From: Caldilineaceae bacterium
GTDB lineage: Bacteria; Chloroflexota; Anaerolineae; Caldilineales; Caldilineaceae
Reading direction: 5' to 3'
NCBI GenBank assembly: GCA_011523365.1
Contig: WTGY01000177.1
Location: 62,001-126,000, forward strand
DNA: 64,000 nucleotides
In this document: piece after piece, positions 1 through 64,000 of the stretch
Layout: each line of letters opens with the position of its first letter
Numbering within the stretch: position 1 is the stretch's first letter
Made by a program: the position numbers and the translations under genes
Notes under the pieces: model-generated
Database searches by the model: none
What the model was told of the DNA's origin: nothing
Seen by the model: the letters and a program-made list of their open reading frames with translations, nothing else

Positions 1-539
1 TCTTTTCCGAAGAAGCTGCCGATCTCGCGGCAGGCGATGCAGTGCTGGATCCAGAACTGGCGGATGTCGTTGTCGTAGGAGGCCAGAGTGAAGCCGTCTT
101 CGGCCAGGGGGTGGGAGAACAGCGTGGGGTTGAAGTCGATGCCGCGGCCGTTTTCTTTGGCCCAGTCTGCCCAGCCCTGAAAGTGGCGCGGCTCGATCTT
201 GTTGCGAGCGGGTTTTTCATCGGTATCGGGGTACATGGCGTGAAGATTGAGGCGGTGATTGCCGGGGATGATGCTGTAAGCGGTGTCCAGATCGCTGCGG
301 AGCTCGTCCACGGTGCGGGCGCGGCCGGGATAGTTGCCGGTCGCCATGAGACCGCCGCCCAAGCCCCGGCCGGGCTCTTCAAAGCCGAGAACGTCGTCGC
401 CCTGCCAGCAGTGGAGGCTGATGGGGACGCCGCGCAGCGTTGCCAGGGCCTGCTCCGTGTCCACGCTGATGGCGGCGTACCGTTCCTGGGCCAGGGTGTA
501 TGCGTCTTCGATCTGTTTCGATGTCGTAGCAAAGTTCAT
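1..539 (-). CDS. rhaA: L-rhamnose isomerase, N-terminal part (gene runs off the window)
   Basis: The minus strand encodes about 179 residues from an ATG at 537-539 and is still open at base 1, so the C-terminal half lies outside the window. L-rhamnose isomerase converts L-rhamnose to L-rhamnulose in the cytoplasm, the first catabolic step, using divalent metals. Recognition rests on the family's N-terminal landmarks: SLHCWQGDDVLGFE, a glycine-rich stretch followed by ATGNYPGRA, LNLHAMYPD, and GIDFNPTLFSHPLAEDGFTL. Metal-binding residues of this family lie mostly in the missing part. A near-perfect palindrome at 860-879 lies upstream and could be a regulator site. The next gene upstream (dnaE) is unrelated, so rhaA probably begins its own transcription unit. 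Confidence 0.9.
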   Translation of the reverse strand, partial: MNFATTSKQIEDAYTLAQERYAAISVDTEQALATLRGVPISLHCWQGDDVLGFEEPGRGLGGGLMATGNYPGRARTVDELRSDLDTAYSIIPGNHRLNLHAMYPDTDEKPARNKIEPRHFQGWADWAKENGRGIDFNPTLFSHPLAEDGFTLASYDNDIRQFWIQHCIACREIGSFFGK

Positions 540-1030
540 CAGGTTACTCCATATTGGCGGGGACGTTTTTGCTGTTGGTTTGGCCCTGCGGCAGTACGAC
601 GCCCAGGTGGGACGAGTCTTGTGCGGGGGCGTACTTCGCAGAAATCTCTATACAGTTCGCTATGTTTTCCATGTCGCGATCGTGGGTCAATAGAATGTGC
701 ATGGCAACGACAGGCTCGGCTCGTCGCGTATCAACGGGCGCTGCCCAGGGGATGCCGCGCCGGGTAACGGATGATACGAGAGTTTTACCAGGTACGGTTA
801 GCGCAGGAGGACACATTGCGGAGCTATTGGCAGAGGCACTGTCCGGTAAACGGGAGGTCGAGCATATGCGCATATACTCTCGGCCCCCGGCACTCATGAC
901 GACAGAGGTCTTGAATCCGTTCAGCAATGCGCTCGCCAGTGGCGAACATTAAGAGAGAAGCCGGTCCAGCCTGTGTTGTGGTGAAACCTCCAAGGTGGAG
1001 AGTTCGAAATTCGCCAGTTGGCCGTCCCCC
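540..1030. other. intergenic region between dnaE 3' end and rhaA 5' end
   Basis: About 490 bases. Open frames exist on both strands but none shows a recognisable domain, ribosome binding site or coding-like composition. The stretch probably holds the rhaA promoter and 5' leader plus the dnaE terminator region. The only clear structure is the palindrome at 860-879. Confidence 0.5.
860..879. promoter_or_regulatory. 20-bp palindrome, candidate operator upstream of rhaA
   Basis: The 12-bp core ATATGCGCATAT is perfectly self-complementary. It is flanked by GAG and CTC arms, with one mismatched pair between core and arms. Size and symmetry fit a dimeric helix-turn-helix regulator site. It lies about 320 bases upstream of the rhaA start, so a role in rhamnose control is inference only. 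Confidence 0.4.
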
Positions 1031-4000
1031 TCAAGGCTGGTCTTCCACCGCCACCTCTACTTTGAAGTGATTGCGCAGGTCTTTGAGAAGGCGGGCGCTG
1101 ACGTTGCAGTATTCGTTGGGGAAGGTAAGCTGATGACGGGAACCATTTGTCTCCAAGACGACGACGAACTGATCCCGACCCTTTGGATCGCGCACTGCCT
1201 CGAAAATCTCCCGCAGCCGGTATTTGTCGCGGTTGAACTGGCCGGAGCGGCTGAAGATAATGCGCAGGAGCTGACGCCCATTCTCGGCATGTGGGGCGGA
1301 TTTCGCTGCTTCAGAATCTGTCACAAGGGCGGCGCCGGCGGGCCCTCCGTTGGACATTGTAGGCTGCACTTCGGGTGAAGGCTGCTCGGAAACCGAGTCA
1401 CCCTGAGCGAGATCCTTGCCTGTCTCCGGCTGTGCGGCCGCGGAGTCGGCGGGCTCTTGCCCTGCGTGTGTGTCGACCAAGGGCGAGGCAGCGTCCGACG
1501 TTCCGTTCTCCGCCAGTATACCGGGGGCGGGGCCGGATGGCTCAGGATAGCCCTCGGAGCTCGCGGTGGCATTGGTCGCGCTGGCTGCGGCTTCCTCGTC
1601 GGTTTCCGGCGCCGGCCGGTCGGAGATTGCGGCGTCAAATGGAGGCGCCGTCATGTCCTTGGGCGGCTCGGCGGGTAATACGTCATCGGGGGACGGCATG
1701 TGTTCCAAGTCGCTCCCGTTTGACCAGGCGCCCGGATCAGCGTCCCATCTTCGAGCGACCTCGGCCCGGCTATTGTCGGGCTTTGCCTGCCCGATCTCAA
1801 TTGAGGTATGCAGCGAATCCACCAGGACGCTTGTGCGCGCGCCGCGGGTCTGGGCCTTTCCCTTGACCTGCACGACCCGCTCCTCTTGCAGATCTTCCTT
1901 ACACTTTTCGTAGACTTCGGGGAAGAGGACGGCTTCGCACTGGCCTTGCATATCCTCCAGTTGGACAAAGGCCATCTTGTCGCCCTTTTTGGTCACGGTG
2001 GTGCGGATCGAGGCCACCATTCCGACCAGCGACACGTTTTTGCCATCGTGTCTCTCATCCAGTTCCGGGCAAGGACAGGTGGTAAATCGACTCAGGTCGA
2101 GGTTCAACTGCTGCACGGGGTGGCTGCTGACATAGACCCCGAGGAGATCCTTTTCCCACTCGAACCGTTCCCGGTCACTGGTCTTGGCTCCGGCGGCCGC
2201 CTCGTACTCCGGCAGCCGAATCGGAAACTGCTCCGGCTGGGCTTCGCCTTCGGGTCCAGCGAACAGATCGAACATCGACAGCTGGCCGGTCTCCCTGGCG
2301 CTGTGGGTGGCGGCAGAACGGGCGATACACTGATCGATTACGTCAAGAAGCTGGTGACGGAGCTGTCCCTTTCCTTGTTCGGATTGCCGGCCGAAGCGGT
2401 CGAAAGCGCCGACTTTGATCAGACATTCGAGGGAGCGTTTGTTCACTTGCCGGAGGTCAACGCGGTCGCAAAGGTCCTCGAGGTTTGTGAAGGGGCCGCC
2501 TTCGGCGCGGGCATCCAGAATTGCCTGCACCGGGCCGACGCCGACATTCTTCACCGCGGCCATGCCAAAGCGAATGGCAGACCCTGCACTTATGGGAAAT
2601 TCGTATGCCAAGGTCGGGTCTTTGGGCAACGTGTCCTGCTCGGCGTCTTCGGGCAGATCCTGGATCGCGAAATCCAGGCCGCTGTAGTTCACGTCGGGCG
2701 GTAGCACGTGGATGCCCATACGCCGGCATTCCTGGATGAAGTTGATCACTTTTTCGGTTTTGTCGCGCTCGACAAGAAGGAGCGCTGCCATGTACTCGAC
2801 CGGATAGTTCGCCTTGAGGTAGGCGGTCTGCACAGTGATGACGGCGTAGTCGGCTGCGTGGGCCTTGTTGAAGCCGTAACGGGCGAAGAATTCGATATCT
2901 GCGTAGATGGCCTGCGCATCGCTGGCGGAGATGCCGTTCTTGCCGCAGCCGCCGATGAAGAGGGCCTTGTGATACTCGATCTTCGAGGCGTCCTTCTTAC
3001 TGATGGCTTGCCGCACCAGGTCGGCCTCACCGGGTGTATAGTCGGCCAGCTGGTTCAGAATCTGGATGATCTGTTCCTGGTAGACGATGATCCCGTATGT
3101 CTCGGCCAGGATTGGCTCGAGGGCGGGATGTTTTACTTCCATCTCCTCTTTGCCGTGCATCCGCTTGACGTAGTTGGGAATGTACTCCATCGGGCCCGGT
3201 CGATAGAGCGAGATTGTGGCGATGATATGTTCGAAGGCGGTGGGCTTCATCTCGGTAAGTACGCGCCTCATCCCCGGGGATTCCACCTGGAAGACGCCGC
3301 TCACTTCACCGCTGGACAGGAGGCGGAAGGCAGGCTCGGCTTCCGGGCCTTCGATTGGGATGGAGTCGAGGCCGTATTCGATGCCATGGTTCTCCTTGAT
3401 GAGTCGACATGCCTCGCGCATGACGGTCAACGTGCTAAGCCCGAGGAAGTCGATTTTCAGAAGGCCCAACGATTCCAGGATAGGGAATTCAAACTGTGTA
3501 ATTGTCTCGGTAATCGCCCCTTTTGAGCCGCGCATCAGAGGCGTGTAGTTGGTCAGGTCTTTATCGGCGACGATAACTGCGGCGGCGTGGATACCGGCGT
3601 GGCGGGCAACCCCCTCAAGTTGCATCGAGGTATCCAAAAGTGAGCGTTCCCAGCCATCTTTACCGTAGAGCTCTTTGAGCTCCGGATCGTAGAATTCATG
3701 GCCTTCGGTCAGCACATCCTGAATTGTGGCGGGATTGCCGGGAATCGCCGGGATCATCTTGGCGATACGGTCGACATCATCGAGCGCGATATCCTGGGCG
3801 CGCCCGACGTCGCGAATGGCGGCGCGTGCCTTCATGCGGCCAAAGGTGGCGATCTGGGCAACCTGACCGGCGCCGTATTTGTCGACTGTGTAGCGGATCA
3901 TCTCTTCGCGTTGATCGTCGGGGAAGTCGAGGTCGAAGTCGGGCATAGTCACACGGCCGGGGTTCAGGAAACGCTCAAAGATGAGATTGTTATGAATCGG

Positions 4001-5152
4001 GTCCAGCCCGGTGATTCCAATACAGTAGGCGACCAATGAACCTGCCCCGGAGCCGCGCAAGGTCCACCAGATGTTGCGGCTGCGGGCAAAATCGCACAGG
4101 TCGGCCACAATGAGAAAGTAAACGTCAAATCCCATTTCGTGGATAATGCGCAGCTCCCGTTCTTTGCGCTCCTGTACTTCTTCGTGGCTGGCCCGGTCGC
4201 CGTACAGACGCTGCAGGCCCTGGTCGGTCAGATGGCGCAGGTAGGTCTCATAGGTGAAGCCTTCCGGGATTTCCATGTCGGGAAGGTGGTATTCGTCGTC
4301 TTCCAGATCGACGTCACACTTTTCGGCGACGAGGAGGGTGTTGTCGAAGGCGGAGGCTGGGAGATCGAGCAGGGGGCGGAAGGTGTCTTCCATTTGCTGA
4401 CGGCTCTTGAGGAAATAGCTCTGGTCACTGAGCCGCATCCGTTTGTCATCATTCATCTTGGCATTGGTTTGCACACAGAGCAGGACTTCATGGGGGGAGG
4501 CATCGTTTTCGCTCACATAGTGAACGTCGTTCGTCACCAGCAGGTCCAGGTCGAACTTACCGGCCCAAGGAATGAGAGTGCGGTTCACCTCCTGCAGCTC
4601 GGGGATATTGTGTTCCTGAACTTCAATAAAGAAGTTCTCCTTGCCGAAGACATCCTTATACCACCCCAGGCGCTCGTAAGCCTCTTTCTCTTTGCCCTGG
4701 GACAAGAGGGCGGGCACCTCCGCGCCGAGACAGCCGGTCGTGCAAAGAATTCCATCGGCGTGAGCAGCCAGGAAGTCATGGTCGACACGGGGCTTGTAAT
4801 AGAATCCATCGGTATTGCTGCGGCTAACTATCTTCAGGATATTGCGGTAGCCGGTCATATTTCTGGCGAGGAGCAGCAGATGATAGTTTTCCTTATCGAG
4901 CTGTGGATCGCGGCCGCCCATTGGCCGTTGCCAGAGGGTCTGGTAGGCCTCCACGCCGATAATCGGTTTGATCTCAGCGCTTCGGCAGGCGCGGAAGAAC
5001 TCGATGACGCCGTGCATGGCACCGTGATCGGTCAGGGCAAGCGCTTTATGTCCCAAACGCGCGGCCTCGTTGACGAGATCGTCGATGCGGCCTAGGCCGT
5101 CGAGGAGGGAATACTCGGAATGGGTGTGGAGATGGACAAAGTCGTTGGACAT
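1031..5152 (-). CDS. dnaE: DNA polymerase III alpha subunit (replicative polymerase)
   Basis: 1373 residues, longer than the usual ~1160. It is the catalytic subunit of the chromosomal replicase. The N-terminal PHP domain begins [15 protein letters not shown] and continues with [16 protein letters not shown], a GCLGAEVP block and NDVHYV, so the metal-binding His/Asp/Glu set looks intact, unlike E. coli DnaE where it is degraded. The palm follows with [14 protein letters not shown] carrying catalytic Asp residues, then fingers, helix-hairpin-helix and an OB fold ([18 protein letters not shown]). A ~150-residue Pro/Ala/Glu-rich stretch, probably disordered, separates the OB fold from a compact C-terminal domain (about residues 1275-1373). 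The ATG at 5150-5152 is preceded by CCTCC on the plus strand, i.e. GGAGG on the coding strand. Confidence 0.97.
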
Positions 5153-5289
5153 AGGAGGGTTGGGAGGTCAGGAAGATGAAGGCCGCGCCCAGCGCGAGGG
5201 CGGCATGGATAAGGCTGTTCCAATCTTACATCAAGACCGCTACCGCAGACAACGAGCAGGCATAGCAACGAGACAGTGAATTGGGGGTG

Positions 5290-6099
5290 TCACTCCGCTT
5301 CAAGTTGCTCGGGCGTCAACTGATGCCAGAAGAGTTCACGGGACTCGAAAATGTCCTGGATTCGGTCGTCCCGATAGAGGCCGGAGACGACCGCGAATGC
5401 GCGCTTGCCGGTGAACCGGGTCATGAATTCGGCGTTGCGGAGGGCCCTATTGGTGTCCCTGCCATTTGCGGTGTAGGAGATTTCAACGGCGACATAGCAG
5501 AGTTCACCGTCCTCTGCCGTCGCTTCCATGATCAGGTCGGCCACGCGGAAACTTCTAAGATCATCAACGGAGATATTAGCTGTGTCGGCTGAATCGATTA
5601 GATCCAGGAGTTCGTCTTGCGTGAGGTTCTTCGTCCTCCGCAAATTCAGGTCCCTGGCAATAATGGCGGCGTCGGCAAGCGCGACATTTCTAGCATGGGC
5701 ACCCTTCAGTTGCCCCAAGTCGTCGGTAATTTTCTTAAACATGACATCGTGCCCATCCGACCGGGCGTCGACCCTGTCAAAACGGGCATCGACCCTATCC
5801 AACCGGGCGTCGACCCCGTCGAAACGGGCATCGACCCTATCTAACCGGGCGTCGACCTCATCGAAACGGGCGTCAACCCCATCGAAACGACTATTCGTGG
5901 CTGCCACAAACCGGTCCATCTGAGCCTTGAACTCGTTCATCTCCGACTTGAACTCGCGCATCTCCGCTACAAACATGGCAAAGTTGTGAGGAAGATCCAA
6001 TAGTTCACGAGACAGTAGCCGTGCACGCAGGGCTTCAAGCCACTCAGGGTGCTCGTCAAGAACCTGGATCAGGTCCTCCATCGTGTTTATTGTACTCAC
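5290..6099 (-). CDS. coiled-coil protein with heptad tandem repeat and possible nuclease-like C-terminal domain
   Basis: 269 residues, GTG start at 6099 preceded by a GAGAGG site. Order: a short N-terminal helical segment (about 1-60), a run of seven-residue units of type VDARFD(G/E/R) (about residues 70-115, encoded by the DNA repeat at 5762-5887), then a domain from about 130 to the end. The last part (AVEISYT, then FTGKRAFAVVSG) resembles the coiled-coil plus PD-(D/E)XK-like architecture of DUF3782-type hypothetical proteins, but the usual ExK lysine is not obvious, so nuclease activity is doubtful. The regular a/d spacing of hydrophobic residues (V and F/L) supports an oligomerising coiled coil. 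Function is unknown. It is a monocistronic-looking gene between dnaE and hsp20. Confidence 0.75.
   Translation of the reverse strand: MSTINTMEDLIQVLDEHPEWLEALRARLLSRELLDLPHNFAMFVAEMREFKSEMNEFKAQMDRFVAATNSRFDGVDARFDEVDARLDRVDARFDGVDARLDRVDARFDRVDARSDGHDVMFKKITDDLGQLKGAHARNVALADAAIIARDLNLRRTKNLTQDELLDLIDSADTANISVDDLRSFRVADLIMEATAEDGELCYVAVEISYTANGRDTNRALRNAEFMTRFTGKRAFAVVSGLYRDDRIQDIFESRELFWHQLTPEQLEAE
5762..5887. repeat. in-frame tandem repeat, 6 units of 21 bp
   Basis: Six consecutive 21-bp units begin CGGGC(G/A)TC(G/A)A on the plus strand and differ from each other at a few positions. Read on the minus strand each encodes one heptad of the coiled coil in the overlapping gene. The period of exactly seven codons means unit gain or loss would keep both frame and heptad register. 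Confidence 0.9.
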
Positions 6100-6318
6100 A
6101 TCCGCCTCTCCGAAGTAGAACTATTCTGTCAAAGGGCCGACGATTGCAACTGAATTGGCCAGCTTCGCAGGACGGTCCCTGTCTCTTATCTCGCACACGT
6201 GTTCTTTCCCATCATCATACCCCAATCACGCACTGCAGACAAAGCGTTTCCGGCGCCGATAGCGAGGCGGGCCTCTTACTTTTCTTATACGGGGCACTTA
6301 TGTTCCTCTAACTCTGCG

Positions 6319-6382
6319 TTGACTTCAATCTAATGTTGGGCGGTTATCTTGATAGATGCATGTGGCGGTTGGGCGGCCACAT
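6319..6382 (+). promoter_or_regulatory. candidate hsp20 promoter with downstream inverted repeat
   Basis: TTGACT at 6319-6324 and TTATCT at 6344-6349 are separated by 19 bases, long for a sigma-70 promoter. Just downstream is ATGTGGC-N9-GCCACAT (6360-6382), a perfect 7-bp inverted repeat near the expected transcription start. It is not a CIRCE element. The rest of 6100-6465 shows no gene. The position suits a repressor operator for the small heat-shock gene, but this is inference. Confidence 0.35.
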
Positions 6383-6465
6383 TGAAATTCACACAAAACG
6401 GTCAGTATTGATAGCGCCTTTGAGCAGAAGCGCCGGCGCTAAAAGAAAAGTGCAGGAGGCACACA

Positions 6466-6939
6466 ATGAGTAGAATCGTACGATGGGACCCGTTCCGTGA
6501 GATGATATCGGTGCGCAATCAGATGGACCAGTTCGTGGGTGATCTTTTCCGGGAGCCGGCTGGATGGCAAGGCAATGGCGAAGGCGGCCACATGCGCCTG
6601 CCGCTGGATGTCAGCGAGGATGACAACAGCTACAGTGTGACGGCGTCACTTCCCGGCATCGACCCGGCCGACCTTGAGATTAGTTTTTCGGAGAATTCGC
6701 TTACCATCCAGGGCGAGACCCAGGCGGAAAGCGTTGAGGAAAACGCAAAGTGGCATCTGCGGGAGCGCAGTTTCGGCAGGTTCGTGCGCAGGATCACGTT
6801 GCCGGCAGGGGTAAACGCCGACGACATCAGCGCTGACTATGAGGACGGCGTTCTCACTCTGACCTTGCCGAAGGCAGACGAGGTCAAGCCCCGGATCATT
6901 GCGGTGCGCGGCTCGGGTGAAGAGGCGGTTGCAGCCTAG
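6466..6939 (+). CDS. Hsp20/alpha-crystallin family small heat-shock protein
   Basis: 157 residues, the normal size for the family. ATP-independent holdase chaperone that binds unfolding proteins in the cytoplasm and forms oligomers. It begins with the typical bacterial opening RWDPFREM, followed by the alpha-crystallin domain (about residues 45-145). That domain contains LPLDVSEDDNSYSVTASLPG, ISFSENSLTIQGE, WHLRERSFGRFVRRITLP, and the C-terminal DGVLTLTLPKADEVKP block. The ATG is preceded by GGAGG. It is single and followed by a hairpin terminator. Recognition is secure; regulation is suggested only by the inverted repeat upstream. Confidence 0.96.
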   Translation: MSRIVRWDPFREMISVRNQMDQFVGDLFREPAGWQGNGEGGHMRLPLDVSEDDNSYSVTASLPGIDPADLEISFSENSLTIQGETQAESVEENAKWHLRERSFGRFVRRITLPAGVNADDISADYEDGVLTLTLPKADEVKPRIIAVRGSGEEAVAA

Positions 6940-6971
6940 ACTGACTCTCGTTTACAGGAAAGAAAAACCCC

Positions 6972-7013
6972 AAGAGGCGCTGGCTGTGAGGCCGGTGCCT
7001 CTTCTTGTATTTC
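6972..7013 (+). terminator. probable intrinsic terminator of hsp20
   Basis: AAGAGGC (6972-6978) pairs with GCCTCTT (6997-7003); the interior GCTGGCT/AGGCCGGT also pairs with some G-U pairs. A moderately T-rich tract CTTGTATTTC follows. It lies about 30 bases after the hsp20 stop codon. Confidence 0.65.
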
Positions 7014-7040
7014 GCCTCAGGTCCGAAATGGAGGGGAGGA

Positions 7041-7066
7041 GCCCCGACAACAACCTCTGTCGGGGC
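7041..7066. repeat. GC-rich hairpin between hsp20 and selD
   Basis: GCCCCGACA and TGTCGGGGC form a perfect 9-bp stem around an 8-base loop. No T-tract follows, so it is not a typical terminator. It may be a REP-like element or an RNA processing structure. The remaining bases of the 7004-7375 gap hold no gene. Confidence 0.55.
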
Positions 7067-7185
7067 CCCACAAGGAGGAAGGAAGGAGAATGGTCGCGGC
7101 GGAAGCTTTTGAGATGCCGACCCCACTCGACACCAGCTTCAACCACTTGAAAAAAACTATACACCAGTTTCAGGCCTCTTTCACT

Positions 7186-7283
7186 ATGCAATTTGCATAA
7201 TGATTTCTCCGTTTAACTGGATGGTTTGACCGCTCTGGGTGACTTTTCGGCGAGTTTGCCCGCTAGCGACGTGCAATTTGTAT
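7186..7283. promoter_or_regulatory. two copies of a TGCAATTTG palindrome-like motif upstream of selD
   Basis: ATGCAATTTGCAT (7186-7198) is a perfect palindrome around a central T. A second, imperfect copy GTGCAATTTGTAT lies at 7271-7283, 85 bases further on, about 90 bases before the selD start. Paired similar sites upstream of one gene suggest a transcription factor, but neither factor nor promoter is identified. Confidence 0.35.
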
Positions 7284-7375
7284 AGGCCCGGTAGCGGGCT
7301 GGCGTCGTGAGCGGTTCGGCACGGGCCTGTGTTAGAATTGTGCAGCAGGATTGAAACGACTCAGGAGGCAGAGAG

Positions 7376-8500
7376 ATGACAGAGACGACCTTACCGCTTA
7401 CTGCGCGCGTCGCCTGCGCGGGTTGAGCCTCGAAGCTCCCTCCCGGGGCGTTGTCGCAGGTCGTGCGGCAGATGGCTGCGGTCTTTCCGCAAACTGAATA
7501 TCCTGATGTTCTCATCGGTTTGGGCAAACCTGACGATGCGGCGGTCTACCGCCTGGATGACGAGCGGGTTCTCATTCAGACGACCGACTTCTTCACGCCA
7601 ATTGTTGATGATCCCTGGCTGTACGGAGCGATTGCCGCGGCCAACTCGATGAGCGACGTGTACGCGATGGGCGGCGAGGTACGCGTCTGTCTCAATATTG
7701 CCGGATTTCCTGAAGATCTGCCTGCCGAGGTGGTAGCCGAGATCCTGGCGGGAGGTGCGGCCAAAGTGCAGGAGGCGGATGCTGCGATCGCCGGAGGACA
7801 TACGGTGACCAATCCCGAGCCGTTCTATGGCTTGAGCGTCACGGGCGTCGCCGCCCCCGGTTCGCTGTTTCGAAAGGGAAGCGCAGCGGCAGGAGATCAT
7901 TTGGTCCTGACTAAACCGCTGGGCACCGGCATCATCACCACGGCAGCTAAGCTCACAGGACAAGCAGAGAGCGCAGATTCCCGCAAGGCGCGGCACGCGT
8001 TGGGAAAACCAGACATTCAGCCATCCCATCTTGAAGACGCCATCGGTTCGATGACCCGCTTGAACCGCGCGGCTGCTCATGCAGGCTGTGCCGCGGGCGT
8101 ACGGAGCGGAACGGATATCACCGGTTACGGCCTGTTGGGTCATGCGGTCGAACTGGCGACTGCGTCTGCCGCCGAGTCACTGGTTCAACTCCAGATCGAG
8201 GCGGAGAGCGTGCCGGCCCTGCCGGGCGTCTTCGGTTATATCGAGGCCGGTTATCTGACGCGAGGTAGCGCACGTAATCCTGAGCACTTTGGGGAGCATG
8301 TGGCTGCCGCCCCCGGCGTGACCGCGGCGCACATAACACTGTTATGGGAGTCTGAAACAAGCGGAGGACTTCTGCTGGCGGTTCCGCCTTCTGGTCTCGG
8401 TCAGTTCCGAGACGTGTGTGAGGGGAATGAACAGCCATTCTGGGAAATCGGTACCGTCGAGCCGGCCGGTAGGGATCAGTCGGTCATTACGCTCCTCTAG
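7376..8500 (+). CDS. selD: selenide, water dikinase (selenophosphate synthetase), selenocysteine-containing
   Basis: 374 residues if the in-frame TGA at 7424-7426 is read as selenocysteine. SelD makes selenophosphate from selenide and ATP, the selenium donor for Sec-tRNA and selenouridine. Translation from the ATG at 7376, which follows AGGAGG at 7363-7368, gives the family's N-terminal active-site loop CAG-U-ASK: Sec at 17 and Lys at 20, matching Cys17 and Lys20 of E. coli SelD. Downstream, family blocks are present: DDAAVY, TTDFFTPIVDDP, AAANSMSDVYAMGG, AGGHTV, DITGYGLLGHAVEL and the C-terminal ETSGGLLLAV. Starting at the later TTG (7451) would delete the catalytic loop, so the Sec reading is favoured. 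Sec machinery genes (selA, selB, selC) are not in the window. Confidence 0.93.
7424..7453 (+). promoter_or_regulatory. Sec UGA codon and candidate bacterial SECIS hairpin in selD
   Basis: The UGA is at 7424-7426. Starting 4 bases after it, CGAAGCUCC (7431-7439) can pair with GGGGCGUUG (7445-7453) around a CUCCC loop, with one A/G mismatch and two G-U pairs. Bacterial SECIS elements are coding-region hairpins directly after the UGA that bind SelB, so position fits. The loop lacks the GU seen in E. coli fdhF, so the exact structure is uncertain. Confidence 0.5.
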
Positions 8501-8629
8501 AAGGTCGCGGCGACGCGGCTGCCTAAGCCGTGAAAGAGCAGACGCAGCAGACACGTCCACGCCAGAGCGTCTCTCCAGCCTTTACCCGATTCGACATCCA
8601 AATATGCGGTGACGCAACTGTGTGGTTTT

Positions 8630-9817
8630 CTACGCGGCACTGGATGAACCAAAGGGCCCATCGTCGTCTTCGGGGCCCTCCTCGCCCTCTCCGTCTCCCT
8701 CTTCAGTTGAAGGGGCGATAGCCTGGGGACGAGCCCACTGTTCACTGCTCCAGTCGGTTCGCTCGTCGCCGCTGTTCACATCAGGTTCTTGGCCAGCCTG
8801 CGTGGAGAATTCGGCGAAGTCGTAGTATTCGTCTTCGCCCTCCTCTTGCGGGATTGGCAGGGGCCGGCCAGGCGTATCGACCACATAATCGCTGCTGGCC
8901 ACAGGGGGCGGATCACTTTCTTCGTAAAGCAGTTCGCTCTCCTGGGGAACGCTTTCGGCCAGTTCGGAGACGGGCGGCGGTGCGCCGGCCAGCGGGCTGA
9001 CCGGTGTAGACACTGCCGACCTCGGCGAACGAGAACGCATTGGCGGGGGCAGAAGAGTTCGGTTCACTTCCCAAGCGCGAAAACGGACGATGGCCATACC
9101 CAGCAGAGCGAGACCTAGCAAGGCATAGAGGCCGAGGGCGACGACGAGCACCAGCAGACTAACCAACTCCATGAAGGGAAGACCGACGCCGATATTTTCG
9201 ATTTGCGCCGCAAGGGGGCCGGTGTCCAAGACCTGGAGACGTAGAAAGAAGCCCAGCGCGACGTATAGCCCCACCGCGATAACGGTCATCACCCAGTTGC
9301 TCAAAACGGCGAGGAAGTAGTCCCCCGCCGTCGTTGTGAACTGGACCGGCTGGTCGCTCATCGATACATTGTTCAGAATCTGGCTGCGAATACGGTTGCG
9401 CCCCCAGTAGTAGTAGAGCCCCAATGTCAGCGGCGTAAGGAGAACGAGGAGGAACCATTCCCAAAATATATCGATCGTCTTGCCCTCATATTCCAAGCGC
9501 AGACCGTTGGGAGTGAGCGTATGCGCATATTGCCAGCGAAGCATCCGGGTGGCAGAGAAACCGAGAATAACGTATAGCCCAAGAGTGATCAGCGTGTAGA
9601 ATCCGATGACAATGAATTGCACAAACACTTCTGCACCGGAGCCGTCAAACTCCAGCTGCTGGTCCTCAAAATAGGTGTTTTCGGTGACAAGCCGTTGCCA
9701 GCGAGCATAACCCCAGGGGACGTAGATGCCCAGAGTAATGCCAGCAAGGATCGCTATCAGAATCAGATTTCCGAATACATTCAGCCAGCGGCCGCGAAAC
9801 TCGAGGTTGATAGGCAT
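8630..9817 (-). CDS. DUF898 (YjgN-like) multi-pass membrane protein
   Basis: 395 residues from the ATG at 9815-9817. An upstream in-frame GTG would add 14 residues but lacks a convincing ribosome site. The DUF898 pattern is a set of repeated membrane modules: LNVFGNLILIAILAGITLGIYVPWGYARWQR, then TLGLYVILGFSATRMLRWQY, then LLTPLTLGLYYYWGRNR, each a hydrophobic helix ending in an aromatic/basic edge. About six to eight membrane spans occupy residues 15-265. The last ~130 residues are acidic, Pro/Ser-rich and low-complexity, ending in a Glu/Asp/Gly cluster, and are probably a disordered cytoplasmic tail. Function of the family is unknown. Confidence 0.85.
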   Translation of the reverse strand: MPINLEFRGRWLNVFGNLILIAILAGITLGIYVPWGYARWQRLVTENTYFEDQQLEFDGSGAEVFVQFIVIGFYTLITLGLYVILGFSATRMLRWQYAHTLTPNGLRLEYEGKTIDIFWEWFLLVLLTPLTLGLYYYWGRNRIRSQILNNVSMSDQPVQFTTTAGDYFLAVLSNWVMTVIAVGLYVALGFFLRLQVLDTGPLAAQIENIGVGLPFMELVSLLVLVVALGLYALLGLALLGMAIVRFRAWEVNRTLLPPPMRSRSPRSAVSTPVSPLAGAPPPVSELAESVPQESELLYEESDPPPVASSDYVVDTPGRPLPIPQEEGEDEYYDFAEFSTQAGQEPDVNSGDERTDWSSEQWARPQAIAPSTEEGDGEGEEGPEDDDGPFGSSSAA

Positions 9818-9956
9818 GGCGGAACCCTTCCGAGTAAAAGGAGGTAAGTTGAAAGCCACGGGGGATCGTTCAAAGCTGTCAGACCAGTATAGCCCACGGG
9901 CATTTGCTTGACAAAGTAGGTCGGAATAGTCGGGCAGTTGGTCCTGTTCGCGCGCA

Positions 9957-11162
9957 TCAGACTACGCCGTTTTCATGCAACGCCTGAACTTCCGCCTCCG
10001 TGAGAGCCAGCTTTTCGCGCAGCAACTCATTGGTGTGCTCGCCCAGTAGCGGTGGCGGCCGGAATATCTGCGCCGGCGTGCGGTCCAGCTTGGGCACGGG
10101 CCCAACCAGCCTGATCCTGTCTCCGTGACCGTCGGTTACCGTTTGCACCATCTGCCGGTGCTGGGCCTGGTGGGCCTCCAACGCGGTCGGAATGTCATTG
10201 ACCGGGCCGCAGGGTACGCCCGCGGCGCGCAGTCTTCGGATCCACTCATCGGTGGCGTGCTGGCGGAAATGGTCGGCTAAGGCGGGAATGAGCTGTTCGC
10301 GAAAGCGCACGCGGGCCGGATTTGTGGCAAAGCGTTTGTCGTCTGCCCAGGCGGTCTCACCAACGACCTCTGCAAGTGAAGCGAACTGCCCGTCGTTGCC
10401 CACCGCCAGCATGAGATGGCCGTCGGCGGTGGCGAAGGTCTGATAGGGCACGACGGTGCCATGGGCGTTGCCGTAGCGGCGAGGCGGTTCGCCGGAAAGT
10501 AGATAGCCGGCGGCGACGTTGGCCAGCCAGCCTAGCTGGGTATCATTGAGCGCGATATCGATTTGCTGGCCTTCGCCTGTCCGATCACGATGCTGCAGGG
10601 CAGTGAGAATCGCCACCGCCGCCTGCAGGCCGACGGTGACGTCGACGATCGCTACCCCCACTTTGAAGGGTTCGCCATCGGTACCCTCGCTGGTTGGACC
10701 GGTGATGCTCATGATACCGCCCTGGGCCTGGATGACGGCGTCATAGCCGGGAAGCTCCCGGTCGGGGCCTGTCTGGCCATAGCCGGTGATGGCGCAGTAG
10801 ATCAGGCCGGGATTGTCGTTGCGTAGGCTTTCATAGCTCAGCCCCAGCCGTTCCATTCCGCCGGCCTTGAAGTTCTCGACAACGACATCTGCCTGTGCGG
10901 CCAGTTGCCGGAAGATCTTCTGACCGGCGTCGGTCTTCAGATTCAAGGTGAGGCTGCGCTTGTTGCGATTGGCGCAGAGGAAGTATGCACTCTGTCCGCC
11001 GTCGGTGAATGGGGGACCCCAGTGGCGGGAGTCGTCCCCCCGGCCGGGCTGCTCGATCTTGATCACATCGGCGCCGAAATCACCCAGCGTCATTGTGGCA
11101 TATGGCCCGGCGAGGACGCGCGAAAGGTCGAGAACGGTGATATGGGACAGGGCGTGGCGCAT
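9957..11162 (-). CDS. CaiB/BaiF family (class III) CoA-transferase
   Basis: 401 residues, the normal size. Family members move CoA between carboxylic acids through a covalent aspartyl intermediate. Landmarks: ITVLDLSRVLAGPYATMTLGDFGADVIKIEQPGRGDDSRHWGPPF at the N-terminus, NRNKRSLTLNLKT, VENFKAGGMERLGL, AITGYGQTGP, PGYDAVIQAQGG, then GVAIVDVTVGLQAAVAILTAL. The catalytic Asp expected in the PGYD-type or nearby segment is present (GYDAVIQA). Substrate cannot be read from sequence. These enzymes are abundant in Chloroflexota. A stump of this gene's first ~21 codons has been copied to 12031-12092. Confidence 0.93.
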   Translation of the reverse strand: MRHALSHITVLDLSRVLAGPYATMTLGDFGADVIKIEQPGRGDDSRHWGPPFTDGGQSAYFLCANRNKRSLTLNLKTDAGQKIFRQLAAQADVVVENFKAGGMERLGLSYESLRNDNPGLIYCAITGYGQTGPDRELPGYDAVIQAQGGIMSITGPTSEGTDGEPFKVGVAIVDVTVGLQAAVAILTALQHRDRTGEGQQIDIALNDTQLGWLANVAAGYLLSGEPPRRYGNAHGTVVPYQTFATADGHLMLAVGNDGQFASLAEVVGETAWADDKRFATNPARVRFREQLIPALADHFRQHATDEWIRRLRAAGVPCGPVNDIPTALEAHQAQHRQMVQTVTDGHGDRIRLVGPVPKLDRTPAQIFRPPPLLGEHTNELLREKLALTEAEVQALHENGVV

Positions 11163-11910
11163 TGGAGAGACGCGGGGCGGTTGGCGTGAAGCAGTTAGCC
11201 GGAAGGCAAGAGACTAGAAGGCGAAGAGCTCAGAAACGGGAAGGGCGAAACCAGTCAGCGGGCCTGTACCGGCCAGCGTGTCGCCACGGCGCAGAGCGGT
11301 GCGCTGCGAAGCGGTACGGTAGACGTAGACGGTCTCCTCATCAGGGTCGACGATCCAGAGTGTATCAACGCCGATCGAGAAGTAGTCATCGATCTTCTGG
11401 CGCATCTCAGCCCAGCGGTCGTTGGGGGACAGAATCTCCACAATCAGGTCGGGGGCAACCTCGACAAACCCGGCCGGCGGGCCGTCTGGCAGTTTTGCAA
11501 ATGACCAGACGGCAAGATCGGCGCCGCGTATTCGATCCGGTTCGTGGCGGATATAGATTCCGATTTCTCCGACCAAGCACCAGCCAACTTTTGTGTCTTC
11601 AACAAAGGTACCCAAGCGGCGGTCGAGCCTCGATTCGAGGAAGCCGTGTATTCCACCGGTTGGGCTCATGCTTACGATCACTCCGTCAATGAGTTCACAG
11701 GGGCCGATGTCACCCATTGCCAGCAGGTCGGAACCGGTGACAGTTCCAGTCGTTGTTTGCATTGGTTGCGCAGTCATCGATCTGGTCCTTTTTTCCTTCC
11801 CGACACGTATATCCTGGCCTGTTCGACACATTTGCCGGAAGAAGAACCGTCTGTCTTCAAGATGCAGTATAGCATACCTGTGATAGATGGAGAGAAGCCT
11901 CGGCATACGG
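11098..11910. repeat. duplicated segment, copy 1
   Basis: This ~0.8-kb segment contains the 5' end of the CoA-transferase gene, the gap, the whole first Uma2 gene and its upstream flank. It aligns with 12031-12850 along its whole length, including non-coding parts such as GAACCGTCTGTC and the GCAGTATAGCA block upstream of each Uma2 gene. Confidence 0.85.
11214..11777 (-). CDS. Uma2 family (DUF820) putative PD-(D/E)XK endonuclease, copy 1
   Basis: 187 residues from the ATG at 11775-11777; an upstream extension of the frame has no ribosome site and lies in copied flank sequence. Uma2 proteins have a restriction-endonuclease-like fold; their cellular role is unproven. Visible blocks: [38 protein letters not shown], then [46 protein letters not shown]. 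The Asp in GADLAV and the Glu in LIVEILSP fit the PD-(D/E)XK acidic residues. It is nearly identical in the second half to its neighbour at 12147-12710 and is the product of the same duplication. Confidence 0.9.
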   Translation of the reverse strand: MTAQPMQTTTGTVTGSDLLAMGDIGPCELIDGVIVSMSPTGGIHGFLESRLDRRLGTFVEDTKVGWCLVGEIGIYIRHEPDRIRGADLAVWSFAKLPDGPPAGFVEVAPDLIVEILSPNDRWAEMRQKIDDYFSIGVDTLWIVDPDEETVYVYRTASQRTALRRGDTLAGTGPLTGFALPVSELFAF

Positions 11911-12030
11911 CTTGAAGGCCGTTCTTCCCGTCCCTGGTGGCGGGCGAGACGCCGTCGTCCAGACACCCTGTATCAGTAGGGATTCACAATCGTTCAGACC
12001 GTGGCGCGGAAGCCGCACAATGTCTCGACA

Positions 12031-12092
12031 GCGTATGGACCTGCGAGGACGCGCAAGAAATGGTGAACGGTGATTGGGGACAGGGCGTGGCG
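12031..12092 (-). pseudogene. stump of the CaiB/BaiF CoA-transferase 5' end
   Basis: These ~62 bases correspond to codons 1 to about 21 of the CoA-transferase gene (11100-11162) with roughly one change in six bases. The ATG has been lost, and the frame is disrupted. It was carried along with the Uma2 duplication and is not expected to be translated. Confidence 0.75.
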
Positions 12093-12146
12093 GGTTTGCG
12101 AGGTTCGGGGCGGCTGGTGTGAAGCAGTTGGCAGGCAAGCAAGAGA

Positions 12147-12710
12147 TCAGAGGGCGAAGAGCTCAGAAACGGGAAGGGTGAAACCGGTTAGCGGGCCTGT
12201 TCCGGCCAGCGTGTCGCCACTGCGAAGAGCGGTGCGCTGCGAAACGGAATGATAGACGAAGACGGTTTCCTCGACCGGGTCGACGATCCAGAGTCTATCA
12301 ACGCCTATTGAGAAGTAGTCATCGATCTTCTGGCGCATCTCAGCCCAGCGGTCGTTGGGGGACAGAATCTCCACAATCAGGTCGGGGGCAACCTCGACAA
12401 AACCGGCCGGCGGGCCGTCTGGCAGTTTTGCATATGACCAGACGGCAAGATCGGCGCCACGTATCCGATCCGGTTCGTGGCGGATATAGATACCGACCTC
12501 TCCGACCATGCAAAATCCGACTTCCCTTTCTTTGATAAACCCGCCAACTAAGAGGGCGAGCGTCAATTCTATGAAACCATGTAATCCACCGGCTGGGCTC
12601 ATCGTTACTATCACTCCGTCAATGAGTTCACAGGGGCCGATGTCACCCATTGCCAGCAGTTCGGCGCCGGTCACGAGTTTGGTTGCTGTATCAGTAGACT
12701 GGACTGTCAT
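12147..12710 (-). CDS. Uma2 family (DUF820) putative PD-(D/E)XK endonuclease, copy 2
   Basis: 187 residues from the ATG at 12708-12710, exactly the length of its duplicate. The region from [11 protein letters not shown]-like (here [10 protein letters not shown]) to the end is almost unchanged, including [23 protein letters not shown]. Residues 45-90 differ more: the FLESRLDRRLGTFVEDTK segment of copy 1 is [18 protein letters not shown] here. No disabling mutation is visible, so both copies appear functional. The middle segment may set specificity, which is inference. Confidence 0.9.
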
Positions 12711-13102
12711 CAGGCTGGTCCGTGTTTCCTTTCTGGCGCGAGTGTGGTGTAGCCTGCGCGCCATATCGTCGGGAAATAGAACCGTCTGTCAATGACATGC
12801 AGTATAGCACACTTGCTGTGTATGGCGGGAGGCTCCTGGGTACGGCCCGGGCGTCATCTTCACATCTGCGGGTAGCGCGGCCAAGCTCTCTTGACTCCGT
12901 GTGCCGGCACGAAAGGGTCGCTGTGCCAAACGCGTCGTTGGCGCCGATTGTGGTTCAGCGAGGAAAGAGCACTATAATGCAGACAGAGTCCGGTTTGCAT
13001 CCTCCGCGCCACCTCAGTTCAATCAGCTCTGACCTCTCCACAGTGACATTTGCGGGAACTGGGCTGGAAGAGCCATATTACTCCTTCCAACACCGAAAGG
13101 AA

Positions 13103-13588
13103 ATGCTTGTGACGCAGTATTCATCTCCCCCGGCGATGCAGATCGATTCGTCGAAGACCTACACGGCCACGATCCAGACCAACCGCGGGGATATCGTCAT
13201 TGACCTGTACGCCGACAAGGTGCCGAACACGGTTAACAACTTTGTGGCGCTGGCCCGTGACGGCTTTTACGACGGCGTGAGCTTTCATCGCGTAATCGCC
13301 GATTTTATGGTCCAGGCCGGCGATCCTACCGGCAGTGGGCGGGGTGGCCCCGGCTACCGGTTCAACGACGAGTTTCATCCGGAATTGGTGCATGACGGCC
13401 CCGGCGTGCTCAGCATGGCCAACGCCGGACCCAATACGAACGGCAGCCAGTTCTTTATCACTCATGTAGCCACGAACTGGCTCGACAACAAACATTCCGT
13501 CTTCGGCAAGGTGCGCAGCGGCCAGGATGTCGTCGATGCGATTCAGCAAGGAGATGTGATGGAGAAAGTCGAAATCGAGGAAAGTTAG
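13103..13588 (+). CDS. cyclophilin-type peptidyl-prolyl cis-trans isomerase
   Basis: 161 residues. Catalyses proline isomerisation during protein folding; no signal peptide is visible, so cytoplasmic. The domain spans residues 15-155: [60 protein letters not shown], then [24 protein letters not shown] and [11 protein letters not shown]. The catalytic Arg in SFHRVI and the Phe/Gln in DFMVQ are present. The frame is open upstream to 12722, but that part is copied flank sequence. A GAAAGGA site precedes the ATG at 13103 very closely and suits the GTG at 13109 better; either start gives the whole domain. Confidence 0.93.
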
Positions 13589-13645
13589 AGGCGGAAGGTG
13601 AGGAGTGAGGAACAATCTGGTCCCTCACTCCTGGCAACGGAATCG

Positions 13646-15658
13646 TCAGTTCAAAGTGTAGTTTTTGGCACGGGGGTCGCTCTCCACCGCCCATTGCATC
13701 GTGTACAGCTGGTGGTAGCGGCCCTGTCGCGCCAGCAGCTCTTCGTGGCAGCCTTCTTCCAACACCTGCCCCTGATCCAGCACAACAATCTTGTCTGAAT
13801 TGACAATTGTATTGAGCCTGTGGGCGATGACAAAGCTGGTACGCCCCTTGAGCAGCTGTTCCAAGCCGGCCTGAATCTGACGCTCGGTCGTCGTGTCAAT
13901 GGAACTGGTGGCCTCGTCCAGGATCAGGATGCGAGGGTCCGCCAGCAAGGCGCGTGCGAAGGAGACGATCTGGCGCTGTCCGACGCTGAGATTGACACCG
14001 TTTTCTCCCACCTGGGTGTCGTAGCCATTGGGCAGCTTGCGGATGAATTCATCGGCGCCAACGGCAACTGTGGCAACTTCCACATCGGCGTCGGTGGCGT
14101 CCAACCGGCCATAACGGATGTTCTCGCGGATCGTGCCGTCGAAGAGAAAGCTGTCCTGCAGGACAATGCCCAATTGCGCCCGCAGACTGGCCTGCGTTAC
14201 ATCGCGGACGTCGTGGCCATCGATCAGGACGGCCCCGCCGGTCACATCGAAGAAGCGGGCGATGAGACGGATGACCGTGCTCTTGCCGGCGCCGGTCTCG
14301 CCGACCAGGGCTACTCGTTCGCCCGGCTCGGCACTGATGGTTACGCCTTGCAAAACGGGCTCGTCTTCCTTGTAGTTGAAGTGGACGTTGTCCAAGTCCA
14401 CCCGGCCCGCAATTGGGGGCAGCGAAAAGGCCTGAGGCGCGTCTTTCAGATCCGGCTCAGTGTCGAGAAGGGCAAAAAGGCGCTCGCTCGCAGCCATCGC
14501 CGCCTGGAAGGTATAGTAGCGTCGCGACAGTTCACGTATTGGTTCGAAGAAGCGATCCACCCAGATCACGAATGCCGCCAGAACGCCGGCGGTCAGCTGG
14601 TCGCCCAGAATCAGCCAGCCGCCGAGACCGACCACTAACGCAGTTGCGAAGGAGCCGATAAAGTCGACCCCAGGGAAGAAGTAGGCCGCCAGTTGGGTGG
14701 TGCGTACATTGGCGTCGAAGTAGGAGCGGTTGAGATCTTCGAAGTGACGCGAGTTGGCCTGCTCGCGGGAGAAGCTCTTGGTCACGCGGATGCCGGTGAT
14801 TGACTCGTTGAGAAAGCCATTGATCAGTGACAGGCGTTGCCGCGCGGCGCGATATGCCTGGCGCACGTAGCGGCGGAAATAGTTGGTCAGCACGATCATC
14901 GCCGGCATGACTGCAAAGGTCACCAGCGCCAACTGCCAGTTCAAGAACAACATCGCCAGGATAATCCCAATCAAAATGAATGCCGATCGGGCCAGCCCGG
15001 TGATGGACCAGGTGACGAAGTCCTGGAGCACGCTTACATCGCTTATCAGCCGGCTCATCAGGCGGCCAACGCTGTAGTCATTGAAGAAGCCCATCGACAG
15101 CGTATGCAGATGTCTGAAGAGCTGACTGCGAATGTCGGTCACGATGCGGGTGCCGGCGTAGGCCATTACTGTGAGGCGGGCGCGGCTTGCAACCCACTCC
15201 AGCGCGATCGTTCCCAGGAAAAGAAAGGTCCAGAAACGCAGAGTGCCCACATTGCCGGCGCGGATGCCTTCGTCAATCGCCCGCTGGATGATCCAAGGCG
15301 TTCCCACGCTCATGACAGACGTTACGACGATCAGGATGAGTGAGATAACGAACTCCCGCTTGTATACGGCTACATAGACCATCAGCCGCTTAACCAACCG
15401 GCTGTCGTAGGTTTTTTCCTGCGCCTCCTCTTCGTCCGGCAGCAGGTCCTGAATCTTGCGCTCCCGGCGCAGCCTTTCCTGTTCAACGGCCGACAGACTG
15501 CTGTCCGTTGTGGACCGGATCCCCTCCTCGCGGCCGAATGCATCCCGCTGACGCGGGAATTTCTCAGTTGCCATACCAGTCTCTTTTTGCGGGGAGGAAA
15601 CCTGTCCGTTCCCGCGGTGTGAGTGAGCAACCCCATGGCTGCCATTCGAATTGCTCAT
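13646..15658 (-). CDS. ABC exporter half-transporter, consensus ATPase subunit
   Basis: 670 residues from the ATG at 15656-15658, one base after the stop of the upstream subunit, so translation is probably coupled. Order: a charged N-terminal extension (1-95), six membrane helices (about 100-390), and an ABC ATPase domain (about 420-660). ATPase motifs are all consensus: Walker A GETGAGKST, signature NLSVGQRQ, Walker B LILDEATSS with the catalytic Glu, and the H-loop IAHRL. It pairs with the product of 15660-17540, whose motifs are degenerate. Such heterodimers export drugs, lipids or peptides; the substrate is not predictable here. Confidence 0.95.
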   Translation of the reverse strand: MSNSNGSHGVAHSHRGNGQVSSPQKETGMATEKFPRQRDAFGREEGIRSTTDSSLSAVEQERLRRERKIQDLLPDEEEAQEKTYDSRLVKRLMVYVAVYKREFVISLILIVVTSVMSVGTPWIIQRAIDEGIRAGNVGTLRFWTFLFLGTIALEWVASRARLTVMAYAGTRIVTDIRSQLFRHLHTLSMGFFNDYSVGRLMSRLISDVSVLQDFVTWSITGLARSAFILIGIILAMLFLNWQLALVTFAVMPAMIVLTNYFRRYVRQAYRAARQRLSLINGFLNESITGIRVTKSFSREQANSRHFEDLNRSYFDANVRTTQLAAYFFPGVDFIGSFATALVVGLGGWLILGDQLTAGVLAAFVIWVDRFFEPIRELSRRYYTFQAAMAASERLFALLDTEPDLKDAPQAFSLPPIAGRVDLDNVHFNYKEDEPVLQGVTISAEPGERVALVGETGAGKSTVIRLIARFFDVTGGAVLIDGHDVRDVTQASLRAQLGIVLQDSFLFDGTIRENIRYGRLDATDADVEVATVAVGADEFIRKLPNGYDTQVGENGVNLSVGQRQIVSFARALLADPRILILDEATSSIDTTTERQIQAGLEQLLKGRTSFVIAHRLNTIVNSDKIVVLDQGQVLEEGCHEELLARQGRYHQLYTMQWAVESDPRAKNYTLN

Positions 15659-15659
15659 C

Positions 15660-17540
15660 TCAGTTTCTCCCTTCTTCGACGGCGCCGGCCAATACCAAGG
15701 GGCGAACTTGAGACCGGTCCGAGCCTGACTCTTCTGATTCAGCCTGGTCACGCAGCCGCGCTTCCAGCGCTGCGAACTCTTCCTGGTCGCGCAGTTGCAG
15801 ATCGTAGATGTTGCGGTAAAGTCCACCCGCGGCCAGCAGTTCGTCGTGGCGGCCCCTTTCCACGATGCGGCCGCCGTCCAAAACGAAGATCTGGTCTGCG
15901 TTCTTCAGGGTGAGCAGTCTCTGGGCGATGATAAAGGTCGTACGTCCTTCCATCAGGACGTTGAGCGCCTGCTGGATCAGATGCTCGGTCTCGGTGTCGA
16001 CGCTGCTGGTGGAGTCGTCAAGTATCAGGATACGAGGTTCATAGAGCAACGCACGCGCGATCGCCACCCGTTGCTTTTGTCCGCCGCTCAGGGTCACACC
16101 TCGCTCGCCGACCACGGTCTCGTAGCCGGCGGGGAACTCCATGATGAAATCGTGGGCCCGCGCCGCCTTGGCTGCGGCGACAATGGCTTCGGGTGTAGCC
16201 TCCGGCACACCATAGGCGATATTCTCTGCGATTGTCACGCCGAACAGGAAAGGGTCCTGAAGGACAGTTCCGATATGCTGGCGCAGACTGTCCAATGTCA
16301 GGCTGCGCACGTCATGTCCGTCGATGCGGATGACGCCGCTGGCCGGGTCATAGAAGCGGGGGATGAGATTGGTGATCGTGGATTTGCCGCTGCCGGTCGG
16401 CCCGATCAGAGCGACAGTCTGCCCCGCCTCCACCTCGAAGTCTATGCTATCGAGCGCCCGCGGTCCGCCCTCGTAGCCAAAGCTGACGCTCTCAAAGCTC
16501 ACGGCGCCGAGCACGTCTTGCAGCACAGTGGGGTTCTCTTGTTCCTCCACTTCAGCGGGCGTGTCGATAATCTCAAACACACGTGTCGCGCTGGCCCCGG
16601 ATGTGGCGGCCATATTTACCAGAAAGCCGAGCCGTTGCACGGGGCCGTTGAGCATCATGACATAGGCCAGCATCGCGAAGAGGGAACCGATCGTGATAGT
16701 GCCTTCGATGGCCTGGGGCCCTCCGACCAGAAGAAGCAGGAAGTTACTGCTCAGCAGGATGAAGGTGAACGTAGGCCAGTTATTGGCCCAGATCTTGATG
16801 ATGCCAAAACGCTTGGCGAACCAGTCTTCGTTAGCAGCGTTGAACTTTCGCAGTTCGTCGGTTTCGCGGGCAAATGCTTTCACTACCTGAATACCGGTCA
16901 TGCTCTCCTGCATCGTGGAGGAGAGCTGGCCCATCTGCTCCTGGACGCGCTTGAAGCGGGGCCGGATGACCATACCGAAGCGGAGGGTCAGCACCAGTAA
17001 CAGGGAAAGTGGAATCAGCGCGAACAGAGCGAGGCTGAAACTTTCCAGCACCATGGCGACGATGACGCCGCCAAGCAGAAGGAGTGACGCCGTCAGGTCC
17101 ATCAGTCCCTGGCCGGCAAAGCGCTCCGTCTCGGTGATATCGCTGGTTGCCCGGCTCATCAGATCGCCGGTTTGCGAGCGGTCGTGGAAGGCAAAGGGGA
17201 GCCGCTGCGCCGCGTTGTAGAAAAGATTGCGCAGATCATAGGCCACGCGATGAGTGAGCCATTCACCGTAATAGCGCTGACCGTAGGCAGCGACGCCGCG
17301 CACGACCGCGATGCCGAGGATCCATCCGGCCGCGGTGAAGAGGGCACCGGCGCGCTGGCCCTCGACGCCCTGGTCAATGGCGTCCTTCAGGATCTGGGGA
17401 ATGTACAGATTGAGCAGCGAAGCAAAGAGTACCGAGGAGTATGCAAAGGCTGCCTGCTTCCAGTAGGGTCGCAGAAAGCCGATGAGCCGCCGGTAGACGT
17501 CTGCGCGGGCCTTGGGTTGTTGGGGAGATTCCATCTTCAT
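15660..17540 (-). CDS. ABC exporter half-transporter, degenerate ATPase subunit
   Basis: 626 residues, first gene of a two-gene operon. Six membrane helices (about 25-315) precede an ABC ATPase domain (about 345-590). Walker A is GPTGSGKST and the signature is LSGGQKQ. Walker B reads LILDDSTSS, with Asp in place of the catalytic Glu, and the H-loop reads IAQRL, with Gln in place of His. This pattern is known from asymmetric exporters such as TM287/288, BmrCD and TmrAB, where one composite site does not hydrolyse ATP efficiently. The signature of this subunit stays consensus, so the partner's Walker site would be the active one. Confidence 0.95.
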   Translation of the reverse strand: MKMESPQQPKARADVYRRLIGFLRPYWKQAAFAYSSVLFASLLNLYIPQILKDAIDQGVEGQRAGALFTAAGWILGIAVVRGVAAYGQRYYGEWLTHRVAYDLRNLFYNAAQRLPFAFHDRSQTGDLMSRATSDITETERFAGQGLMDLTASLLLLGGVIVAMVLESFSLALFALIPLSLLLVLTLRFGMVIRPRFKRVQEQMGQLSSTMQESMTGIQVVKAFARETDELRKFNAANEDWFAKRFGIIKIWANNWPTFTFILLSSNFLLLLVGGPQAIEGTITIGSLFAMLAYVMMLNGPVQRLGFLVNMAATSGASATRVFEIIDTPAEVEEQENPTVLQDVLGAVSFESVSFGYEGGPRALDSIDFEVEAGQTVALIGPTGSGKSTITNLIPRFYDPASGVIRIDGHDVRSLTLDSLRQHIGTVLQDPFLFGVTIAENIAYGVPEATPEAIVAAAKAARAHDFIMEFPAGYETVVGERGVTLSGGQKQRVAIARALLYEPRILILDDSTSSVDTETEHLIQQALNVLMEGRTTFIIAQRLLTLKNADQIFVLDGGRIVERGRHDELLAAGGLYRNIYDLQLRDQEEFAALEARLRDQAESEESGSDRSQVRPLVLAGAVEEGRN

Positions 17541-18153
17541 TTCTCTGTTTTACCAGCCCTTTCAGGACAGACAATATCTAAACCGCTACAATTAACCAAT
17601 AGTATATCTTATCAGATAACGGCGTGGTTGTAAACCCATTTGGGTCCTGTTTCCAGTACAGAAAACCTGATTCGTTCTTTAAGCGTATGGGCTGCGTATG
17701 GTATTCGCACGGTGGGCGGGTCAGAACTGAATTGTGCCGTCTGCCAGAAGTCAGGACGAGGGATGCTGAGACGGCATGAATGTGGGGTATACTATGGAGT
17801 GTACTTAGGGAGTATAAGACAGTTTGTTCATTATATTTTTTTTCGGAACTGTGTTTTCTTTGATATAGAGATTGCCTTGAATGGCACGTGGCCTGACGGA
17901 AGCATGCGGATGCTGGTCGACCAACTAATCAATTTGGTGGTCACGAACGAAAGTCACCCCTTTTCCTCTTTGATGGAGGTAATTTGCGTGCGTATCGGGA
18001 GACAAGAAGAGGGATTCGATTCCGAACGGACGGAGTTCGAAAATGTTCACTGGCAGGGATTTCAAGCCGCATCAAACATTTATTGTTGACAGAGTCAAGC
18101 GAAGAAACCAATTGGTTCGAAACATAATTGACACATGTAAGAGGAGGACAGTG
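17541..18153. other. AT-rich intergenic region upstream of the toxin-antitoxin pair
   Basis: About 610 bases, visibly richer in A and T than the flanks. Frames open across part of it (for example 17640-18089) have no recognisable domain or ribosome site and are not called. It includes TATCT-TATC-AGATA at 17605-17618 near the ABC operon start and a perfect palindrome at 18106-18117. Confidence 0.45.
18106..18117. promoter_or_regulatory. palindrome AACCAATTGGTT, candidate antitoxin operator
   Basis: Perfect 12-bp palindrome 37 bases before the antitoxin ATG, with TTGACA at 18086-18091 and CATAAT at 18123-18128 nearby, although these two boxes are too far apart to pair. Type II antitoxin genes are usually autoregulated from such palindromes, so this is a plausible operator. 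Confidence 0.45.
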
Positions 18154-18372
18154 ATGCTCGCGACCAGACCGAAATATTTCTTCAACGAGAAAAGACGAAA
18201 ACCAGCCCCTATTCTAACAGCGGAAGACTACCGTCCTCTGTTGCAACGACTGCAGGATTTACGCCAAGACTTAGAAGACGCTTTAGAACTGGAGCAAGCG
18301 GTTGAGACAGCGACAAACTTTCGGGAGTATGCTGAAATAAGGACAGAACTACAAAATGAAGGAAAACTCTGA
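18154..18372 (+). CDS. probable antitoxin of a RelE-type toxin-antitoxin pair
   Basis: 72 residues from the ATG at 18154, eight bases after GAGGAGG (18141-18147); the open frame extends upstream but that strong site decides the start. The protein is short, charged and mostly helical (YRPLLQRLQDLRQDLEDALELEQAVETATNF), as expected of a toxin-neutralising antitoxin; I do not recognise a specific DNA-binding fold. The 8-base gap to the RelE-like gene and fixed order support pairing. Alternative: a small coiled-coil protein of other function. Confidence 0.7.
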   Translation: MLATRPKYFFNEKRRKPAPILTAEDYRPLLQRLQDLRQDLEDALELEQAVETATNFREYAEIRTELQNEGKL

Positions 18373-18380
18373 AGGGCGCG

Positions 18381-18638
18381 ATGGTCTACACCATCCACCT
18401 AGAACGTCGTGCTGAACGAGACTTGCGACAGTTGCCTCAGGACATTATAAGGCGGATAGACGTGGTGCTCCGGCAACTGGCAAGTAATCCACGCCCAGCA
18501 GGTGCCGTCAAACTTTCGGGGCGAACGGAATCCGGTTGGCGGGTACGCGTCGGGGACTACCGCATCCTCTATCGAATTGAGGAAAGCCGCGTTGAAGTTT
18601 ATCGCATAAAACACCGTCGAGACGCCTATCGCCACTAA
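18381..18638 (+). CDS. RelE/ParE family toxin
   Basis: 85 residues, typical of the family. RelE toxins cleave mRNA in the ribosomal A site; ParE relatives poison gyrase. The fold is recognised from MVYTIHLERRAERDLRQLP at the start, IDVVLRQLASNPRP, then VKLSGRTESGWRVRVGDYRILYRIEE and the C-terminal EVYRIKHRRDAYRH. The basic and Tyr residues in the C-terminal half (Arg in RVRVGDYRILY, Lys/His/Arg in IKHRRDAYR) match the RelE-type catalytic cluster. It lies immediately downstream of its likely antitoxin, in an AT-richer islet. Confidence 0.9.
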   Translation: MVYTIHLERRAERDLRQLPQDIIRRIDVVLRQLASNPRPAGAVKLSGRTESGWRVRVGDYRILYRIEESRVEVYRIKHRRDAYRH

Positions 18639-18699
18639 AGGGGTGACAGTTTACGACGATATACCGTGTAGATGGAACTGCAAGAGAGGTCATATTCAG

Positions 18700-19560
18700 A
18701 TGTCAAAGACTGCAATTACGAATAACATTTACCGCACACAGCGTGAGATTTCAGATGTTACCAAGAAGCTATCCCAAGTATCAAAGAAAGAATCTGATTG
18801 TGGAAAAAGAATTTCTCAGTTACTAAATTCTATTACAAAGAACACCAGTCCAAACCAGTTAAGGAGCAAGTTAACTGAAATAAATAGAAAGCAAAACGAA
18901 ATCTCCAGAATACAGAAAAGTAAGGCAGGTCTTCAAAAAAAGGAAGCAGAATTAACGGCAAAACTCAATAGATACAAGACTTCTCTAGAAAAGGAGGAGG
19001 AAAGGGAACAGAAAAAGTTGGTAGATGCAGAAAGAAAACGTGAGAGGGAACAGCTTAGTTTTCAACGCACCATAAGGCGCGAACTCGAAACTCAGCGTCA
19101 CTTAACTAGACAGATCCAGTCTGCCCCTCAATCTCTCATGTCGAGAGACGTGGAGTACGATTTGTTCATTTCACACGCCTCCGAAGACAAGGACGACTTC
19201 GTCAGACCGTTGGCTAATTCACTGATATCACTTGGGGTAAAAGTATGGTATGACGAATTCACACTGAGAATTGGAGATAGCTTGAGAAGAAGCATTGATA
19301 GGGGTTTGGCAAACGCAAGATATGGAACGGTGGTGTTGTCATATTCTTTCTTTTCAAAGAATTGGCCTCAGTATGAGTTCGATGGGATGGTCGCAAGAGA
19401 GACGAGCGGGCATAAGATGATCCTTCCAATATGGCACAAAGTCACGAAAGATGAGGTCTTACACTTTAGCCCGACATTGGCTGACAAAGTAGCTCTCAAT
19501 TCATCCACGAACAGTATTGATGAAATCGCAGCTCAATTGGCCGAAGTAGTCTTGGAATGA
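18700..19560 (+). CDS. coiled-coil protein with C-terminal TIR domain
   Basis: 286 residues from the ATG at 18700, preceded by AGAGAGG. Residues 1-145 are a long charged coiled coil rich in Lys, Glu, Gln and Arg. A TIR domain follows (about 150-286): YDLFISHASEDKDD, LISLGVKVWYDEFTLRIGDSLRRSID, YGTVVLSYSFFSKNWPQYEFDG, MILPIWHKV. Glu226 in NWPQYE aligns with the catalytic Glu of NAD-cleaving TIR domains, so NADase activity is possible. Base composition and codons (AAA, ATA, AGA, GAA) differ clearly from the GC-rich neighbours, suggesting acquisition by transfer. Bacterial TIR proteins act in antiphage abortive defence or signalling; there is no sensor partner here other than RelBE. Confidence 0.9.
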   Translation: MSKTAITNNIYRTQREISDVTKKLSQVSKKESDCGKRISQLLNSITKNTSPNQLRSKLTEINRKQNEISRIQKSKAGLQKKEAELTAKLNRYKTSLEKEEEREQKKLVDAERKREREQLSFQRTIRRELETQRHLTRQIQSAPQSLMSRDVEYDLFISHASEDKDDFVRPLANSLISLGVKVWYDEFTLRIGDSLRRSIDRGLANARYGTVVLSYSFFSKNWPQYEFDGMVARETSGHKMILPIWHKVTKDEVLHFSPTLADKVALNSSTNSIDEIAAQLAEVVLE

Positions 19561-19917
19561 AAGCAATCCTGTCGAGGCTGTACCGTGATCTTCTCTTCCA
19601 ATCTCGAAAGATAGGAAAACATGCCGCTTGTTCTGCGAGGAGTTCACTAGGCCCAGATTCTTTCGCGACAATCTGACCAACTTGCTCAATATCGAAGCCC
19701 GCTTCGATGACGACTTCGGGAACTGGTCACTGCCGCGGCGATTGAATGCACCTTGCAGAGCGACGACACGCTAGTAAGGCTGCTGCTAGCTGATAACAGC
19801 CCTCAAACAAAAATGCTCGAACCAGAAGTATACATTTGAGCCTGCGCCTTGTAGCCTACGACCTAGCTTCATCCCTTTTCGGCGAATGGCACAGTCAACA
19901 ACTCTCTCGGAGGAACC
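19561..19917. other. intergenic region after the TIR gene; no convincing gene
   Basis: About 360 bases. A short plus-strand frame around 19620-19773 (containing FFRDNLTNLLNIEARFDDD) has no start or recognisable family and may be a gene remnant. The last bases carry a GGAGG site for the next gene. Confidence 0.4.
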
Positions 19918-21012
19918 ATGACTTACAGAGTTGCCATCATCGGACATACCGGTCGCGGGAATTATGGCCACTATGTGGACGAGGCCTTTGTCGGCGTAGA
20001 GGGCGCCGATATTGTAGCGCTCGCTGACCCAGACGATGCTGGCCGTCAGCAGGCGCTCGAACGTACGGGTGCGGCCAGGGGGTACGCCGATTACCGGCAG
20101 ATGCTGGCCGAAGAGCGCCCTGACATCACCGTGATTGCCACGCGCGAGATCGGCGACCACTATGAACTGGCAATGGCGGCCACGGACGCCGATACGCACA
20201 TCTACATCGAGAAACCGATTGCAGCTTCGCCGGCCCAGGTCGATGAGATGGTGACGGCATGCGAGAATAACGGCAAACTCCTCATTGTCGCCTGCCCGTG
20301 GCGCGGCCATCCACCCATCCAGCATGTGGCCATTCCCCTGATTAAGGGAGGCAAGATTGGTGAACCCCGCCTCGCCCGCATTCACGGCATGAACGGCCAT
20401 GAAGGGGGCAACCAGCTGTTCCTCGACCTGTACCCCCACTTCTTTGATTTTCTGTGGCAGGTCTGGGGGCAGCCGATCTGGTGTCACGCCCACATCACGC
20501 AGGACGGCCGCGACGCTACGCCGGAGGATCTCATGCAGGGCGCGGAAGGGATGGGCCTTGTCGCCGGCAACGGCATTCGCGCTTATTACGTATTCAACGA
20601 CGGCTTCGCCGCCGACTTTGAGTCTTACGAAGGAGACCATAAGGAGCGCCCCTACCGCATCGACATTCACGGCACGACCGGCACGCTCTCATTGCCCGGT
20701 CCGATGAGCAACCAGCCCGACATTTATTACCACCCGCTGGTGAGCCCGGGACTTTTCAATGACGACCGCTGGGAGGTGATCCCGTCTGAACCGCCGCCGG
20801 ATGACTACAAATGGGTCAAGGCACACCACCGCATGGCGCGCTCGATGCTTGACATGCTGGATGGCCGTGAGCCGGAGTTTCCATTGCTGGACGGGCGAAC
20901 CGCCCGCCGTCATCTTGGATGGGCGATGGCCGCGCACGCTTCGCATATCGCCGGCGCACGCGTGGCCCTGCCGTTGACCGATCCGCACAACCCGTTTGAT
21001 TCCTGGCGCTGA
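19918..21012 (+). CDS. Gfo/Idh/MocA family NAD(P)-dependent oxidoreductase
   Basis: 364 residues; ATG follows CGGAGGAACC. Family enzymes oxidise or reduce sugars and polyols with NAD(P). The N-terminal Rossmann domain (about 1-125) shows VAIIGHTGRGNYG, DIVALADPD and the diagnostic IYIEKPIA; the C-terminal alpha/beta domain includes FLDLYPHFFDFLWQVWG. Substrate is unknown. The gap to the PhyH dioxygenase gene downstream is 79 bases, same strand, so they may be co-transcribed; the pairing recalls small-molecule catabolic units common in Chloroflexota. No metal site or fusion is visible. Confidence 0.9.
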   Translation: MTYRVAIIGHTGRGNYGHYVDEAFVGVEGADIVALADPDDAGRQQALERTGAARGYADYRQMLAEERPDITVIATREIGDHYELAMAATDADTHIYIEKPIAASPAQVDEMVTACENNGKLLIVACPWRGHPPIQHVAIPLIKGGKIGEPRLARIHGMNGHEGGNQLFLDLYPHFFDFLWQVWGQPIWCHAHITQDGRDATPEDLMQGAEGMGLVAGNGIRAYYVFNDGFAADFESYEGDHKERPYRIDIHGTTGTLSLPGPMSNQPDIYYHPLVSPGLFNDDRWEVIPSEPPPDDYKWVKAHHRMARSMLDMLDGREPEFPLLDGRTARRHLGWAMAAHASHIAGARVALPLTDPHNPFDSWR

Positions 21013-21091
21013 CGCGGGAGGTAGGCTGCCCGGGGAGGAAAGTTTAGTTCAATGCGCCCACTTGGAAGCGGGTACCACAGGAGAGAATCCA

Positions 21092-22108
21092 ATGCAGCCT
21101 TTTCTTGATTCAACTGATTTTCTGCAGGATGGCGCCGAACTGCGCAGGCGGATGGACCGGGACGGCTATTTGTTCATCCGCGGTTTGCTCCCTGCTGCAG
21201 TCGTCGAGGAGTTGCGCATGCAGATCCTTGAGATCGCGCGCGCTGCCGGTTGGGTACAGCCCGACACGCCTCTGGCAGATGCGGTCGCTGATCTGAACGG
21301 GTTCTGTGTCGAACCGGAGCCGGAGTACATGCAGAAGTACCATGCAATGTACAAGCTGCCAGAGTTTCACGCCATCCAGCATCACCCCGATTTAACGGGT
21401 CTGTTCGAGCGCATGTTCGAGGAGCCGGTGTTTCCGCACCCCCGCATCATCGGACGTACGATATTCCCCCAGCGCGAAGCATTCACCACGCCGCCGCACC
21501 AGGACTTCATCCCGATCCAGGGTACTGCCGACACCTATACGGCTTGGATCCCGCTGGGCGATCTACCGACCGCGCTGGGGGGACTGCAGGTGGCGGCCGG
21601 ATCGCATCGACGCGGCGTCTACGACTTCCAGCCGGCGATGGGGGCTGGAGGGTTGGAGGTAATCGACCCGCTCGACGGCACTTGGGCTTACAGCCCGTTC
21701 CAGCTAGGGGATGTGCTCATTTTCCATAGCATGACGGTCCACAAGGGGCTGCCGAACAGTTCTGACCGGTTGCGCATGTCGATGGACGCCCGCTACCAGA
21801 AGGCCAGCGAACCGATCGCGCCCGGCAGTCTGCAACCGCACAGCCAGCCCAGTACCTGGGAGGAGGTCTACGCGGACTGGCCCGATATGGACCTGAAGTA
21901 CTACTGGAAAAAGTGGGACCTTGAAGTTCGGGAATACGACAACAGCTATCACGACAGGCGCGACGAGATGGCGATCAAGATGGCCAAAGAGGGGGATACG
22001 CGGGCCATCTCGACGCTCCAGCGTATCATCGCTCGCAATGAGGACCCGGACAAGCGGCGGGAAGCCGAGGAGTTGCTGGCTGCGCTGCAGGCGCCTGCGG
22101 ACGCGTAG
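21092..22108 (+). CDS. phytanoyl-CoA dioxygenase (PhyH) family Fe(II)/2-oxoglutarate enzyme
   Basis: 338 residues from the ATG at 21092, which follows AGGAGA; the upstream frame to 20996 has no better site. The PhyH fold uses Fe(II) and 2-oxoglutarate to hydroxylate a small substrate. The iron-binding triad is visible as H-x-D in TPPHQDFIPIQG and the distal His in FHSMTVHKG. Other blocks: RDGYLFIRGLLP, TAWIPLGDLPTALGGLQVAAGSH, and the Arg in RLRMSMDARYQ as a likely 2-oxoglutarate contact. It is a paralogue of the product of 45150-46055. Substrate is not predictable; the family is broad and includes ectoine hydroxylases. Confidence 0.92.
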   Translation: MQPFLDSTDFLQDGAELRRRMDRDGYLFIRGLLPAAVVEELRMQILEIARAAGWVQPDTPLADAVADLNGFCVEPEPEYMQKYHAMYKLPEFHAIQHHPDLTGLFERMFEEPVFPHPRIIGRTIFPQREAFTTPPHQDFIPIQGTADTYTAWIPLGDLPTALGGLQVAAGSHRRGVYDFQPAMGAGGLEVIDPLDGTWAYSPFQLGDVLIFHSMTVHKGLPNSSDRLRMSMDARYQKASEPIAPGSLQPHSQPSTWEEVYADWPDMDLKYYWKKWDLEVREYDNSYHDRRDEMAIKMAKEGDTRAISTLQRIIARNEDPDKRREAEELLAALQAPADA

Positions 22109-22391
22109 GGCTGCGGAGATTTTGGGGACAGGGAGAGGCGTCCCGTAAATCGCCGAACTGCAGTGGTCAGTGAATGCAGCGATTAATAGGTGATAGGTTT
22201 GAAAAGGAGTAAGGAGAGAGAACTTCGCCCGCCTCGTTCATCTTTGCGCACTGACTATGGATTGGTAGTTGCGAATTCGGAGTCAATCGACACTAGCAGA
22301 GGAAGTGGCCGGTGAATCTGGTCTGATTTGGGTGGTGGATGGGCGGGGTACGGGAGTGGATGCCACCCCGTCCAACTGCGGACAGACCAAT
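22109..22391. other. intergenic region before tRNA-Pro; no gene seen
   Basis: About 280 bases without coding features. It contains one of several CAGTGGTCAGTGA-type short dispersed motifs (near 22161). Confidence 0.4.
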
Positions 22392-22420
22392 TTGCCCTTT
22401 AATTTCAACTTGCGTTATAC
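22392..22420 (+). promoter_or_regulatory. promoter of tRNA-Pro
   Basis: TTGCCC (22392-22397), a 17-base spacer and TTATAC (22415-22420) place the transcription start near 22427, just before the tRNA at 22434. Both boxes match sigma-70 consensus moderately and the spacing is ideal. Confidence 0.6.
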
Positions 22421-22433
22421 TTTTGCACACTTT

Positions 22434-22508
<75 letters not shown>

Positions 22509-22709
22509 TCGTTTGCAGCATGGTCGAGCCGTCACATTACTGTCCGACCCCGGTGGTCCGACTACTCTGCCAATTTACGTACGTCTTGGAACTTGCCGTC
22601 GGGAACAGGTTTATTCTACGACGGCAATTTCTTATCCCGCAGTGATTTTTTGAGGACGAAAGCGGCAGAGAAGCCGTTTTGAAGGGCACAGAGAAGCCCA
22701 CAAACAGAG

Positions 22710-24347
22710 ATGGATAGCCGGGTCAACTCTTGTTCCTCATTGACCGAGCGCGATATCGCGTTGCTCTATCGGATCGAAGCCGGTCTGGCCATCACGGCCG
22801 ACGTCAGCCGTTCTGACGTAATGCTTTGCTGTTTGATGGATCCCCAGGAAGAATCCCCCTCACAGATTGAGTTCATCGACTCACCAGCGATGCAACGCGT
22901 CCCAGTTGGTCAGATCCTGGTTGGCCAGCATGTTGCGCCCCATTCGCTTTCTTCCATTTACCAGGATGACATGACCGGGCGCACGTACACATTTACTGCC
23001 CAGCCAACGGTTCATCGGGCTCTGATGGAAGACCGCCGAGACAGGATGGCGGAGAGCAAGATTCCCCCCGAGCGCACCAGCAGCGGCGCTCCTGTCATCC
23101 AGCAGGTGTACACTGTTCACAACGCTGTCAATCAGGCGATTGCGGCTCTGCTCATCGAGACAAATCTGATTGAGTATGAGCGGCACCGGCGCCGCGAGCG
23201 TCCATTCCGCAATGCCGTACGCTGGCTGCAAAGGATGGCAGTGCAGGGTGAGATAGAGACGGCGGAAATCTCAGGCGGGTTCGGGAGCCTGGACGGAATC
23301 TACCTGGTAGATGAGCATTTCTGCATCAACTACATGAGCGGCATCGCCATGAACCTGTTTCGCTCAATCGGTCTTGTGGCGGACATGCGGCGTGCACCGG
23401 TTTCTGATTTGGAGTATGCGGACGAAGAGATAGTAAGCCAGGCGATGCAGGCCAACTGTTGTGTGCAGACTCGCCATGAGAGCGAAGACGGGCGCGTTTG
23501 GGTACGTACCGCGATTCCGCTGCGTGCGCCGCGCGGCGCTCTGTACCTGATGCAACGACGAGTGCGCCGGCAACTGCCCTGGACGAAACCGATGCCGACA
23601 GAGGAGGCGCCACAGGTCGATGGTGTGTTGGTGCTGGTGCATAACGCGACGGAGACGGTGCAGCGCGAGCGCGAACTCAAGGTCAAATCGGCGATGATTC
23701 AGGAAGTGCATCACCGGGTAAAGAACAATTTACAGACTATTGCCGCCATCCTGCGCATTCAGAGCCGGCGATTCCAGGGCGGAGAGGGCCAACAACAGTT
23801 GACCGACGCGGTGAACCGCATTCTGAGCATGTCGGTGATTCACGAATACCTGAGCCAGGACGAACACCGCCCGATCAACATCCGCGACGTATGCCAGCGC
23901 ATTCTGGGGCAGGCCCAACAGGTTTCGATCAACCCTGGACAACAGGTGGAGATTGCAGTGGAGGGTCCGAATATCCGCCTGCCGGCCAGCCAGGCTACGG
24001 CCTCTGCGCTCGTTGTCAACGAACTGCTGATGAACTCGATGGAACATGGTCTGCGAGACCGACAGAACGGGGAAATACGCATTGCGCTCGAAGACCTGGG
24101 GAACGAGGTACGTATTACGCTGCTGGACAACGGGTTGGGGCTGCCATCCGACTTCGATCCGGATGAGAGCCGCAGTTTAGGGTTGCAAATTGTCTATACG
24201 CTTGTCACTGATGATTTGAAGGGCAACCTGCAGTTTGAACAGGTGACCGGTGACGATAATGGCGCCGAGGAAGGCAAGCACAGCGGCACGCGTGCGATAG
24301 TTACTTTTCCAAAACGTTCGATCAACATAGAATCTATCGTAGCATAG
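22710..24347 (+). CDS. PdtaS-like sensor histidine kinase (GAF/PAS plus HisKA_2)
   Basis: 545 residues, no signal peptide or membrane helix, so cytoplasmic. The N-terminal ~150 residues resemble the GAF-like sensor of PdtaS, followed by a PAS-like region with a charged segment (about 160-320). The kinase core has the HisKA_2 H-box EVHHRVKNNLQTIAAIL (phospho-acceptor His334 or His335), then the ATPase N-box NELLMNSMEHGL and the G-box LLDNGLGLP and SLGLQIV. This architecture partners with ANTAR-domain regulators, and the next gene (24477) encodes one, so the pair is a PdtaS/PdtaR-type system that controls transcription antitermination. The signal is unknown. Confidence 0.9.
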   Translation: MDSRVNSCSSLTERDIALLYRIEAGLAITADVSRSDVMLCCLMDPQEESPSQIEFIDSPAMQRVPVGQILVGQHVAPHSLSSIYQDDMTGRTYTFTAQPTVHRALMEDRRDRMAESKIPPERTSSGAPVIQQVYTVHNAVNQAIAALLIETNLIEYERHRRRERPFRNAVRWLQRMAVQGEIETAEISGGFGSLDGIYLVDEHFCINYMSGIAMNLFRSIGLVADMRRAPVSDLEYADEEIVSQAMQANCCVQTRHESEDGRVWVRTAIPLRAPRGALYLMQRRVRRQLPWTKPMPTEEAPQVDGVLVLVHNATETVQRERELKVKSAMIQEVHHRVKNNLQTIAAILRIQSRRFQGGEGQQQLTDAVNRILSMSVIHEYLSQDEHRPINIRDVCQRILGQAQQVSINPGQQVEIAVEGPNIRLPASQATASALVVNELLMNSMEHGLRDRQNGEIRIALEDLGNEVRITLLDNGLGLPSDFDPDESRSLGLQIVYTLVTDDLKGNLQFEQVTGDDNGAEEGKHSGTRAIVTFPKRSINIESIVA

Positions 24348-24476
24348 AGGATGCGGCCGGTGGTCCTAGACAAGGCAGCATCAACAACCATCGAGCAGGA
24401 TCTGCCAGCCGCCAGCATTTTCGCCAGCCGCCGACTCCGAGTCCTTGGTACTTGGCGACCGGGAAAGGGATAGACT

Positions 24477-25058
24477 GTGGAGCGTACGCGCATAATTATC
24501 GCCGATGATGAATCCCTCATTCGGATGGATCTGCGGGAGATGCTCACCAACTTGGGATACCTGGTCGTCGGCGAGGCAGGTGACGGCCAAAGCGCTGTCA
24601 ACCTCAGTTGGGAACTTCGCCCGGACATCGTGATCATGGACATTAAGATGCCGGACATGGATGGCATTGAGGCAGCGCGCGTTCTGACGGAGGAGCGCCT
24701 GGCCCCGGTGCTGCTTTTGAGTGCATACAGCCAGCAGGAATTGGTGCAACGCGCCAAGGAGGCCGGTGTTGTCAGCTATCTAGTCAAACCGTTCCGCGAA
24801 AGCGATCTGACTCCTGCAATCGAGGTGGCTCTGGCGCGTTTCGGCGAGTTTCGAACATTGGAGAATGAGATCGATGACCTGAAGGAAACGCTCGAAACGC
24901 GCAAAGCGGTTGAGCGGGCGAAGGGCATACTGATGCAACTACAGAATATGAATGAGGCCGAAGCTTTTCGGCGTATTCAGAAGATGAGTATGAACAACCG
25001 CAAGCCGATGAAGGCAGTGGCCGAGGCGATCATTCTCGCTCATCAGGCCGGTGAATAG
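24477..25058 (+). CDS. response regulator with ANTAR RNA-binding domain (PdtaR-like)
   Basis: 193 residues with a GTG start at 24477 after a purine-rich AAGGGA site. Receiver domain (about 5-120) has IIIADDESLIRMD, phosphorylation site Asp55 in IVIMDIKMPD, LLSAYSQQEL and the KPF motif. A short coiled-coil linker (LENEIDDLKETLETRK) leads to the ANTAR domain (about 135-190): AVERAKGILMQLQNMNEAEAFRRIQKMSMNNRKPMKAVAEAII. ANTAR proteins bind paired RNA hairpins and prevent termination. It follows the kinase by 130 bases. Targets are not visible in this window. Confidence 0.94.
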   Translation: MERTRIIIADDESLIRMDLREMLTNLGYLVVGEAGDGQSAVNLSWELRPDIVIMDIKMPDMDGIEAARVLTEERLAPVLLLSAYSQQELVQRAKEAGVVSYLVKPFRESDLTPAIEVALARFGEFRTLENEIDDLKETLETRKAVERAKGILMQLQNMNEAEAFRRIQKMSMNNRKPMKAVAEAIILAHQAGE

Positions 25059-25118
25059 CCAGACTACCGTGGCCTGGTCAGAGCACTGGTGTGATAGGTC
25101 ACGAACGACTGCTGTGTT

Positions 25119-25889
25119 ATGAAATCTTCAGTTGGTGCCCCGCCTGCGACACGCCTGTCGATCATCATGCCGGTCTACAATGAAATCGGCACGCTGGAGG
25201 AAATAATCCGCCGGGTGCGTGCGGTCTCGTTGGCGGTCAATGCAGATGGCGCGACGGATCTGAACGGCAGCGCCATCCAACTGGAAAAGGAGATCATCAT
25301 TGTTGATGACGGCTCTACCGACGGAACGCGGGACATTCTAGCCCGTTTACAGGCGGAAGAGCCGAGAGATTTGCGCATCATCTATCATGAACGCAACGGG
25401 GGCAAGGGCGCGGCCTTGCGCACGGGTTTTGAGGCGGCGACTGGTGCAATCTTCGTCGTGCAAGACGCCGATCTTGAATACAATCCCGGGGACTATGTCA
25501 AGCTTCTCGCCCCTATATTGGAGGGGCGCACCGACGTCGTTTATGGCAGCCGTTTTCTCGGCGGCCCGCGTGCGGCCATGAGCCTTACACACATGATCGG
25601 AAATAAAGGGGTCACCTGGTTTACCAATCTGCTATACGGTACGGTTTTGACCGACATGGAGACCTGCTATAAGTGCTTCCGGCGGAGTGTAATCGAAGGG
25701 ATGACCCTCCACAGCCAGAGGTTCGAGATCGAAGCCGAACTGACGGCCAAGATCCTCAAACGCAACTACCCGATTTTTGAAACGCCAATCAGCTATAACG
25801 GGCGCCAGTTCCACGAAGGCAAGAAACTTACCTGGCGGGACGGGTTTACGGCCATCGCTACGCTGATCAGGTACCGTTTCAGGGACTAA
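25119..25889 (+). CDS. glycosyltransferase family 2 (dolichol-phosphate-mannose-synthase-like)
   Basis: 256 residues; a 4-bp-scale compact gene of the GT2 polyprenol-phosphate type. The domain begins RLSIIMPVYNEIGTLEEIIRRV, then IIIVDDGSTDGTRD, YHERNGGKGAALRTGFEAATG, and the sugar-nucleotide metal site VVQDADLEYNPGD. A late block, DMETCYKCFRRS and RFEIEAELTAKILKRNY, matches DPM1-like transferases. It probably transfers a sugar from a nucleotide to a polyprenyl phosphate at the inner membrane face. The next gene, a large membrane protein, begins 13 bases later and may use the lipid-linked sugar, which is inference. Confidence 0.93.
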   Translation: MKSSVGAPPATRLSIIMPVYNEIGTLEEIIRRVRAVSLAVNADGATDLNGSAIQLEKEIIIVDDGSTDGTRDILARLQAEEPRDLRIIYHERNGGKGAALRTGFEAATGAIFVVQDADLEYNPGDYVKLLAPILEGRTDVVYGSRFLGGPRAAMSLTHMIGNKGVTWFTNLLYGTVLTDMETCYKCFRRSVIEGMTLHSQRFEIEAELTAKILKRNYPIFETPISYNGRQFHEGKKLTWRDGFTAIATLIRYRFRD

Positions 25890-25902
25890 GCCTGGTGGAC
25901 CT

Positions 25903-28857
25903 TTGTTTGCGGTGTTTCTGAACAGTAGCCGCCGCAGTTGGATACGCCGCCTTTTACCCCTCCTTTCAGCCGCTTCGATCCTGGCTTTTTTCGTCCTGCT
26001 TCTCTTCTACCGACTCCTGTTTACGGACCGAGTACTGGCCAGCGGCGACATCCTCCATTACTTCTATCCCTACCGCGACTATGCAGCCGCCTCGCTGCGC
26101 GCGGGCCGAATTCCTTTCTGGAACCCGTACATCTTTATGGGTGCGCCCTTCCTTGCCAATCCGCAGGCGGCGGCGCTCTATCCTTTGCACTGGCCGCTGA
26201 GTTGGCTGCCGGTGACGCGGCAGCTTTACTGGAGTGGGGCCATCCATGCCTGGATCCTAGCCTTGGGCGGTTTCGCGTTGATGCGGCGCTGGGGGATGGG
26301 GTGGCTGGCCGCGGTCGGCACGGGACTGGTTCTGGCGGGGAGTGGATTCTACGGGGGACTGCTGGGACATATCAATCAGATGAATGGGGCAGCCTGGCTA
26401 CCCTGGCTGCTGTGGGCGTTGGAAGGGAGGTGGGCGCCGGAGGAAAGAGCGAAGAGACGTAAGGAGAGCGAGGGGGTTACCGACTCATCGCGTCTTGCTT
26501 CCCATGCCTGGCGTTACGCGGCTTTGCTCCTGCCTTTCGCCATGTTTGTGGCGCTCACTCTGCTGGCCGGCCACACGCAGACGACGTATATCAACCTTTT
26601 CGGTGTGGGTGCATGGCTGCTGGCGACGAGCCTGCGTTCGTATGCGCGCGGACTTCGTCACCTTGCCGCCTCCTTCTTCATTTATGTGCTGGGGGTCCTT
26701 CTGGGTGTCCTGCTCGCCGCCGCGCAGCTGTTGCCTACGCTGGAACTGAGCCAGTTGGGGTTGCGGAGCAGCGGGCTCAGCTACGTGGATGTGACCAGCT
26801 TCAGTTTGCGGCCGCTGCTGCTCCATTGGACGCTGCTGCCCTCTTACGGACTGCGCGACTTGAGCGTTGTTTTTGCTACGCTCGGGTACACGGAGTTTGT
26901 CGCCTATGTGGGTGCGGTGGGACTGCTGCTGGCCCTGGTCGCGGTGGTGAGTCGTCTTCAGCCGGCGGCCGGGAGGCGGCCATGGACATTGGGTCACTGG
27001 CCACTGGTTGCACTGTGCGGGTTCTTTTTTGCCTTGCTGGGCCTGTTCCTGGCGTTAGGACGATGGAACCCATTTTCGTTTCTCCTTTATCATGTGATTC
27101 CCGGCTATGATCTTTTCCGCACGCCTGCCCGCTGGATGATGCTCTATACGCTGGGGATGGCTTTGCTGGCCGGCTTTGGGGTGGAGTGGCTTTGGCACAG
27201 GTTGAGGGATGCTGGCGGCAGTAAGGCGGTCTCGCTGCGCCTGTCTGACGCCGGCGGCGCGGCACTGCTTGCGGTCCTGGCGCTCGATCTGCTGCTGGCG
27301 GCGCGTGCGCTGCCGCATACAGAGCCGACCGCGCCCCAGGCCGTCTACGACGTGCGGACCGCGTCTGCCCACCTGCTGACGGAGCCGCGGCGAGGGCTTC
27401 ACCCTGCAGCCGCGGGGCGGATGCTTAGCATCAGCGATATCACGTTCGACCCGGGAGACATGCCCGACTGGCGGCGCATCCTGCGCGGCGGCGCGCGTCC
27501 GCAACTGAGCGAGGCCGCGTTCACGGAGTTCATCATCGCGCTCAAGTCGCAGGAGATCCTGGCGCCGAACTTGTCATTGCTGTGGCGCATCCCCACTGTG
27601 GACGGCTTCGACGGCGGCGTGCTTCCTCTGCAGCGCTACAATGCCTTTCTGTCGCTGCTAATTCCGCCGGATGAGCTGGTGCCTGACGGCCGCGTACGTG
27701 AACAGTTGCAGACTGTTCCACACGGCGACATACTTGACCTGATGGACGTCGGCTTTGTCGTTACCGACAAGGTACGTGATTTGTGGTTCGACGGTGTGTA
27801 TTACGACCGCCTGATCGGCGCGACTCTGGAAGCTGATGGCGCGAGTGGCCCGGCCGATGAAGGGTCTGGAGACGGGACTCGATTGACGGTTGACGTGCCG
27901 CACAGTTTCGAGGCGACCGCGGTGGATGTCGTCGGCTTTGTAACCTCAGACTCCGACGCAACTCAAGCTGGCGCCGCAAATCAGCCCATAGCGGAAGTAA
28001 CTGCGCTGGTAGGTGGTGAGCGTCTCGCAATTGGCAGGTTGCTCACAGGCAGCGGGGGTGGCGCCTTTAAAGCGACGGAACCCCAGTCAATGTTTGCCAG
28101 CGGTGGCGACGCCCACGTCGTTTTCCAAAGTGGGGAGACGGGGCAGCGGGAGTACCTGGCTCGTTTTGCGCTACCGGAGTCCGCCCGTCCGGTACAGCTG
28201 GAGATCGCACTGGCAGAAGACGCTGGCTCTACCGGGCTGGTGGTGCGGGCAGTTACGCTCATTGACGAGCGCACCAATACGTTCATGCCGCTGCTCCCCA
28301 GTGACCGCGGCAGCTTTCAGCGCGTACACAGCGGCGACGTCAAGATCTACGAGCGGCTCGGAGGCAGCGGGCGGGCACAACTGTTCGAGACGGTGCGGCA
28401 AGTGTCATCACCGGACGACGCTGTAACCGTGCTGCGCGACCTGGCAACGGTTAGCGACTCGCAGGCGGCGGTCGTCGAGGCAAGCGCTGAGGCGGTGGCG
28501 GCCTGGGGGCTCGCGGACGAGGCCGGCGCACCGGCAACGAGAGGGGAGGTCTCGATCATCTCGTATGCGCCCGAGCGGATCGTCATCGGCGTGCGCTCCG
28601 GACGGCCGGGTGTTCTCGTATTGAAGGATGCCTATTATCCCGGCTGGCGTGCGGCGGTCAACGGGGAGGCGGTGGACGTTGTTCCGGCTAACCTTCTCTT
28701 TCGCGGCGTACCGGTGCCGGCCGGTGAGAGTGAGGTCATTTTCTCGTACATGCCGACCACCTGGCGGGCCGGTCTGCGGCTCAGTCTGGCGGGCGGGCTT
28801 TTCTGGTTGGTGCTGGCCTCGCTGACTTACGGTCGCGCGTGGTGGTGGAGACGCTAA
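25903..28857 (+). CDS. large YfhO-like membrane protein (possible GT-C glycosyltransferase)
   Basis: 984 residues, starting at the TTG at 25903 after a GGTGGA site (a GTG lies at 25912). N-terminal helices start SAASILAFFVLLLFYRLL; the first ~450 residues hold about ten membrane spans and the loop motif SGDILHYFYPYRDYAAASLRAGRIPFWNPYIFMGAPFLANPQ, typical of YfhO/GT-C proteins. The rest is an extracellular portion ending in the standard YYPGWRAAVNGE and FRGVPVPAGESEVIFSYMP blocks followed by a last membrane helix. YfhO relatives glycosylate lipid-linked surface polymers. It probably works with the preceding GT2. Length is normal for the family. Confidence 0.9.
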   Translation: MFAVFLNSSRRSWIRRLLPLLSAASILAFFVLLLFYRLLFTDRVLASGDILHYFYPYRDYAAASLRAGRIPFWNPYIFMGAPFLANPQAAALYPLHWPLSWLPVTRQLYWSGAIHAWILALGGFALMRRWGMGWLAAVGTGLVLAGSGFYGGLLGHINQMNGAAWLPWLLWALEGRWAPEERAKRRKESEGVTDSSRLASHAWRYAALLLPFAMFVALTLLAGHTQTTYINLFGVGAWLLATSLRSYARGLRHLAASFFIYVLGVLLGVLLAAAQLLPTLELSQLGLRSSGLSYVDVTSFSLRPLLLHWTLLPSYGLRDLSVVFATLGYTEFVAYVGAVGLLLALVAVVSRLQPAAGRRPWTLGHWPLVALCGFFFALLGLFLALGRWNPFSFLLYHVIPGYDLFRTPARWMMLYTLGMALLAGFGVEWLWHRLRDAGGSKAVSLRLSDAGGAALLAVLALDLLLAARALPHTEPTAPQAVYDVRTASAHLLTEPRRGLHPAAAGRMLSISDITFDPGDMPDWRRILRGGARPQLSEAAFTEFIIALKSQEILAPNLSLLWRIPTVDGFDGGVLPLQRYNAFLSLLIPPDELVPDGRVREQLQTVPHGDILDLMDVGFVVTDKVRDLWFDGVYYDRLIGATLEADGASGPADEGSGDGTRLTVDVPHSFEATAVDVVGFVTSDSDATQAGAANQPIAEVTALVGGERLAIGRLLTGSGGGAFKATEPQSMFASGGDAHVVFQSGETGQREYLARFALPESARPVQLEIALAEDAGSTGLVVRAVTLIDERTNTFMPLLPSDRGSFQRVHSGDVKIYERLGGSGRAQLFETVRQVSSPDDAVTVLRDLATVSDSQAAVVEASAEAVAAWGLADEAGAPATRGEVSIISYAPERIVIGVRSGRPGVLVLKDAYYPGWRAAVNGEAVDVVPANLLFRGVPVPAGESEVIFSYMPTTWRAGLRLSLAGGLFWLVLASLTYGRAWWWRR

Positions 28858-29019
28858 ATCCCTTGCTTCGCGGCGTATAACGCTGTAATGTATAATCGAA
28901 GGATGGAGTTTCTTTTGCAGCGTTTAAGGTCGACGAAGAGTTTCCGGTAGTCCGTCCTCTTTCGCCCGACGAATGGACAACCGGAAACCAGTGCATGCAT
29001 TTCGGGCTCTAAACCGGAC

Positions 29020-29586
29020 GTGATCAACGCATTCAATCGATTCGTCGTCGTTGTGCTTTGGCTGGGGCTGCTGGCGGGCACTGTTTATACGGCGGTATTT
29101 CCAGACAGTACCTTTGGTGCGCTCGTGGGCAGTCTGTCGGTGGCCCAGGAGTTTCTGCGCGCGCAACATCAGGCGAACAGCATGAATTACCTGATCGGCC
29201 AGGTGGCCGTGGGCTCCGTCGCGGTGCTCATTTTCGGCAGCCTGCTGTGGCTGGAGCTGTGGCCCCATCGGCAGCGCGGGGTGCGCATGAAGACGGTGAA
29301 GGGCAGCTCGGTGGAGTTGGACACAGAGAGTATCGCACGTCGCCTGACCTGGCACCTGGACCAGCTTGCCGATGTAATCACGGTATTTCCGGACGTAAAG
29401 TCCCGCGGCAATGCGGTTGACATTCAGTTGGAGGTCGAGACCGCACCTGATATTGACGTGCCGATGAAGACGGACGAGGTGGTGGAATCGACGCGGGATA
29501 TCATTGAAGAGGATATGGGTTTGCGGCTCGGCAAGTTGGACGTGCGTATGCGCCATCTGCCTTTTGAGGATGAGTGGGAAGCGTGA
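29020..29586 (+). CDS. AmaP-like alkaline-shock membrane anchor family protein
   Basis: 188 residues, GTG start at 29020. Two membrane helices are visible (about 5-27 FVVVVLWLGLLAGTVYTAVF and 58-82 VAVGSVAVLIFGSLLWLELW), followed by a soluble domain with SSVELDTESIARRLTWHLDQLADVITVFPDVKSRGNAVDIQLEVE. This matches AmaP, which anchors Asp23 at the membrane in Gram-positive bacteria. No asp23 neighbour is present. It overlaps scpB slightly and may be translationally coupled. A TATAAT at 28891-28896 is a weak promoter hint. Role here is unknown. Confidence 0.75.
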   Translation: MINAFNRFVVVVLWLGLLAGTVYTAVFPDSTFGALVGSLSVAQEFLRAQHQANSMNYLIGQVAVGSVAVLIFGSLLWLELWPHRQRGVRMKTVKGSSVELDTESIARRLTWHLDQLADVITVFPDVKSRGNAVDIQLEVETAPDIDVPMKTDEVVESTRDIIEEDMGLRLGKLDVRMRHLPFEDEWEA

Positions 29587-30143
29587 AGTTGTGCGCCATT
29601 CTGGAGAGCCTGCTGTTCGTGGCGGGGGATCCGGTTACGCCAGCGCAGCTTGCCCACGCGACAGGTTGCCCCGAAGTGGAGGTGACCAAAGCACTGGCCG
29701 CCTTGCAGCAGGAGTATGAGGAGGAGAATCGGGGGCTGCGCCTGCAGCGCCGCGACGGTCGCGTTCTGCTTGTGACGAACCCTTCCGCTTCCCAGGTTGT
29801 GGAGGATTTCCTCAATCTGGACTTGAGGGTGCAGTTCAGTGCGCCGGCCCTTGAGACGCTGGCTATCATTGCATATCTGCATCCGGTGACGCGGGCACAG
29901 GTGGAGGCGGTACGAGGTGTCGACTGTTCCGGCGTGCTGCGTAATCTGCTGCAGCAGGGGCTGGTGGAGGAGTTCGACCGATTGGAAGGGCCCGGCCGAC
30001 CAATCCGTTACGCGATAACCGACCAGTTCATGCAGCATTTTGGGCTGACCAGTCTTGAGGAGCTGCCGCCCCTGGAGACCGATGGAGAGGCGATTTCTGC
30101 GGAGTTTGCGCAGGGGTCGAGACGTTGCCTACCTCGGCAGTAG
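29574..30143 (+). CDS. scpB: segregation and condensation protein B
   Basis: 189 residues. ScpB is the winged-helix (kite) subunit of the SMC-ScpAB condensin that helps chromosome segregation. Landmarks: LCAILESLLFVAGDPVTPAQLAHATG, ALQQEYEEENRGLRLQRRDGRVLLVTN, then the second winged helix ALETLAIIAYLHPVTRAQVEAVRGVDCSGVLRNLLQQGLVEE and GRPIRYAITDQFMQHFGL. The start is a GTG at 29574 inside the end of the preceding gene; a second GTG at 29583 overlaps its stop. ScpA is not in the window. Convergent with the thioesterase gene at 30184. Confidence 0.93.
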   Translation: MGSVKLCAILESLLFVAGDPVTPAQLAHATGCPEVEVTKALAALQQEYEEENRGLRLQRRDGRVLLVTNPSASQVVEDFLNLDLRVQFSAPALETLAIIAYLHPVTRAQVEAVRGVDCSGVLRNLLQQGLVEEFDRLEGPGRPIRYAITDQFMQHFGLTSLEELPPLETDGEAISAEFAQGSRRCLPRQ

Positions 30144-30183
30144 ACGTAACCCCTACCGGTCTGCACGGGCTGTTGCAGAAGTG

Positions 30184-30636
30184 TCAGTCTTTGTCCCCGC
30201 TGGTTTCAACACCCACGTTTCCCGTTAATCGTTGCGCAATCCAGTGCGGCAGGCGCGTCATGCGGCCATCGCCGTCGACGCAGGTGTGGCGCGTGTGGCC
30301 GTCGGCGTAGACGGCGCAGGTGTGCGGGTTGCGGATTTCGTAAACGAATTCGACCTGACGGCTGCGCAGCGACCCCAAGTGCGTGATGACCTGGACGGCG
30401 TCGCCGAAGCGGATGGCTTCGCGGTAGCGGCATTGCAGGTCGGTAACGGCGAGGTTGTAACCGGCGCCGGCGATCTCGGTATAGGGCATTCCGGCCGCCG
30501 CCATCCAGGCGACGCGCCCGGCCTCGAACCAGACGACGTACGCGCTGTGGTGGACGACGCCCATCTGATCGGTTTCAGCGAAACGGACGGTGATGTCGAG
30601 GGGAACGGCGGCGTACTCAGTCTTGTCCATCGGCAT
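30184..30636 (-). CDS. YbgC/4HBT hot-dog fold acyl-CoA thioesterase
   Basis: 150 residues. Hydrolyses acyl-CoA esters. The family motif is clear: ITVRFAETDQMGVVHHSAYVVWFEAGRVAW, with the active-site Asp in the ETDQMGVVHH block, then CRYREAIRFGDAVQVITHLGSL. ATG at 30636; a second ATG two codons later is possible. Its start overlaps the end of the HepT gene (30617), so it is the last gene of a minus-strand run beginning at MntA. Substrate chain length is unknown. Confidence 0.9.
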   Translation of the reverse strand: MPMDKTEYAAVPLDITVRFAETDQMGVVHHSAYVVWFEAGRVAWMAAAGMPYTEIAGAGYNLAVTDLQCRYREAIRFGDAVQVITHLGSLRSRQVEFVYEIRNPHTCAVYADGHTRHTCVDGDGRMTRLPHWIAQRLTGNVGVETSGDKD

Positions 30637-31096
30637 CGGTCAGGGGATTATCGATCCTGTGTGGGTTGTCCCGAATCCAACGTTGAAAGGCCGAGCGTAT
30701 AGACGTCAAATCTCCCAAATCTTCGACACAGACCCGGAATAGTTCTGCCGAGCTGACCTCGTGGTAAACATAGACCATCCGGTTTCGGTAACCGGCCATC
30801 TGCGCAAATAGCTTTTCTTCGCCTCTGTCAAGGACTTCCTTTTCCGCGAGTAGCGTTGCTATATCTCTGTAGGATCCTGCAGGAACGCCATACCCTTTGC
30901 CCAAAATGTGACGCCCGATATCAGATAGCGCTTCCAGGGCACGCCGCAGGCATGACTCGGCTGAATGGACGTTGCGGCTATCGGCAAAGAAGGCGTCCTT
31001 GTCGTGCAGGGGCAACCGCTCGATCTCTCCGATCAGATGATTCAGCAGGGATAGGCGCTCTACAACGACGCGTCGGGAGATAAAGGTCGGAGTCAC
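30617..31096 (-). CDS. HepT-like toxin (DUF86 HEPN family), active-site His replaced
   Basis: 159 residues. HepT proteins are HEPN RNases with the motif R-X4-6-H-X-Y, paired with MntA antitoxins that AMPylate them. The HEPN fold is visible: ESCLRRALEALSDIGRHILGKGYGVPAGSYRDIATLLAEKEVL. The expected motif region reads AGYRNRMVYVYHEVSS: Arg104 and Tyr111 are present but residue 109, normally His, is Tyr; a His follows at 112. Start overlaps the mntA stop by 4 bases, as usual in this pair. The substitution suggests lost or changed RNase activity. Confidence 0.88.
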   Translation of the reverse strand: MTPTFISRRVVVERLSLLNHLIGEIERLPLHDKDAFFADSRNVHSAESCLRRALEALSDIGRHILGKGYGVPAGSYRDIATLLAEKEVLDRGEEKLFAQMAGYRNRMVYVYHEVSSAELFRVCVEDLGDLTSIRSAFQRWIRDNPHRIDNPLTDADGQD

Positions 31097-31560
31097 CTGG
31101 AAGTACCGAGAAGCAAGCGGGCGCGCCCTTCCTTGAGAAAAGCGAGATCGCCCTCTTGCCGCAGGATGTAAAGGTCGTAGTTGTCGGCCGCGTATTCGTT
31201 CTCGGCGTAGAGTCGTTCGCCGTGAACGGCTTCGGCTGCCAGAAAGGGATTGGCGCTATCGAGGCTTACAATATCGACGCGGTCCACTCCGAGCATATCC
31301 TCCAGAGCATGCCCCAGCGCAACCTCTGCCTTCCAGTTGAAGTCGGCGGCCGGGAGCGGTTTCACGCCCAGGTCGACATCGGAGGGGCCGGGGGCGAGGA
31401 CAGAATCCGGCTCGTCCAGCCATGCCAGCGTCTCCCTGGCGCGGCTGCCGAAGCTGTAGAGGATAACAACGCCGTGCTGCTGGCAGATTGCCTCAAGTGC
31501 GGAGCGTTTGTGGTTCGCGGTGGGCCCAACTGGCCGGCGCTGTTCGGGTTCGGTGGGCAT
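31093..31560 (-). CDS. MntA-like nucleotidyltransferase antitoxin
   Basis: 155 residues. The minimal nucleotidyltransferase fold shows the motif VVILYSFGSRARE (Gly38-Ser39) and two metal-binding acids in PSDVDLGV (Asp61 and Asp63). MntA proteins transfer AMP to the Tyr of HepT and neutralise it. The N-terminal 20 residues are weakly conserved. It is upstream of and overlaps the HepT gene, the normal order here. The lpdA stop lies six bases further upstream on the same strand, so the module may be read through from lpdA. Confidence 0.9.
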   Translation of the reverse strand: MPTEPEQRRPVGPTANHKRSALEAICQQHGVVILYSFGSRARETLAWLDEPDSVLAPGPSDVDLGVKPLPAADFNWKAEVALGHALEDMLGVDRVDIVSLDSANPFLAAEAVHGERLYAENEYAADNYDLYILRQEGDLAFLKEGRARLLLGTSR

Positions 31561-31566
31561 GGGTCT

Positions 31567-32997
31567 CTACATATGTATTGCCTGGCCCTCAACGCCGTGC
31601 GCCGCTTCCATTACGACTTCGGCCAGAGTCGGGTGGGCGTGCACGTTGTGTGCGATCTCGGCGGGTGTGAGCTCCATCATCTGCGCCAGAGACAGCTCGG
31701 GCAGAAGTTCGGTTGCATTGGGGCCGACGATGTGGGCGCCGAGGATTTCGCCGTATCTCTGGTCGGCGACAATCTTGACGAAGCCGCTGCGCACGCCCTG
31801 GGCCTGGGCGGCGCCGTTGGGCATGAAAGGGAATTTGCCCACGTTGATGGGATAGCCGGCCTCCTGCGCCTCGGTTTCGGTCATGCCGAGACTGGCGACC
31901 TGGGGTACGCAGAACGTGCAGCGGGGCATAAAGATGTAGCGCTCTGCCGGAATCGGCGTGGTGGCATGGCCGGCGGCGCTTTCGGCGGCGACGATTGCCT
32001 GGGCGCTGGCCACATGCGCCAGCGGCATCTTTCCGGTGCAGTCGCCGATCGCGTAGATGTTTTGGCGGCTGGTGCGCATATACTCGTCGATTTCGATGAA
32101 GCCGTCCTGGTCGAGGGCTACACCGGCGGCGTCAAGACCGACGTCCTCAGTATTGGGTGAGATTCCTATCGCCACCAGCACTTTCTCAACTTCCAGTGAC
32201 TCGGCGCTCCCGTCGTTCACGTCCTTTATCGTAACGGTGACCGACCCTTCACCCAATTCAAAGTCTTCGGTGCGGCTCGAGGTCAGCACTTTGATACCCC
32301 GTTTCTGGAAGGCGCGCACGACCTCCTGCGCGACATCGGCGTCCTCCAGCGGCAGGGCCTGGTCCAACATTTCGACGATCGTCACCTGTGCGCCGTAGGT
32401 GGCGTAGATGTGGCTCAACTCCATGCCGATCGGCCCTGCGCCCACGACCAGCATTGATGCGGGGATCTCGTTGAGACGAATGGCGTGTCGATACTGCAGG
32501 ACGCGTTCGCCGTCGGCTTCGACGCCGGGCAGGTCGCGAGCGCGAGCGCCGGTGGCGACCACGAAACTGGCAGCGGTCACGGTGCGCGGCTCGCCATCCG
32601 GGTTGAGAGGCCCGGCGCTGACCTGCAGGGTGTGGGCATCGGTGAAGAGGCCATGTCCTTCGATGACGTCGATCTTGTTCTTCCGCATCAGGAAGCCAAC
32701 GCCCTTGGTCTGGCGGTCAATGATCTGCAACGAACGATTGACGGCTGCGCCGTAGTCAACCTGCAAGTTGTCAAAGGTGAGGCCGAACTCCTGCGCGTGC
32801 TGAAGCGTATCCAGAACTTCGGCGCTCTTGATGAGCGCCTTCTTGGGGATGCAACCCCAGTTCAGGCAGACGCCGCCAAGGTGTTCGCGTTCGATGATGG
32901 CAGTTTTGAGATTCAGCTGTGCGGCGCGAATCGCGGCCACATATCCGCCCGGGCCTGAGCCGATGACGATCAGGTCATAGTCGTAGTTGCTTGCCAC
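31567..32997 (-). CDS. lpdA: dihydrolipoyl dehydrogenase (E3)
   Basis: 476 residues. FAD flavoprotein reoxidising dihydrolipoyl groups of 2-oxoacid dehydrogenase complexes with NAD. Motifs: FAD-binding IVIGSGPGGYVAAIRAAQ, redox disulfide Cys44/Cys49 in GGVCLNWGCIPKKAL, NAD-binding VVGAGPIGMELSHIYATYGAQVTIVEM, second FAD block YAIGDCTGKMPLAHVASAQ, and C-terminal HAHPTLAEVVMEAAHG with the catalytic His/Glu pair. Downstream of the E2 gene by about 70 bases on the same strand. The E1 genes are not in the window. Confidence 0.97.
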   Translation of the reverse strand: MASNYDYDLIVIGSGPGGYVAAIRAAQLNLKTAIIEREHLGGVCLNWGCIPKKALIKSAEVLDTLQHAQEFGLTFDNLQVDYGAAVNRSLQIIDRQTKGVGFLMRKNKIDVIEGHGLFTDAHTLQVSAGPLNPDGEPRTVTAASFVVATGARARDLPGVEADGERVLQYRHAIRLNEIPASMLVVGAGPIGMELSHIYATYGAQVTIVEMLDQALPLEDADVAQEVVRAFQKRGIKVLTSSRTEDFELGEGSVTVTIKDVNDGSAESLEVEKVLVAIGISPNTEDVGLDAAGVALDQDGFIEIDEYMRTSRQNIYAIGDCTGKMPLAHVASAQAIVAAESAAGHATTPIPAERYIFMPRCTFCVPQVASLGMTETEAQEAGYPINVGKFPFMPNGAAQAQGVRSGFVKIVADQRYGEILGAHIVGPNATELLPELSLAQMMELTPAEIAHNVHAHPTLAEVVMEAAHGVEGQAIHM

Positions 32998-33069
32998 AGA
33001 TTCCTCCGCTAGCTCCAGTGGCCGGCGATCACCGGTCTCTGGAATGTACTCAATCGTGATCCACGGTTG

Positions 33070-34350
33070 TCACGCGCCCCAGTTTTCCAGTCGTTGCACC
33101 ACATCTGCCAGGAAGCTGTCTGCCCCGAAGCCATCGAGGATGCGATGATCAAAGGCAAGGCTCAGGTAGCACATGGGACGGATAGAGATTGTATCGTCGG
33201 CGCTGGGCAGAAGGGGATCGACGGGGGCACCGGACATGCTGCCGGCACTGTTCACGACCGCGCGTTTGCTGATCCTGCCGACTCCCAGAATGGCGGCCTG
33301 GGGCTGATTGATGATGGGCGTGCCAAGAAGGCTGCCGCTCGTGCCGTGGTTGGTCACGGTGAAGGTGCCGCCGCGCACATCGTCGGGCGACAGTTCGCCG
33401 CGGCGGGCCCTGTCTGCCAGATCGTTGACCGTACGCGCAAGGCCCTGCAGATTCAATTCATCTGCGTCCCGGACCACGGGCACAATGAGTCCGCCGGCCA
33501 CAGCTGCGGCGATGCCCACGTGGATGCGCTGGTTCAGTGCCAGACCGGCGTCGGTCCAGCGGCTGTTCACGGTAGGATGTTCGCGCAGCGCGGCCGCGAC
33601 GGCAGCTACAAAGTAGGGGGTGAAGGTCAGATTGACGCCCTTGCGCGCTAACGCCTCTTTTTGGGCCGCCCTGTGGCGCACAACGGCCGTCATATCAGCC
33701 TCAAAGATCGTTACGACATGGGGGCTGGTACGCACGCTGCGGCTCATGTGTTCGGCAATCGCCCGCCGCAAGTTGGAAAGGGGCTGGAGAAGTTCGTCTT
33801 CGCCGGGCGCGGCGCCGGAAGCGGGCTGCGCTGCCGGAGGCTGTTGTTTGCGCGCTTCGATGTAGGCCAGCAGGTCCTTCCTGGTGACGCGCCCCTGGCG
33901 CCCGCTGCCCGGAACTTCGTCCAGGTCGATGTTGTGTTCGGCGCTGATGCGGGCGACGACAGGGCTGACGAAGGCGCGGCCTTGGGGCTTCGCATCAGAA
34001 ACGGCGCCCCGCGTGCGCCGGGATGGGGAGGGAGAGGGGGCTGTTCGGTCGGCTTCTTTGCGCGAAGCTACCGACTTCCCCGGGCCTTCTGCGCCCTCTG
34101 TTATCTCTTCTGCTTCGTCGCCGATGTAGGCGATGACAGAGCCAACCTGAACCGTTGTCCCCTCGGCGGCCAGGATCTTGAGCAGGAAACCGGCGGCGGG
34201 CGCGGGCACTTCAGTGTCGATCTTGTCGGTGGTAATGTCGAGCAGGGGTTCCTGCCGCTGCACTGGATCCCCAGGCTGTTTGAGCCAGCGGGCGACGGTC
34301 CCTTCGAACACGGTTTCGCCCAGTTGGGGCATTTTCACTGGAGTCGGCAT
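33070..34350 (-). CDS. dihydrolipoamide acyltransferase (E2) of a 2-oxoacid dehydrogenase complex
   Basis: 426 residues. N-terminal lipoyl domain (1-80) with the lipoyl-Lys43 in ITTDKIDTE, a Pro/Ser/Arg linker, the peripheral E3-binding domain (about 125-165, VSPVVARISAEHNIDLDEVPGSGRQGRVTRKDLLAYI), then the catalytic domain ending AFDHRILDGFGADSFL with the active-site His and Asp. It transfers the acyl group to CoA. Sequence alone does not separate pyruvate, 2-oxoglutarate and branched-chain types; the length and single lipoyl domain fit branched-chain or 2-oxoglutarate types. Encoded next to lpdA; E1 is missing from the window. Confidence 0.93.
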   Translation of the reverse strand: MPTPVKMPQLGETVFEGTVARWLKQPGDPVQRQEPLLDITTDKIDTEVPAPAAGFLLKILAAEGTTVQVGSVIAYIGDEAEEITEGAEGPGKSVASRKEADRTAPSPSPSRRTRGAVSDAKPQGRAFVSPVVARISAEHNIDLDEVPGSGRQGRVTRKDLLAYIEARKQQPPAAQPASGAAPGEDELLQPLSNLRRAIAEHMSRSVRTSPHVVTIFEADMTAVVRHRAAQKEALARKGVNLTFTPYFVAAVAAALREHPTVNSRWTDAGLALNQRIHVGIAAAVAGGLIVPVVRDADELNLQGLARTVNDLADRARRGELSPDDVRGGTFTVTNHGTSGSLLGTPIINQPQAAILGVGRISKRAVVNSAGSMSGAPVDPLLPSADDTISIRPMCYLSLAFDHRILDGFGADSFLADVVQRLENWGA

Positions 34351-34419
34351 GGTTGGCGCTCCGACGGCAATTGCCAGTGACCGGCGGGTCGCGGCCGGTC
34401 ACTGATCACGATTCGCTGC

Positions 34420-34803
34420 TTAAACCATAGGTTTCTTGCGCTGGACAAGTTGCACGGTCACCTGCCAGGGATCGCGCAGAAAGCAGAGCTTGTCTCCTGA
34501 GGGGGTGTTGTTGATCTCGCCGTCGGGCGTAGCGCCGGCCTGAATCAGACGTTCGCGTTCGCTTTCCATGTCGTCTACGCTGAAGGCAAAGTGCAGGTTG
34601 AAGGGATTGATCTGGGCAAAGTCCAGGTGCTGCATTTCTTCATTGCTGTACAACTCTACCATGCTGCCGTTGTTGTCGTAGACAAAGTTCATGTAAGGGG
34701 GAACATCGCCGGCGGAGACGATTTGCAGGCCCAGATGCTCCTTCCACCACTGTGCCTGTTCGCGGACGTTAGGTACGTTGATTGCGACGTGTTCAAGGTT
34801 CAT
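34420..34803 (-). CDS. VOC (glyoxalase/bleomycin-resistance) family protein
   Basis: 127 residues from the ATG at 34801-34803, followed by the core MNLEHVAINVPNVREQAQWWKEHLGLQI; the frame is open upstream but that region has no ribosome site and is not part of the fold. The vicinal-oxygen-chelate domain shows a metal-ligand His in LEHVAINV, a Glu in SMVELYSNEE, and a second His in NLHFAFSVDD, ending with FLRDPWQVTVQLVQR. Substrate unknown. Isolated between the E2 gene and the sulfatase. Confidence 0.88.
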   Translation of the reverse strand: MNLEHVAINVPNVREQAQWWKEHLGLQIVSAGDVPPYMNFVYDNNGSMVELYSNEEMQHLDFAQINPFNLHFAFSVDDMESERERLIQAGATPDGEINNTPSGDKLCFLRDPWQVTVQLVQRKKPMV

Positions 34804-35186
34804 TGTTGTGCTCCGTAAATGGATGTTTGATGGGAGTGAAATTGATTGATCTGAGTTGTCGATGCCTGGTATTTGGTAGCGGCCCGAGTCACAAAGGGCC
34901 GGCAGGCAGTGAGAGCTTCCGGTCCAGACGCGCCACGCAAGGCGCAGTGCCACTTCGTCTTCTGAACCCAGTTGCAAACTGAATTCCGTTTCGCAATTGC
35001 GTGAGATGATCGTGGTGTCGAACGGGATTCAGATTCAGTTGTAGTTTACCACAGCCGACGCTTTCAGCAGCCAGTTCTGCGTTGCCGGTGAACAGTCGAT
35101 TCGCCGCCTTAAAGGGAAACCGCTGCGGGTCGCGTTGGTTGGAGGGCCTTGCAGGGAGATGCCCCGTACAAGGGAGGGCACTGCAT
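34804..35186. other. intergenic region upstream of the VOC gene; no gene seen
   Basis: About 380 bases between the sulfatase end and the VOC gene start. Frames present are not coding-like. It probably holds the VOC promoter. Confidence 0.4.
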
Positions 35187-36737
35187 TCATGCGCCGGCGA
35201 TACGTTCGAATCGGGTCGGTTCCCGCTCCATTTCGGCCTGGACGAAGCGCTGCAGCAGGTTTGTCTTGACTTCAACGAAGGTGGGATCATCCCAGCGGTT
35301 GCGGCGCTCCTCCGGATCTTCATGGAGATCGAACAGTTCGCCGTATTCGTGGCCCCGGTAGACGGTGAGCTTATAGCGCTGGTCCACGAGCGTGCGCAGG
35401 TGCAGCGCGGTGGGCTGGTGACGGTTTTCGACGAGCACGTGGTCGCGTGCCTCGGCGGCCGCGCCGGTCCAGACGTCCAACTGGTCGGCGCCCTGCATCT
35501 GGCCCGGGGTGTCGATTCTGGCCGCGTGCAGGAATGTGGGCGCCAGATCGACCAGCGATTGGAGTGAACTGCTCACGGCGCCGGCGGGGACGCGGCCGGG
35601 CCAACGCACCAGAAAGGGCAGACGGATCAGATCTTCGTAATGGAAGGCGCCCTTGGCGATCAGCCCGTGCTGGCCGAGAAAGTGGCCGTGGTCGGTGCTG
35701 AAAACGACGAGTGTATTGTCGGCAATGCCCAGATGATCCAATGTGTCCAGAATACGCCCAATCTCGCGGTCCATGAGGCTGACCATGCCATAGTAGACGG
35801 CCATGTTTTTGCGCAGGGCGTCGGGTTCATGCAGATGGCTGTTGAAGCCGTGATTGCCGAAGGGCGTCTCCTGCCAGGCGGAGAAGTCCGGTTGACGCTC
35901 CTGCGTTTTGGCGAAGTGTGGCGGCATTGCGTCCAATTCGCCGGGTTCGAGGCTGCCCGGCTGCATGTTATCGGGGTCGTACATCGATGCCCACGGCTCG
36001 GATACGAGGTAGGGCGGATGGGGATCGTGGAAGCTGCTCCAGAGGAAGAAGGGATTGCCGCCGGCGGCGCTGCGCTCAATGGCGGCGATCGTGCGTTCGG
36101 CGGTCCAGACGGAGTAGTGGTACTCCTCCGGCAGGTCCCAGGCGTGTTCCCGGTTGGCCGCATTGGGGTCGGGCGGCCAGGGCTGGAAGAAATCCTGCCA
36201 GTTGGGGAGGCCGTTTTCCTCCATCCAGATGCCGTAATGCTGGCCGGCGTGGGCTTCGTCGGCGTGGTTGCGCGCCACTTCGACATGTTGAAAGCCGTAC
36301 CAGGGACCGTGGAACTCACGCCAGAAGTCGAGATCGCGCAGGGTGGGTTGACACTCGAGAGAGATCTGTTCCGGGCGCGAGGCCAGCGGCTGAAAATGGG
36401 CTTTACCGATAAGGGTGGTGTCGTAGCCGTGCTGGTGCAGCAGGTCGCCGACGGTAGGCACATCTTCGCCCAGTTTTACGCCGATAGTCCAGCAGCCGTG
36501 CCAAGCCGGGTACTGGCCGGTAATGATCGATGAGCGGGAGGGGGAGCAGACGGGATTGTTGCAGTAGGCGCGATCGAAGCGAGCGCCTTCGCGGGCGAGC
36601 CGGTCCAAGGCGGGCGTCCGGATGCGCGGATTGGTCACGCCGAGGGTTGAGAAGTGTTGCTGGTCGCTCGTGATCAGGAGGATATTCGGAAATGCTTCTT
36701 CTTCGCTATTGGAACTCGATTGGAGTGGAGTAGACAT
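35187..36737 (-). CDS. formylglycine-dependent sulfatase
   Basis: 516 residues from the ATG at 36735-36737, after GAGGTGG. The alkaline-phosphatase-fold domain shows PNILLITSDQQ (metal Asp25), LARLEGARFDRAYCNNPVCSPSRSS with Cys64 in the C-x-P-S-R formylglycine motif, FSTDHGHFLGQHGLIAKG (metal His/Asp), and GEEYGELFDLHEDPEERRNRWDDPT at the C-terminus, common in aryl- and carbohydrate sulfatases. No signal peptide is obvious, so location is uncertain. The modifying enzyme is not in the window. Substrate unknown; sulfated polysaccharides or choline-type esters are options. Confidence 0.93.
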   Translation of the reverse strand: MSTPLQSSSNSEEEAFPNILLITSDQQHFSTLGVTNPRIRTPALDRLAREGARFDRAYCNNPVCSPSRSSIITGQYPAWHGCWTIGVKLGEDVPTVGDLLHQHGYDTTLIGKAHFQPLASRPEQISLECQPTLRDLDFWREFHGPWYGFQHVEVARNHADEAHAGQHYGIWMEENGLPNWQDFFQPWPPDPNAANREHAWDLPEEYHYSVWTAERTIAAIERSAAGGNPFFLWSSFHDPHPPYLVSEPWASMYDPDNMQPGSLEPGELDAMPPHFAKTQERQPDFSAWQETPFGNHGFNSHLHEPDALRKNMAVYYGMVSLMDREIGRILDTLDHLGIADNTLVVFSTDHGHFLGQHGLIAKGAFHYEDLIRLPFLVRWPGRVPAGAVSSSLQSLVDLAPTFLHAARIDTPGQMQGADQLDVWTGAAAEARDHVLVENRHQPTALHLRTLVDQRYKLTVYRGHEYGELFDLHEDPEERRNRWDDPTFVEVKTNLLQRFVQAEMEREPTRFERIAGA

Positions 36738-37525
36738 GTGCAACCACCTCGGAATTGACCTTCGTATTATGCTGGGAATCCTATCACAGGCAGCATGTGC
36801 GCGCTAGTTAATGTGTGCGTACGGATGTCCTGAATTGGGGAATGAGTTCTGTTGATTTTCGGTGGGCGGTGGCGGCGTGAACAGTTCTGGAAGTCGCAGC
36901 GCTCAGGTCGTGTGCATCCCAGATTTGGGGTGGGAACAGTCTGGCGGGGAATCAGTGCCAGCGGTGGCTGGAGTTGTTTACCGTCTTTGGGGGAGACGCA
37001 GTGCAGGCGCCAGACCCGGCCGTACGGTGGAGTCCGTCAGTTGGGGAGGGTGCGAGGGCAGGCACAAGGCCGGCACCTGCGGGGATCTGATGGGACTGGC
37101 GGGACGTGGTCTGGCTGGACACCTTCGAATAGGCACCTGTTACGAATATCGACACCCGGTCGGGTAGGCATTAGGGGGGGCGTTGCGGGGGCGGAGCCCC
37201 CGCACAAGGGAGGGCCGAATAGGCCCGACCGCCCAGAACTGCAGTAGTTAGTAGCCAGCAGTTAGTAGTCAGTGGCGGGGCTTATTCTGGTGGAAACTGG
37301 AAAGGGAACTGGCCGTGGCTTGGTTGCCTCCAGAGGTATGCGACTGTTCACCCCCATTTTGGGATGCACGCCTCCGGTCCGCAAAACAGTTCCGGGGCGT
37401 ACCACCGTGTTATACTGGTACCGGTAGACCCCGGTGGCCGGCGGCTACGAGACCTTGAGCACCGTTTGTGCCGGTCTGCCAAATTTCCTTTGACAACTGA
37501 CAGAAGCGCATAGGAAGAGGAGAAG
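36738..37525. repeat. 788-base intergenic stretch with REP-like hairpins and short repeats
   Basis: No convincing gene. It contains GCAGG...CCTGC hairpin at 37058-37080 within a AGGCACAAGGCC core, a stronger GCGGGGGC-GGA-GCCCCCGC hairpin at 37185-37203, and a patch of TAGTTAGTAGCCAGCAGTTAGTAG-type micro-repeats at 37241-37275. These resemble dispersed extragenic elements of GC-rich bacteria. The hairpins lack T-tracts. Confidence 0.5.
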
Positions 37526-38011
37526 ATGACTCAGAGTATTTTGGAGAGTGTGCAGATCCACTGGCAGGACCTGCGCGGACGCACTTATGACCTGATGGAT
37601 GTTCTGGCCGATGCCGATCTGAAAGCCCGGCTGCCCTTTCCCGAATCCCAGAACATCCTCTACCAGTTCTACTGTATGTTGGGCACACAGGAGAGCTGGC
37701 CGCCCGTATTGCTGGAAGGGGGGATGGAGGGCTGGGATTGCAGTCTGCAGCCGGCGCCTGCCGGCGAAGTGCTTCCGGTTGAACGGGTGCGCCAGGGAAT
37801 GGAGGCGGCAGACGCGGCCTTGATGGCGACTTTCGAGAAGGTGGACTGGCTGCAGGCATTTGAGAATGGCTCGACGCCGCTGGCGGGTTACTACCGTTTG
37901 GTTGAGCATGAGGCCCATCATCACGGCCAGTTGATCAATCTTATCTACGCCAACAATCTCCCCATCCCCGAAAGTTGGGCGGATTCGTGGGCGCTTACGC
38001 GCGACGAATAG
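37526..38011 (+). CDS. DinB-family (damage-inducible/YfiT-like) protein
   Basis: 161 residues. DinB proteins are four-helix-bundle metal proteins of mostly unknown function, some thiol-dependent transferases. The metal-binding His residues occur in LVEHEAHHHGQLINLIY and probably His12 or His near IHWQDL. A 26-bp gap before the ATG contains GGAAGAGGAGA as a ribosome site. Located alone between the repeat-rich stretch and a strong terminator hairpin. Confidence 0.85.
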   Translation: MTQSILESVQIHWQDLRGRTYDLMDVLADADLKARLPFPESQNILYQFYCMLGTQESWPPVLLEGGMEGWDCSLQPAPAGEVLPVERVRQGMEAADAALMATFEKVDWLQAFENGSTPLAGYYRLVEHEAHHHGQLINLIYANNLPIPESWADSWALTRDE

Positions 38012-38097
38012 CGTATCTCGGAGTGGCGGGGCTGTCTGTGTTGCGGGGGCTTCCTTTTGACGCTGGCAGGCCGGTCAGGCGGAGGAAGTGTACGGAA

Positions 38098-38136
38098 ACA
38101 GGAGCGGCAGTCTCACGTGAGATCTGCCGCTCCTGT
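38098..38136. terminator. strong bidirectional hairpin between convergent genes
   Basis: A 13-bp arm from ACAGGAGCGGCAG (38098-38110) pairs with CTGCCGCTCCTGT (38124-38136). The loop contains a further perfect palindrome TCTCACGTGAGA. It lies between the DinB gene and the SH3 lipoprotein gene, which converge, and probably ends both transcripts. Confidence 0.75.
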
Positions 38137-38201
38137 ATTGTTTGAGACCTGTCTGAAGGTGTGCCGGTATGCTCTTGGCTGCAGCGGGCAATACGGATCC
38201 G

Positions 38202-39569
38202 CTACTGAAAGAGCAGGAACGAAACTGAGGCCCAGGTGGCGCCCTCTACCCCTGTTCCGACCAGCAGCGCCCACTGGCCATCCTCGCTATAGCCAAGCGT
38301 ATCGTAGGTTTCATTGTCGGGAACGTAGCCGACGATCGGCGCCTCCAAAGAGGGCCCTCCGCGCAAACGCAAGCGGCCGCCCTGGCCGGTTTCGATGGTA
38401 GCACGGCCCATCTGCACTCTTAGTTCTATGTCCCGCAACTCCACCAGCGAGGCTGCAATCCAGACCGGGTCCTCGATACCGGGGAAGAAGATCGCGACCC
38501 AGTGGTCATCGGAGCTGAACCCGGCCACAGGATAGGCTTCACCGACGGCGACGCCTGCCAAGACTTCGGCGATGGTTTCCGGTTTGCTGCGCACGCGCAG
38601 GGCACGGGTCGTGACGATTGCAAGGTGTCGGGTTACATCGCCGACCTTCAGAAGAGGCTCGTCGGTCGGCGTGGTTACGGGCACGTCCTCCTCGGCGGCC
38701 GCCTGTTCGTCGGAGATGGACATTTCGGAGATCGTTACCGTAAAGGCCGGGCTGATCGGCACGCCGTTTTTCAGCACCGGCATATCGGTGCCGGGAAACT
38801 CGAAGACGTCGAAGACGCCGCCATCTGTATGGAGCATGGCATAGAGAGTCTCGGTGGCGGCATCGACATCTATGTCTACGGCCAAGTCGGTCGTGACCCC
38901 GGGCTCCAGGTGCGCCTGGCCGATTATCGGGCCGAAAGAGCCGGCATCGTCGGCGTGAATGACGACCCAGCCTTCCACTGGGACGACGGCTTCGGCAACC
39001 ATGACCTGACCTTTGATCACTTCCTGAGCGTGGACTGTGACGCTCGGTTCCAGGTCTGCGGCCGCCATTGCTTCATCGTCGGTCTTCTCCTCGTCGGCGG
39101 CCATTTCGGCGTCGCTGGCTTGCTCTTCGGCCACTGCATCTTCCACCGCATCTTCCGGTTCGGCGGCCATCTGCCCGTCTTCAGGAACTGACAGTGCGGC
39201 GGCGTCTCCGTCCAAGGATACATCTTCGGCCCAGATCCAGCCGATTGTGCCGACGTCGGGCACCTCCACTTTCAGCCAGCTACTGTCTTCGGTCCGCCCG
39301 ATCACGGTGATGACGTCATCCTTGAGCAGGCCGGCGATAATTGGCGTCTCTGCACTGGCAGCCTGGCGCACGCGCAGCGCGTTGACATGCACAGATGCCG
39401 TCAAGGTTACCGGTTCCGGCTCGGCCGGCTCTGTGGCTTCTGCTACAGGAAGGGGCGCGGCAGGTGTCAGGATCTGCGTGATGTCTCTTTGGAAGGGATA
39501 GCAGCTGCTAACCAAGAGGGGCAGAATGGCCAATGCCCAGAACGACAGGACGCGAAAGCGAATCGGCAT
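38202..39569 (-). CDS. lipoprotein with SH3-like repeats
   Basis: 455 residues from the ATG at 39567-39569 after GGGAGGAACC; the frame upstream lacks a site. A lipoprotein signal peptide FWALAILPLLVSSC has the lipobox Cys at residue 23. A bacterial SH3b domain follows (about 55-110, VHVNALRVRQAASAETPIIAGLLKDDVITVIGRTEDSSWLKVEVP), then a Glu/Ala/Asp-rich linker with ~40 acidic residues, a Gmad2-like immunoglobulin-like block, and two further SH3b repeats near 330-455 (TRALRVRSKPETIAEVLAGVAVGEAYPVAGFSSDDHWVAI). It probably binds cell-envelope or peptidoglycan; function is not known. Confidence 0.85.
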   Translation of the reverse strand: MPIRFRVLSFWALAILPLLVSSCYPFQRDITQILTPAAPLPVAEATEPAEPEPVTLTASVHVNALRVRQAASAETPIIAGLLKDDVITVIGRTEDSSWLKVEVPDVGTIGWIWAEDVSLDGDAAALSVPEDGQMAAEPEDAVEDAVAEEQASDAEMAADEEKTDDEAMAAADLEPSVTVHAQEVIKGQVMVAEAVVPVEGWVVIHADDAGSFGPIIGQAHLEPGVTTDLAVDIDVDAATETLYAMLHTDGGVFDVFEFPGTDMPVLKNGVPISPAFTVTISEMSISDEQAAAEEDVPVTTPTDEPLLKVGDVTRHLAIVTTRALRVRSKPETIAEVLAGVAVGEAYPVAGFSSDDHWVAIFFPGIEDPVWIAASLVELRDIELRVQMGRATIETGQGGRLRLRGGPSLEAPIVGYVPDNETYDTLGYSEDGQWALLVGTGVEGATWASVSFLLFQ

Positions 39570-40002
39570 GGTTCCTCCCAAGCTGGCGATTACCCGCCGC
39601 CCGCAGCAGTGGGCGGGGACTCGGGGGCGGAGTTGGGAACAGGCACAAAGCCTATGGTAGAGGCGTTGCGCGAGCGTAAAGAACTTGAACCGCGCCCTTC
39701 GAGGCGACGGCGGATTCAATAATTATGGCACGGCGAAATTATGGCTGTCAAATGATTTCGGGCCGCTCCGGGCCGTCTCCTTATCCGAAAGCATACCTAA
39801 ATAGGGGTGAATGCGCGGCGCGATTGCTACGCAGGTGGCCTTCCCTCCGGGTGGCGCCCCAAGGATTGCGTTGGTGAAACGCTGGCCGATGCCTTCGGAA
39901 GAATGCACTGACCGTTCTAATACAAAAGGGGGAATCGTAACTTCTGAGCAGTATTTGGAACGAGTCAATCTCGACTGAAACATGATAGCAATAAAATATT
40001 GT
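39570..40002. other. intergenic region upstream of the carbohydrate-locus promoter
   Basis: No gene called. A minus-strand frame (39723-40055) lacks any recognisable domain. The stretch includes the promoter of the SH3 lipoprotein gene, presumably, but no consensus pair is clear. Confidence 0.4.
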
Positions 40003-40035
40003 TTGACAGACACAATCCAGGTCACTATACTGACC
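40003..40035 (+). promoter_or_regulatory. strong promoter with inverted-repeat operator over the -10 box
   Basis: TTGACA (40003-40008), 17 bases, and TATACT (40026-40031) give a near-consensus sigma-70 promoter. GGTCA-CTATAC-TGACC (40020-40035) is a perfect inverted repeat that surrounds the -10 box. A bound repressor would block RNA polymerase. The first gene starts about 460 bases downstream, at 40500, so the transcript would have a long leader. Confidence 0.7.
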
Positions 40036-40499
40036 ATATCCGCATCAGTGAACACAATTGCAACATTGAGGCTACAGAGATCTGTTAAGAAAAGTAACTG
40101 GCGCCCTCTGCCAGTTCACTTTCAGACATTTGTTTTCCGGGAGGCAGATTCCGACGCCAAGCCAGAAAGAGCTACTCCAGATCAAGAACGACAGCCAGTT
40201 CGGGAGAAAAGGCAACACCCATTTTGCATTACAACGACTGAGCGCCGGTACACGGTGTAAGCCGGGAAACGCCATTCGTACATTTTCTACCGGTCTGAGA
40301 AAGGAGGAGCAATAAGGCGGGTAGTGGTCCATGCACAGACCGTGGGCCGGTCAACCGCTTTGACCGCCGAATATGCAGGATTGAGCTCACATGAAGGTGT
40401 AGAAAGAACGGTTGCATGATCTGTTGAAGTCGGACCCGGCGCGCCGGAGCGGGGTTGAGAGTTTAGTTCAGCGGTGTCCATTTGAAAAGGAGAGGAGCC
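40036..40499 (+). other. long leader of the carbohydrate locus
   Basis: About 460 bases between the candidate start site and the solute-binding protein gene. It holds GAAAGGAGGAGCAATAAGG near 40299-40317 without a well-placed start codon, and no riboswitch I recognise. The ribosome site GGAGAGGAG just before 40500 is strong. Confidence 0.4.
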
Positions 40500-42008
40500 A
40501 TGATGTTGGTGAAGCGATTTCGGGTCTTTGGCATTTTGCTGGCGCTTGCGCTCTTGGCGTCGGCATGCGTCGCCGCTCCGGCCGCAGAAACAGGCCAGGA
40601 CATGGCGGCTGACGAAGCGATGGATAGCGGTGATTCGGGGGCCCTGACAGGCAAGCTCACGTTGAACCCTGGATCCTATTACCCTTCAGAAAGTATGGAG
40701 TGGAGTGAAACCAACCCCAATCCGCACAATATGATACTTACCTTGATAGACGAATATCAGGCGTTGCATCCAGGTGTGGAGATCGAATTGGTTCAGCCCC
40801 CTCCCGGCGATGTCAGCAGTCGGGAGTATATTGTCACAAACATGACTGCCGGCACGATCCCCCACGTAGTCTACACGCTGACCCGGGACCAGGTAGAGGA
40901 GATCGGGAAGAACTGGTGGGTCAACTTAGATTCCTATCTGGAGCAGCCGAACCATTATGTTGAAGCGGGCGAGCCTGGCAGCGAGAGGTGGTTGGATCTC
41001 TTCTACGAGGTGCCTTTCCAGGCGAACCGCATTTTGGGTTCACATTACACGCTCAACTACTCGATTGTGACTTCGATGATGTTCTACAACAAGGACATTT
41101 TTGAGGAAGTCGGGATCGAGGTTCCGACGACGTTAGCGGAGTTGCTCGATGTCTTTCAGGCGTTGCAGGATGCCGGCTACACTCCCTATGGAGGCATCGG
41201 TTCCTGGTTTATGTATGAGACGCTTGGGCAGTTGGGGGGCAGCATCATGGCGGAGTTGACCCCTCAGGTAAATCCTGACGGTGGTCCGGCCAACTTTGAG
41301 GAGGTAGCCTGCGCTATCGACAGAGGCGTATTTCGAGCCGAAACCCCTGAGTACCGGGAATGGATGCGCCTGATGAAGGAGGTCGCCAAATACCGTACGC
41401 AGGATTGGACCGATAAGAACGCCAATGCCATCACCAAATGGTTGCAGGGCGACATCGTGGTGGTGGAGGATGGGAGCTGGCGTGTAAAGCAGAACAAACT
41501 GAACCCAAACATCGAATTTGAGTGGGGGATGTTTTATGCGCCTAAGTGTACGCAGGAGAGTTCGCCGGTTTGCACTGGGACGCCTGCGCCTCCTATTGGT
41601 GGTGCGCCAGGCGGTTTTGCAATCACCAAGAGCGCCATTGAGGATGGGCTTGTCGATCTTGCGGCTGATTTTCTGATGTACCTGAGCGCTCCACAGAACG
41701 CGGAGCGACTGATCAACGATCTGGGCAACGTACTGCCATTGCAGAAAGGCGCGACGCCCGCGGATCCGGACCTGATTTCGATTCTGGAAAATCTCCAGGA
41801 CCATGAAGGCGAAGCAGCGATGTGGACCTATTACGACAAGACCAACCTGGAGTCGCGTTTGGAGATTTGGGATCTCAAGAACGCGTATATTCTTGACCAG
41901 TTGACACTTGACGACGCAGTCGCACAGATTGATGAGATCAAGACGTTGTACGCGTCCGATTTTATCAGCGACAACGAAGTGGATTGCTCCGCGCTTGGTT
42001 TTGAGTAG
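40500..42008 (+). CDS. ABC transporter sugar-type solute-binding lipoprotein
   Basis: 502 residues from the ATG at 40500. N-terminal signal peptide MMLVKRFRVFGILLALALLASAC with the lipobox Cys at 23, then an Ala/Glu linker and a two-lobed binding domain of the extracellular solute-binding family 1: MILTLIDEYQALHPGVEIELVQPP, VYTLTRDQVEEIGKNWWVNLDSYLEQP, MMFYNKDIFEEVGIEVPTTLAELLDVFQALQDAGYTPYGGIGSW, then NAITKWLQGDIVVVEDGSW. It captures the substrate outside the cell and passes it to the permeases encoded next. First gene of an operon transcribed from the operator-covered promoter at 40003-40035. Confidence 0.94.
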   Translation: MMLVKRFRVFGILLALALLASACVAAPAAETGQDMAADEAMDSGDSGALTGKLTLNPGSYYPSESMEWSETNPNPHNMILTLIDEYQALHPGVEIELVQPPPGDVSSREYIVTNMTAGTIPHVVYTLTRDQVEEIGKNWWVNLDSYLEQPNHYVEAGEPGSERWLDLFYEVPFQANRILGSHYTLNYSIVTSMMFYNKDIFEEVGIEVPTTLAELLDVFQALQDAGYTPYGGIGSWFMYETLGQLGGSIMAELTPQVNPDGGPANFEEVACAIDRGVFRAETPEYREWMRLMKEVAKYRTQDWTDKNANAITKWLQGDIVVVEDGSWRVKQNKLNPNIEFEWGMFYAPKCTQESSPVCTGTPAPPIGGAPGGFAITKSAIEDGLVDLAADFLMYLSAPQNAERLINDLGNVLPLQKGATPADPDLISILENLQDHEGEAAMWTYYDKTNLESRLEIWDLKNAYILDQLTLDDAVAQIDEIKTLYASDFISDNEVDCSALGFE

Positions 42009-42024
42009 ATAGTCGTCAAACCGT

Positions 42025-43059
42025 ATGGGTCTATTGAAATCCTGGCTTGTTGGCCGGTTCGGAGGCGTCGCCGCCGGTCAACAAGCAGGTCAGATCGGAG
42101 AGCGACCGTCCGCGGCAGGGCAACCTCAAGCAGGAGTTCTGGCCGGTCAGGAGAGCGCTAGGGCGAGGCACGGCCTGAGAAGGCGTGTTCGTCACGCTTT
42201 GCCCTACTACGCTGTCTTGCTGCCCACGCTTCTCGGCCTCCTTGTCTTTGACTACTACCCCGCGTTTTTGGCCGTCTATCACTCCTTCTTCGAATGGGAC
42301 ATCGGGCTACCTGCTACATGGGTTGGGATAGACAACTTTGTGCGCATGTTTACGCAAGACAGGACGTTTCTGCGATCGCTCAGAAACGTGGGCATCATCA
42401 CGGTCTGGATCATGTTTCAGGCCACGGTGATCCCGCTAGTCGTGGCGGAACTGATATTCGCCGTCAAAAGCATGCGCTGGAAGTACTGGTTTCGCATCGG
42501 TATGATTTTGCCGGCCATTATTCCGGGCATCGTTGTCTTTCTGCTCTGGCGCTTCATCTATGATGGCTCTGTTGGGCTGCTCAATGCGTTTCTTACTGCC
42601 ATCGGGCTAGAGAGTTGGACGCGCGTCTGGCTGGGCGACCCGAGGATCGCGATTTGGGCGCTCACTTTTTCCGGGTTCCCGTGGGTGAACGGTGTGAACA
42701 CTTTGATCACCCTGGCCGGGTTGCAGAATATAAACGGGGAGATACTGGAATCGTCGGAGTTGGACGGCGCCAGCAGGCTGCAAAGAATCTGGCGACTGGA
42801 CATTCCACTGGTATTTGGCCAGATTAAGCTCAATCTCGTGCGGGCGATCATCGCCAGCATCCAAATATTCGAGGTAGTCTTCGTGATGACAGAAGGTGGG
42901 CCGATAAAGTCGACGATGGTGCCTGGGCTTTGGTTATACTACAACGCCTTCAACTATCATCGCATGGGTTATGCATCTGCGATCGGTGTATTCATCTTTG
43001 TCACGATATTGCTTCTGACTCTAGCCAGTATGCGGATCTTCCGGGAGGAACGCGCCTGA
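42025..43059 (+). CDS. ABC sugar transporter permease, MalF/UgpA type
   Basis: 344 residues, 17 bases after the binding-protein gene. An N-terminal soluble extension of ~50 residues (Gln/Gly/Ala-rich) precedes the membrane core: YYAVLLPTLLGLLVFDYYPAFLAVYHSFFEW, then FRIGMILPAIIPGIVVFLLWRF. The EAA loop for ATPase contact is visible in ESSELDGASRLQRIWRLDIPLVFGQIKLNLV. It forms half of the membrane channel together with the product of 43158-44039. The energising ATPase is not in the locus. Confidence 0.94.
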   Translation: MGLLKSWLVGRFGGVAAGQQAGQIGERPSAAGQPQAGVLAGQESARARHGLRRRVRHALPYYAVLLPTLLGLLVFDYYPAFLAVYHSFFEWDIGLPATWVGIDNFVRMFTQDRTFLRSLRNVGIITVWIMFQATVIPLVVAELIFAVKSMRWKYWFRIGMILPAIIPGIVVFLLWRFIYDGSVGLLNAFLTAIGLESWTRVWLGDPRIAIWALTFSGFPWVNGVNTLITLAGLQNINGEILESSELDGASRLQRIWRLDIPLVFGQIKLNLVRAIIASIQIFEVVFVMTEGGPIKSTMVPGLWLYYNAFNYHRMGYASAIGVFIFVTILLLTLASMRIFREERA

Positions 43060-43081
43060 ACAACCTCCGGGACTGACTACT

Positions 43082-43105
43082 CGTGATTTGATCCGCTAAA
43101 TCACG
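43082..43105 (+). other. hairpin between the two permease genes
   Basis: CGTGATTT and AAATCACG form a perfect 8-bp stem around an 8-base loop. No T-tract follows. It may adjust expression of the second permease or mark an RNA processing point. Confidence 0.5.
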
Positions 43106-43157
43106 GGCGAGGTCTCCATAGTAAACGCCGTGATATCTGCAACTGGGAGGAACTTTC

Positions 43158-44039
43158 GTGAGTTCGGTTCAAGCAGCCGGATCAGCAGTCGTTGAAGGAA
43201 GAAGATGGCCCCGTATTGTGAGATACTGGGTGCGTCACTGGCCGATCCCGGTCATTATAGTGCTGATCGTGTTGATGATGGTGCCGATGCTTCTTGCGCT
43301 TTTCATCGCGGCCAAGTCGCGGGCGCAGTTTGACTTCAACCCGTGGGGACTCACTTTTCCCTTATATTATCACCAGACCTTTCCTGCGGCTTGGCGCGTC
43401 GTTTCGCAGTCAATCCTAAACAGTGTGATCGTAAGCACGGTTTCCTGTATTGGTGTGCTCTTTTTCGGCTCCCTGTCGGCATATGTATTTGCGCGCTTTG
43501 ACTTTCTGGGCAAGGACACGGTGTTCGTCATTATCCTGTCCCTGCTGATGATTCCGGCGATTCTGACATTGGTGCCGCGCTTTGTCGTGGTCCATAAGCT
43601 GGGTCTATTTCAGACAATGTGGGCGCTTCTGTTGCCCTACATCGCTGCAGGCCAGGTGATGGCCGTTTTCCTGATGCGCACGTTTTTCGTCTCGATACCA
43701 TCAGAGTATTTCGAGTCGGCTCGAATCGACGGGGCCAGTGAATTCAGATGTTTCTGGAATATCGCGCTTCCTCTTTCCAAACACATTGCGGGTGTTGTCG
43801 CGATTCTGCAGGTGCTGGGCACGTGGAACGACATCTTCTGGCCATATCTGACCATCGGGACGAAAAAGGAGTTGTATACGATTCCAGTGGCGCTGCTAAT
43901 CTTCAATGACCAGCTTGGTCAGCAGATTGGGACACAGATGGCGGGCTACATAATTGCGTCGTTACCGCTGGTGCTTCTATTCGCATTTACCAGCCGCCTT
44001 TTCGTCGAAGGTCTGACCGCAGGCGGGCTCAAACTTTAG
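43158..44039 (+). CDS. ABC sugar transporter permease, MalG/UgpE type
   Basis: 293 residues, GTG start at 43158 after GGGAGGAAC. Six membrane helices; family blocks are IPVIIVLIVLMMVPMLLALFIAAK, SILNSVIVSTVSCIGVLFFGSLSAYVFARF, LIPAILTLVPRFVVVHKLGLFQTMWALLLPYIAAG (here LMIPAILTLVP) and the EAA-type loop EYFESARIDGASEFRCFWNIALPLSKHIAGVVAI. It completes the transport channel with the MalF-type partner. Gap to the next gene is 35 bases. Confidence 0.94.
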   Translation: MSSVQAAGSAVVEGRRWPRIVRYWVRHWPIPVIIVLIVLMMVPMLLALFIAAKSRAQFDFNPWGLTFPLYYHQTFPAAWRVVSQSILNSVIVSTVSCIGVLFFGSLSAYVFARFDFLGKDTVFVIILSLLMIPAILTLVPRFVVVHKLGLFQTMWALLLPYIAAGQVMAVFLMRTFFVSIPSEYFESARIDGASEFRCFWNIALPLSKHIAGVVAILQVLGTWNDIFWPYLTIGTKKELYTIPVALLIFNDQLGQQIGTQMAGYIIASLPLVLLFAFTSRLFVEGLTAGGLKL

Positions 44040-44073
44040 CGTTGCGCTCAACCTCACTACCAAGGACGATATC

Positions 44074-44865
44074 ATGGAAACAGTACGCGATCGGATGTGG
44101 CTTTGGGCCCATGAGGCAGGCAGCCATGACACAGAGTGGGCTATCGGACGTACATCGCGCATAACTCCGGTGGAGGCCGCATACTATATGGACGTGCCCA
44201 ATATGATCATGGTGCGCTACCACGACAAGCCGGAGATGCCCTTCGACCAGTACGCAATCCCTTTTCGGAGGTTGCAGCAGGTGTTCTGGTCGTTTGTGGG
44301 CGGCGCGGGGCGTTCTTCGGATGCGGAGCGCAGGCATGTGCTGGAGTTGGCGGCGCGAAATCCGAACTTTATTGGCTTTTTCATGGACGACTTCTTCAGG
44401 CGGCCGCAGGACGGGGGCGACATGGGGGTGCTTTCGGTCGAGGAACTGCAGTCGTTGCGCAGTCAGTTTGAGGTGGGCGGGCGCAAACTTGGGTTGGGGG
44501 TCACTCTCTATACGTACCAACTCGACATGCCTTTGGAACGCCATCTTGCACTTTGTGACTGGGTCTCCCTTTGGACCTGGATTGAGCCTGACCTGAAGGA
44601 CCTGGAAGAGAACATGACCCGGTGTGAGAAGATTGCGCCTGATAGCCGCAAACTGCTGGGCTTGTACATGTACGACTATGGACAGCGCCTGCCGATGCCG
44701 GTGGAGTCGATGCAGATACAGTGCGAGACGGCCTTGCGCTGGCTGCACGAAGGGCGCATCGAGGGTATGATTTTCCTGGCAACCTGTATCTGCGACCTGG
44801 AGCTGGAGACGGTAGAATGGACGCGGGAGTGGATTGCAAAGGTGGGTGATGAGATGTTGGGATGA
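44074..44865 (+). CDS. unknown conserved protein in the carbohydrate locus
   Basis: 263 residues. I do not recognise a named family. Features: MWLWAHEAGSHDTEW at the start, ITPVEAAYYMDVPNMIMVRYHDKPEMPFDQY, FIGFFMDDFFRRPQDGG, and later LCDWVSLWTWIEPDLKDLEENMTRCEKIAPDSRKLLGLYMYDYGQRLPMPVESMQIQCETALRWLHEGRIEGMIFL. The alternation of short strands and helices with acid residues at strand ends (FMDDFF, LYMYDYG) suggests a TIM-barrel hydrolase or related fold. No signal peptide. It lies 35 bases after the permease gene, so it is likely part of the operon and acts on the imported compound, which is inference. Confidence 0.8.
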   Translation: METVRDRMWLWAHEAGSHDTEWAIGRTSRITPVEAAYYMDVPNMIMVRYHDKPEMPFDQYAIPFRRLQQVFWSFVGGAGRSSDAERRHVLELAARNPNFIGFFMDDFFRRPQDGGDMGVLSVEELQSLRSQFEVGGRKLGLGVTLYTYQLDMPLERHLALCDWVSLWTWIEPDLKDLEENMTRCEKIAPDSRKLLGLYMYDYGQRLPMPVESMQIQCETALRWLHEGRIEGMIFLATCICDLELETVEWTREWIAKVGDEMLG

Positions 44866-44907
44866 AAGCAGGCAGTGGCTGGTGTTCAACTGAACTTGCT
44901 GAGACGG

Positions 44908-44955
44908 CCTGGGAACGGGCATTCTTGCCGCCGTTTCCAGGTCTTTGTCATTCTG
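44908..44955 (+). terminator. probable intrinsic terminator after the transporter genes
   Basis: CCTGGGAACGG (44908-44918) pairs with CCGTTTCCAGG (44931-44941) with one G-U pair; the loop is GCATTCTTGCCG. TCTTTGTCATTCTG follows, moderately T-rich. It may split the locus into transporter and downstream parts. Confidence 0.55.
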
Positions 44956-45074
44956 GGAGGTGTGAATCCCCTCAACTCTACACGGGCGTGATATAGTTAC
45001 CTGGTTTGAAAAGGACAGGATTCGATTCTCTTACGGGATGAAGCCCCGGGGAACTGCGTCATGCCCAGAATGAC
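44947..45074. repeat. 128-base element with 11-bp inverted ends
   Basis: GTCATTCTGGG (44947-44957) and CCCAGAATGAC (45064-45074) are exact reverse complements flanking about 106 bases with no gene. The inverted ends and size resemble a non-autonomous MITE, of the GTCATTCTG-type seen dispersed in many bacteria. Target-site duplication is not evident. Confidence 0.45.
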
Positions 45075-45149
45075 AACCAGCGTCTTTTGCGCTACCGCTT
45101 CGCCATTTGAGCTCGGTTCAGGACGGGGCGATTTCCAAGGAGGCAGACG

Positions 45150-46055
45150 ATGACCATAGCGGCTGAATTACAGAACCACAATGCACTGCTTGACGATCCA
45201 CAGGCGATGCGCCGGCAGATGGCGGACGACGGCTTTCTGTTCTTTCGCGGGTTGTTGCCCGCGGATGAGATCGTCGCGCTGCGCCGGCAGATCTTACAGG
45301 TCTGCGACAGTTACGGCTGGATAGCGCCGGGCACAGAGCTGATGGACGGCATCGCCGACCCTTCGGCCGACGGGATGGAGCCATTCTGCGGCGTTGGCGT
45401 ACCGCCGGAGGCTTATGGCGACGTACAGTGCCTGGAATCTTTCCATCGCCTCGCCCACAACCCGGCAGTGGTCAATATGCTGGGGAAACTTTTCGATGAG
45501 ACGGTGCTGGTGCACGCCCTTAAGATCGCGCGCCTGATGATCCCGGCGAAGGGCAACGCGCCGACGCCGGCACACCAGGACCACATCTTCATCCAGGGTT
45601 CAAAGACGGTCTATACCTGCTGGATTCCTCTGGGGGACTGCCCGCGGGAGCTGGGCGGGTTGAGCGTGCTGCGGGGATCGCACAAGCTGGGCGTCTTGCC
45701 TGTGCGGGCGGCAGAAGGTGCGGGCGGCCGCCATGTCATTTTTGATGACGACACGCCACAGGAGTGGTTCGAGACCGACTTCCAGATCGGCGATGTGCTC
45801 GTCTTTCACAGCCTGACCGTTCACAAGTCTATCCCGAATCGGACAGAGAACCAGATCCGACTGTCGACAGATTTCCGCTATCAGCCGCCCTCTTTGCCGA
45901 TTGAAAAAAAATCAATCACGCCACACTGCAATGTGCTTCCCTGGGAAGAGATCTACGCTGGCTGGGAGTCAAAGGATCTGCAGTATTACTGGGAGCAATA
46001 TGACCTCGACTTCCAGGAGCATGACGACTCGCTGGTGGCGGTCCAGGAGGGGTGA
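45150..46055 (+). CDS. phytanoyl-CoA dioxygenase (PhyH) family enzyme in the carbohydrate locus
   Basis: 301 residues; the site AAGGAGG precedes the ATG. The Fe(II)/2-oxoglutarate fold is clear: DDGFLFFRGLLPADEIVALRRQI, metal site H-x-D in PAHQDHIFIQG, CWIPLGDCPRELGGLSVLRGSHKLGVLPV, distal His in FHSLTVHKSIPN and Arg in NQIRLSTDFRY. Similar to the product at 21092-22108 and probably from the same expansion. Its position between a transporter and a glycosidase suggests an oxidative step on an imported small compound. Substrate unknown. Confidence 0.92.
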   Translation: MTIAAELQNHNALLDDPQAMRRQMADDGFLFFRGLLPADEIVALRRQILQVCDSYGWIAPGTELMDGIADPSADGMEPFCGVGVPPEAYGDVQCLESFHRLAHNPAVVNMLGKLFDETVLVHALKIARLMIPAKGNAPTPAHQDHIFIQGSKTVYTCWIPLGDCPRELGGLSVLRGSHKLGVLPVRAAEGAGGRHVIFDDDTPQEWFETDFQIGDVLVFHSLTVHKSIPNRTENQIRLSTDFRYQPPSLPIEKKSITPHCNVLPWEEIYAGWESKDLQYYWEQYDLDFQEHDDSLVAVQEG

Positions 46056-46093
46056 AGCGCGGATGGCGGGAAGTGAAGAACGGGAGGTAGAGC

Positions 46094-47596
46094 ATGTCGA
46101 CACCTATCGAGATACATCCTGAGAATCCCCGTTACTTTCTATACAGGGAAAGGCCGCTTGTTTTGATCACGGCGACCGAGCATTACGGCGCGGTGATCAA
46201 CCGCAACTTCGACTATGTCGCTTACCTGGACGATGCTGCCGAGAAGCGGCAGACGCTGAGCCGCTGTTTTCTGCTCTTCCGCGAGTTGCAGGTGTTTGAT
46301 CCGGCTATGCAGGTGAAGCCGATCAATCCGCATTCGCCGTGCAAGCCGTTGCCGGGCGAATATGTAAGTCCGTGGCTGCGCCGCGGGCCGGGCTTTGCCA
46401 CGGACGGTTATCCCAAGTTTGATCTGGACCAGTGGAACCAGGAGTATTTTGAGCGGTTGCACGGTTTTCTGGCGGCAGCGCAGGAGAGAGGTGTAATCAT
46501 CGAGTTGACGCTTTTCAGCAGCACGTACAGCGACGCGGTGTGGGGGCTGAATCCGCTTAACATCCAGAATAACATCAACGGGGTGGGCGACATTCCGTGG
46601 CAGGACTACATTTCGGGTCGGGACAGGGCGCTGACGGAGAGGCAGATGGCGTACGTCAGCAAGGTTGTGGAGGAGGTGAACGGTTACGACTGCTTCTACT
46701 TTGAGGTCTGCAACGAGCCGTTCACGACCAGGGCGGGGCTGCTTCCTGAGACGGAGTTTGCAACGCAGGGGGAGGTAGACGGCTGGCAGGAGGCGGTGCG
46801 GGACCAGATCCGGGCGGCGGAGGCGGGTATGCCCAAGAAGCATCTGATCTTCCAGGTGCCGGTGGAAAACTGGCGTACGGATACGGCGCTGGAGCAGATC
46901 CTGGGGGAGGCGTCGGTTGACGCGATTAATCTGCATGACTACCAGCAGCTGACCTATAGGGGTTTGATCCTGGCGCCGCTGTCGCGGTTTATGCAGCGCG
47001 ACCTGAGGCTGGCGCGTATCCAGCAGGTGTGGACGACGGTGCACGAGACGGGTAAACCGTTTGTTTTCGATGAGGACAACGCGGCGACGAGCTCGCTGGA
47101 CGAGGAGTCGTGGATTGTGCATCGCAAACGGGCGTGGGCGACAGTCTGCAGCGGCGGCCACTACAACATGATCGATTTTTCGGTCCAGGCAGGGGGACAG
47201 GAGGCGGGCACGCCGGCCTCGCAGGCGATGATCCGCAGCTGGATGAAGAATCTGTCGGTGTTCATTCACGGGGTCGATTTTGTGCAGATGGCGCCACAGC
47301 CGCGGTTTGCCAGGGAGACGCCGGCCGACACGATCGCGATCGCGCTGGCGCGGCCGGGGCGGGCCTACGTCGTCTACGTGGCCGATCAGCGCGAGGTGGA
47401 TGACCCCTCACTGGGGCAACCCTGTCAGGGCCGCCTGGCGTTCGCGCTGCCGGCGGGCAGTTACTCGGCGCGATTCTATTCTCCGGAGGAGGGAAGGTAC
47501 ACGGGAGAGGCGCAGGACCTTGCCGGCGGTGAAACGGGAATCGATCTGGGGCCGTTCTGCCACGATATCGTCGTTCACATTGAGGCCGAAAGCTAA
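46094..47596 (+). CDS. GH5-like (cellulase-superfamily) TIM-barrel glycosidase
   Basis: 500 residues, ATG after GGAGGTAGAGC. No signal peptide is seen, so probably intracellular. The TIM-barrel core spans about 25-400: ITATEHYGAVINRNFDYVAYL, PWLRRGPGFATDGYPKFDLDQWNQEYFERLHGFLAAAQERGVIIELTLF, then acid/base Glu208 in YFEVCNEPF (NEP motif) and a likely nucleophile Glu327 in PFVFDEDNA. A C-terminal beta-sandwich (about 410-500, ARPGRAYVVYVADQREVDD, LPAGSYSARFYSPEEGRYTG) follows. The domain order resembles DUF4038/cellulase-superfamily proteins. The sugar is unknown; imported by the neighbouring transporter is the plausible source. Confidence 0.85.
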   Translation: MSTPIEIHPENPRYFLYRERPLVLITATEHYGAVINRNFDYVAYLDDAAEKRQTLSRCFLLFRELQVFDPAMQVKPINPHSPCKPLPGEYVSPWLRRGPGFATDGYPKFDLDQWNQEYFERLHGFLAAAQERGVIIELTLFSSTYSDAVWGLNPLNIQNNINGVGDIPWQDYISGRDRALTERQMAYVSKVVEEVNGYDCFYFEVCNEPFTTRAGLLPETEFATQGEVDGWQEAVRDQIRAAEAGMPKKHLIFQVPVENWRTDTALEQILGEASVDAINLHDYQQLTYRGLILAPLSRFMQRDLRLARIQQVWTTVHETGKPFVFDEDNAATSSLDEESWIVHRKRAWATVCSGGHYNMIDFSVQAGGQEAGTPASQAMIRSWMKNLSVFIHGVDFVQMAPQPRFARETPADTIAIALARPGRAYVVYVADQREVDDPSLGQPCQGRLAFALPAGSYSARFYSPEEGRYTGEAQDLAGGETGIDLGPFCHDIVVHIEAES

Positions 47597-47644
47597 TTGT
47601 CGGGGTTCGGCGCCGTATCTTCCAACAGAAGAAGGAGTTGCGAA

Positions 47645-48493
47645 ATGGAACTTAAACTTTCGTGCCCGGATTTCACCTTCCCGCTGCTGCCGCATGACGA
47701 CGTGCTGACGCTGATCGCGATGATGGGGTTTCAGGGGGTGGATATTGGACTGTTCGAGGACCGTTCTCACATTTATCCCAGCCACGTTGTGGGCAATCTG
47801 GCGGCGTCGGCGCGGGACCTGTCGAGCCGGGTCCAAGACAAGGGATTGGAGATCGCGGATGTCTATTTTCAGGCTTCCGGGCCGGGGTTGCCGGCGCTGG
47901 CGATCAACCATCCCGACGCGGAGGAGCGCAGGCAGGCGCGCGACCTGTTCCCGCGCGTCGTCGAGTTCACGCTGCGTTGCAACGCCTCCCATATCACGAT
48001 TGAGCCGGGGTTGCCGTGGGAGGACGAATCGTACGAGACTGCGTTGAAGCGGGCGTGCGAGGAGCTGGCCTGGCGGGTGGAGCTGGCGGAGGCGGCAGGA
48101 TGTGTGTGCGCGGTGGAGCCCAACGTTGAGTCTTTGACGCGCACGCCGGAACAGACGCATCGTATGCTGGAGATGACGCCCGGGTTGACGCTGACGCTGG
48201 ATTATTCGCATTTCGCTTACCGGGAGATCAGCGATGACGAGAGTGAGACGCTGATCCCGTACACGTCCCATTTTCATGCGCGCGGGGGACATAAGAACCG
48301 CCTGCAGTCGCTGATACAGCACAATGTGATCGACTACCCGCGGGTGGTACGCGCGTTGCGAGACGCGGACTATGAAGGTTATGTCTGCGTCGAGTATGTG
48401 TGGGTCGACTGGGAGGGCTGCAACGAGGTCGACACGCTGTCGGAGACGATCCAGATGCGAGACCTGCTGCTGTCGGTGGACCTGGGCGAGTAG
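47645..48493 (+). CDS. xylose-isomerase-like sugar phosphate isomerase/epimerase
   Basis: 282 residues from the ATG at 47645, preceded by AGAAGGAG; the frame opens upstream to 47597. The AP_endonuc_2/xylose-isomerase-like TIM barrel shows the start LIAMMGFQGVDIGLFEDRSH, LEIADVYFQASGPG, VCAVEPNVESL with a metal Glu, LTLTLDYSHFAY with metal Asp/His, SHFHARGGHKN with metal His, and CVEYVWVDWEG with metal Glu. These are the usual metal ligands, so it is probably active. It follows the glycosidase by 48 bases and may epimerise or isomerise the released product. Confidence 0.92.
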   Translation: MELKLSCPDFTFPLLPHDDVLTLIAMMGFQGVDIGLFEDRSHIYPSHVVGNLAASARDLSSRVQDKGLEIADVYFQASGPGLPALAINHPDAEERRQARDLFPRVVEFTLRCNASHITIEPGLPWEDESYETALKRACEELAWRVELAEAAGCVCAVEPNVESLTRTPEQTHRMLEMTPGLTLTLDYSHFAYREISDDESETLIPYTSHFHARGGHKNRLQSLIQHNVIDYPRVVRALRDADYEGYVCVEYVWVDWEGCNEVDTLSETIQMRDLLLSVDLGE

Positions 48494-48533
48494 TCAGGTT
48501 CGAAGACAACGGTGACGACGCTCTGGTTGTCCT

Positions 48534-49202
48534 GTGAGCACACCGGACCTGCACCTTCACACTCTGTTTCTGTTGGATAGCGCCGGCCGGGTCCTGGGGA
48601 CGCGGGAGCCGGAACCGGAACCAGGGCCGCGTTTTGCGCTGATTCGAGGCAGGACAAGCTGCGCCTGGGCGGTGCGGGCTGACGTGCCGCAGGGGATCGC
48701 GGAGGAGCTTGACGGTCTGGCAGGCGCGGAGCCGCCGGTGACGGATTTCCGCGACGCTCCCGTGCATGCGGAGCGGTACAGGACGCTGGTGGGCGGTGAA
48801 GTATACACGGGGCCGGCGTTCCATTTTCCCAAGACAGTCGAACAGCCTGATGCCACGGTGCACGTAAATACGTTGCCGCTTCTTGCGCGTCATTTTTCGG
48901 GGTGGACGGCTGCGGAGATACCGGGGAGATCGCCGATAGTGGCGGTGACGGAGGGCGGCCATGTTGTGAGCGTCTGCTTCTGTGCGCGGCGTTCGGAGAA
49001 GGCGGCAGAGGCAGGGCTGGAGACGGCGGAGGCGTACCGGGGGCGGGGGTTCGGCCCGCAGGTGACGGCGGCGTGGGCGCTATCGGTGCAGGCGTCGGGG
49101 CGCGTGCCGCTTTACAGTACTTCATGGGAGAACGGGGCTTCGCTGGCGGTGGCGCGCAAGTTGGGGCTTGTGGCGTATGCGTGTGGGTGGAGTTTGGGGT
49201 GA
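48534..49202 (+). CDS. GNAT-family N-acetyltransferase-like protein
   Basis: 222 residues, GTG start at 48534. The N-terminal half (LHLHTLFLLDSAGRVLGTREPEPEPGPRFALIRGRTSCAWAVRADVP) is typical of a GNAT-like hypothetical group; the C-terminal half carries the acetyl-CoA pocket motif GLETAEAYRGRGFGPQVTAAWA, then YSTSWENGASLAVARKLG. This arrangement matches GNAT proteins with a weak substrate-side domain. Starts 40 bases after the isomerase gene. The substrate is not predictable. Confidence 0.85.
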   Translation: MSTPDLHLHTLFLLDSAGRVLGTREPEPEPGPRFALIRGRTSCAWAVRADVPQGIAEELDGLAGAEPPVTDFRDAPVHAERYRTLVGGEVYTGPAFHFPKTVEQPDATVHVNTLPLLARHFSGWTAAEIPGRSPIVAVTEGGHVVSVCFCARRSEKAAEAGLETAEAYRGRGFGPQVTAAWALSVQASGRVPLYSTSWENGASLAVARKLGLVAYACGWSLG

Positions 49203-49376
49203 GGGGTGGTTGGGAACTTGCATTGGTGTTCAGAGTTGGGCCAAGAGTTGAGGCGATATCGGAATGCGGTCCTGCACATCCCTGAATTGCAAGAGCGCCG
49301 TTCAGACAGTCCCGCGCATTGATTGCCGTCATCTGATGGTCCTTTCTGAACGCCACACTCTAGACAGCATATCCCA

Positions 49377-49405
49377 TTGTCAGATGCCGTCACGGAAGGC
49401 ATAAT
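49377..49405 (+). promoter_or_regulatory. promoter of the putative defence cassette
   Basis: TTGTCA (49377-49382), a 17-base spacer (49383-49399) and CATAAT (49400-49405) give a good sigma-70 match. The start site near 49412 would leave a ~70-base leader before the ATPase ATG at 49482. Confidence 0.6.
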
Positions 49406-49481
49406 ATGTACGGTCGAGGCGGGAGTCTGTCGATGCCTTCAGCCCCAAACCTACACATACGGACTACGGGGCGGGATACCC

Positions 49482-50690
49482 ATGTCTGAACCGATTCTTC
49501 GCACACTGAAATTGAAACGTTTCCGTAGCCTGCCTGCAGAGGTAGTGGAGTTCGACAACCCCACATTTCTCGTTGGGCAGAACGGTTCCGGCAAGAGTAA
49601 CTTTGCTGATGCATTTGCGTTTCTGGCCGAAGCGATGGCCTCCCCCCTGCAAGCGGTTCTTGCTCGTCGCGGGGGTTTTCGCTCGGTCGGAAACCGCAGG
49701 TCGGTCTACGGGCAACCGTCAGATTTAGGTCTGGCTGTCGTGTTGCTACGTCCAGATGAGCAGACGGTAGAAGCAAGATATGGATTCGAATTAAGACCTT
49801 TAGGAGAATACGGCTTCGAGGTTTTGCGGGAGCAGTGTATCGTGCGTCGAACCGACCGAACGCGCAGTTGGTTCGACCGCACTGGTCAGGACTCTGAATG
49901 GCATAGCAATGTAGATTCCCTGGACCCTGTCTTGGAGTCGAACGCCCTGGCTCTTCCGCTGGTAGGAGGCGATACCCGCTTTCAATCCGTATTGCGCTTT
50001 CTCTCCCGAATGCAGGCCTGCCGCATCGAACCAGCGGCTTTGCGAGAGATGCAGGACCCAGACGAGGGTGTCCGGCTGCAACCGGACGGCAAAAACGCAG
50101 CCAGTGTCCTACGGGAGATCAAGAGCGGCGCTCCAGATGACTGGCGGACAATCCTCGAACTTCTCGAAAGCATCGTGCCCCGGACCGTCGACGTTCAGCC
50201 CAAGAGACACGGCAGCAAGCTGACATTGGAATTTGCGCAGGACTGGGCCCAGACGGGGCACATGAGTTTTGAAGCCTTCAATATGTCCGACGGCACGTTG
50301 CGCGTGTTGGGCTTGCTCGCCGCGGTTTTTCAGCGTCCTCCGCCCTCTCTCCTCGTTATCGAAGAGCCGGAAGCCACTATTCACGCAGGCGCTTTGGGAC
50401 CAGTTTTGGATGTATTGCGCCATGCCGGACGCTCCATGCAGGTTGTCGTGACCACGCACAGTCCAGACATTCTAGACGCCGATTGGATCGAAGATCGGCA
50501 CCTCCGTATCGCTCAATGGGAGGCGGGCAGGACGGGTATTCGTTCCGTGTCGCCTATGGTACGGCAGGCATTGAATAAGCACCTGATGGGGGCCGGTGAG
50601 CTGCTGCGCGCCAACGCCTTGACCGCGGCTGAACTCTCCGTCAGCGATCCTCGCCAGATCGAACTCTTCCCCGAAGGCGAGTTGTCTTGA
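49482..50690 (+). CDS. AAA_21 family ATPase of a putative defence cassette
   Basis: 402 residues from the ATG at 49482, after GGCGGGA; a frame upstream to 49377 is not supported by a site. ATP-binding SMC/RecF-like fold: LKLKRFRSLPAEVVEFDNPTFLVGQNGSGKSNFADAF (Walker A at residues 32-39), and, near the C-terminus, FNMSDGTLRVLGLLAAVF (signature-like), LLVIEEPEATIH (Walker B) and VVTTHSPDILD. This architecture occurs in ATPases of several antiphage systems (AAA15/AAA21 with nuclease partners, e.g. PARIS, Gabija-like OLD, Septu). The stop overlaps the start of the DUF4276 gene (TTGA), so translation is coupled. Confidence 0.92.
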   Translation: MSEPILRTLKLKRFRSLPAEVVEFDNPTFLVGQNGSGKSNFADAFAFLAEAMASPLQAVLARRGGFRSVGNRRSVYGQPSDLGLAVVLLRPDEQTVEARYGFELRPLGEYGFEVLREQCIVRRTDRTRSWFDRTGQDSEWHSNVDSLDPVLESNALALPLVGGDTRFQSVLRFLSRMQACRIEPAALREMQDPDEGVRLQPDGKNAASVLREIKSGAPDDWRTILELLESIVPRTVDVQPKRHGSKLTLEFAQDWAQTGHMSFEAFNMSDGTLRVLGLLAAVFQRPPPSLLVIEEPEATIHAGALGPVLDVLRHAGRSMQVVVTTHSPDILDADWIEDRHLRIAQWEAGRTGIRSVSPMVRQALNKHLMGAGELLRANALTAAELSVSDPRQIELFPEGELS

Positions 50691-51316
50691 GAATACAACC
50701 GATAGTCGAATGATACGGCGAAGTGAAGGCCTTGCCGATCTTGTTACGTCGCTTGGTCGAGGAAGCAGAAGTCTGGATGGTGGGTATCGGTCGGCCGATC
50801 CGAAAACGACGCAACCAGTTAGTACGTGAGACCGAACTGAGAAAAGCTGTGAGGTTGGCACTCCTCCAACCGGAGTGCAGCGCTGTTCTAATCCTGTTCG
50901 ACGGAGATTCGGACTGTTCCGCCGAGATGGGCCCGGCCGTCCAGGAGTGGGCTGTTGCTGAGGCTGGAGACGTGCCCTGTGAAGTCGTCATCGCCCACCG
51001 GGAGTATGAAGCCTGGTTTCTGGCCTCCATCGAATCGATTCGAGGCCATCGACGTATTCGGGCTGACGCACAGTCCCATCCGGTGCCAGAACAGCCTCGC
51101 GGCGCCAAAGGGCCGTTGGAAGCGCGGATGGAAGCCGGCGCAACCTATCTCGAAACAACAGATCAGCCGGCATTGAGCGCATCGTTCTCGTTGATGACCG
51201 CGCACAGGCGATCCCGGTCTTTCCGCAAGCTTGCTGGCGCATTCGGTCGGCTGGTGAGTTCGATGGGGCAAGAGATTGAAGAATGGCCTCCTGCTCGCTG
51301 GGCTGAAGAGGGTTAA
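50687..51316 (+). pseudogene. DUF4276 family (TOPRIM-like) protein gene with an in-frame TGA
   Basis: Translated from the TTG at 50687, overlapping the ATPase stop, the frame begins MRIQPIVE-stop-YGEVKALPILLRRL. The family start is normally of the form IxPIVEGxGEVxAxPxLLRRL, so the TGA at 50711-50713 stands where the conserved Gly (GGA) is expected: one base changes it. The remaining 197 residues from the GTG at 50723 show the rest of the family: RPIRKRRNQLVRETELRKAVRLALL, ILFDGDSDC and DVPCEVVIAHREYEAWFLASIESIRG. DUF4276 proteins have a TOPRIM/OLD-like fold; the first acid (Glu8) lies before the stop. Either the gene is inactive, is read through, or starts at GTG without the first acid. Confidence 0.8.
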
Positions 51317-51435
51317 CCCCCTATTTGTCCAACGCTGGCTGGAAGGAAAAGGAATGGTTCGCAATTGCCTTAAGTTGGGCCCGCGCACATTACAAGACAA
51401 GGAGGATTCCTTCTTCTGAATGCAGGAGAAATCAT

Positions 51436-52368
51436 ATGCTTCTAGACGAGTTAATCGCCCTTATTGGGACCCTGAGAAAGCGAATCGCCGACCATGGCCC
51501 TACACTGAGCGTTAGCGAGACGCGCACGCGCGTGGCGTTGATCGACCCGCTCTTGCAAGTTCTTGGGTGGGATACAACAGATCCTTCAGCGGTAATACCG
51601 GAATATGATGTCAGCGGACGCAAGATTGACTATGCATTGCTGGGGCAGAACAGCCTTCCAGTCGCTATCGTTGAGGCCAAGAGACTTGGCGGCCCACTGC
51701 AACCGTTTTTGGAACAGATGACAAATAACGCCAATATACCTGGTGTCGAGTTCGCCGGGATTACAGACGGCAACCAGTGGGAACTGTACGAGGTACTCAA
51801 GAGTGACACGTCAGACGTAAGACAGTTGTTGAACCTAAAGATTTCATCGTCATCATCTCATCTTAGCGCTCTCAAATTCTTGCTCCTCAGGCGACCCAAC
51901 TTGGTTTCGGGCCTAGTTGAACCAGCAAGAGTGCCAGTAGCCGCTCCCCCTTCAATCGATGACCCGGTACCACCCGTTTCTGATTCGATTGACTGGGTGC
52001 CACTGTCGAGGTTCGTTGCGCTCAAAAAATTTGGTCGTCCAGAGTTCATTCGATTTCCTGATGGCAGTGAACTTCAGCTGCTGTCCTGGTATGGCTTGGT
52101 TCAGCAGACGATTGGGTGGTTATGGTCCAAAGGGGTCTTAACGTTGGATAATGTCTCCGACTTTTCGACCAAAGACAGTTATTGGTTCCATACCGAAGCG
52201 ATCCACCCATCTGGAAAGCCATTTTTTAGCCCTAAACCAGTCGTGGGAACGCCTCTGATCTTTGAAGCCAATTTAAGCAGGTTTGAATCCACAAGGAGAG
52301 CGAAGATTCTGATGAGCCGTTGTCGTCAGGATCTGTCTCGTGTTCATTGTGGGGTCATGCGCAAGTGA
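51436..52368 (+). CDS. type I restriction R-subunit-like (PD-(D/E)XK) protein
   Basis: 310 residues from the ATG at 51436, after AGGAGA. The HsdR N-terminal nuclease core is clear: ETRTRVALIDPLLQVLGWDTTDPSAVIPEYDVSGRKIDYALLGQNSLPVAIVEAKRLGGPL; Asp65 and Glu80-Ala-Lys82 form the PD-(D/E)XK set. EQMTNNANIPGVEFAGITDGNQWELYEV follows. The C-terminal half contains an FVALKKFGRPEFIRFPDGSELQLLSWYGLVQQTIGWLW segment found in restriction-like proteins of Chloroflexota. There is no helicase or methyltransferase, so it is not a full type I enzyme. It lies downstream of the ATPase/DUF4276 pair on the same strand, though 120 bases away, so membership of one cassette is inference. Confidence 0.85.
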   Translation: MLLDELIALIGTLRKRIADHGPTLSVSETRTRVALIDPLLQVLGWDTTDPSAVIPEYDVSGRKIDYALLGQNSLPVAIVEAKRLGGPLQPFLEQMTNNANIPGVEFAGITDGNQWELYEVLKSDTSDVRQLLNLKISSSSSHLSALKFLLLRRPNLVSGLVEPARVPVAAPPSIDDPVPPVSDSIDWVPLSRFVALKKFGRPEFIRFPDGSELQLLSWYGLVQQTIGWLWSKGVLTLDNVSDFSTKDSYWFHTEAIHPSGKPFFSPKPVVGTPLIFEANLSRFESTRRAKILMSRCRQDLSRVHCGVMRK

Positions 52369-52472
52369 CTCCTTTCTGCTCCGCTCGTTGTCACCGCATC
52401 CAAAATCTCTAGAGCGACGAAATCTTCCCCGCATTTGCCCCAGATCCGGGAACACTTTCCTCCACTCCGCTC

Positions 52473-52501
52473 TTGAGCAGCGCGCGCGGCTCCGCTATAA
52501 T
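52473..52501 (+). promoter_or_regulatory. promoter of the exopolysaccharide module
   Basis: TTGAGC (52473-52478), 17 bases and TATAAT (52496-52501): an exact -10 box and ideal spacing. Transcription would begin about 45 bases before the start of the first glycosyltransferase. Confidence 0.7.
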
Positions 52502-52554
52502 CGGTGGGGGTGTGCTTGGGGAAATCATTAGCCGTCAGCCGGAGGGGGAACCTG

Positions 52555-53676
52555 TTGCGCGTTGTGCTCGTTAGCAAGGCGCTCGTTGTGGGCGCGTATC
52601 AGAGGAAGGCGGAGGAGATTGCGCGCCTGGGGGTGGAGCTGACGGTGCTGACGCCGCCGAGCTGGCGGGACCGGCGCGGGTTACAAGAGGCGGAGCGGCT
52701 GCACACGGTCGGCTACGAACTGCGTACGATTCCTATCCTATTCAACGGCGCTTATCATATGCACTTTTATCCTACTCTGGTAAAGGCGCTGCGGGAGCTG
52801 AAACCGGAGGTTGTGCATGTGGATGAGGAGCCATACAATTTGGCTACGTTTCTCGGTGTGAGGGCGGCGCGGGCGGTGGGCGCGAAGCCTCTTTTCTTTA
52901 CTTGGCAGAACCTGCTCCGGCGCTATCCGCCGCCGTTCACCTGGTTCGAGCGCCATGTATACCGCGGCTGTGCAGTTGCGATCGCGGGGAATGCCGAGGC
53001 CCGAGAGGTTCTCGTGCGCAAGGGTTACGAGGGCGAGGTCGTGGTGCTGCCGCAGTTCGGCGTCGATCCTGCGATCTTCCGGCCGCAGGCGGAACTGGAT
53101 GGGGTAGAGAGCGCGAAGCAGGACAAGGCATTTCACATTGGCTACGCCGGGGGTCTGTTGCCTGAGAAGGGGCTGGACCTGCTGCTGCGGGCTTGTGCCG
53201 ATCTCGAGGGCAGCTGGCGGTTAACGCTGGTGGGCAGCGGGGAAGAGATCGAGGCGCTGCGGAAACTGGCTTCCGAGAGCGGCATCGCAGACCGGGTGAC
53301 GTTGGGCGTCAGACTGCCCAGCGGGGAGATGCCGGGCTTCTATCGCTCGCTGGACGTGCTGGTGCTGCCCAGCCGGACGCGGCCCAACTGGAAGGAACAG
53401 TTTGGGCGGGTCCTAATCGAGGCGATGGCTTGCGGGGTGCCGGTGATTGGCAGCAGTAGCGGAGAGATCCCCAATGTCATTGGAGATGCCGGCGTGGTCT
53501 TTCCGGAAGGGGATGTGGAGGCGCTGCGGTCGCAATTGCAGCGGTTGATGCAGGATGGGGCGACTCGCAGCCATTTTGCCTCTGCTGGGAGGCAGCGGGT
53601 GCTAGCCCGTTACACGATGGAAGAGATCGCGCGCCGGACGGTCTTGGCTTACAGGGCGGTGGCCCATGGCCACTAG
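52555..53676 (+). CDS. GT4 family glycosyltransferase
   Basis: 373 residues from the TTG at 52555, about 7 bases after GGAGGGGG; the frame upstream to 52504 lacks any site. The GT-B fold: VVLVSKALVVGAYQRKAEEIARLG at the N-terminus, then the donor domain HIGYAGGLLPEKGLDLLLRACADL, RLPSGEMPGFYRSLDVLVLPSRTRPNWKEQFGRVLIEAMACGVPVIGSSSGEIPNVIGDAGVVFPEGD. The EQFGRVLIEAMA block is the GT4 E-x7-E motif. It transfers a sugar in surface polysaccharide synthesis; donor and acceptor are unknown. First gene of a three-gene module. Confidence 0.93.
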   Translation: MRVVLVSKALVVGAYQRKAEEIARLGVELTVLTPPSWRDRRGLQEAERLHTVGYELRTIPILFNGAYHMHFYPTLVKALRELKPEVVHVDEEPYNLATFLGVRAARAVGAKPLFFTWQNLLRRYPPPFTWFERHVYRGCAVAIAGNAEAREVLVRKGYEGEVVVLPQFGVDPAIFRPQAELDGVESAKQDKAFHIGYAGGLLPEKGLDLLLRACADLEGSWRLTLVGSGEEIEALRKLASESGIADRVTLGVRLPSGEMPGFYRSLDVLVLPSRTRPNWKEQFGRVLIEAMACGVPVIGSSSGEIPNVIGDAGVVFPEGDVEALRSQLQRLMQDGATRSHFASAGRQRVLARYTMEEIARRTVLAYRAVAHGH

Positions 53677-53699
53677 CAGTTCATTGAAAGTTTCTGACT

Positions 53700-54866
53700 A
53701 TGAGAGTCGTCGTCAATGCCCAGCTACTTCATACAAGAGGGGGTTACCGGGGGGCCGGGGTCAGCAATTACTGCCGCAACCTGCTGACAGCGCTTGCGGA
53801 CAAGACCGACGGAACCAAGGTGACGGCCTTTGTCAATGATCGCGATTTTCGCTTCGCGCAGAGGCGCCCGGGGATGGAGTTGCGCTATACGCGCTGGCCG
53901 GCGGGCGATCCGGTGCCGCGCATCATCTGGGAGCAGACGGCGCTGCCGCTGGCTGCGATGACGGCGCAGGGGAACCTAGTGCACGGCCTGGTGAATACAT
54001 TGCCGCTGGCGACGAGGGTGCCAGGCGTGGTGACGGTCCATGATCTCAGTTTTGTACGGATGCCGGAGCGTTTCCCCCGCCTCAAGCGGTTCTACCTTGG
54101 GCAGTTGTGCCGTGCCAGCGCCCGACGGGCGCGGCGGGTCATTGCAGTCAGCAAGCAGACGGCGGCGGACGTGCGGGCGGAATTCGGGGTCGACAGCCGC
54201 CGCGTGGAGGTGGTATATAATGGGGTCGGCGAGCAGTTCCGGCCTCTACCGGCTGCCGAGGTCTCCGATTTTCGCGATCTCATGGGGTTACCGGAGAGAT
54301 TCCTACTCTATGTTGGCACGTTGGAGCCGCGCAAGAACCTACCCCATCTGCTGCGGACATTTGCGAAGTGGCGGGAGGAGAGTGCAATCGGTCGAGACGT
54401 GGGGTTGGTAGTGGCGGGCGGAAAAGGCTGGCACTACCAGGAAATTTTCGGCCTGGCGGACGAGTTAGGCTTGACGAGTGGACAGCCGGAGGAAGGGCCG
54501 GTTGTGCAGTTCCCCGGTTTCCTGCCGGAGCGGGACCTGTGCTTGTGGTACAACGCGGCCAGCGGATTCGTTTACCCCAGTCTGTTCGAGGGATTCGGTC
54601 TGCCGGTGTTGGAGGCTATGGCATCGGGAACACCGGTCATCTGCAGCAACACGCCGAGCCTGAAGGAGGTGGCCGGCGACGCGGCGCTGATCGTACCGGC
54701 ACGTGATCAGAACGCTCTCCAAAACGCGTTCGAGAGCCTGTTCAAAGAGCAGCAAACCGCCACTGCGTTGCGAAAGCTAGGACTTCGGCAGGCGAGGAAT
54801 TTCTCATGGGAACGGACCGCGAAAGAGACGATGGATGTATATGAAAGTGTAGTCAATGGAGGGTAG
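53700..54866 (+). CDS. GT4 family glycosyltransferase
   Basis: 388 residues, 24 bases after the previous gene. GT-B fold with MRVVVNAQLLHTRGGYRGAGVSNYCRNLL at the N-terminus, LPLATRVPGVVTVHDLSFVRMPERFPRLKRF and VIAVSKQTAADVRAEFGVDSRRVEVVYNGV, then the donor domain LLYVGTLEPRKNLPHLLRTF and PSLFEGFGLPVLEAMASGTPVICSNTPSLKEVAGDAALIVPARD. The E-G-F-G-L-P-V-L-E block is the family catalytic region. Probably adds the next sugar of the same polymer as the preceding enzyme. Confidence 0.94.
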   Translation: MRVVVNAQLLHTRGGYRGAGVSNYCRNLLTALADKTDGTKVTAFVNDRDFRFAQRRPGMELRYTRWPAGDPVPRIIWEQTALPLAAMTAQGNLVHGLVNTLPLATRVPGVVTVHDLSFVRMPERFPRLKRFYLGQLCRASARRARRVIAVSKQTAADVRAEFGVDSRRVEVVYNGVGEQFRPLPAAEVSDFRDLMGLPERFLLYVGTLEPRKNLPHLLRTFAKWREESAIGRDVGLVVAGGKGWHYQEIFGLADELGLTSGQPEEGPVVQFPGFLPERDLCLWYNAASGFVYPSLFEGFGLPVLEAMASGTPVICSNTPSLKEVAGDAALIVPARDQNALQNAFESLFKEQQTATALRKLGLRQARNFSWERTAKETMDVYESVVNGG

Positions 54867-54925
54867 AGGACAGTACATAGCAGGAGCAGCATTTCGCACA
54901 CCGCAGGCCACTGGCCACTGAATGG

Positions 54926-56479
54926 ATGCCGATGACAACCGTACAGATGAAACAACGCCAAGGCCGCCAGACATCCCAACAAACCCTCAACGGCCGGCGG
55001 ACAAGCGGGGAGGCAACAGGTTCACCTAATAGGAGCTGGTTGATTGCCCTGCTCATTCGGGTTCCGTCGCGGTGGTGGCCGGCGCTATTGCGCATCAGCG
55101 ATCTGATTCTGATCGTTGCCGCGTTTGTGATGGCCTACTGGGTGCGCTACCGGCTGCAATGGTTCCTCACCGTCGATCCGGCAAACCAGGCTGAGCTGGT
55201 CACCTATCTGCCGTTCGGACTGGCGCTGGTTTTTCTCCTCTTCTGTTCGTTTCAGTTCTCCAAGGTCTACGTTTACCGACGAGACCGCCTCTGGATTGAG
55301 GAGGTCTACGCCATCGCGAGCGCGACCACGATCGGTGTTGTCGTCCTGATCATTCTGAATCTGGCCTTCGGGCAGCTGTCTTTCAGCCGTCTGATCTTTC
55401 TGTACACGGCGGTGCTGGTCACGCTGTTGCTGGGAATCAGCCGGGCGGTGATCTACACGGTACGGGGTTATCTGCGCAACCAGGGGATCGGCTTGGAGCG
55501 TGTGGTGTTGGTGGGCGCCGGCGACGTTGGGCTGATGGTGATGCGCACGATAGCGGCGCGCCCGAGCCTCGGATACGAATTGGTCGGCTTTCTGGACGAC
55601 GATCCGGACATCAATCAGACGGACATCGGCCGCTTTCAGGCGCTGGGCCCGCTGACCAACTTTTACGACATCCTGCAAAACAGTGATATCGACACGGCCA
55701 TCATCTGCCTGCCCTGGCGGAGCCACCGCATCGTGGCGCGGTTGCTTCATCTGTGTGAGCAGCACGGGGTCACAGCACAGATTGTGCCTGACTTTTTCCA
55801 GTTGACGAAGAACCAGATGCAGGTGGAGCGGCTAGACGGGATTCCGCTGATCACGACGCGGGCGGTATCGATTGCGGGCTGGAATCTGTTCGTGAAGCGG
55901 GCGCTGGATGTGGCGCTGGCAACTGTGATGTTAGTTCTGGGGTTGCCGCTGGCGGCGCTGATCGCGCTGGCTGTCCGCTTCAGTTCGCCGGGGGCGGTAA
56001 TTTACTCCCAGACGCGCGTCGGTCGTAACGGACGGCAGTTCAAGATCTACAAGTTTCGCTCGATGATCGCGGATGCCGATGCGCAGTTGGACGAGATGGC
56101 CGATCTCAATGAGGCGTCCGGGCCGCTTTTCAAGATGCGCGACGACCCGCGCCGCACCTCTGTTGGGCGGATACTGCGCCGCTTGAGCCTGGACGAGCTG
56201 CCGAATCTGATCAATGTGCTACGGGGCGAGATGAGCCTTGTGGGGCCCCGTCCCAATGTGCCGGAGGAGGTGGCGCAGTACAAGGACTGGCACAGTAAGC
56301 GGCTGTCGGTCAGCCCGGGGATGACGGGTCTATGGCAGGTCAGCGGCCGCAGCGATCTGACTTTCGATGAGATGGTCCTGCTCGACATTTACTACGCCGA
56401 AAACTGGAGCGTGACACTGGATCTGAGCATTCTGCTGCGCACGATCCCGAAGGTGTTGGGCGGGGAGGGAGCTTATTAG
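54926..56479 (+). CDS. undecaprenyl-phosphate sugar phosphotransferase (WcaJ/PssY family)
   Basis: 517 residues. Initiates exopolysaccharide repeat synthesis by moving a sugar-1-phosphate to undecaprenyl phosphate. N-terminal half: four to five membrane helices (about 45-190) and a CoA-binding-like segment (VVLVGAGDVGLMVMRTIAARPSLGYELVGFLDDD). C-terminal bacterial sugar transferase domain: LFVKRALDVALATVMLVLGLPLAALIALAVRFSSPGAVIYSQTRVGRNGRQFKIYKFRSM, SLDELPNLINVLRGEMSLVGPRP, GMTGLWQVSGRSDLTFDEMV. All catalytic blocks are intact. Third gene of the exopolysaccharide module. Confidence 0.96.
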   Translation: MPMTTVQMKQRQGRQTSQQTLNGRRTSGEATGSPNRSWLIALLIRVPSRWWPALLRISDLILIVAAFVMAYWVRYRLQWFLTVDPANQAELVTYLPFGLALVFLLFCSFQFSKVYVYRRDRLWIEEVYAIASATTIGVVVLIILNLAFGQLSFSRLIFLYTAVLVTLLLGISRAVIYTVRGYLRNQGIGLERVVLVGAGDVGLMVMRTIAARPSLGYELVGFLDDDPDINQTDIGRFQALGPLTNFYDILQNSDIDTAIICLPWRSHRIVARLLHLCEQHGVTAQIVPDFFQLTKNQMQVERLDGIPLITTRAVSIAGWNLFVKRALDVALATVMLVLGLPLAALIALAVRFSSPGAVIYSQTRVGRNGRQFKIYKFRSMIADADAQLDEMADLNEASGPLFKMRDDPRRTSVGRILRRLSLDELPNLINVLRGEMSLVGPRPNVPEEVAQYKDWHSKRLSVSPGMTGLWQVSGRSDLTFDEMVLLDIYYAENWSVTLDLSILLRTIPKVLGGEGAY

Positions 56480-56592
56480 GAGTTTTCAGTTTCTAGTTTC
56501 TAGTTGTTAGTTATCCCGCTCATAGGCGATCGTTTCCTCGAGTTGCGCTCTGAGTTTCTTGGTTCTCAGAGACCCCACTAACTGAAGGTAGT

Positions 56593-58179
56593 TCAATCAC
56601 TCCCTTGTAATTGAAGACTCATGCGCTCCGGCTGGAAGAGTCGGGGCTCCATTTCGCGCAGGTCGGGCGCGACGGCGAGGGGGAACTCGCACTGGGCGAG
56701 GACATCTTGCTCGAGGTTGGCGCCGGGCGCGATTTCGATGACGGTCCAGCCGTCGGCGTCGAGGCGGAACACGCAGCGTTCGGTGATAACGAGCACGTTT
56801 TGGCCGGTCTGGCGGGCGCGGCGGCCGCTGAAGGTGACGTGCTCGACCTCGTTGACGAACTTGCGTACTCTGCCCTCGCGCTCGATGCGAAGTTGCCCAT
56901 CCGCGACGTCGAGGCGGGCGCCGGCGGTGTATGTGCCGCTGATGACGATGTTGCGGGCGCTGGCGGTGATGTCGACGAAGCCGCCGACACCGGCGGTCAC
57001 ATGGGGACGGGCGGCAAGCCTGGAGACGTTGATGTTGCCCTCGCGGTCGATCTGCATGAAGGAGAGGAAGCAGCGGTCGAAGCCGCCGCCCTGGAAGTAG
57101 CTGAACTGGTCCGGTGAGGGGATGATGGCCTGGGTGTTGGCAGCGCATCCGAACTGGAAGCCCCCCAGCGGCATGCCGCCAACGGCGCCCTGCTCGATCA
57201 CCCAGGTTACGGCGCCATCCAGACCCTCTTCGAGAAGAACGCGGGGCACGAGCGCGGAGATGCCGAAGCCGAGATTGACGGCTTCGCCGTCGCGGAGCTC
57301 GAGCGCGGCGCGACGGGCGATCACCTTTTGCAGGCCCCACTCGGCCAGCTCGAATGTTTCGGAGGGGACGCGCACCTCGCCGCTGATGGCGGGGTCGTAG
57401 TCGGTCTGGGTGGTCTGCATGGCGTCGGGGACGACCACGACGGCGTCGACGAGAACGCTGGGCACGCGCACGTTCTGGGCGAGGAGGGTGCCGGCGGCGA
57501 CGCGACGCTCGACCTGAGCGATGACGACGCCGCCGTTGTTGTGGGCGGCCAGGGCGACATCGTAGGCCCCGAGAAAGGCGCCTTCGCGCTCGAAGGTGAG
57601 ATTGCCCAACTCGTCGGCTGTGGTCGCCCTAATCAGAGCTACGTCCGGGTGCAGGGCGCGCAGATAGAGCCACTCCTGACCGTCAAACTCCACCAGTTGC
57701 ACGATATCTTCGCGGGTGCGCTCGTTCATACGGCCGCCCTGGCGCCGTGGATCGAGGTAGGTGTCCATGCCCAGTTGGGTGAGGACGCCGGGGCGTTTGG
57801 CCGCGGCCTCGCGCAGCTGGTGGAAGATGAGACCGCTGGGAATATTGTAGGCTTCGACTTCGTCTTCGTAGATCATGCGCCAGATGGCGGGCGATTCCAT
57901 GGAGGACGGGCCTGAGGGGAGTGACCCAGCGATCACGCGCGCCAGCAGGCCGGGGCGGGCGATATGGTCGATGCCGTCGATGCCATACATGTCGCCGGCG
58001 GCGATTGGGTGGATGGTGGTCAGGTTCTGCGGATGGCCGTGCTGGTCAAAGCGCTCGCCCAGGGCCTGCAGCAGCGCGTCGGGGCAGAGCAGTCCGCTGG
58101 AGGAGTTTACAGCGACTGTGGCGCCGTCGGGGATGAGAGATGCGGCTTGGGAGAGGGTGACAAAACGGGTACGCGGCAT
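56593..58179 (-). CDS. family I CoA-transferase, alpha and beta halves fused
   Basis: 528 residues. Propionate/acetoacetate-type CoA-transferases move CoA between acyl donors and acids via a Glu-thioester. N-terminal half: VTLSQAASLIPDGATVAVNSSSGLLCPDALLQALGERF; C-terminal half: AELRDGEAVNLGFGISALVPRVLLEEG, then the active-site Glu in WVIEQGAVGGMPLGG, SPDQFSYFQGGGFDRCFLSFMQIDREGNINVS and GVGGFVDITASARNIVISGTYTAG. Single fused chain, as in PCT and YdiF. Substrates are unknown. Flanked by unrelated genes on the same strand. Confidence 0.92.
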   Translation of the reverse strand: MPRTRFVTLSQAASLIPDGATVAVNSSSGLLCPDALLQALGERFDQHGHPQNLTTIHPIAAGDMYGIDGIDHIARPGLLARVIAGSLPSGPSSMESPAIWRMIYEDEVEAYNIPSGLIFHQLREAAAKRPGVLTQLGMDTYLDPRRQGGRMNERTREDIVQLVEFDGQEWLYLRALHPDVALIRATTADELGNLTFEREGAFLGAYDVALAAHNNGGVVIAQVERRVAAGTLLAQNVRVPSVLVDAVVVVPDAMQTTQTDYDPAISGEVRVPSETFELAEWGLQKVIARRAALELRDGEAVNLGFGISALVPRVLLEEGLDGAVTWVIEQGAVGGMPLGGFQFGCAANTQAIIPSPDQFSYFQGGGFDRCFLSFMQIDREGNINVSRLAARPHVTAGVGGFVDITASARNIVISGTYTAGARLDVADGQLRIEREGRVRKFVNEVEHVTFSGRRARQTGQNVLVITERCVFRLDADGWTVIEIAPGANLEQDVLAQCEFPLAVAPDLREMEPRLFQPERMSLQLQGSD

Positions 58180-58362
58180 TGGTCGAATTCACCTTTTGCG
58201 GGCGAGGCGGACACGTGCATACGAGCGGAAGGGATGCGCGCGCCAGCGGAGTAGGGATTGATCCATTATAGCGGGACGGACGTTTGGCGCAAGGATTGGC
58301 GCTTATGGCCTTGCCCGAAGGAGGCGCGATGTTGGAACAGGGTGTGGGGGAGAAGAGGCGGG

Positions 58363-59571
58363 TTATGCGCGCAGGCGGCGGTAGGCGTGGTCGCCGATGG
58401 CGGCGGTGGCGGCGCGACCGATTTCGTCGGCCTGTAGAAGCGCGGCCCAGGTGTTTTCGGGGTTGACGTCGAAGGGTTCGTTGTCCATGAGCGGGGTGGC
58501 GGCACTGTGGGCCATGGCTTCTTGCAGTGCGGGGCCGTCGGCTGCGGCGTCGATGGCGAGCTGGGCCAGGTGGGTGGGCAGGCCGATTTCGGCGCAGAAG
58601 CGGGCGACCTGCTCACATTCGTCCAAGGACTGCTCCAGAGTCAGTTGGGTGAGCAGTCCCATGGCAACCATCTCACCGTGCAGGTAGCTTTCGCGTGCGA
58701 CGTGAAGGCGGGTGAAGCCCATGGCAACGGCGTGGGCGGCGGTGACACCGCCGCTTTCGAAGCCGATGCCGCTCAGTAGCGTATTGGCTTCGATCACGCG
58801 CTCCAGGGCGGGGTTGGTCTCGGCGCGGTAGTTGGCCTCGGCGGCGGTCACGCCATCGTCGAAGACGGTCTGGGCGCAGAGTTCGGCGATGGCCTGGGCA
58901 GCGATTGTGGGGCGGCCGCCGATTACGGCGCGGCCGGCCGGGTTGCGGTAGCAGGTGCGGGCTTCGTAGCGGGTGGCGAGTGCATCGCCCATGCCGGCCA
59001 CCAGGTAGCGCACGGGCGCGGCCGCGATCAGCTGGGAATCGACCACTACAAATGCGGGGCTGTCGGGGAAGGACTCGCCGCCGTGGGCGATGCCCTCGTC
59101 GGTGTAGATGACGGACAGGGCGGAGCAGGGCGCGTCGGTAGAGGCGATGGTGGGGACGATGACGACGGGGATATCGAGCCGGGCGGCAACGCATTTGCCG
59201 GCGTCGAGACATTTGCCGCCACCGACTGCGATCAGACTGTCGAAGGGTGTGTCCTTCGCTCGCAGGCTGGCGGCGGCGCGCTCGATCTCGGTGTAGGAGC
59301 ACTCGCCCTCGAAGATTTCGACCGTCGCCTCGATGTGCATGGCGCGCAGGCCGCTGAGCAGCTGCTCGCCATGGCGGCGCATTCCACCGGGGCTGATGTA
59401 GACAGCGGGTCGTGTGCTGGGGACCAACTCCAGGAAAACGCCGAGTTGGTCGAGCAGACCGGGCCCTTGCACGTAGCGTGCCGGCGCGATCAGCCCGGTG
59501 GGCGGGGTGTCCCGGTCAGTGCCTTCGAGCGAGAATATGGGCTTGGGGGAGAATTCGATTTGGGTAGTCAT
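58363..59571 (-). CDS. glycerol-dehydrogenase-like iron-containing alcohol dehydrogenase
   Basis: 402 residues. NAD-dependent oxidation of glycerol or related polyols. Core blocks: PARYVQGPGLLDQLGVFLE, the nucleotide site IAVGGGKCLDAGKCVAARLDIPVVIVPTIASTDAPCSALSVIYTDEG, and metal-ligand His residues in GGVTAAHAVAMGFTRLH and SYLHGEMVAMGLL. The match is closest to GldA-type, but the length is ~35 residues longer at the N-terminus than usual. Substrate not certain; glycerol-1-phosphate dehydrogenase is less likely. Confidence 0.88.
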   Translation of the reverse strand: MTTQIEFSPKPIFSLEGTDRDTPPTGLIAPARYVQGPGLLDQLGVFLELVPSTRPAVYISPGGMRRHGEQLLSGLRAMHIEATVEIFEGECSYTEIERAAASLRAKDTPFDSLIAVGGGKCLDAGKCVAARLDIPVVIVPTIASTDAPCSALSVIYTDEGIAHGGESFPDSPAFVVVDSQLIAAAPVRYLVAGMGDALATRYEARTCYRNPAGRAVIGGRPTIAAQAIAELCAQTVFDDGVTAAEANYRAETNPALERVIEANTLLSGIGFESGGVTAAHAVAMGFTRLHVARESYLHGEMVAMGLLTQLTLEQSLDECEQVARFCAEIGLPTHLAQLAIDAAADGPALQEAMAHSAATPLMDNEPFDVNPENTWAALLQADEIGRAATAAIGDHAYRRLRA

Positions 59572-59664
59572 GGTGTAGGTCAGTGGTTAGTGGGCGCAGG
59601 CCGTGGTCGTGTATGCAGCATTGTCGTCGGATTCGCTGGTAAGCGCAAGGGGGAAAGGCTGCTG

Positions 59665-60417
59665 TCAGAGGGTCAACTCGGTGATGCGGTCGGTGATGAC
59701 GTCGACGAGGCGCAGGTCGTAGTCGAGGTGTGGCGCTTCGAGAAGGGTGAGGTTGGGGTGGCGGCGGCGGGCGTCGGCGAGGAGATGCGGGAGGTCCTGG
59801 CGGAGATGGCGGCCGCGGTGGAGGAAGTAGGGCAGGGCGACGATTTTGCGGGCGCCCTGTGCCGCCAGATCGTCGATGGCGTCGGCGATGCGGGGCGTGT
59901 TGCAGTCGAGATAGGCGGTTGCGGCGAGGGGGTAGCCGGTCTTTGCGTGCAGCCAGGCGGTCATCTGTCTGACGGGTTGGTTGGCGTACTCCAGGGGGGT
60001 GCCGTGGGCCATAACCAGGAGAGCGGGCTGCGTCCCGTTGGCCGCGCCGGGCGCCGGGTCGACGGTCAGGACGCGCTCGAGGGCGATGGCGGCCAGCTTT
60101 TCATGGAAGCCGAAACAGGGCGCGACGCGGATGGTCAGTTCTGGGAACTGTGCGGCGACCTTGGCGACGTCGGTGGGTAGATCCTCCTGGACATAGACTC
60201 CGTCGATGAGGAAGTAGGGTTGAATGATGACGGAGGTTGCGCCGGCGCCGACGCATTTGGCGACGGCTTCGGCGATGGTGGGGCGGCTGAAGTTGAGAAA
60301 GCCGGCCTCGGCGATTGGCGCTGCATTACGTTCACGCAGGCGTGCGGCGAGCCGGATCATGGAGGCACCGCTGTCGCTGTGAATGCTGCCGTGGCCAATG
60401 AGGACGATACTGTTCAT
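59665..60417 (-). CDS. sirohydrochlorin chelatase (CbiX/SirB type)
   Basis: 250 residues from the ATG at 60415-60417; an upstream in-frame start adds 14 residues and lacks a site. Inserts Fe or Co into sirohydrochlorin for sirohaem or cobalamin. Two CbiX halves are visible: the first from IVLIGHGSIHSDSGAS to FLNFSRPTIAEAVAKCVGAGATSVIIQPYFLIDGVYVQEDLP, the second from ALLVMAHGTPLEYAN to IVALPYFLHRGRHLRQDLP. The His residues in each HGS/HGT and in YFLIDG/YFLHRG blocks are the metal ligands. Adjacent to CysH, so sirohaem for sulfite reductase is the likely purpose. Confidence 0.9.
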   Translation of the reverse strand: MNSIVLIGHGSIHSDSGASMIRLAARLRERNAAPIAEAGFLNFSRPTIAEAVAKCVGAGATSVIIQPYFLIDGVYVQEDLPTDVAKVAAQFPELTIRVAPCFGFHEKLAAIALERVLTVDPAPGAANGTQPALLVMAHGTPLEYANQPVRQMTAWLHAKTGYPLAATAYLDCNTPRIADAIDDLAAQGARKIVALPYFLHRGRHLRQDLPHLLADARRRHPNLTLLEAPHLDYDLRLVDVITDRITELTL

Positions 60418-60471
60418 TAGTTCGCGGCCGGCCGGCGTTGGCCTCCGGAACCGGACCAACGGGAGCTAACC

Positions 60472-61197
60472 CTAAGTAAGATGTAGGCCGCACTCGAGCT
60501 TGTTGAGCCCGACCCAGCGGCCGGCGCGCAGGTCGCCGCCGGGTTGGACGGCCTGGGTGCAAGGCCAGCAGCCGATGCTGGGGTAGTTCTGCTCGTGCAG
60601 CTCGTTGTAGGGGACGTCGTGGGTATGGATGTAGGCCCAGACGTCGGCTTCGGTCCATTTTACCAGAGGAGAGATCTTTACGACACCGTACTTGTCATTC
60701 CAGCGCAGGACGGGCGTGCCGGCGCGGGTGGGCGACTGGTCGCGGCGCAGAGCCGAAACCCAGGCGGTGCTGCCCAGCAGGGCCTTTCCCATGGGCACGA
60801 CTTTGCGGATGCTGCAGCACCGGTCCGGGTTGCTGCGGTAGAGGTCTGGGCCGTGGGTGCGCTCCTGCTCGGAGATGGTCAAGTCGGGCGAAACGCGGCG
60901 GAAGGGGCGGTTGTAGTGGCGCTGGGCGCGGTCGATCAGGGCGAGAGTTTCGGGGAAGAAGTAGTCGGTGTCGATGTAGAAGATGTCTACATCGGGGTTG
61001 ATGCGCATGGCCATGTCGATCAGCGCCATGCCGCTGGCGCCGAAGGCTGAGCCGATAGTAAAGCCCTCACCGAACTGTCCTATCGCCCACGCCAGGATTT
61101 CTTCTGCGGAATAATCTTCCAGGCGGCGGTTGAAGTGGCTGATAGCGTCCGGCTGCCAAGTATCAAACGAGAGTGTTTCCTGCACGAAAGCAATCAC
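60472..61197 (-). CDS. cysH: phosphoadenylyl/adenylyl-sulfate reductase
   Basis: 241 residues. Reduces APS (or PAPS) to sulfite in sulfate assimilation. The PP-loop fold begins IGSAFGASGMALIDMAMRINPDVDIFYIDTDYFFPETL. Four cysteines, CC at 127-128 (PDRCCSIRKVVP) and CxxC at 210-213 (IGCWPCTQ), fit the [4Fe-4S] cluster of the APS-type enzyme, and catalytic Cys236 is in NKLECGLH. Its ATG is 1195-1197 bases into the last 64-kb kilobase run and lies upstream of the chelatase gene by 54 bases, so the two may be one operon. The sulfite reductase is not seen. Confidence 0.94.
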   Translation of the reverse strand: MIAFVQETLSFDTWQPDAISHFNRRLEDYSAEEILAWAIGQFGEGFTIGSAFGASGMALIDMAMRINPDVDIFYIDTDYFFPETLALIDRAQRHYNRPFRRVSPDLTISEQERTHGPDLYRSNPDRCCSIRKVVPMGKALLGSTAWVSALRRDQSPTRAGTPVLRWNDKYGVVKISPLVKWTEADVWAYIHTHDVPYNELHEQNYPSIGCWPCTQAVQPGGDLRAGRWVGLNKLECGLHLT

Positions 61198-62515
61198 AGC
61201 TTGTTCCTCTATATTTCATCCTATCCACAGCCACAATTACGGTCTGTTTGCGGTGCCTGCGCAACGGTAAATGGTTCGCGCATAGAGTCGGCACGCCACG
61301 GCAATGGGGCTACGGATATGGGATTGATTCAGTTGTAAAGAAAAGTTAGCGGGCGCTCATCGCGGTGAGGTGCGTCTAGAGTTTGGTAGCCCTGTCCACG
61401 CAGGGTTGACGCACGTTTCTGTTGGATGAGCCTGTCAGGGAATTAACAACAACAACAGGAGCAACAACAGGAGGAGGTGGTACACAAGCAGCTGGAGGAG
61501 GAGGAGATGACAATCTTGTCGGAGTGGGACAGATGGGATTGTCTGCCGGGCGAGGCCGCCCGACTCGGTTGGTCATACGTTTGGATACGCATTTCCTTGT
61601 GCTCCTTCTCGGCCTGACATGACGGTGCATGGGTCAGGCCCTGGCAACTACTTGCAATGGATGAAACGCCGGTGAGGCATTTGGGTGTCCTTTACCGGGC
61701 CGCATCCCCTCACTTTTGTGAGGTTGGGACAGAGTATACACAGGGTTGGTTGATGTGTCAAACTCGAAATAAGTTGGATCCGGGCCGGGGCTGTCTGGAT
61801 CAGGAATTGCGGGATTGGGGTGGATTTTCGGGATGGAAGGGTGTCGGGTACTGGGTGGGGCCGTATGGGCGTGATATAGGAGATTACAAGCGTTGACGAG
61901 AGGTTTCGTGTGTTGGGGGCTGTCTGAAGAGGAGTTCGCCCGATGCTGAATCTCCGAAAAGTTGGGGCCAGCACCGGGCGAATCGGGGGATTGTGGATGA
62001 AGGCGATTGCGATCTGTTTGTGAACCGACTGTCAGTGTCGATGTGGCGGCTGGTTTCGAAGCCGATTGGTTATGGAGCTTGCCGACTGTTCAGACGCTGG
62101 GCTCAGTCCGAAAGAGGTCATTGGCAGGCCGACCGCAAGACCCTTAAGGCGGGTAGCCATCATGACTTTGGACGTAATTCACCCCCCATCTGGTGCGGGG
62201 ACGGGTCGGCGTCGGGTTCCGACCGTTGCCCCCGCACAAGACGAGTTCGGTCACAGCTTACGTCACGGGATTCGCCAGGTCCCGGGTGGGTCTGCTCAAC
62301 TCACCCGAATCCGGCAATGCCATAGTTGGATGGAACTTGGATTCCGGTCATCCCATGCGTGCTGCGGACAAGCATAAAGCTTAGCAGATTTGCGCGGCGG
62401 TTTCTCGCCAAAAGGGGACCAGTTTAGGGAACTTTCGTTGCCGGAATCGGGAGATTGGATGTGGTGGGGAGGGTGATTGGGTTGCGAATTGGAGGATATT
62501 GGGGAGGTTTGCTGG
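61198..62515. other. 1.3-kb stretch without a convincing gene
   Basis: Several short frames exist on both strands but none has a domain or clear ribosome site. A purine-rich low-complexity tract (AACAACAACAACAGGAGCAA) lies near 61447-61500; it gives a Gly/Thr-rich frame on the plus strand at 61422-61622. An imperfect inverted pair CCCGAATCCGGCAATG (62304-62319) and CGTTGCCGGAATCGGG (62436-62451) encloses ~116 bases. I see no RNA gene. The stretch may be decayed gene or mobile remnants. Confidence 0.4.
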
Positions 62516-62743
62516 TCAGGAGATGAAGAGTTTCAGGGTATTGAGGTCAAGGTTGGGGGAACGTTTGGACAGATGGAGCATTTCGACGCCGGCGATCTGG
62601 TTGGCTTCGTTGTAGTCGAGGACGATGGTGGGCGCGACCTCTTCGGATTCGACGATGGGGGAGTCGTCGAGACGGAGGTAGAGGGCGTCGGCTTCTTGGT
62701 TGATGTGGAGTTTCACAGGTTTGGGGGATTGCTCCGCAGCCAC
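62516..62743 (-). CDS. DUF2283 family small protein, third gene of the trio
   Basis: 75 residues, GTG start at 62743, 9 bases after a GGGAG site. DUF2283 shape: LHINQEADALYLRLDD-x-PIVESEEVAPTIVLDYNEANQIAGVEMLHLSKRS. These small proteins often occur beside DUF4258 proteins as candidate toxin-antitoxin pairs. It is the second DUF2283 copy and lies 12 bases after the gene at 62756. Confidence 0.88.
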   Translation of the reverse strand: MAAEQSPKPVKLHINQEADALYLRLDDSPIVESEEVAPTIVLDYNEANQIAGVEMLHLSKRSPNLDLNTLKLFIS

Positions 62744-62755
62744 GAGTTATACTCC

Positions 62756-62992
62756 CTACCCTGCTGCGACCTGGTCTTCTATCTCGCGGGCGGGCGCTTT
62801 TTCGAAGACAACCTGCTTGAGAGTTTCCGGGTTGTGCACGCGCCGGGCGGCGTCGAGGATTTCGATACCGGCGAGGTGGTTGGCGGCGTCGTAGTCAAGG
62901 GCGATGCCGTCTTCGAGGTGTTTCGTAGTTACGGTGGTGTCTGTGAAGCGGATGTATAGGGCATCTACTTCGCGATCGTAGGTTATTTTCAT
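62756..62992 (-). CDS. DUF2283 family small protein, second gene of the trio
   Basis: 78 residues. DUF2283 signature: MKITYDREVDALYIRFTD, EDGIALDYDAANHLAGIEILDAARR. Ten bases separate it from the DUF4258 gene (63003) upstream and 12 from the other DUF2283 gene downstream. Pairing with DUF4258 suggests an antitoxin role, as reported for such pairs, but no experiment supports this here. Confidence 0.88.
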   Translation of the reverse strand: MKITYDREVDALYIRFTDTTVTTKHLEDGIALDYDAANHLAGIEILDAARRVHNPETLKQVVFEKAPAREIEDQVAAG

Positions 62993-63002
62993 TGTAGTTC
63001 TC

Positions 63003-63257
63003 TTAGAAGAAATAGATGTAGACGGTTACGACCACGATTTCATCCTGTTCGTCTACGAAAATCGGCCGAACCTGCTTCGTTGCGTACATCTTGCCATTCC
63101 ACTCGCCATCATATGGGAAGTTTCTGCTGCAGGCAAGTCTTCCTCGTTCGGCCTGTTCCCAAGGGGATGATCGAATCGCCTCGACTACCTCGTCCTCGAT
63201 TCCACCTCGACGGCTGACCTGTTCCAGAGCGTGCAGGGAAAACCGGATTGATTTCAA
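63003..63257 (-). CDS. DUF4258 family small protein, possible toxin
   Basis: 84 residues, TTG start at 63257 after an AGGATA-like site. Sequence: SIRFSLHALEQVSRRGGIEDEVVEAIRSSPWEQAERGRLACSRNFPYDGEWNGKMYATKQVRPIFVDEQDEIVVVTVYIYFF. The fold is the small DUF4258 alpha/beta type with a conserved His/Gln near the start (LHALEQ) and Arg/Glu in the loop. First gene of a three-gene minus-strand unit; the putative toxin of a toxin-antitoxin pair with DUF2283. Confidence 0.88.
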   Translation of the reverse strand: MKSIRFSLHALEQVSRRGGIEDEVVEAIRSSPWEQAERGRLACSRNFPYDGEWNGKMYATKQVRPIFVDEQDEIVVVTVYIYFF

Positions 63258-63404
63258 CTGGGATATCCTGAACGTTTAGCTTGTCAGGTGACGGTTAGGC
63301 TGCCCCCCACTGTAGACGGCCTCCGCCTTCCACAGAGTACTCAGACATCATAGATGATGCATTCAAAGGGCAGAAACGCAAGTGGTCAGGCAGTGCGGGC
63401 GCGT

Positions 63405-63890
63405 TTATCGAAAGGCCAAGCGGGAAATGAAGGTCTGGACGGCGGGAAGAATGCTGTTCCCGGGTAGAATCCCGCTGGTTCGTAGTCGTTCTTTGCCCTG
63501 CCCGGCTGGCCCTGAGGTTGCGGCGAAGCGGACAAGCCCGGTGGGTAGAAACTTCATGGCGAGGATGCCGTCGCCGCGGCCCCAGTAGCTCTCTTCTGAA
63601 GCGGCTTTCCTTCCCCCGCTGGAGGGAATGCGCCACTCTGCTTCCACGTACCCTTCTGGACCGGCGCCGATCTCCGGGACTGGGAGGTGGGTCTCCTGCA
63701 TGATGAAGTCGGCGAATGATCTCAGTGACTCAATCACCAGGTCCGTTTCATCCGGATCTTCGGCGATCATTTCTCTCAATTGGACAAGCCGGGAGGCCAC
63801 TTCATTAAGACCGTGCGATTTTAGCGTGTTGACGATCTCTTTTTCTTCCGTAACTTCCATGATTGGAGTTCGGGTCAAGTCGGGGGACAT
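63405..63890 (-). CDS. unknown protein
   Basis: 161 residues, ATG at 63888-63890; a second ATG at codon 11 has no site. No recognised domain. N-terminal ~60 residues look helical (EKEIVNTLKSHGLNEVASRLVQLREMIAEDPDETDLVIESLRSFADFIMQE), followed by a region PVPEIGAGPEGYVEAEWRIPSSGGR and DGILAMKFLPTGLVRFAATSGPAGQGKERLRTSGILPGNSILPAVQTFISRLAF, with turn-rich content. The pattern is typical of a short unknown found beside toxin-like genes. It is not evidently part of the DUF4258 unit. Confidence 0.75.
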   Translation of the reverse strand: MSPDLTRTPIMEVTEEKEIVNTLKSHGLNEVASRLVQLREMIAEDPDETDLVIESLRSFADFIMQETHLPVPEIGAGPEGYVEAEWRIPSSGGRKAASEESYWGRGDGILAMKFLPTGLVRFAATSGPAGQGKERLRTSGILPGNSILPAVQTFISRLAFR

Positions 63891-64000
63891 TGTTAATTCT
63901 CACGAAAGGTCCGTTGGAGCGTGTCTAGCGGGATGGACCACTTGACGCTACCGGACAGGCACGATGACGAGAACAACTAATGCGAAACTCTGTTCTGGTC

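Follow-up and report, generated by a model that had tools for sequence, protein, structure and literature searches.

Selenide, water dikinase (SelD) supplies the question of this locus: is the in-frame TGA at codon 17 of its gene read as selenocysteine (Sec), or is it a stop, a sequencing error or a codon for some other residue? The window (the whole stretch of 64,000 nucleotides analysed) comes from a draft genome of 5.67 Mb and 99% completeness, and its named relatives (Caldilineaceae MAGs, at most 94% protein identity) place the organism in the Caldilineaceae, Chloroflexota. We conclude, with a probability of about 0.97, that the gene is the SelD of this Caldilineaceae bacterium and that its UGA codon 17 is decoded as Sec. 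The reading frame, the conserved UGA, the full set of decoding genes, the conserved hairpin behind the codon and the absence of a Cys-containing copy were all directly observed and form the basis of this reading.

The frame opens at ATG (7376-7378), runs through MTETTLPLTARVACAG to the TGA (7424-7426), continues as ASKLPPGALSQVVRQM, which begins with ASKLPPG, and closes at TAG (8498-8500). The read-through protein scored above the cut-off of the NCBIfam selD equivalog model TIGR00476 (Table 1) and is thus a SelD by that model. In the SelD family, residue 17 and Lys20 lie in a mobile N-terminal loop and share in phosphate transfer from ATP to selenide, which is established. When the protein was aligned residue by residue with E. 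coli SelD (PDB 3u0o), position 17 fell on Cys17 and position 20 on Lys20, so the N-terminal loop carries both a Cys/Sec position at 17 and a lysine at 20; a literature search for Cys17 and Lys20 of SelD jointly returned nothing. The first-pass annotation had proposed a frame from the ATG behind AGGAGG through the TGA into SelD, with UGA at codon 17 and Lys at codon 20 as counterparts of E. coli Cys17 and Lys20, and had warned that automated callers starting at 7451 would miss the active site; the sequence, the model score, the alignment and the ORF calls bear out all of this.

Table 1. Positions of the features discussed (window coordinates, except for fdhA)
Feature	Position	Strand	Basis or remark
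Shine-Dalgarno AGGAGG	7363..7368	+	7 nt 5' of ATG; read from sequence
selD, 374 residues including Sec17	7376..8500	+	TIGR00476, 335 bits (cut-off 125); sole SelD of the genome
Cys14 codon of Cys-x-x-Sec	7415..7417	+	TGC throughout the family-level set (38/38)
TGA codon 17, predicted selenocysteine	7424..7426	+	Frame, conservation, alignment to E. coli SelD
Lys20 codon (AAG), catalytic lysine by homology to E. coli SelD	7433..7435	+	Alignment
TTG, likely automated start; Cys14, Sec17 and Lys20 lost	7451..7453	+	Table-11 ORF call
bSECIS hairpin	7451..7471	+	Stem 7452-7458 with 7464-7470, apical loop GGUCG 7459-7463; folding and conservation
fdhA, formate dehydrogenase alpha subunit	L133 1501-3504 (G000:C2:13124-15127)		One in-frame TGA, Sec140-equivalent

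Indeed, ORF calling under table 11 returned only 7451..8500, with a TTG start and without the catalytic loop, which is what one would expect if the UGA were a true stop and SelD began at the TTG. This explanation is very improbable, since codons 8-16 upstream of the TGA encode a conserved peptide (LTxxVACAG) while several of their third positions are free, AGGAGG sits ahead of 7376, and a protein started at the TTG would lack both residue 17 and Lys20 in a genome that has no other SelD. The gene model is corrected accordingly, as calls from 7451 drop the entire active site.

Decoding of UGA as Sec predicts selA, selB and selC (tRNA-Sec) elsewhere in the genome, as the first-pass annotation had pointed out, and all three were found. 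The tRNA-Sec scored 67.6 bits with anticodon UCA (TCA) and was called SeC(tca) by ARAGORN; in profile searches SelB reached 292 bits (312 including a C-terminal stretch), above the cut-off, and SelA 553.6 bits over two stretches of a single frame. These three together in one genome make up the gene set of a selenoprotein-producing bacterium. Exactly one SelD copy is present, and a second, Cys-containing SelD, sought across this genome, was not found; the combination named beforehand as speaking against Sec, namely no selB or tRNA-Sec together with a second Cys SelD, is therefore not the one that the genome holds. Selenouridine synthase (TIGR03167), another possible consumer of selenophosphate, was sought in the genome and not detected. 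The two matched stretches of SelA (G000:C200:56135-57565) are parted by about 33 residues in the same frame, an insertion present in this genus and not seen in most other relatives.

SelD as the only selenoprotein of the genome was ruled out, as the formate dehydrogenase FdhA carries an in-frame UGA at the residue matching Sec140 of E. coli FdhF (SRA-U-HAPTVAGL, compared with ARV-U-HGPSVAGL in FdhF). Both genes carry UGA, and from this gene content SelD would be needed at least for its own synthesis and for that of FdhA. In some systems Cys is inserted at UGA codons for Sec when selenium is limiting, and UGA might likewise be read as Trp or Gly in a recoded genome; no sign of either was found here. 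Reading of codon 17 as another residue by either route is nevertheless highly unlikely here, given the dedicated tRNA-Sec, SelA and SelB, the alignment of the UGA to Cys17, the second UGA, which coincides exactly with the Sec site in FdhA, and the other large genes of the window, which are open under table 11. As a separate observation, ORF translations at 11214-12764 of the window (minus strand) revealed two neighbouring, closely similar gene copies, which we take to be Uma2-like (putative endonuclease fold).

Among 80 named homologous selD loci the TGA site was covered in 79, with TGA in 77/79 and TGC in 2/79, and at the family level codon 17 was TGA in all 38 distinct SelD sequences, which come from independent assemblies. 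The protein is conserved on both flanks of the UGA, which aligns with the conserved Cys/Sec, as in a selenoprotein. A misread TGC or TGT in an ordinary Cys SelD, the other possibility that the first-pass annotation had raised against Sec, gains something from the phylum, where Cys SelD does occur (the two TGC homologues and TGA-free frames in the phylum sample). However, the same codon is TGA in every one of the family-level sequences and in nearly all named relatives, and a conserved hairpin follows it; sequencing error is therefore excluded, its residual probability being practically negligible, and by the agreement of independent assemblies it may be regarded as already refuted. Chance as the source of the in-frame TGA is likewise excluded by the sequence comparison.

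In the set of 61 genomes (that of the window and 60 relatives), 54 encoded a SelD with exactly one TGA, and 51 of them also had a detected tRNA-Sec, as against 2 of the remaining 7; the three single-TGA genomes lacking tRNA-Sec are drafts of 69-87% completeness. In a phylum sample of 251 genomes TGA was the common state, with several lineages without a stop (apparent Cys forms). Three relatives have other arrangements. L143 (G037:C278:12519-14249) carries a tandem pair of selD genes, each with TGA at the codon-17 position, of which one reads SAGUAAK (without Cys14) and the other CAGUAGK, the second gene ending at the contig end. The family member L142 (G018:C168) has a Sec-SelD and, at about 32% identity, a divergent second SelD-like gene whose loop contains Cys (GGCAAK). 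In the family-level genome L141 (G026:C86) the only SelD detected has Cys in the loop (RAGCAAK), selA is present and tRNA-Sec was not detected; a Sec-to-Cys conversion with leftover machinery is possible there.

A bSECIS element was to be looked for behind the UGA, and a hairpin that is conserved and fits the published model was found at 7451-7471. Its sequence is UGUCGCA-GGUCG-UGCGRCA (7452-7470), with U7451-G7471 adding an eighth pair in the present sequence. The apical loop of 5 nt starts 32 nt after the UGA with GG first, the stem has 7-8 bp, and the conserved 21-24 nt segment folds at -10.3 kcal/mol (z -3.2). The bSECIS model quoted in PMC13188914 (loop 3-9 nt, upper stem 4-16 bp, a G within the first two positions of the loop, a distance of 16-37 nt to the UGA, MFE at most -7.5) is matched on every count. 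By themselves the shape criteria discriminate poorly in so GC-rich a gene, where of 348 other in-frame positions 33 score equally high (some of them detecting the very same hairpin), and segments of 43-56 nt from the UGA showed no stability above shuffles, the signal being limited to the conserved 21-24 nt hairpin. Therefore, we base the bSECIS assignment on conservation and covariation. Pairing held in 98.2% of cells across 16 distinct sequences (12-57% in slid controls), and one pair changed on both sides, from U-A to G-C, with U-G as a further variant. Synonymous alternatives are never used at codons 27-30 (TCG/GCG CAG GTC GTG; conservation 1.00), the seven-codon window 24-30 ranks first of 355 windows in selD for synonymous conservation, and the pattern GCAGGTC-N(0-2)-TGC occurs once on the plus strand of the window. 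In addition, fdhA of the same genome has a hairpin with a GGUCU loop 18 nt after its UGA, the spacing of E. coli fdhF, and the loop core GGUC is common to selD, this fdhA and E. coli fdhF; its presence in both genes of this genome is what a single SelB reading both mRNAs would predict.

The decoding genes, the single SelD, the conservation of the TGA and the bSECIS hairpin strongly support the earlier proposal that this UGA specifies Sec. By homology, Sec would be inserted in vivo and Sec17 would take part in catalysis. We propose that SelB, loaded with Sec-tRNA(Sec), recognises the hairpin to bring Sec to the ribosome, and that selenide handling and ATP-dependent phosphorylation take place in the flexible N-terminal loop, at Sec17 and Lys20. 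The selenophosphate would feed SelA to give further Sec-tRNA(Sec) for the synthesis of SelD and of at least one other protein, the Sec-containing formate dehydrogenase. The enzyme would thus depend on its own product, a circularity discussed earlier for bacteria (PMC1794560).

Sec-containing SelD is a prokaryotic selenoprotein of wide distribution (PMC13188914, PMC1794560), second among prokaryotic selenoproteins by spread, and the first-pass annotation was correct that some bacteria have it. Because it has long been known, the present case adds little conceptually; a literature search gave no specific result on SelD in Chloroflexota, and the genetic basis of Sec use is now set out for an uncultured Caldilineaceae lineage. 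The conserved Cys-x-x-Sec motif (C14-A-G-U17), a less usual feature by which this SelD differs from the E. coli type, is its sole testable novelty. In a Chloroflexota-centred clade, Cys14 and Sec17 might conceivably form a redox pair (a selenenylsulfide or a selenium-holding relay) and so define a redox-gated variant of selenophosphate synthetase, a tentative suggestion that we consider rather unlikely.

Compared with known systems, the protein is collinear with E. coli SelD across 363 residues and agrees at positions 17 and 20, whereas the loop is G-C17-G-C19-K20 in E. coli and G-U17-A-S-K20 here, with Ser in place of Cys at position 19 and Cys14 in place of Gly14. The hairpin shares the apical core GCA-GGUC...UGC with the bSECIS of E. 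coli fdhF but lies farther from the UGA (32 nt to the loop, 18 nt in fdhF) and has one additional G in the loop. As in the Sec-containing SelD/SPS2 family, the predicted Sec occupies the site of E. coli Cys17 in the flexible N-terminal loop and is followed by Lys20, but the loop C-A-G-U-A-S-K has an extra Cys three residues ahead of Sec. In the Global Ocean Sampling survey (PMC2398784) CxxC occurred in all Ndh-SelD fusions, and the two TGC homologues found here also have CxxC; the CxxU SelDs of that survey resemble the Caldilineaceae SelD in the active site, but CxxU was present in about 5.6% of single-domain Sec-SelDs there, whereas residue 14 is Cys in 71/77 of the TGA-containing named relatives here (Ala in 6/77).
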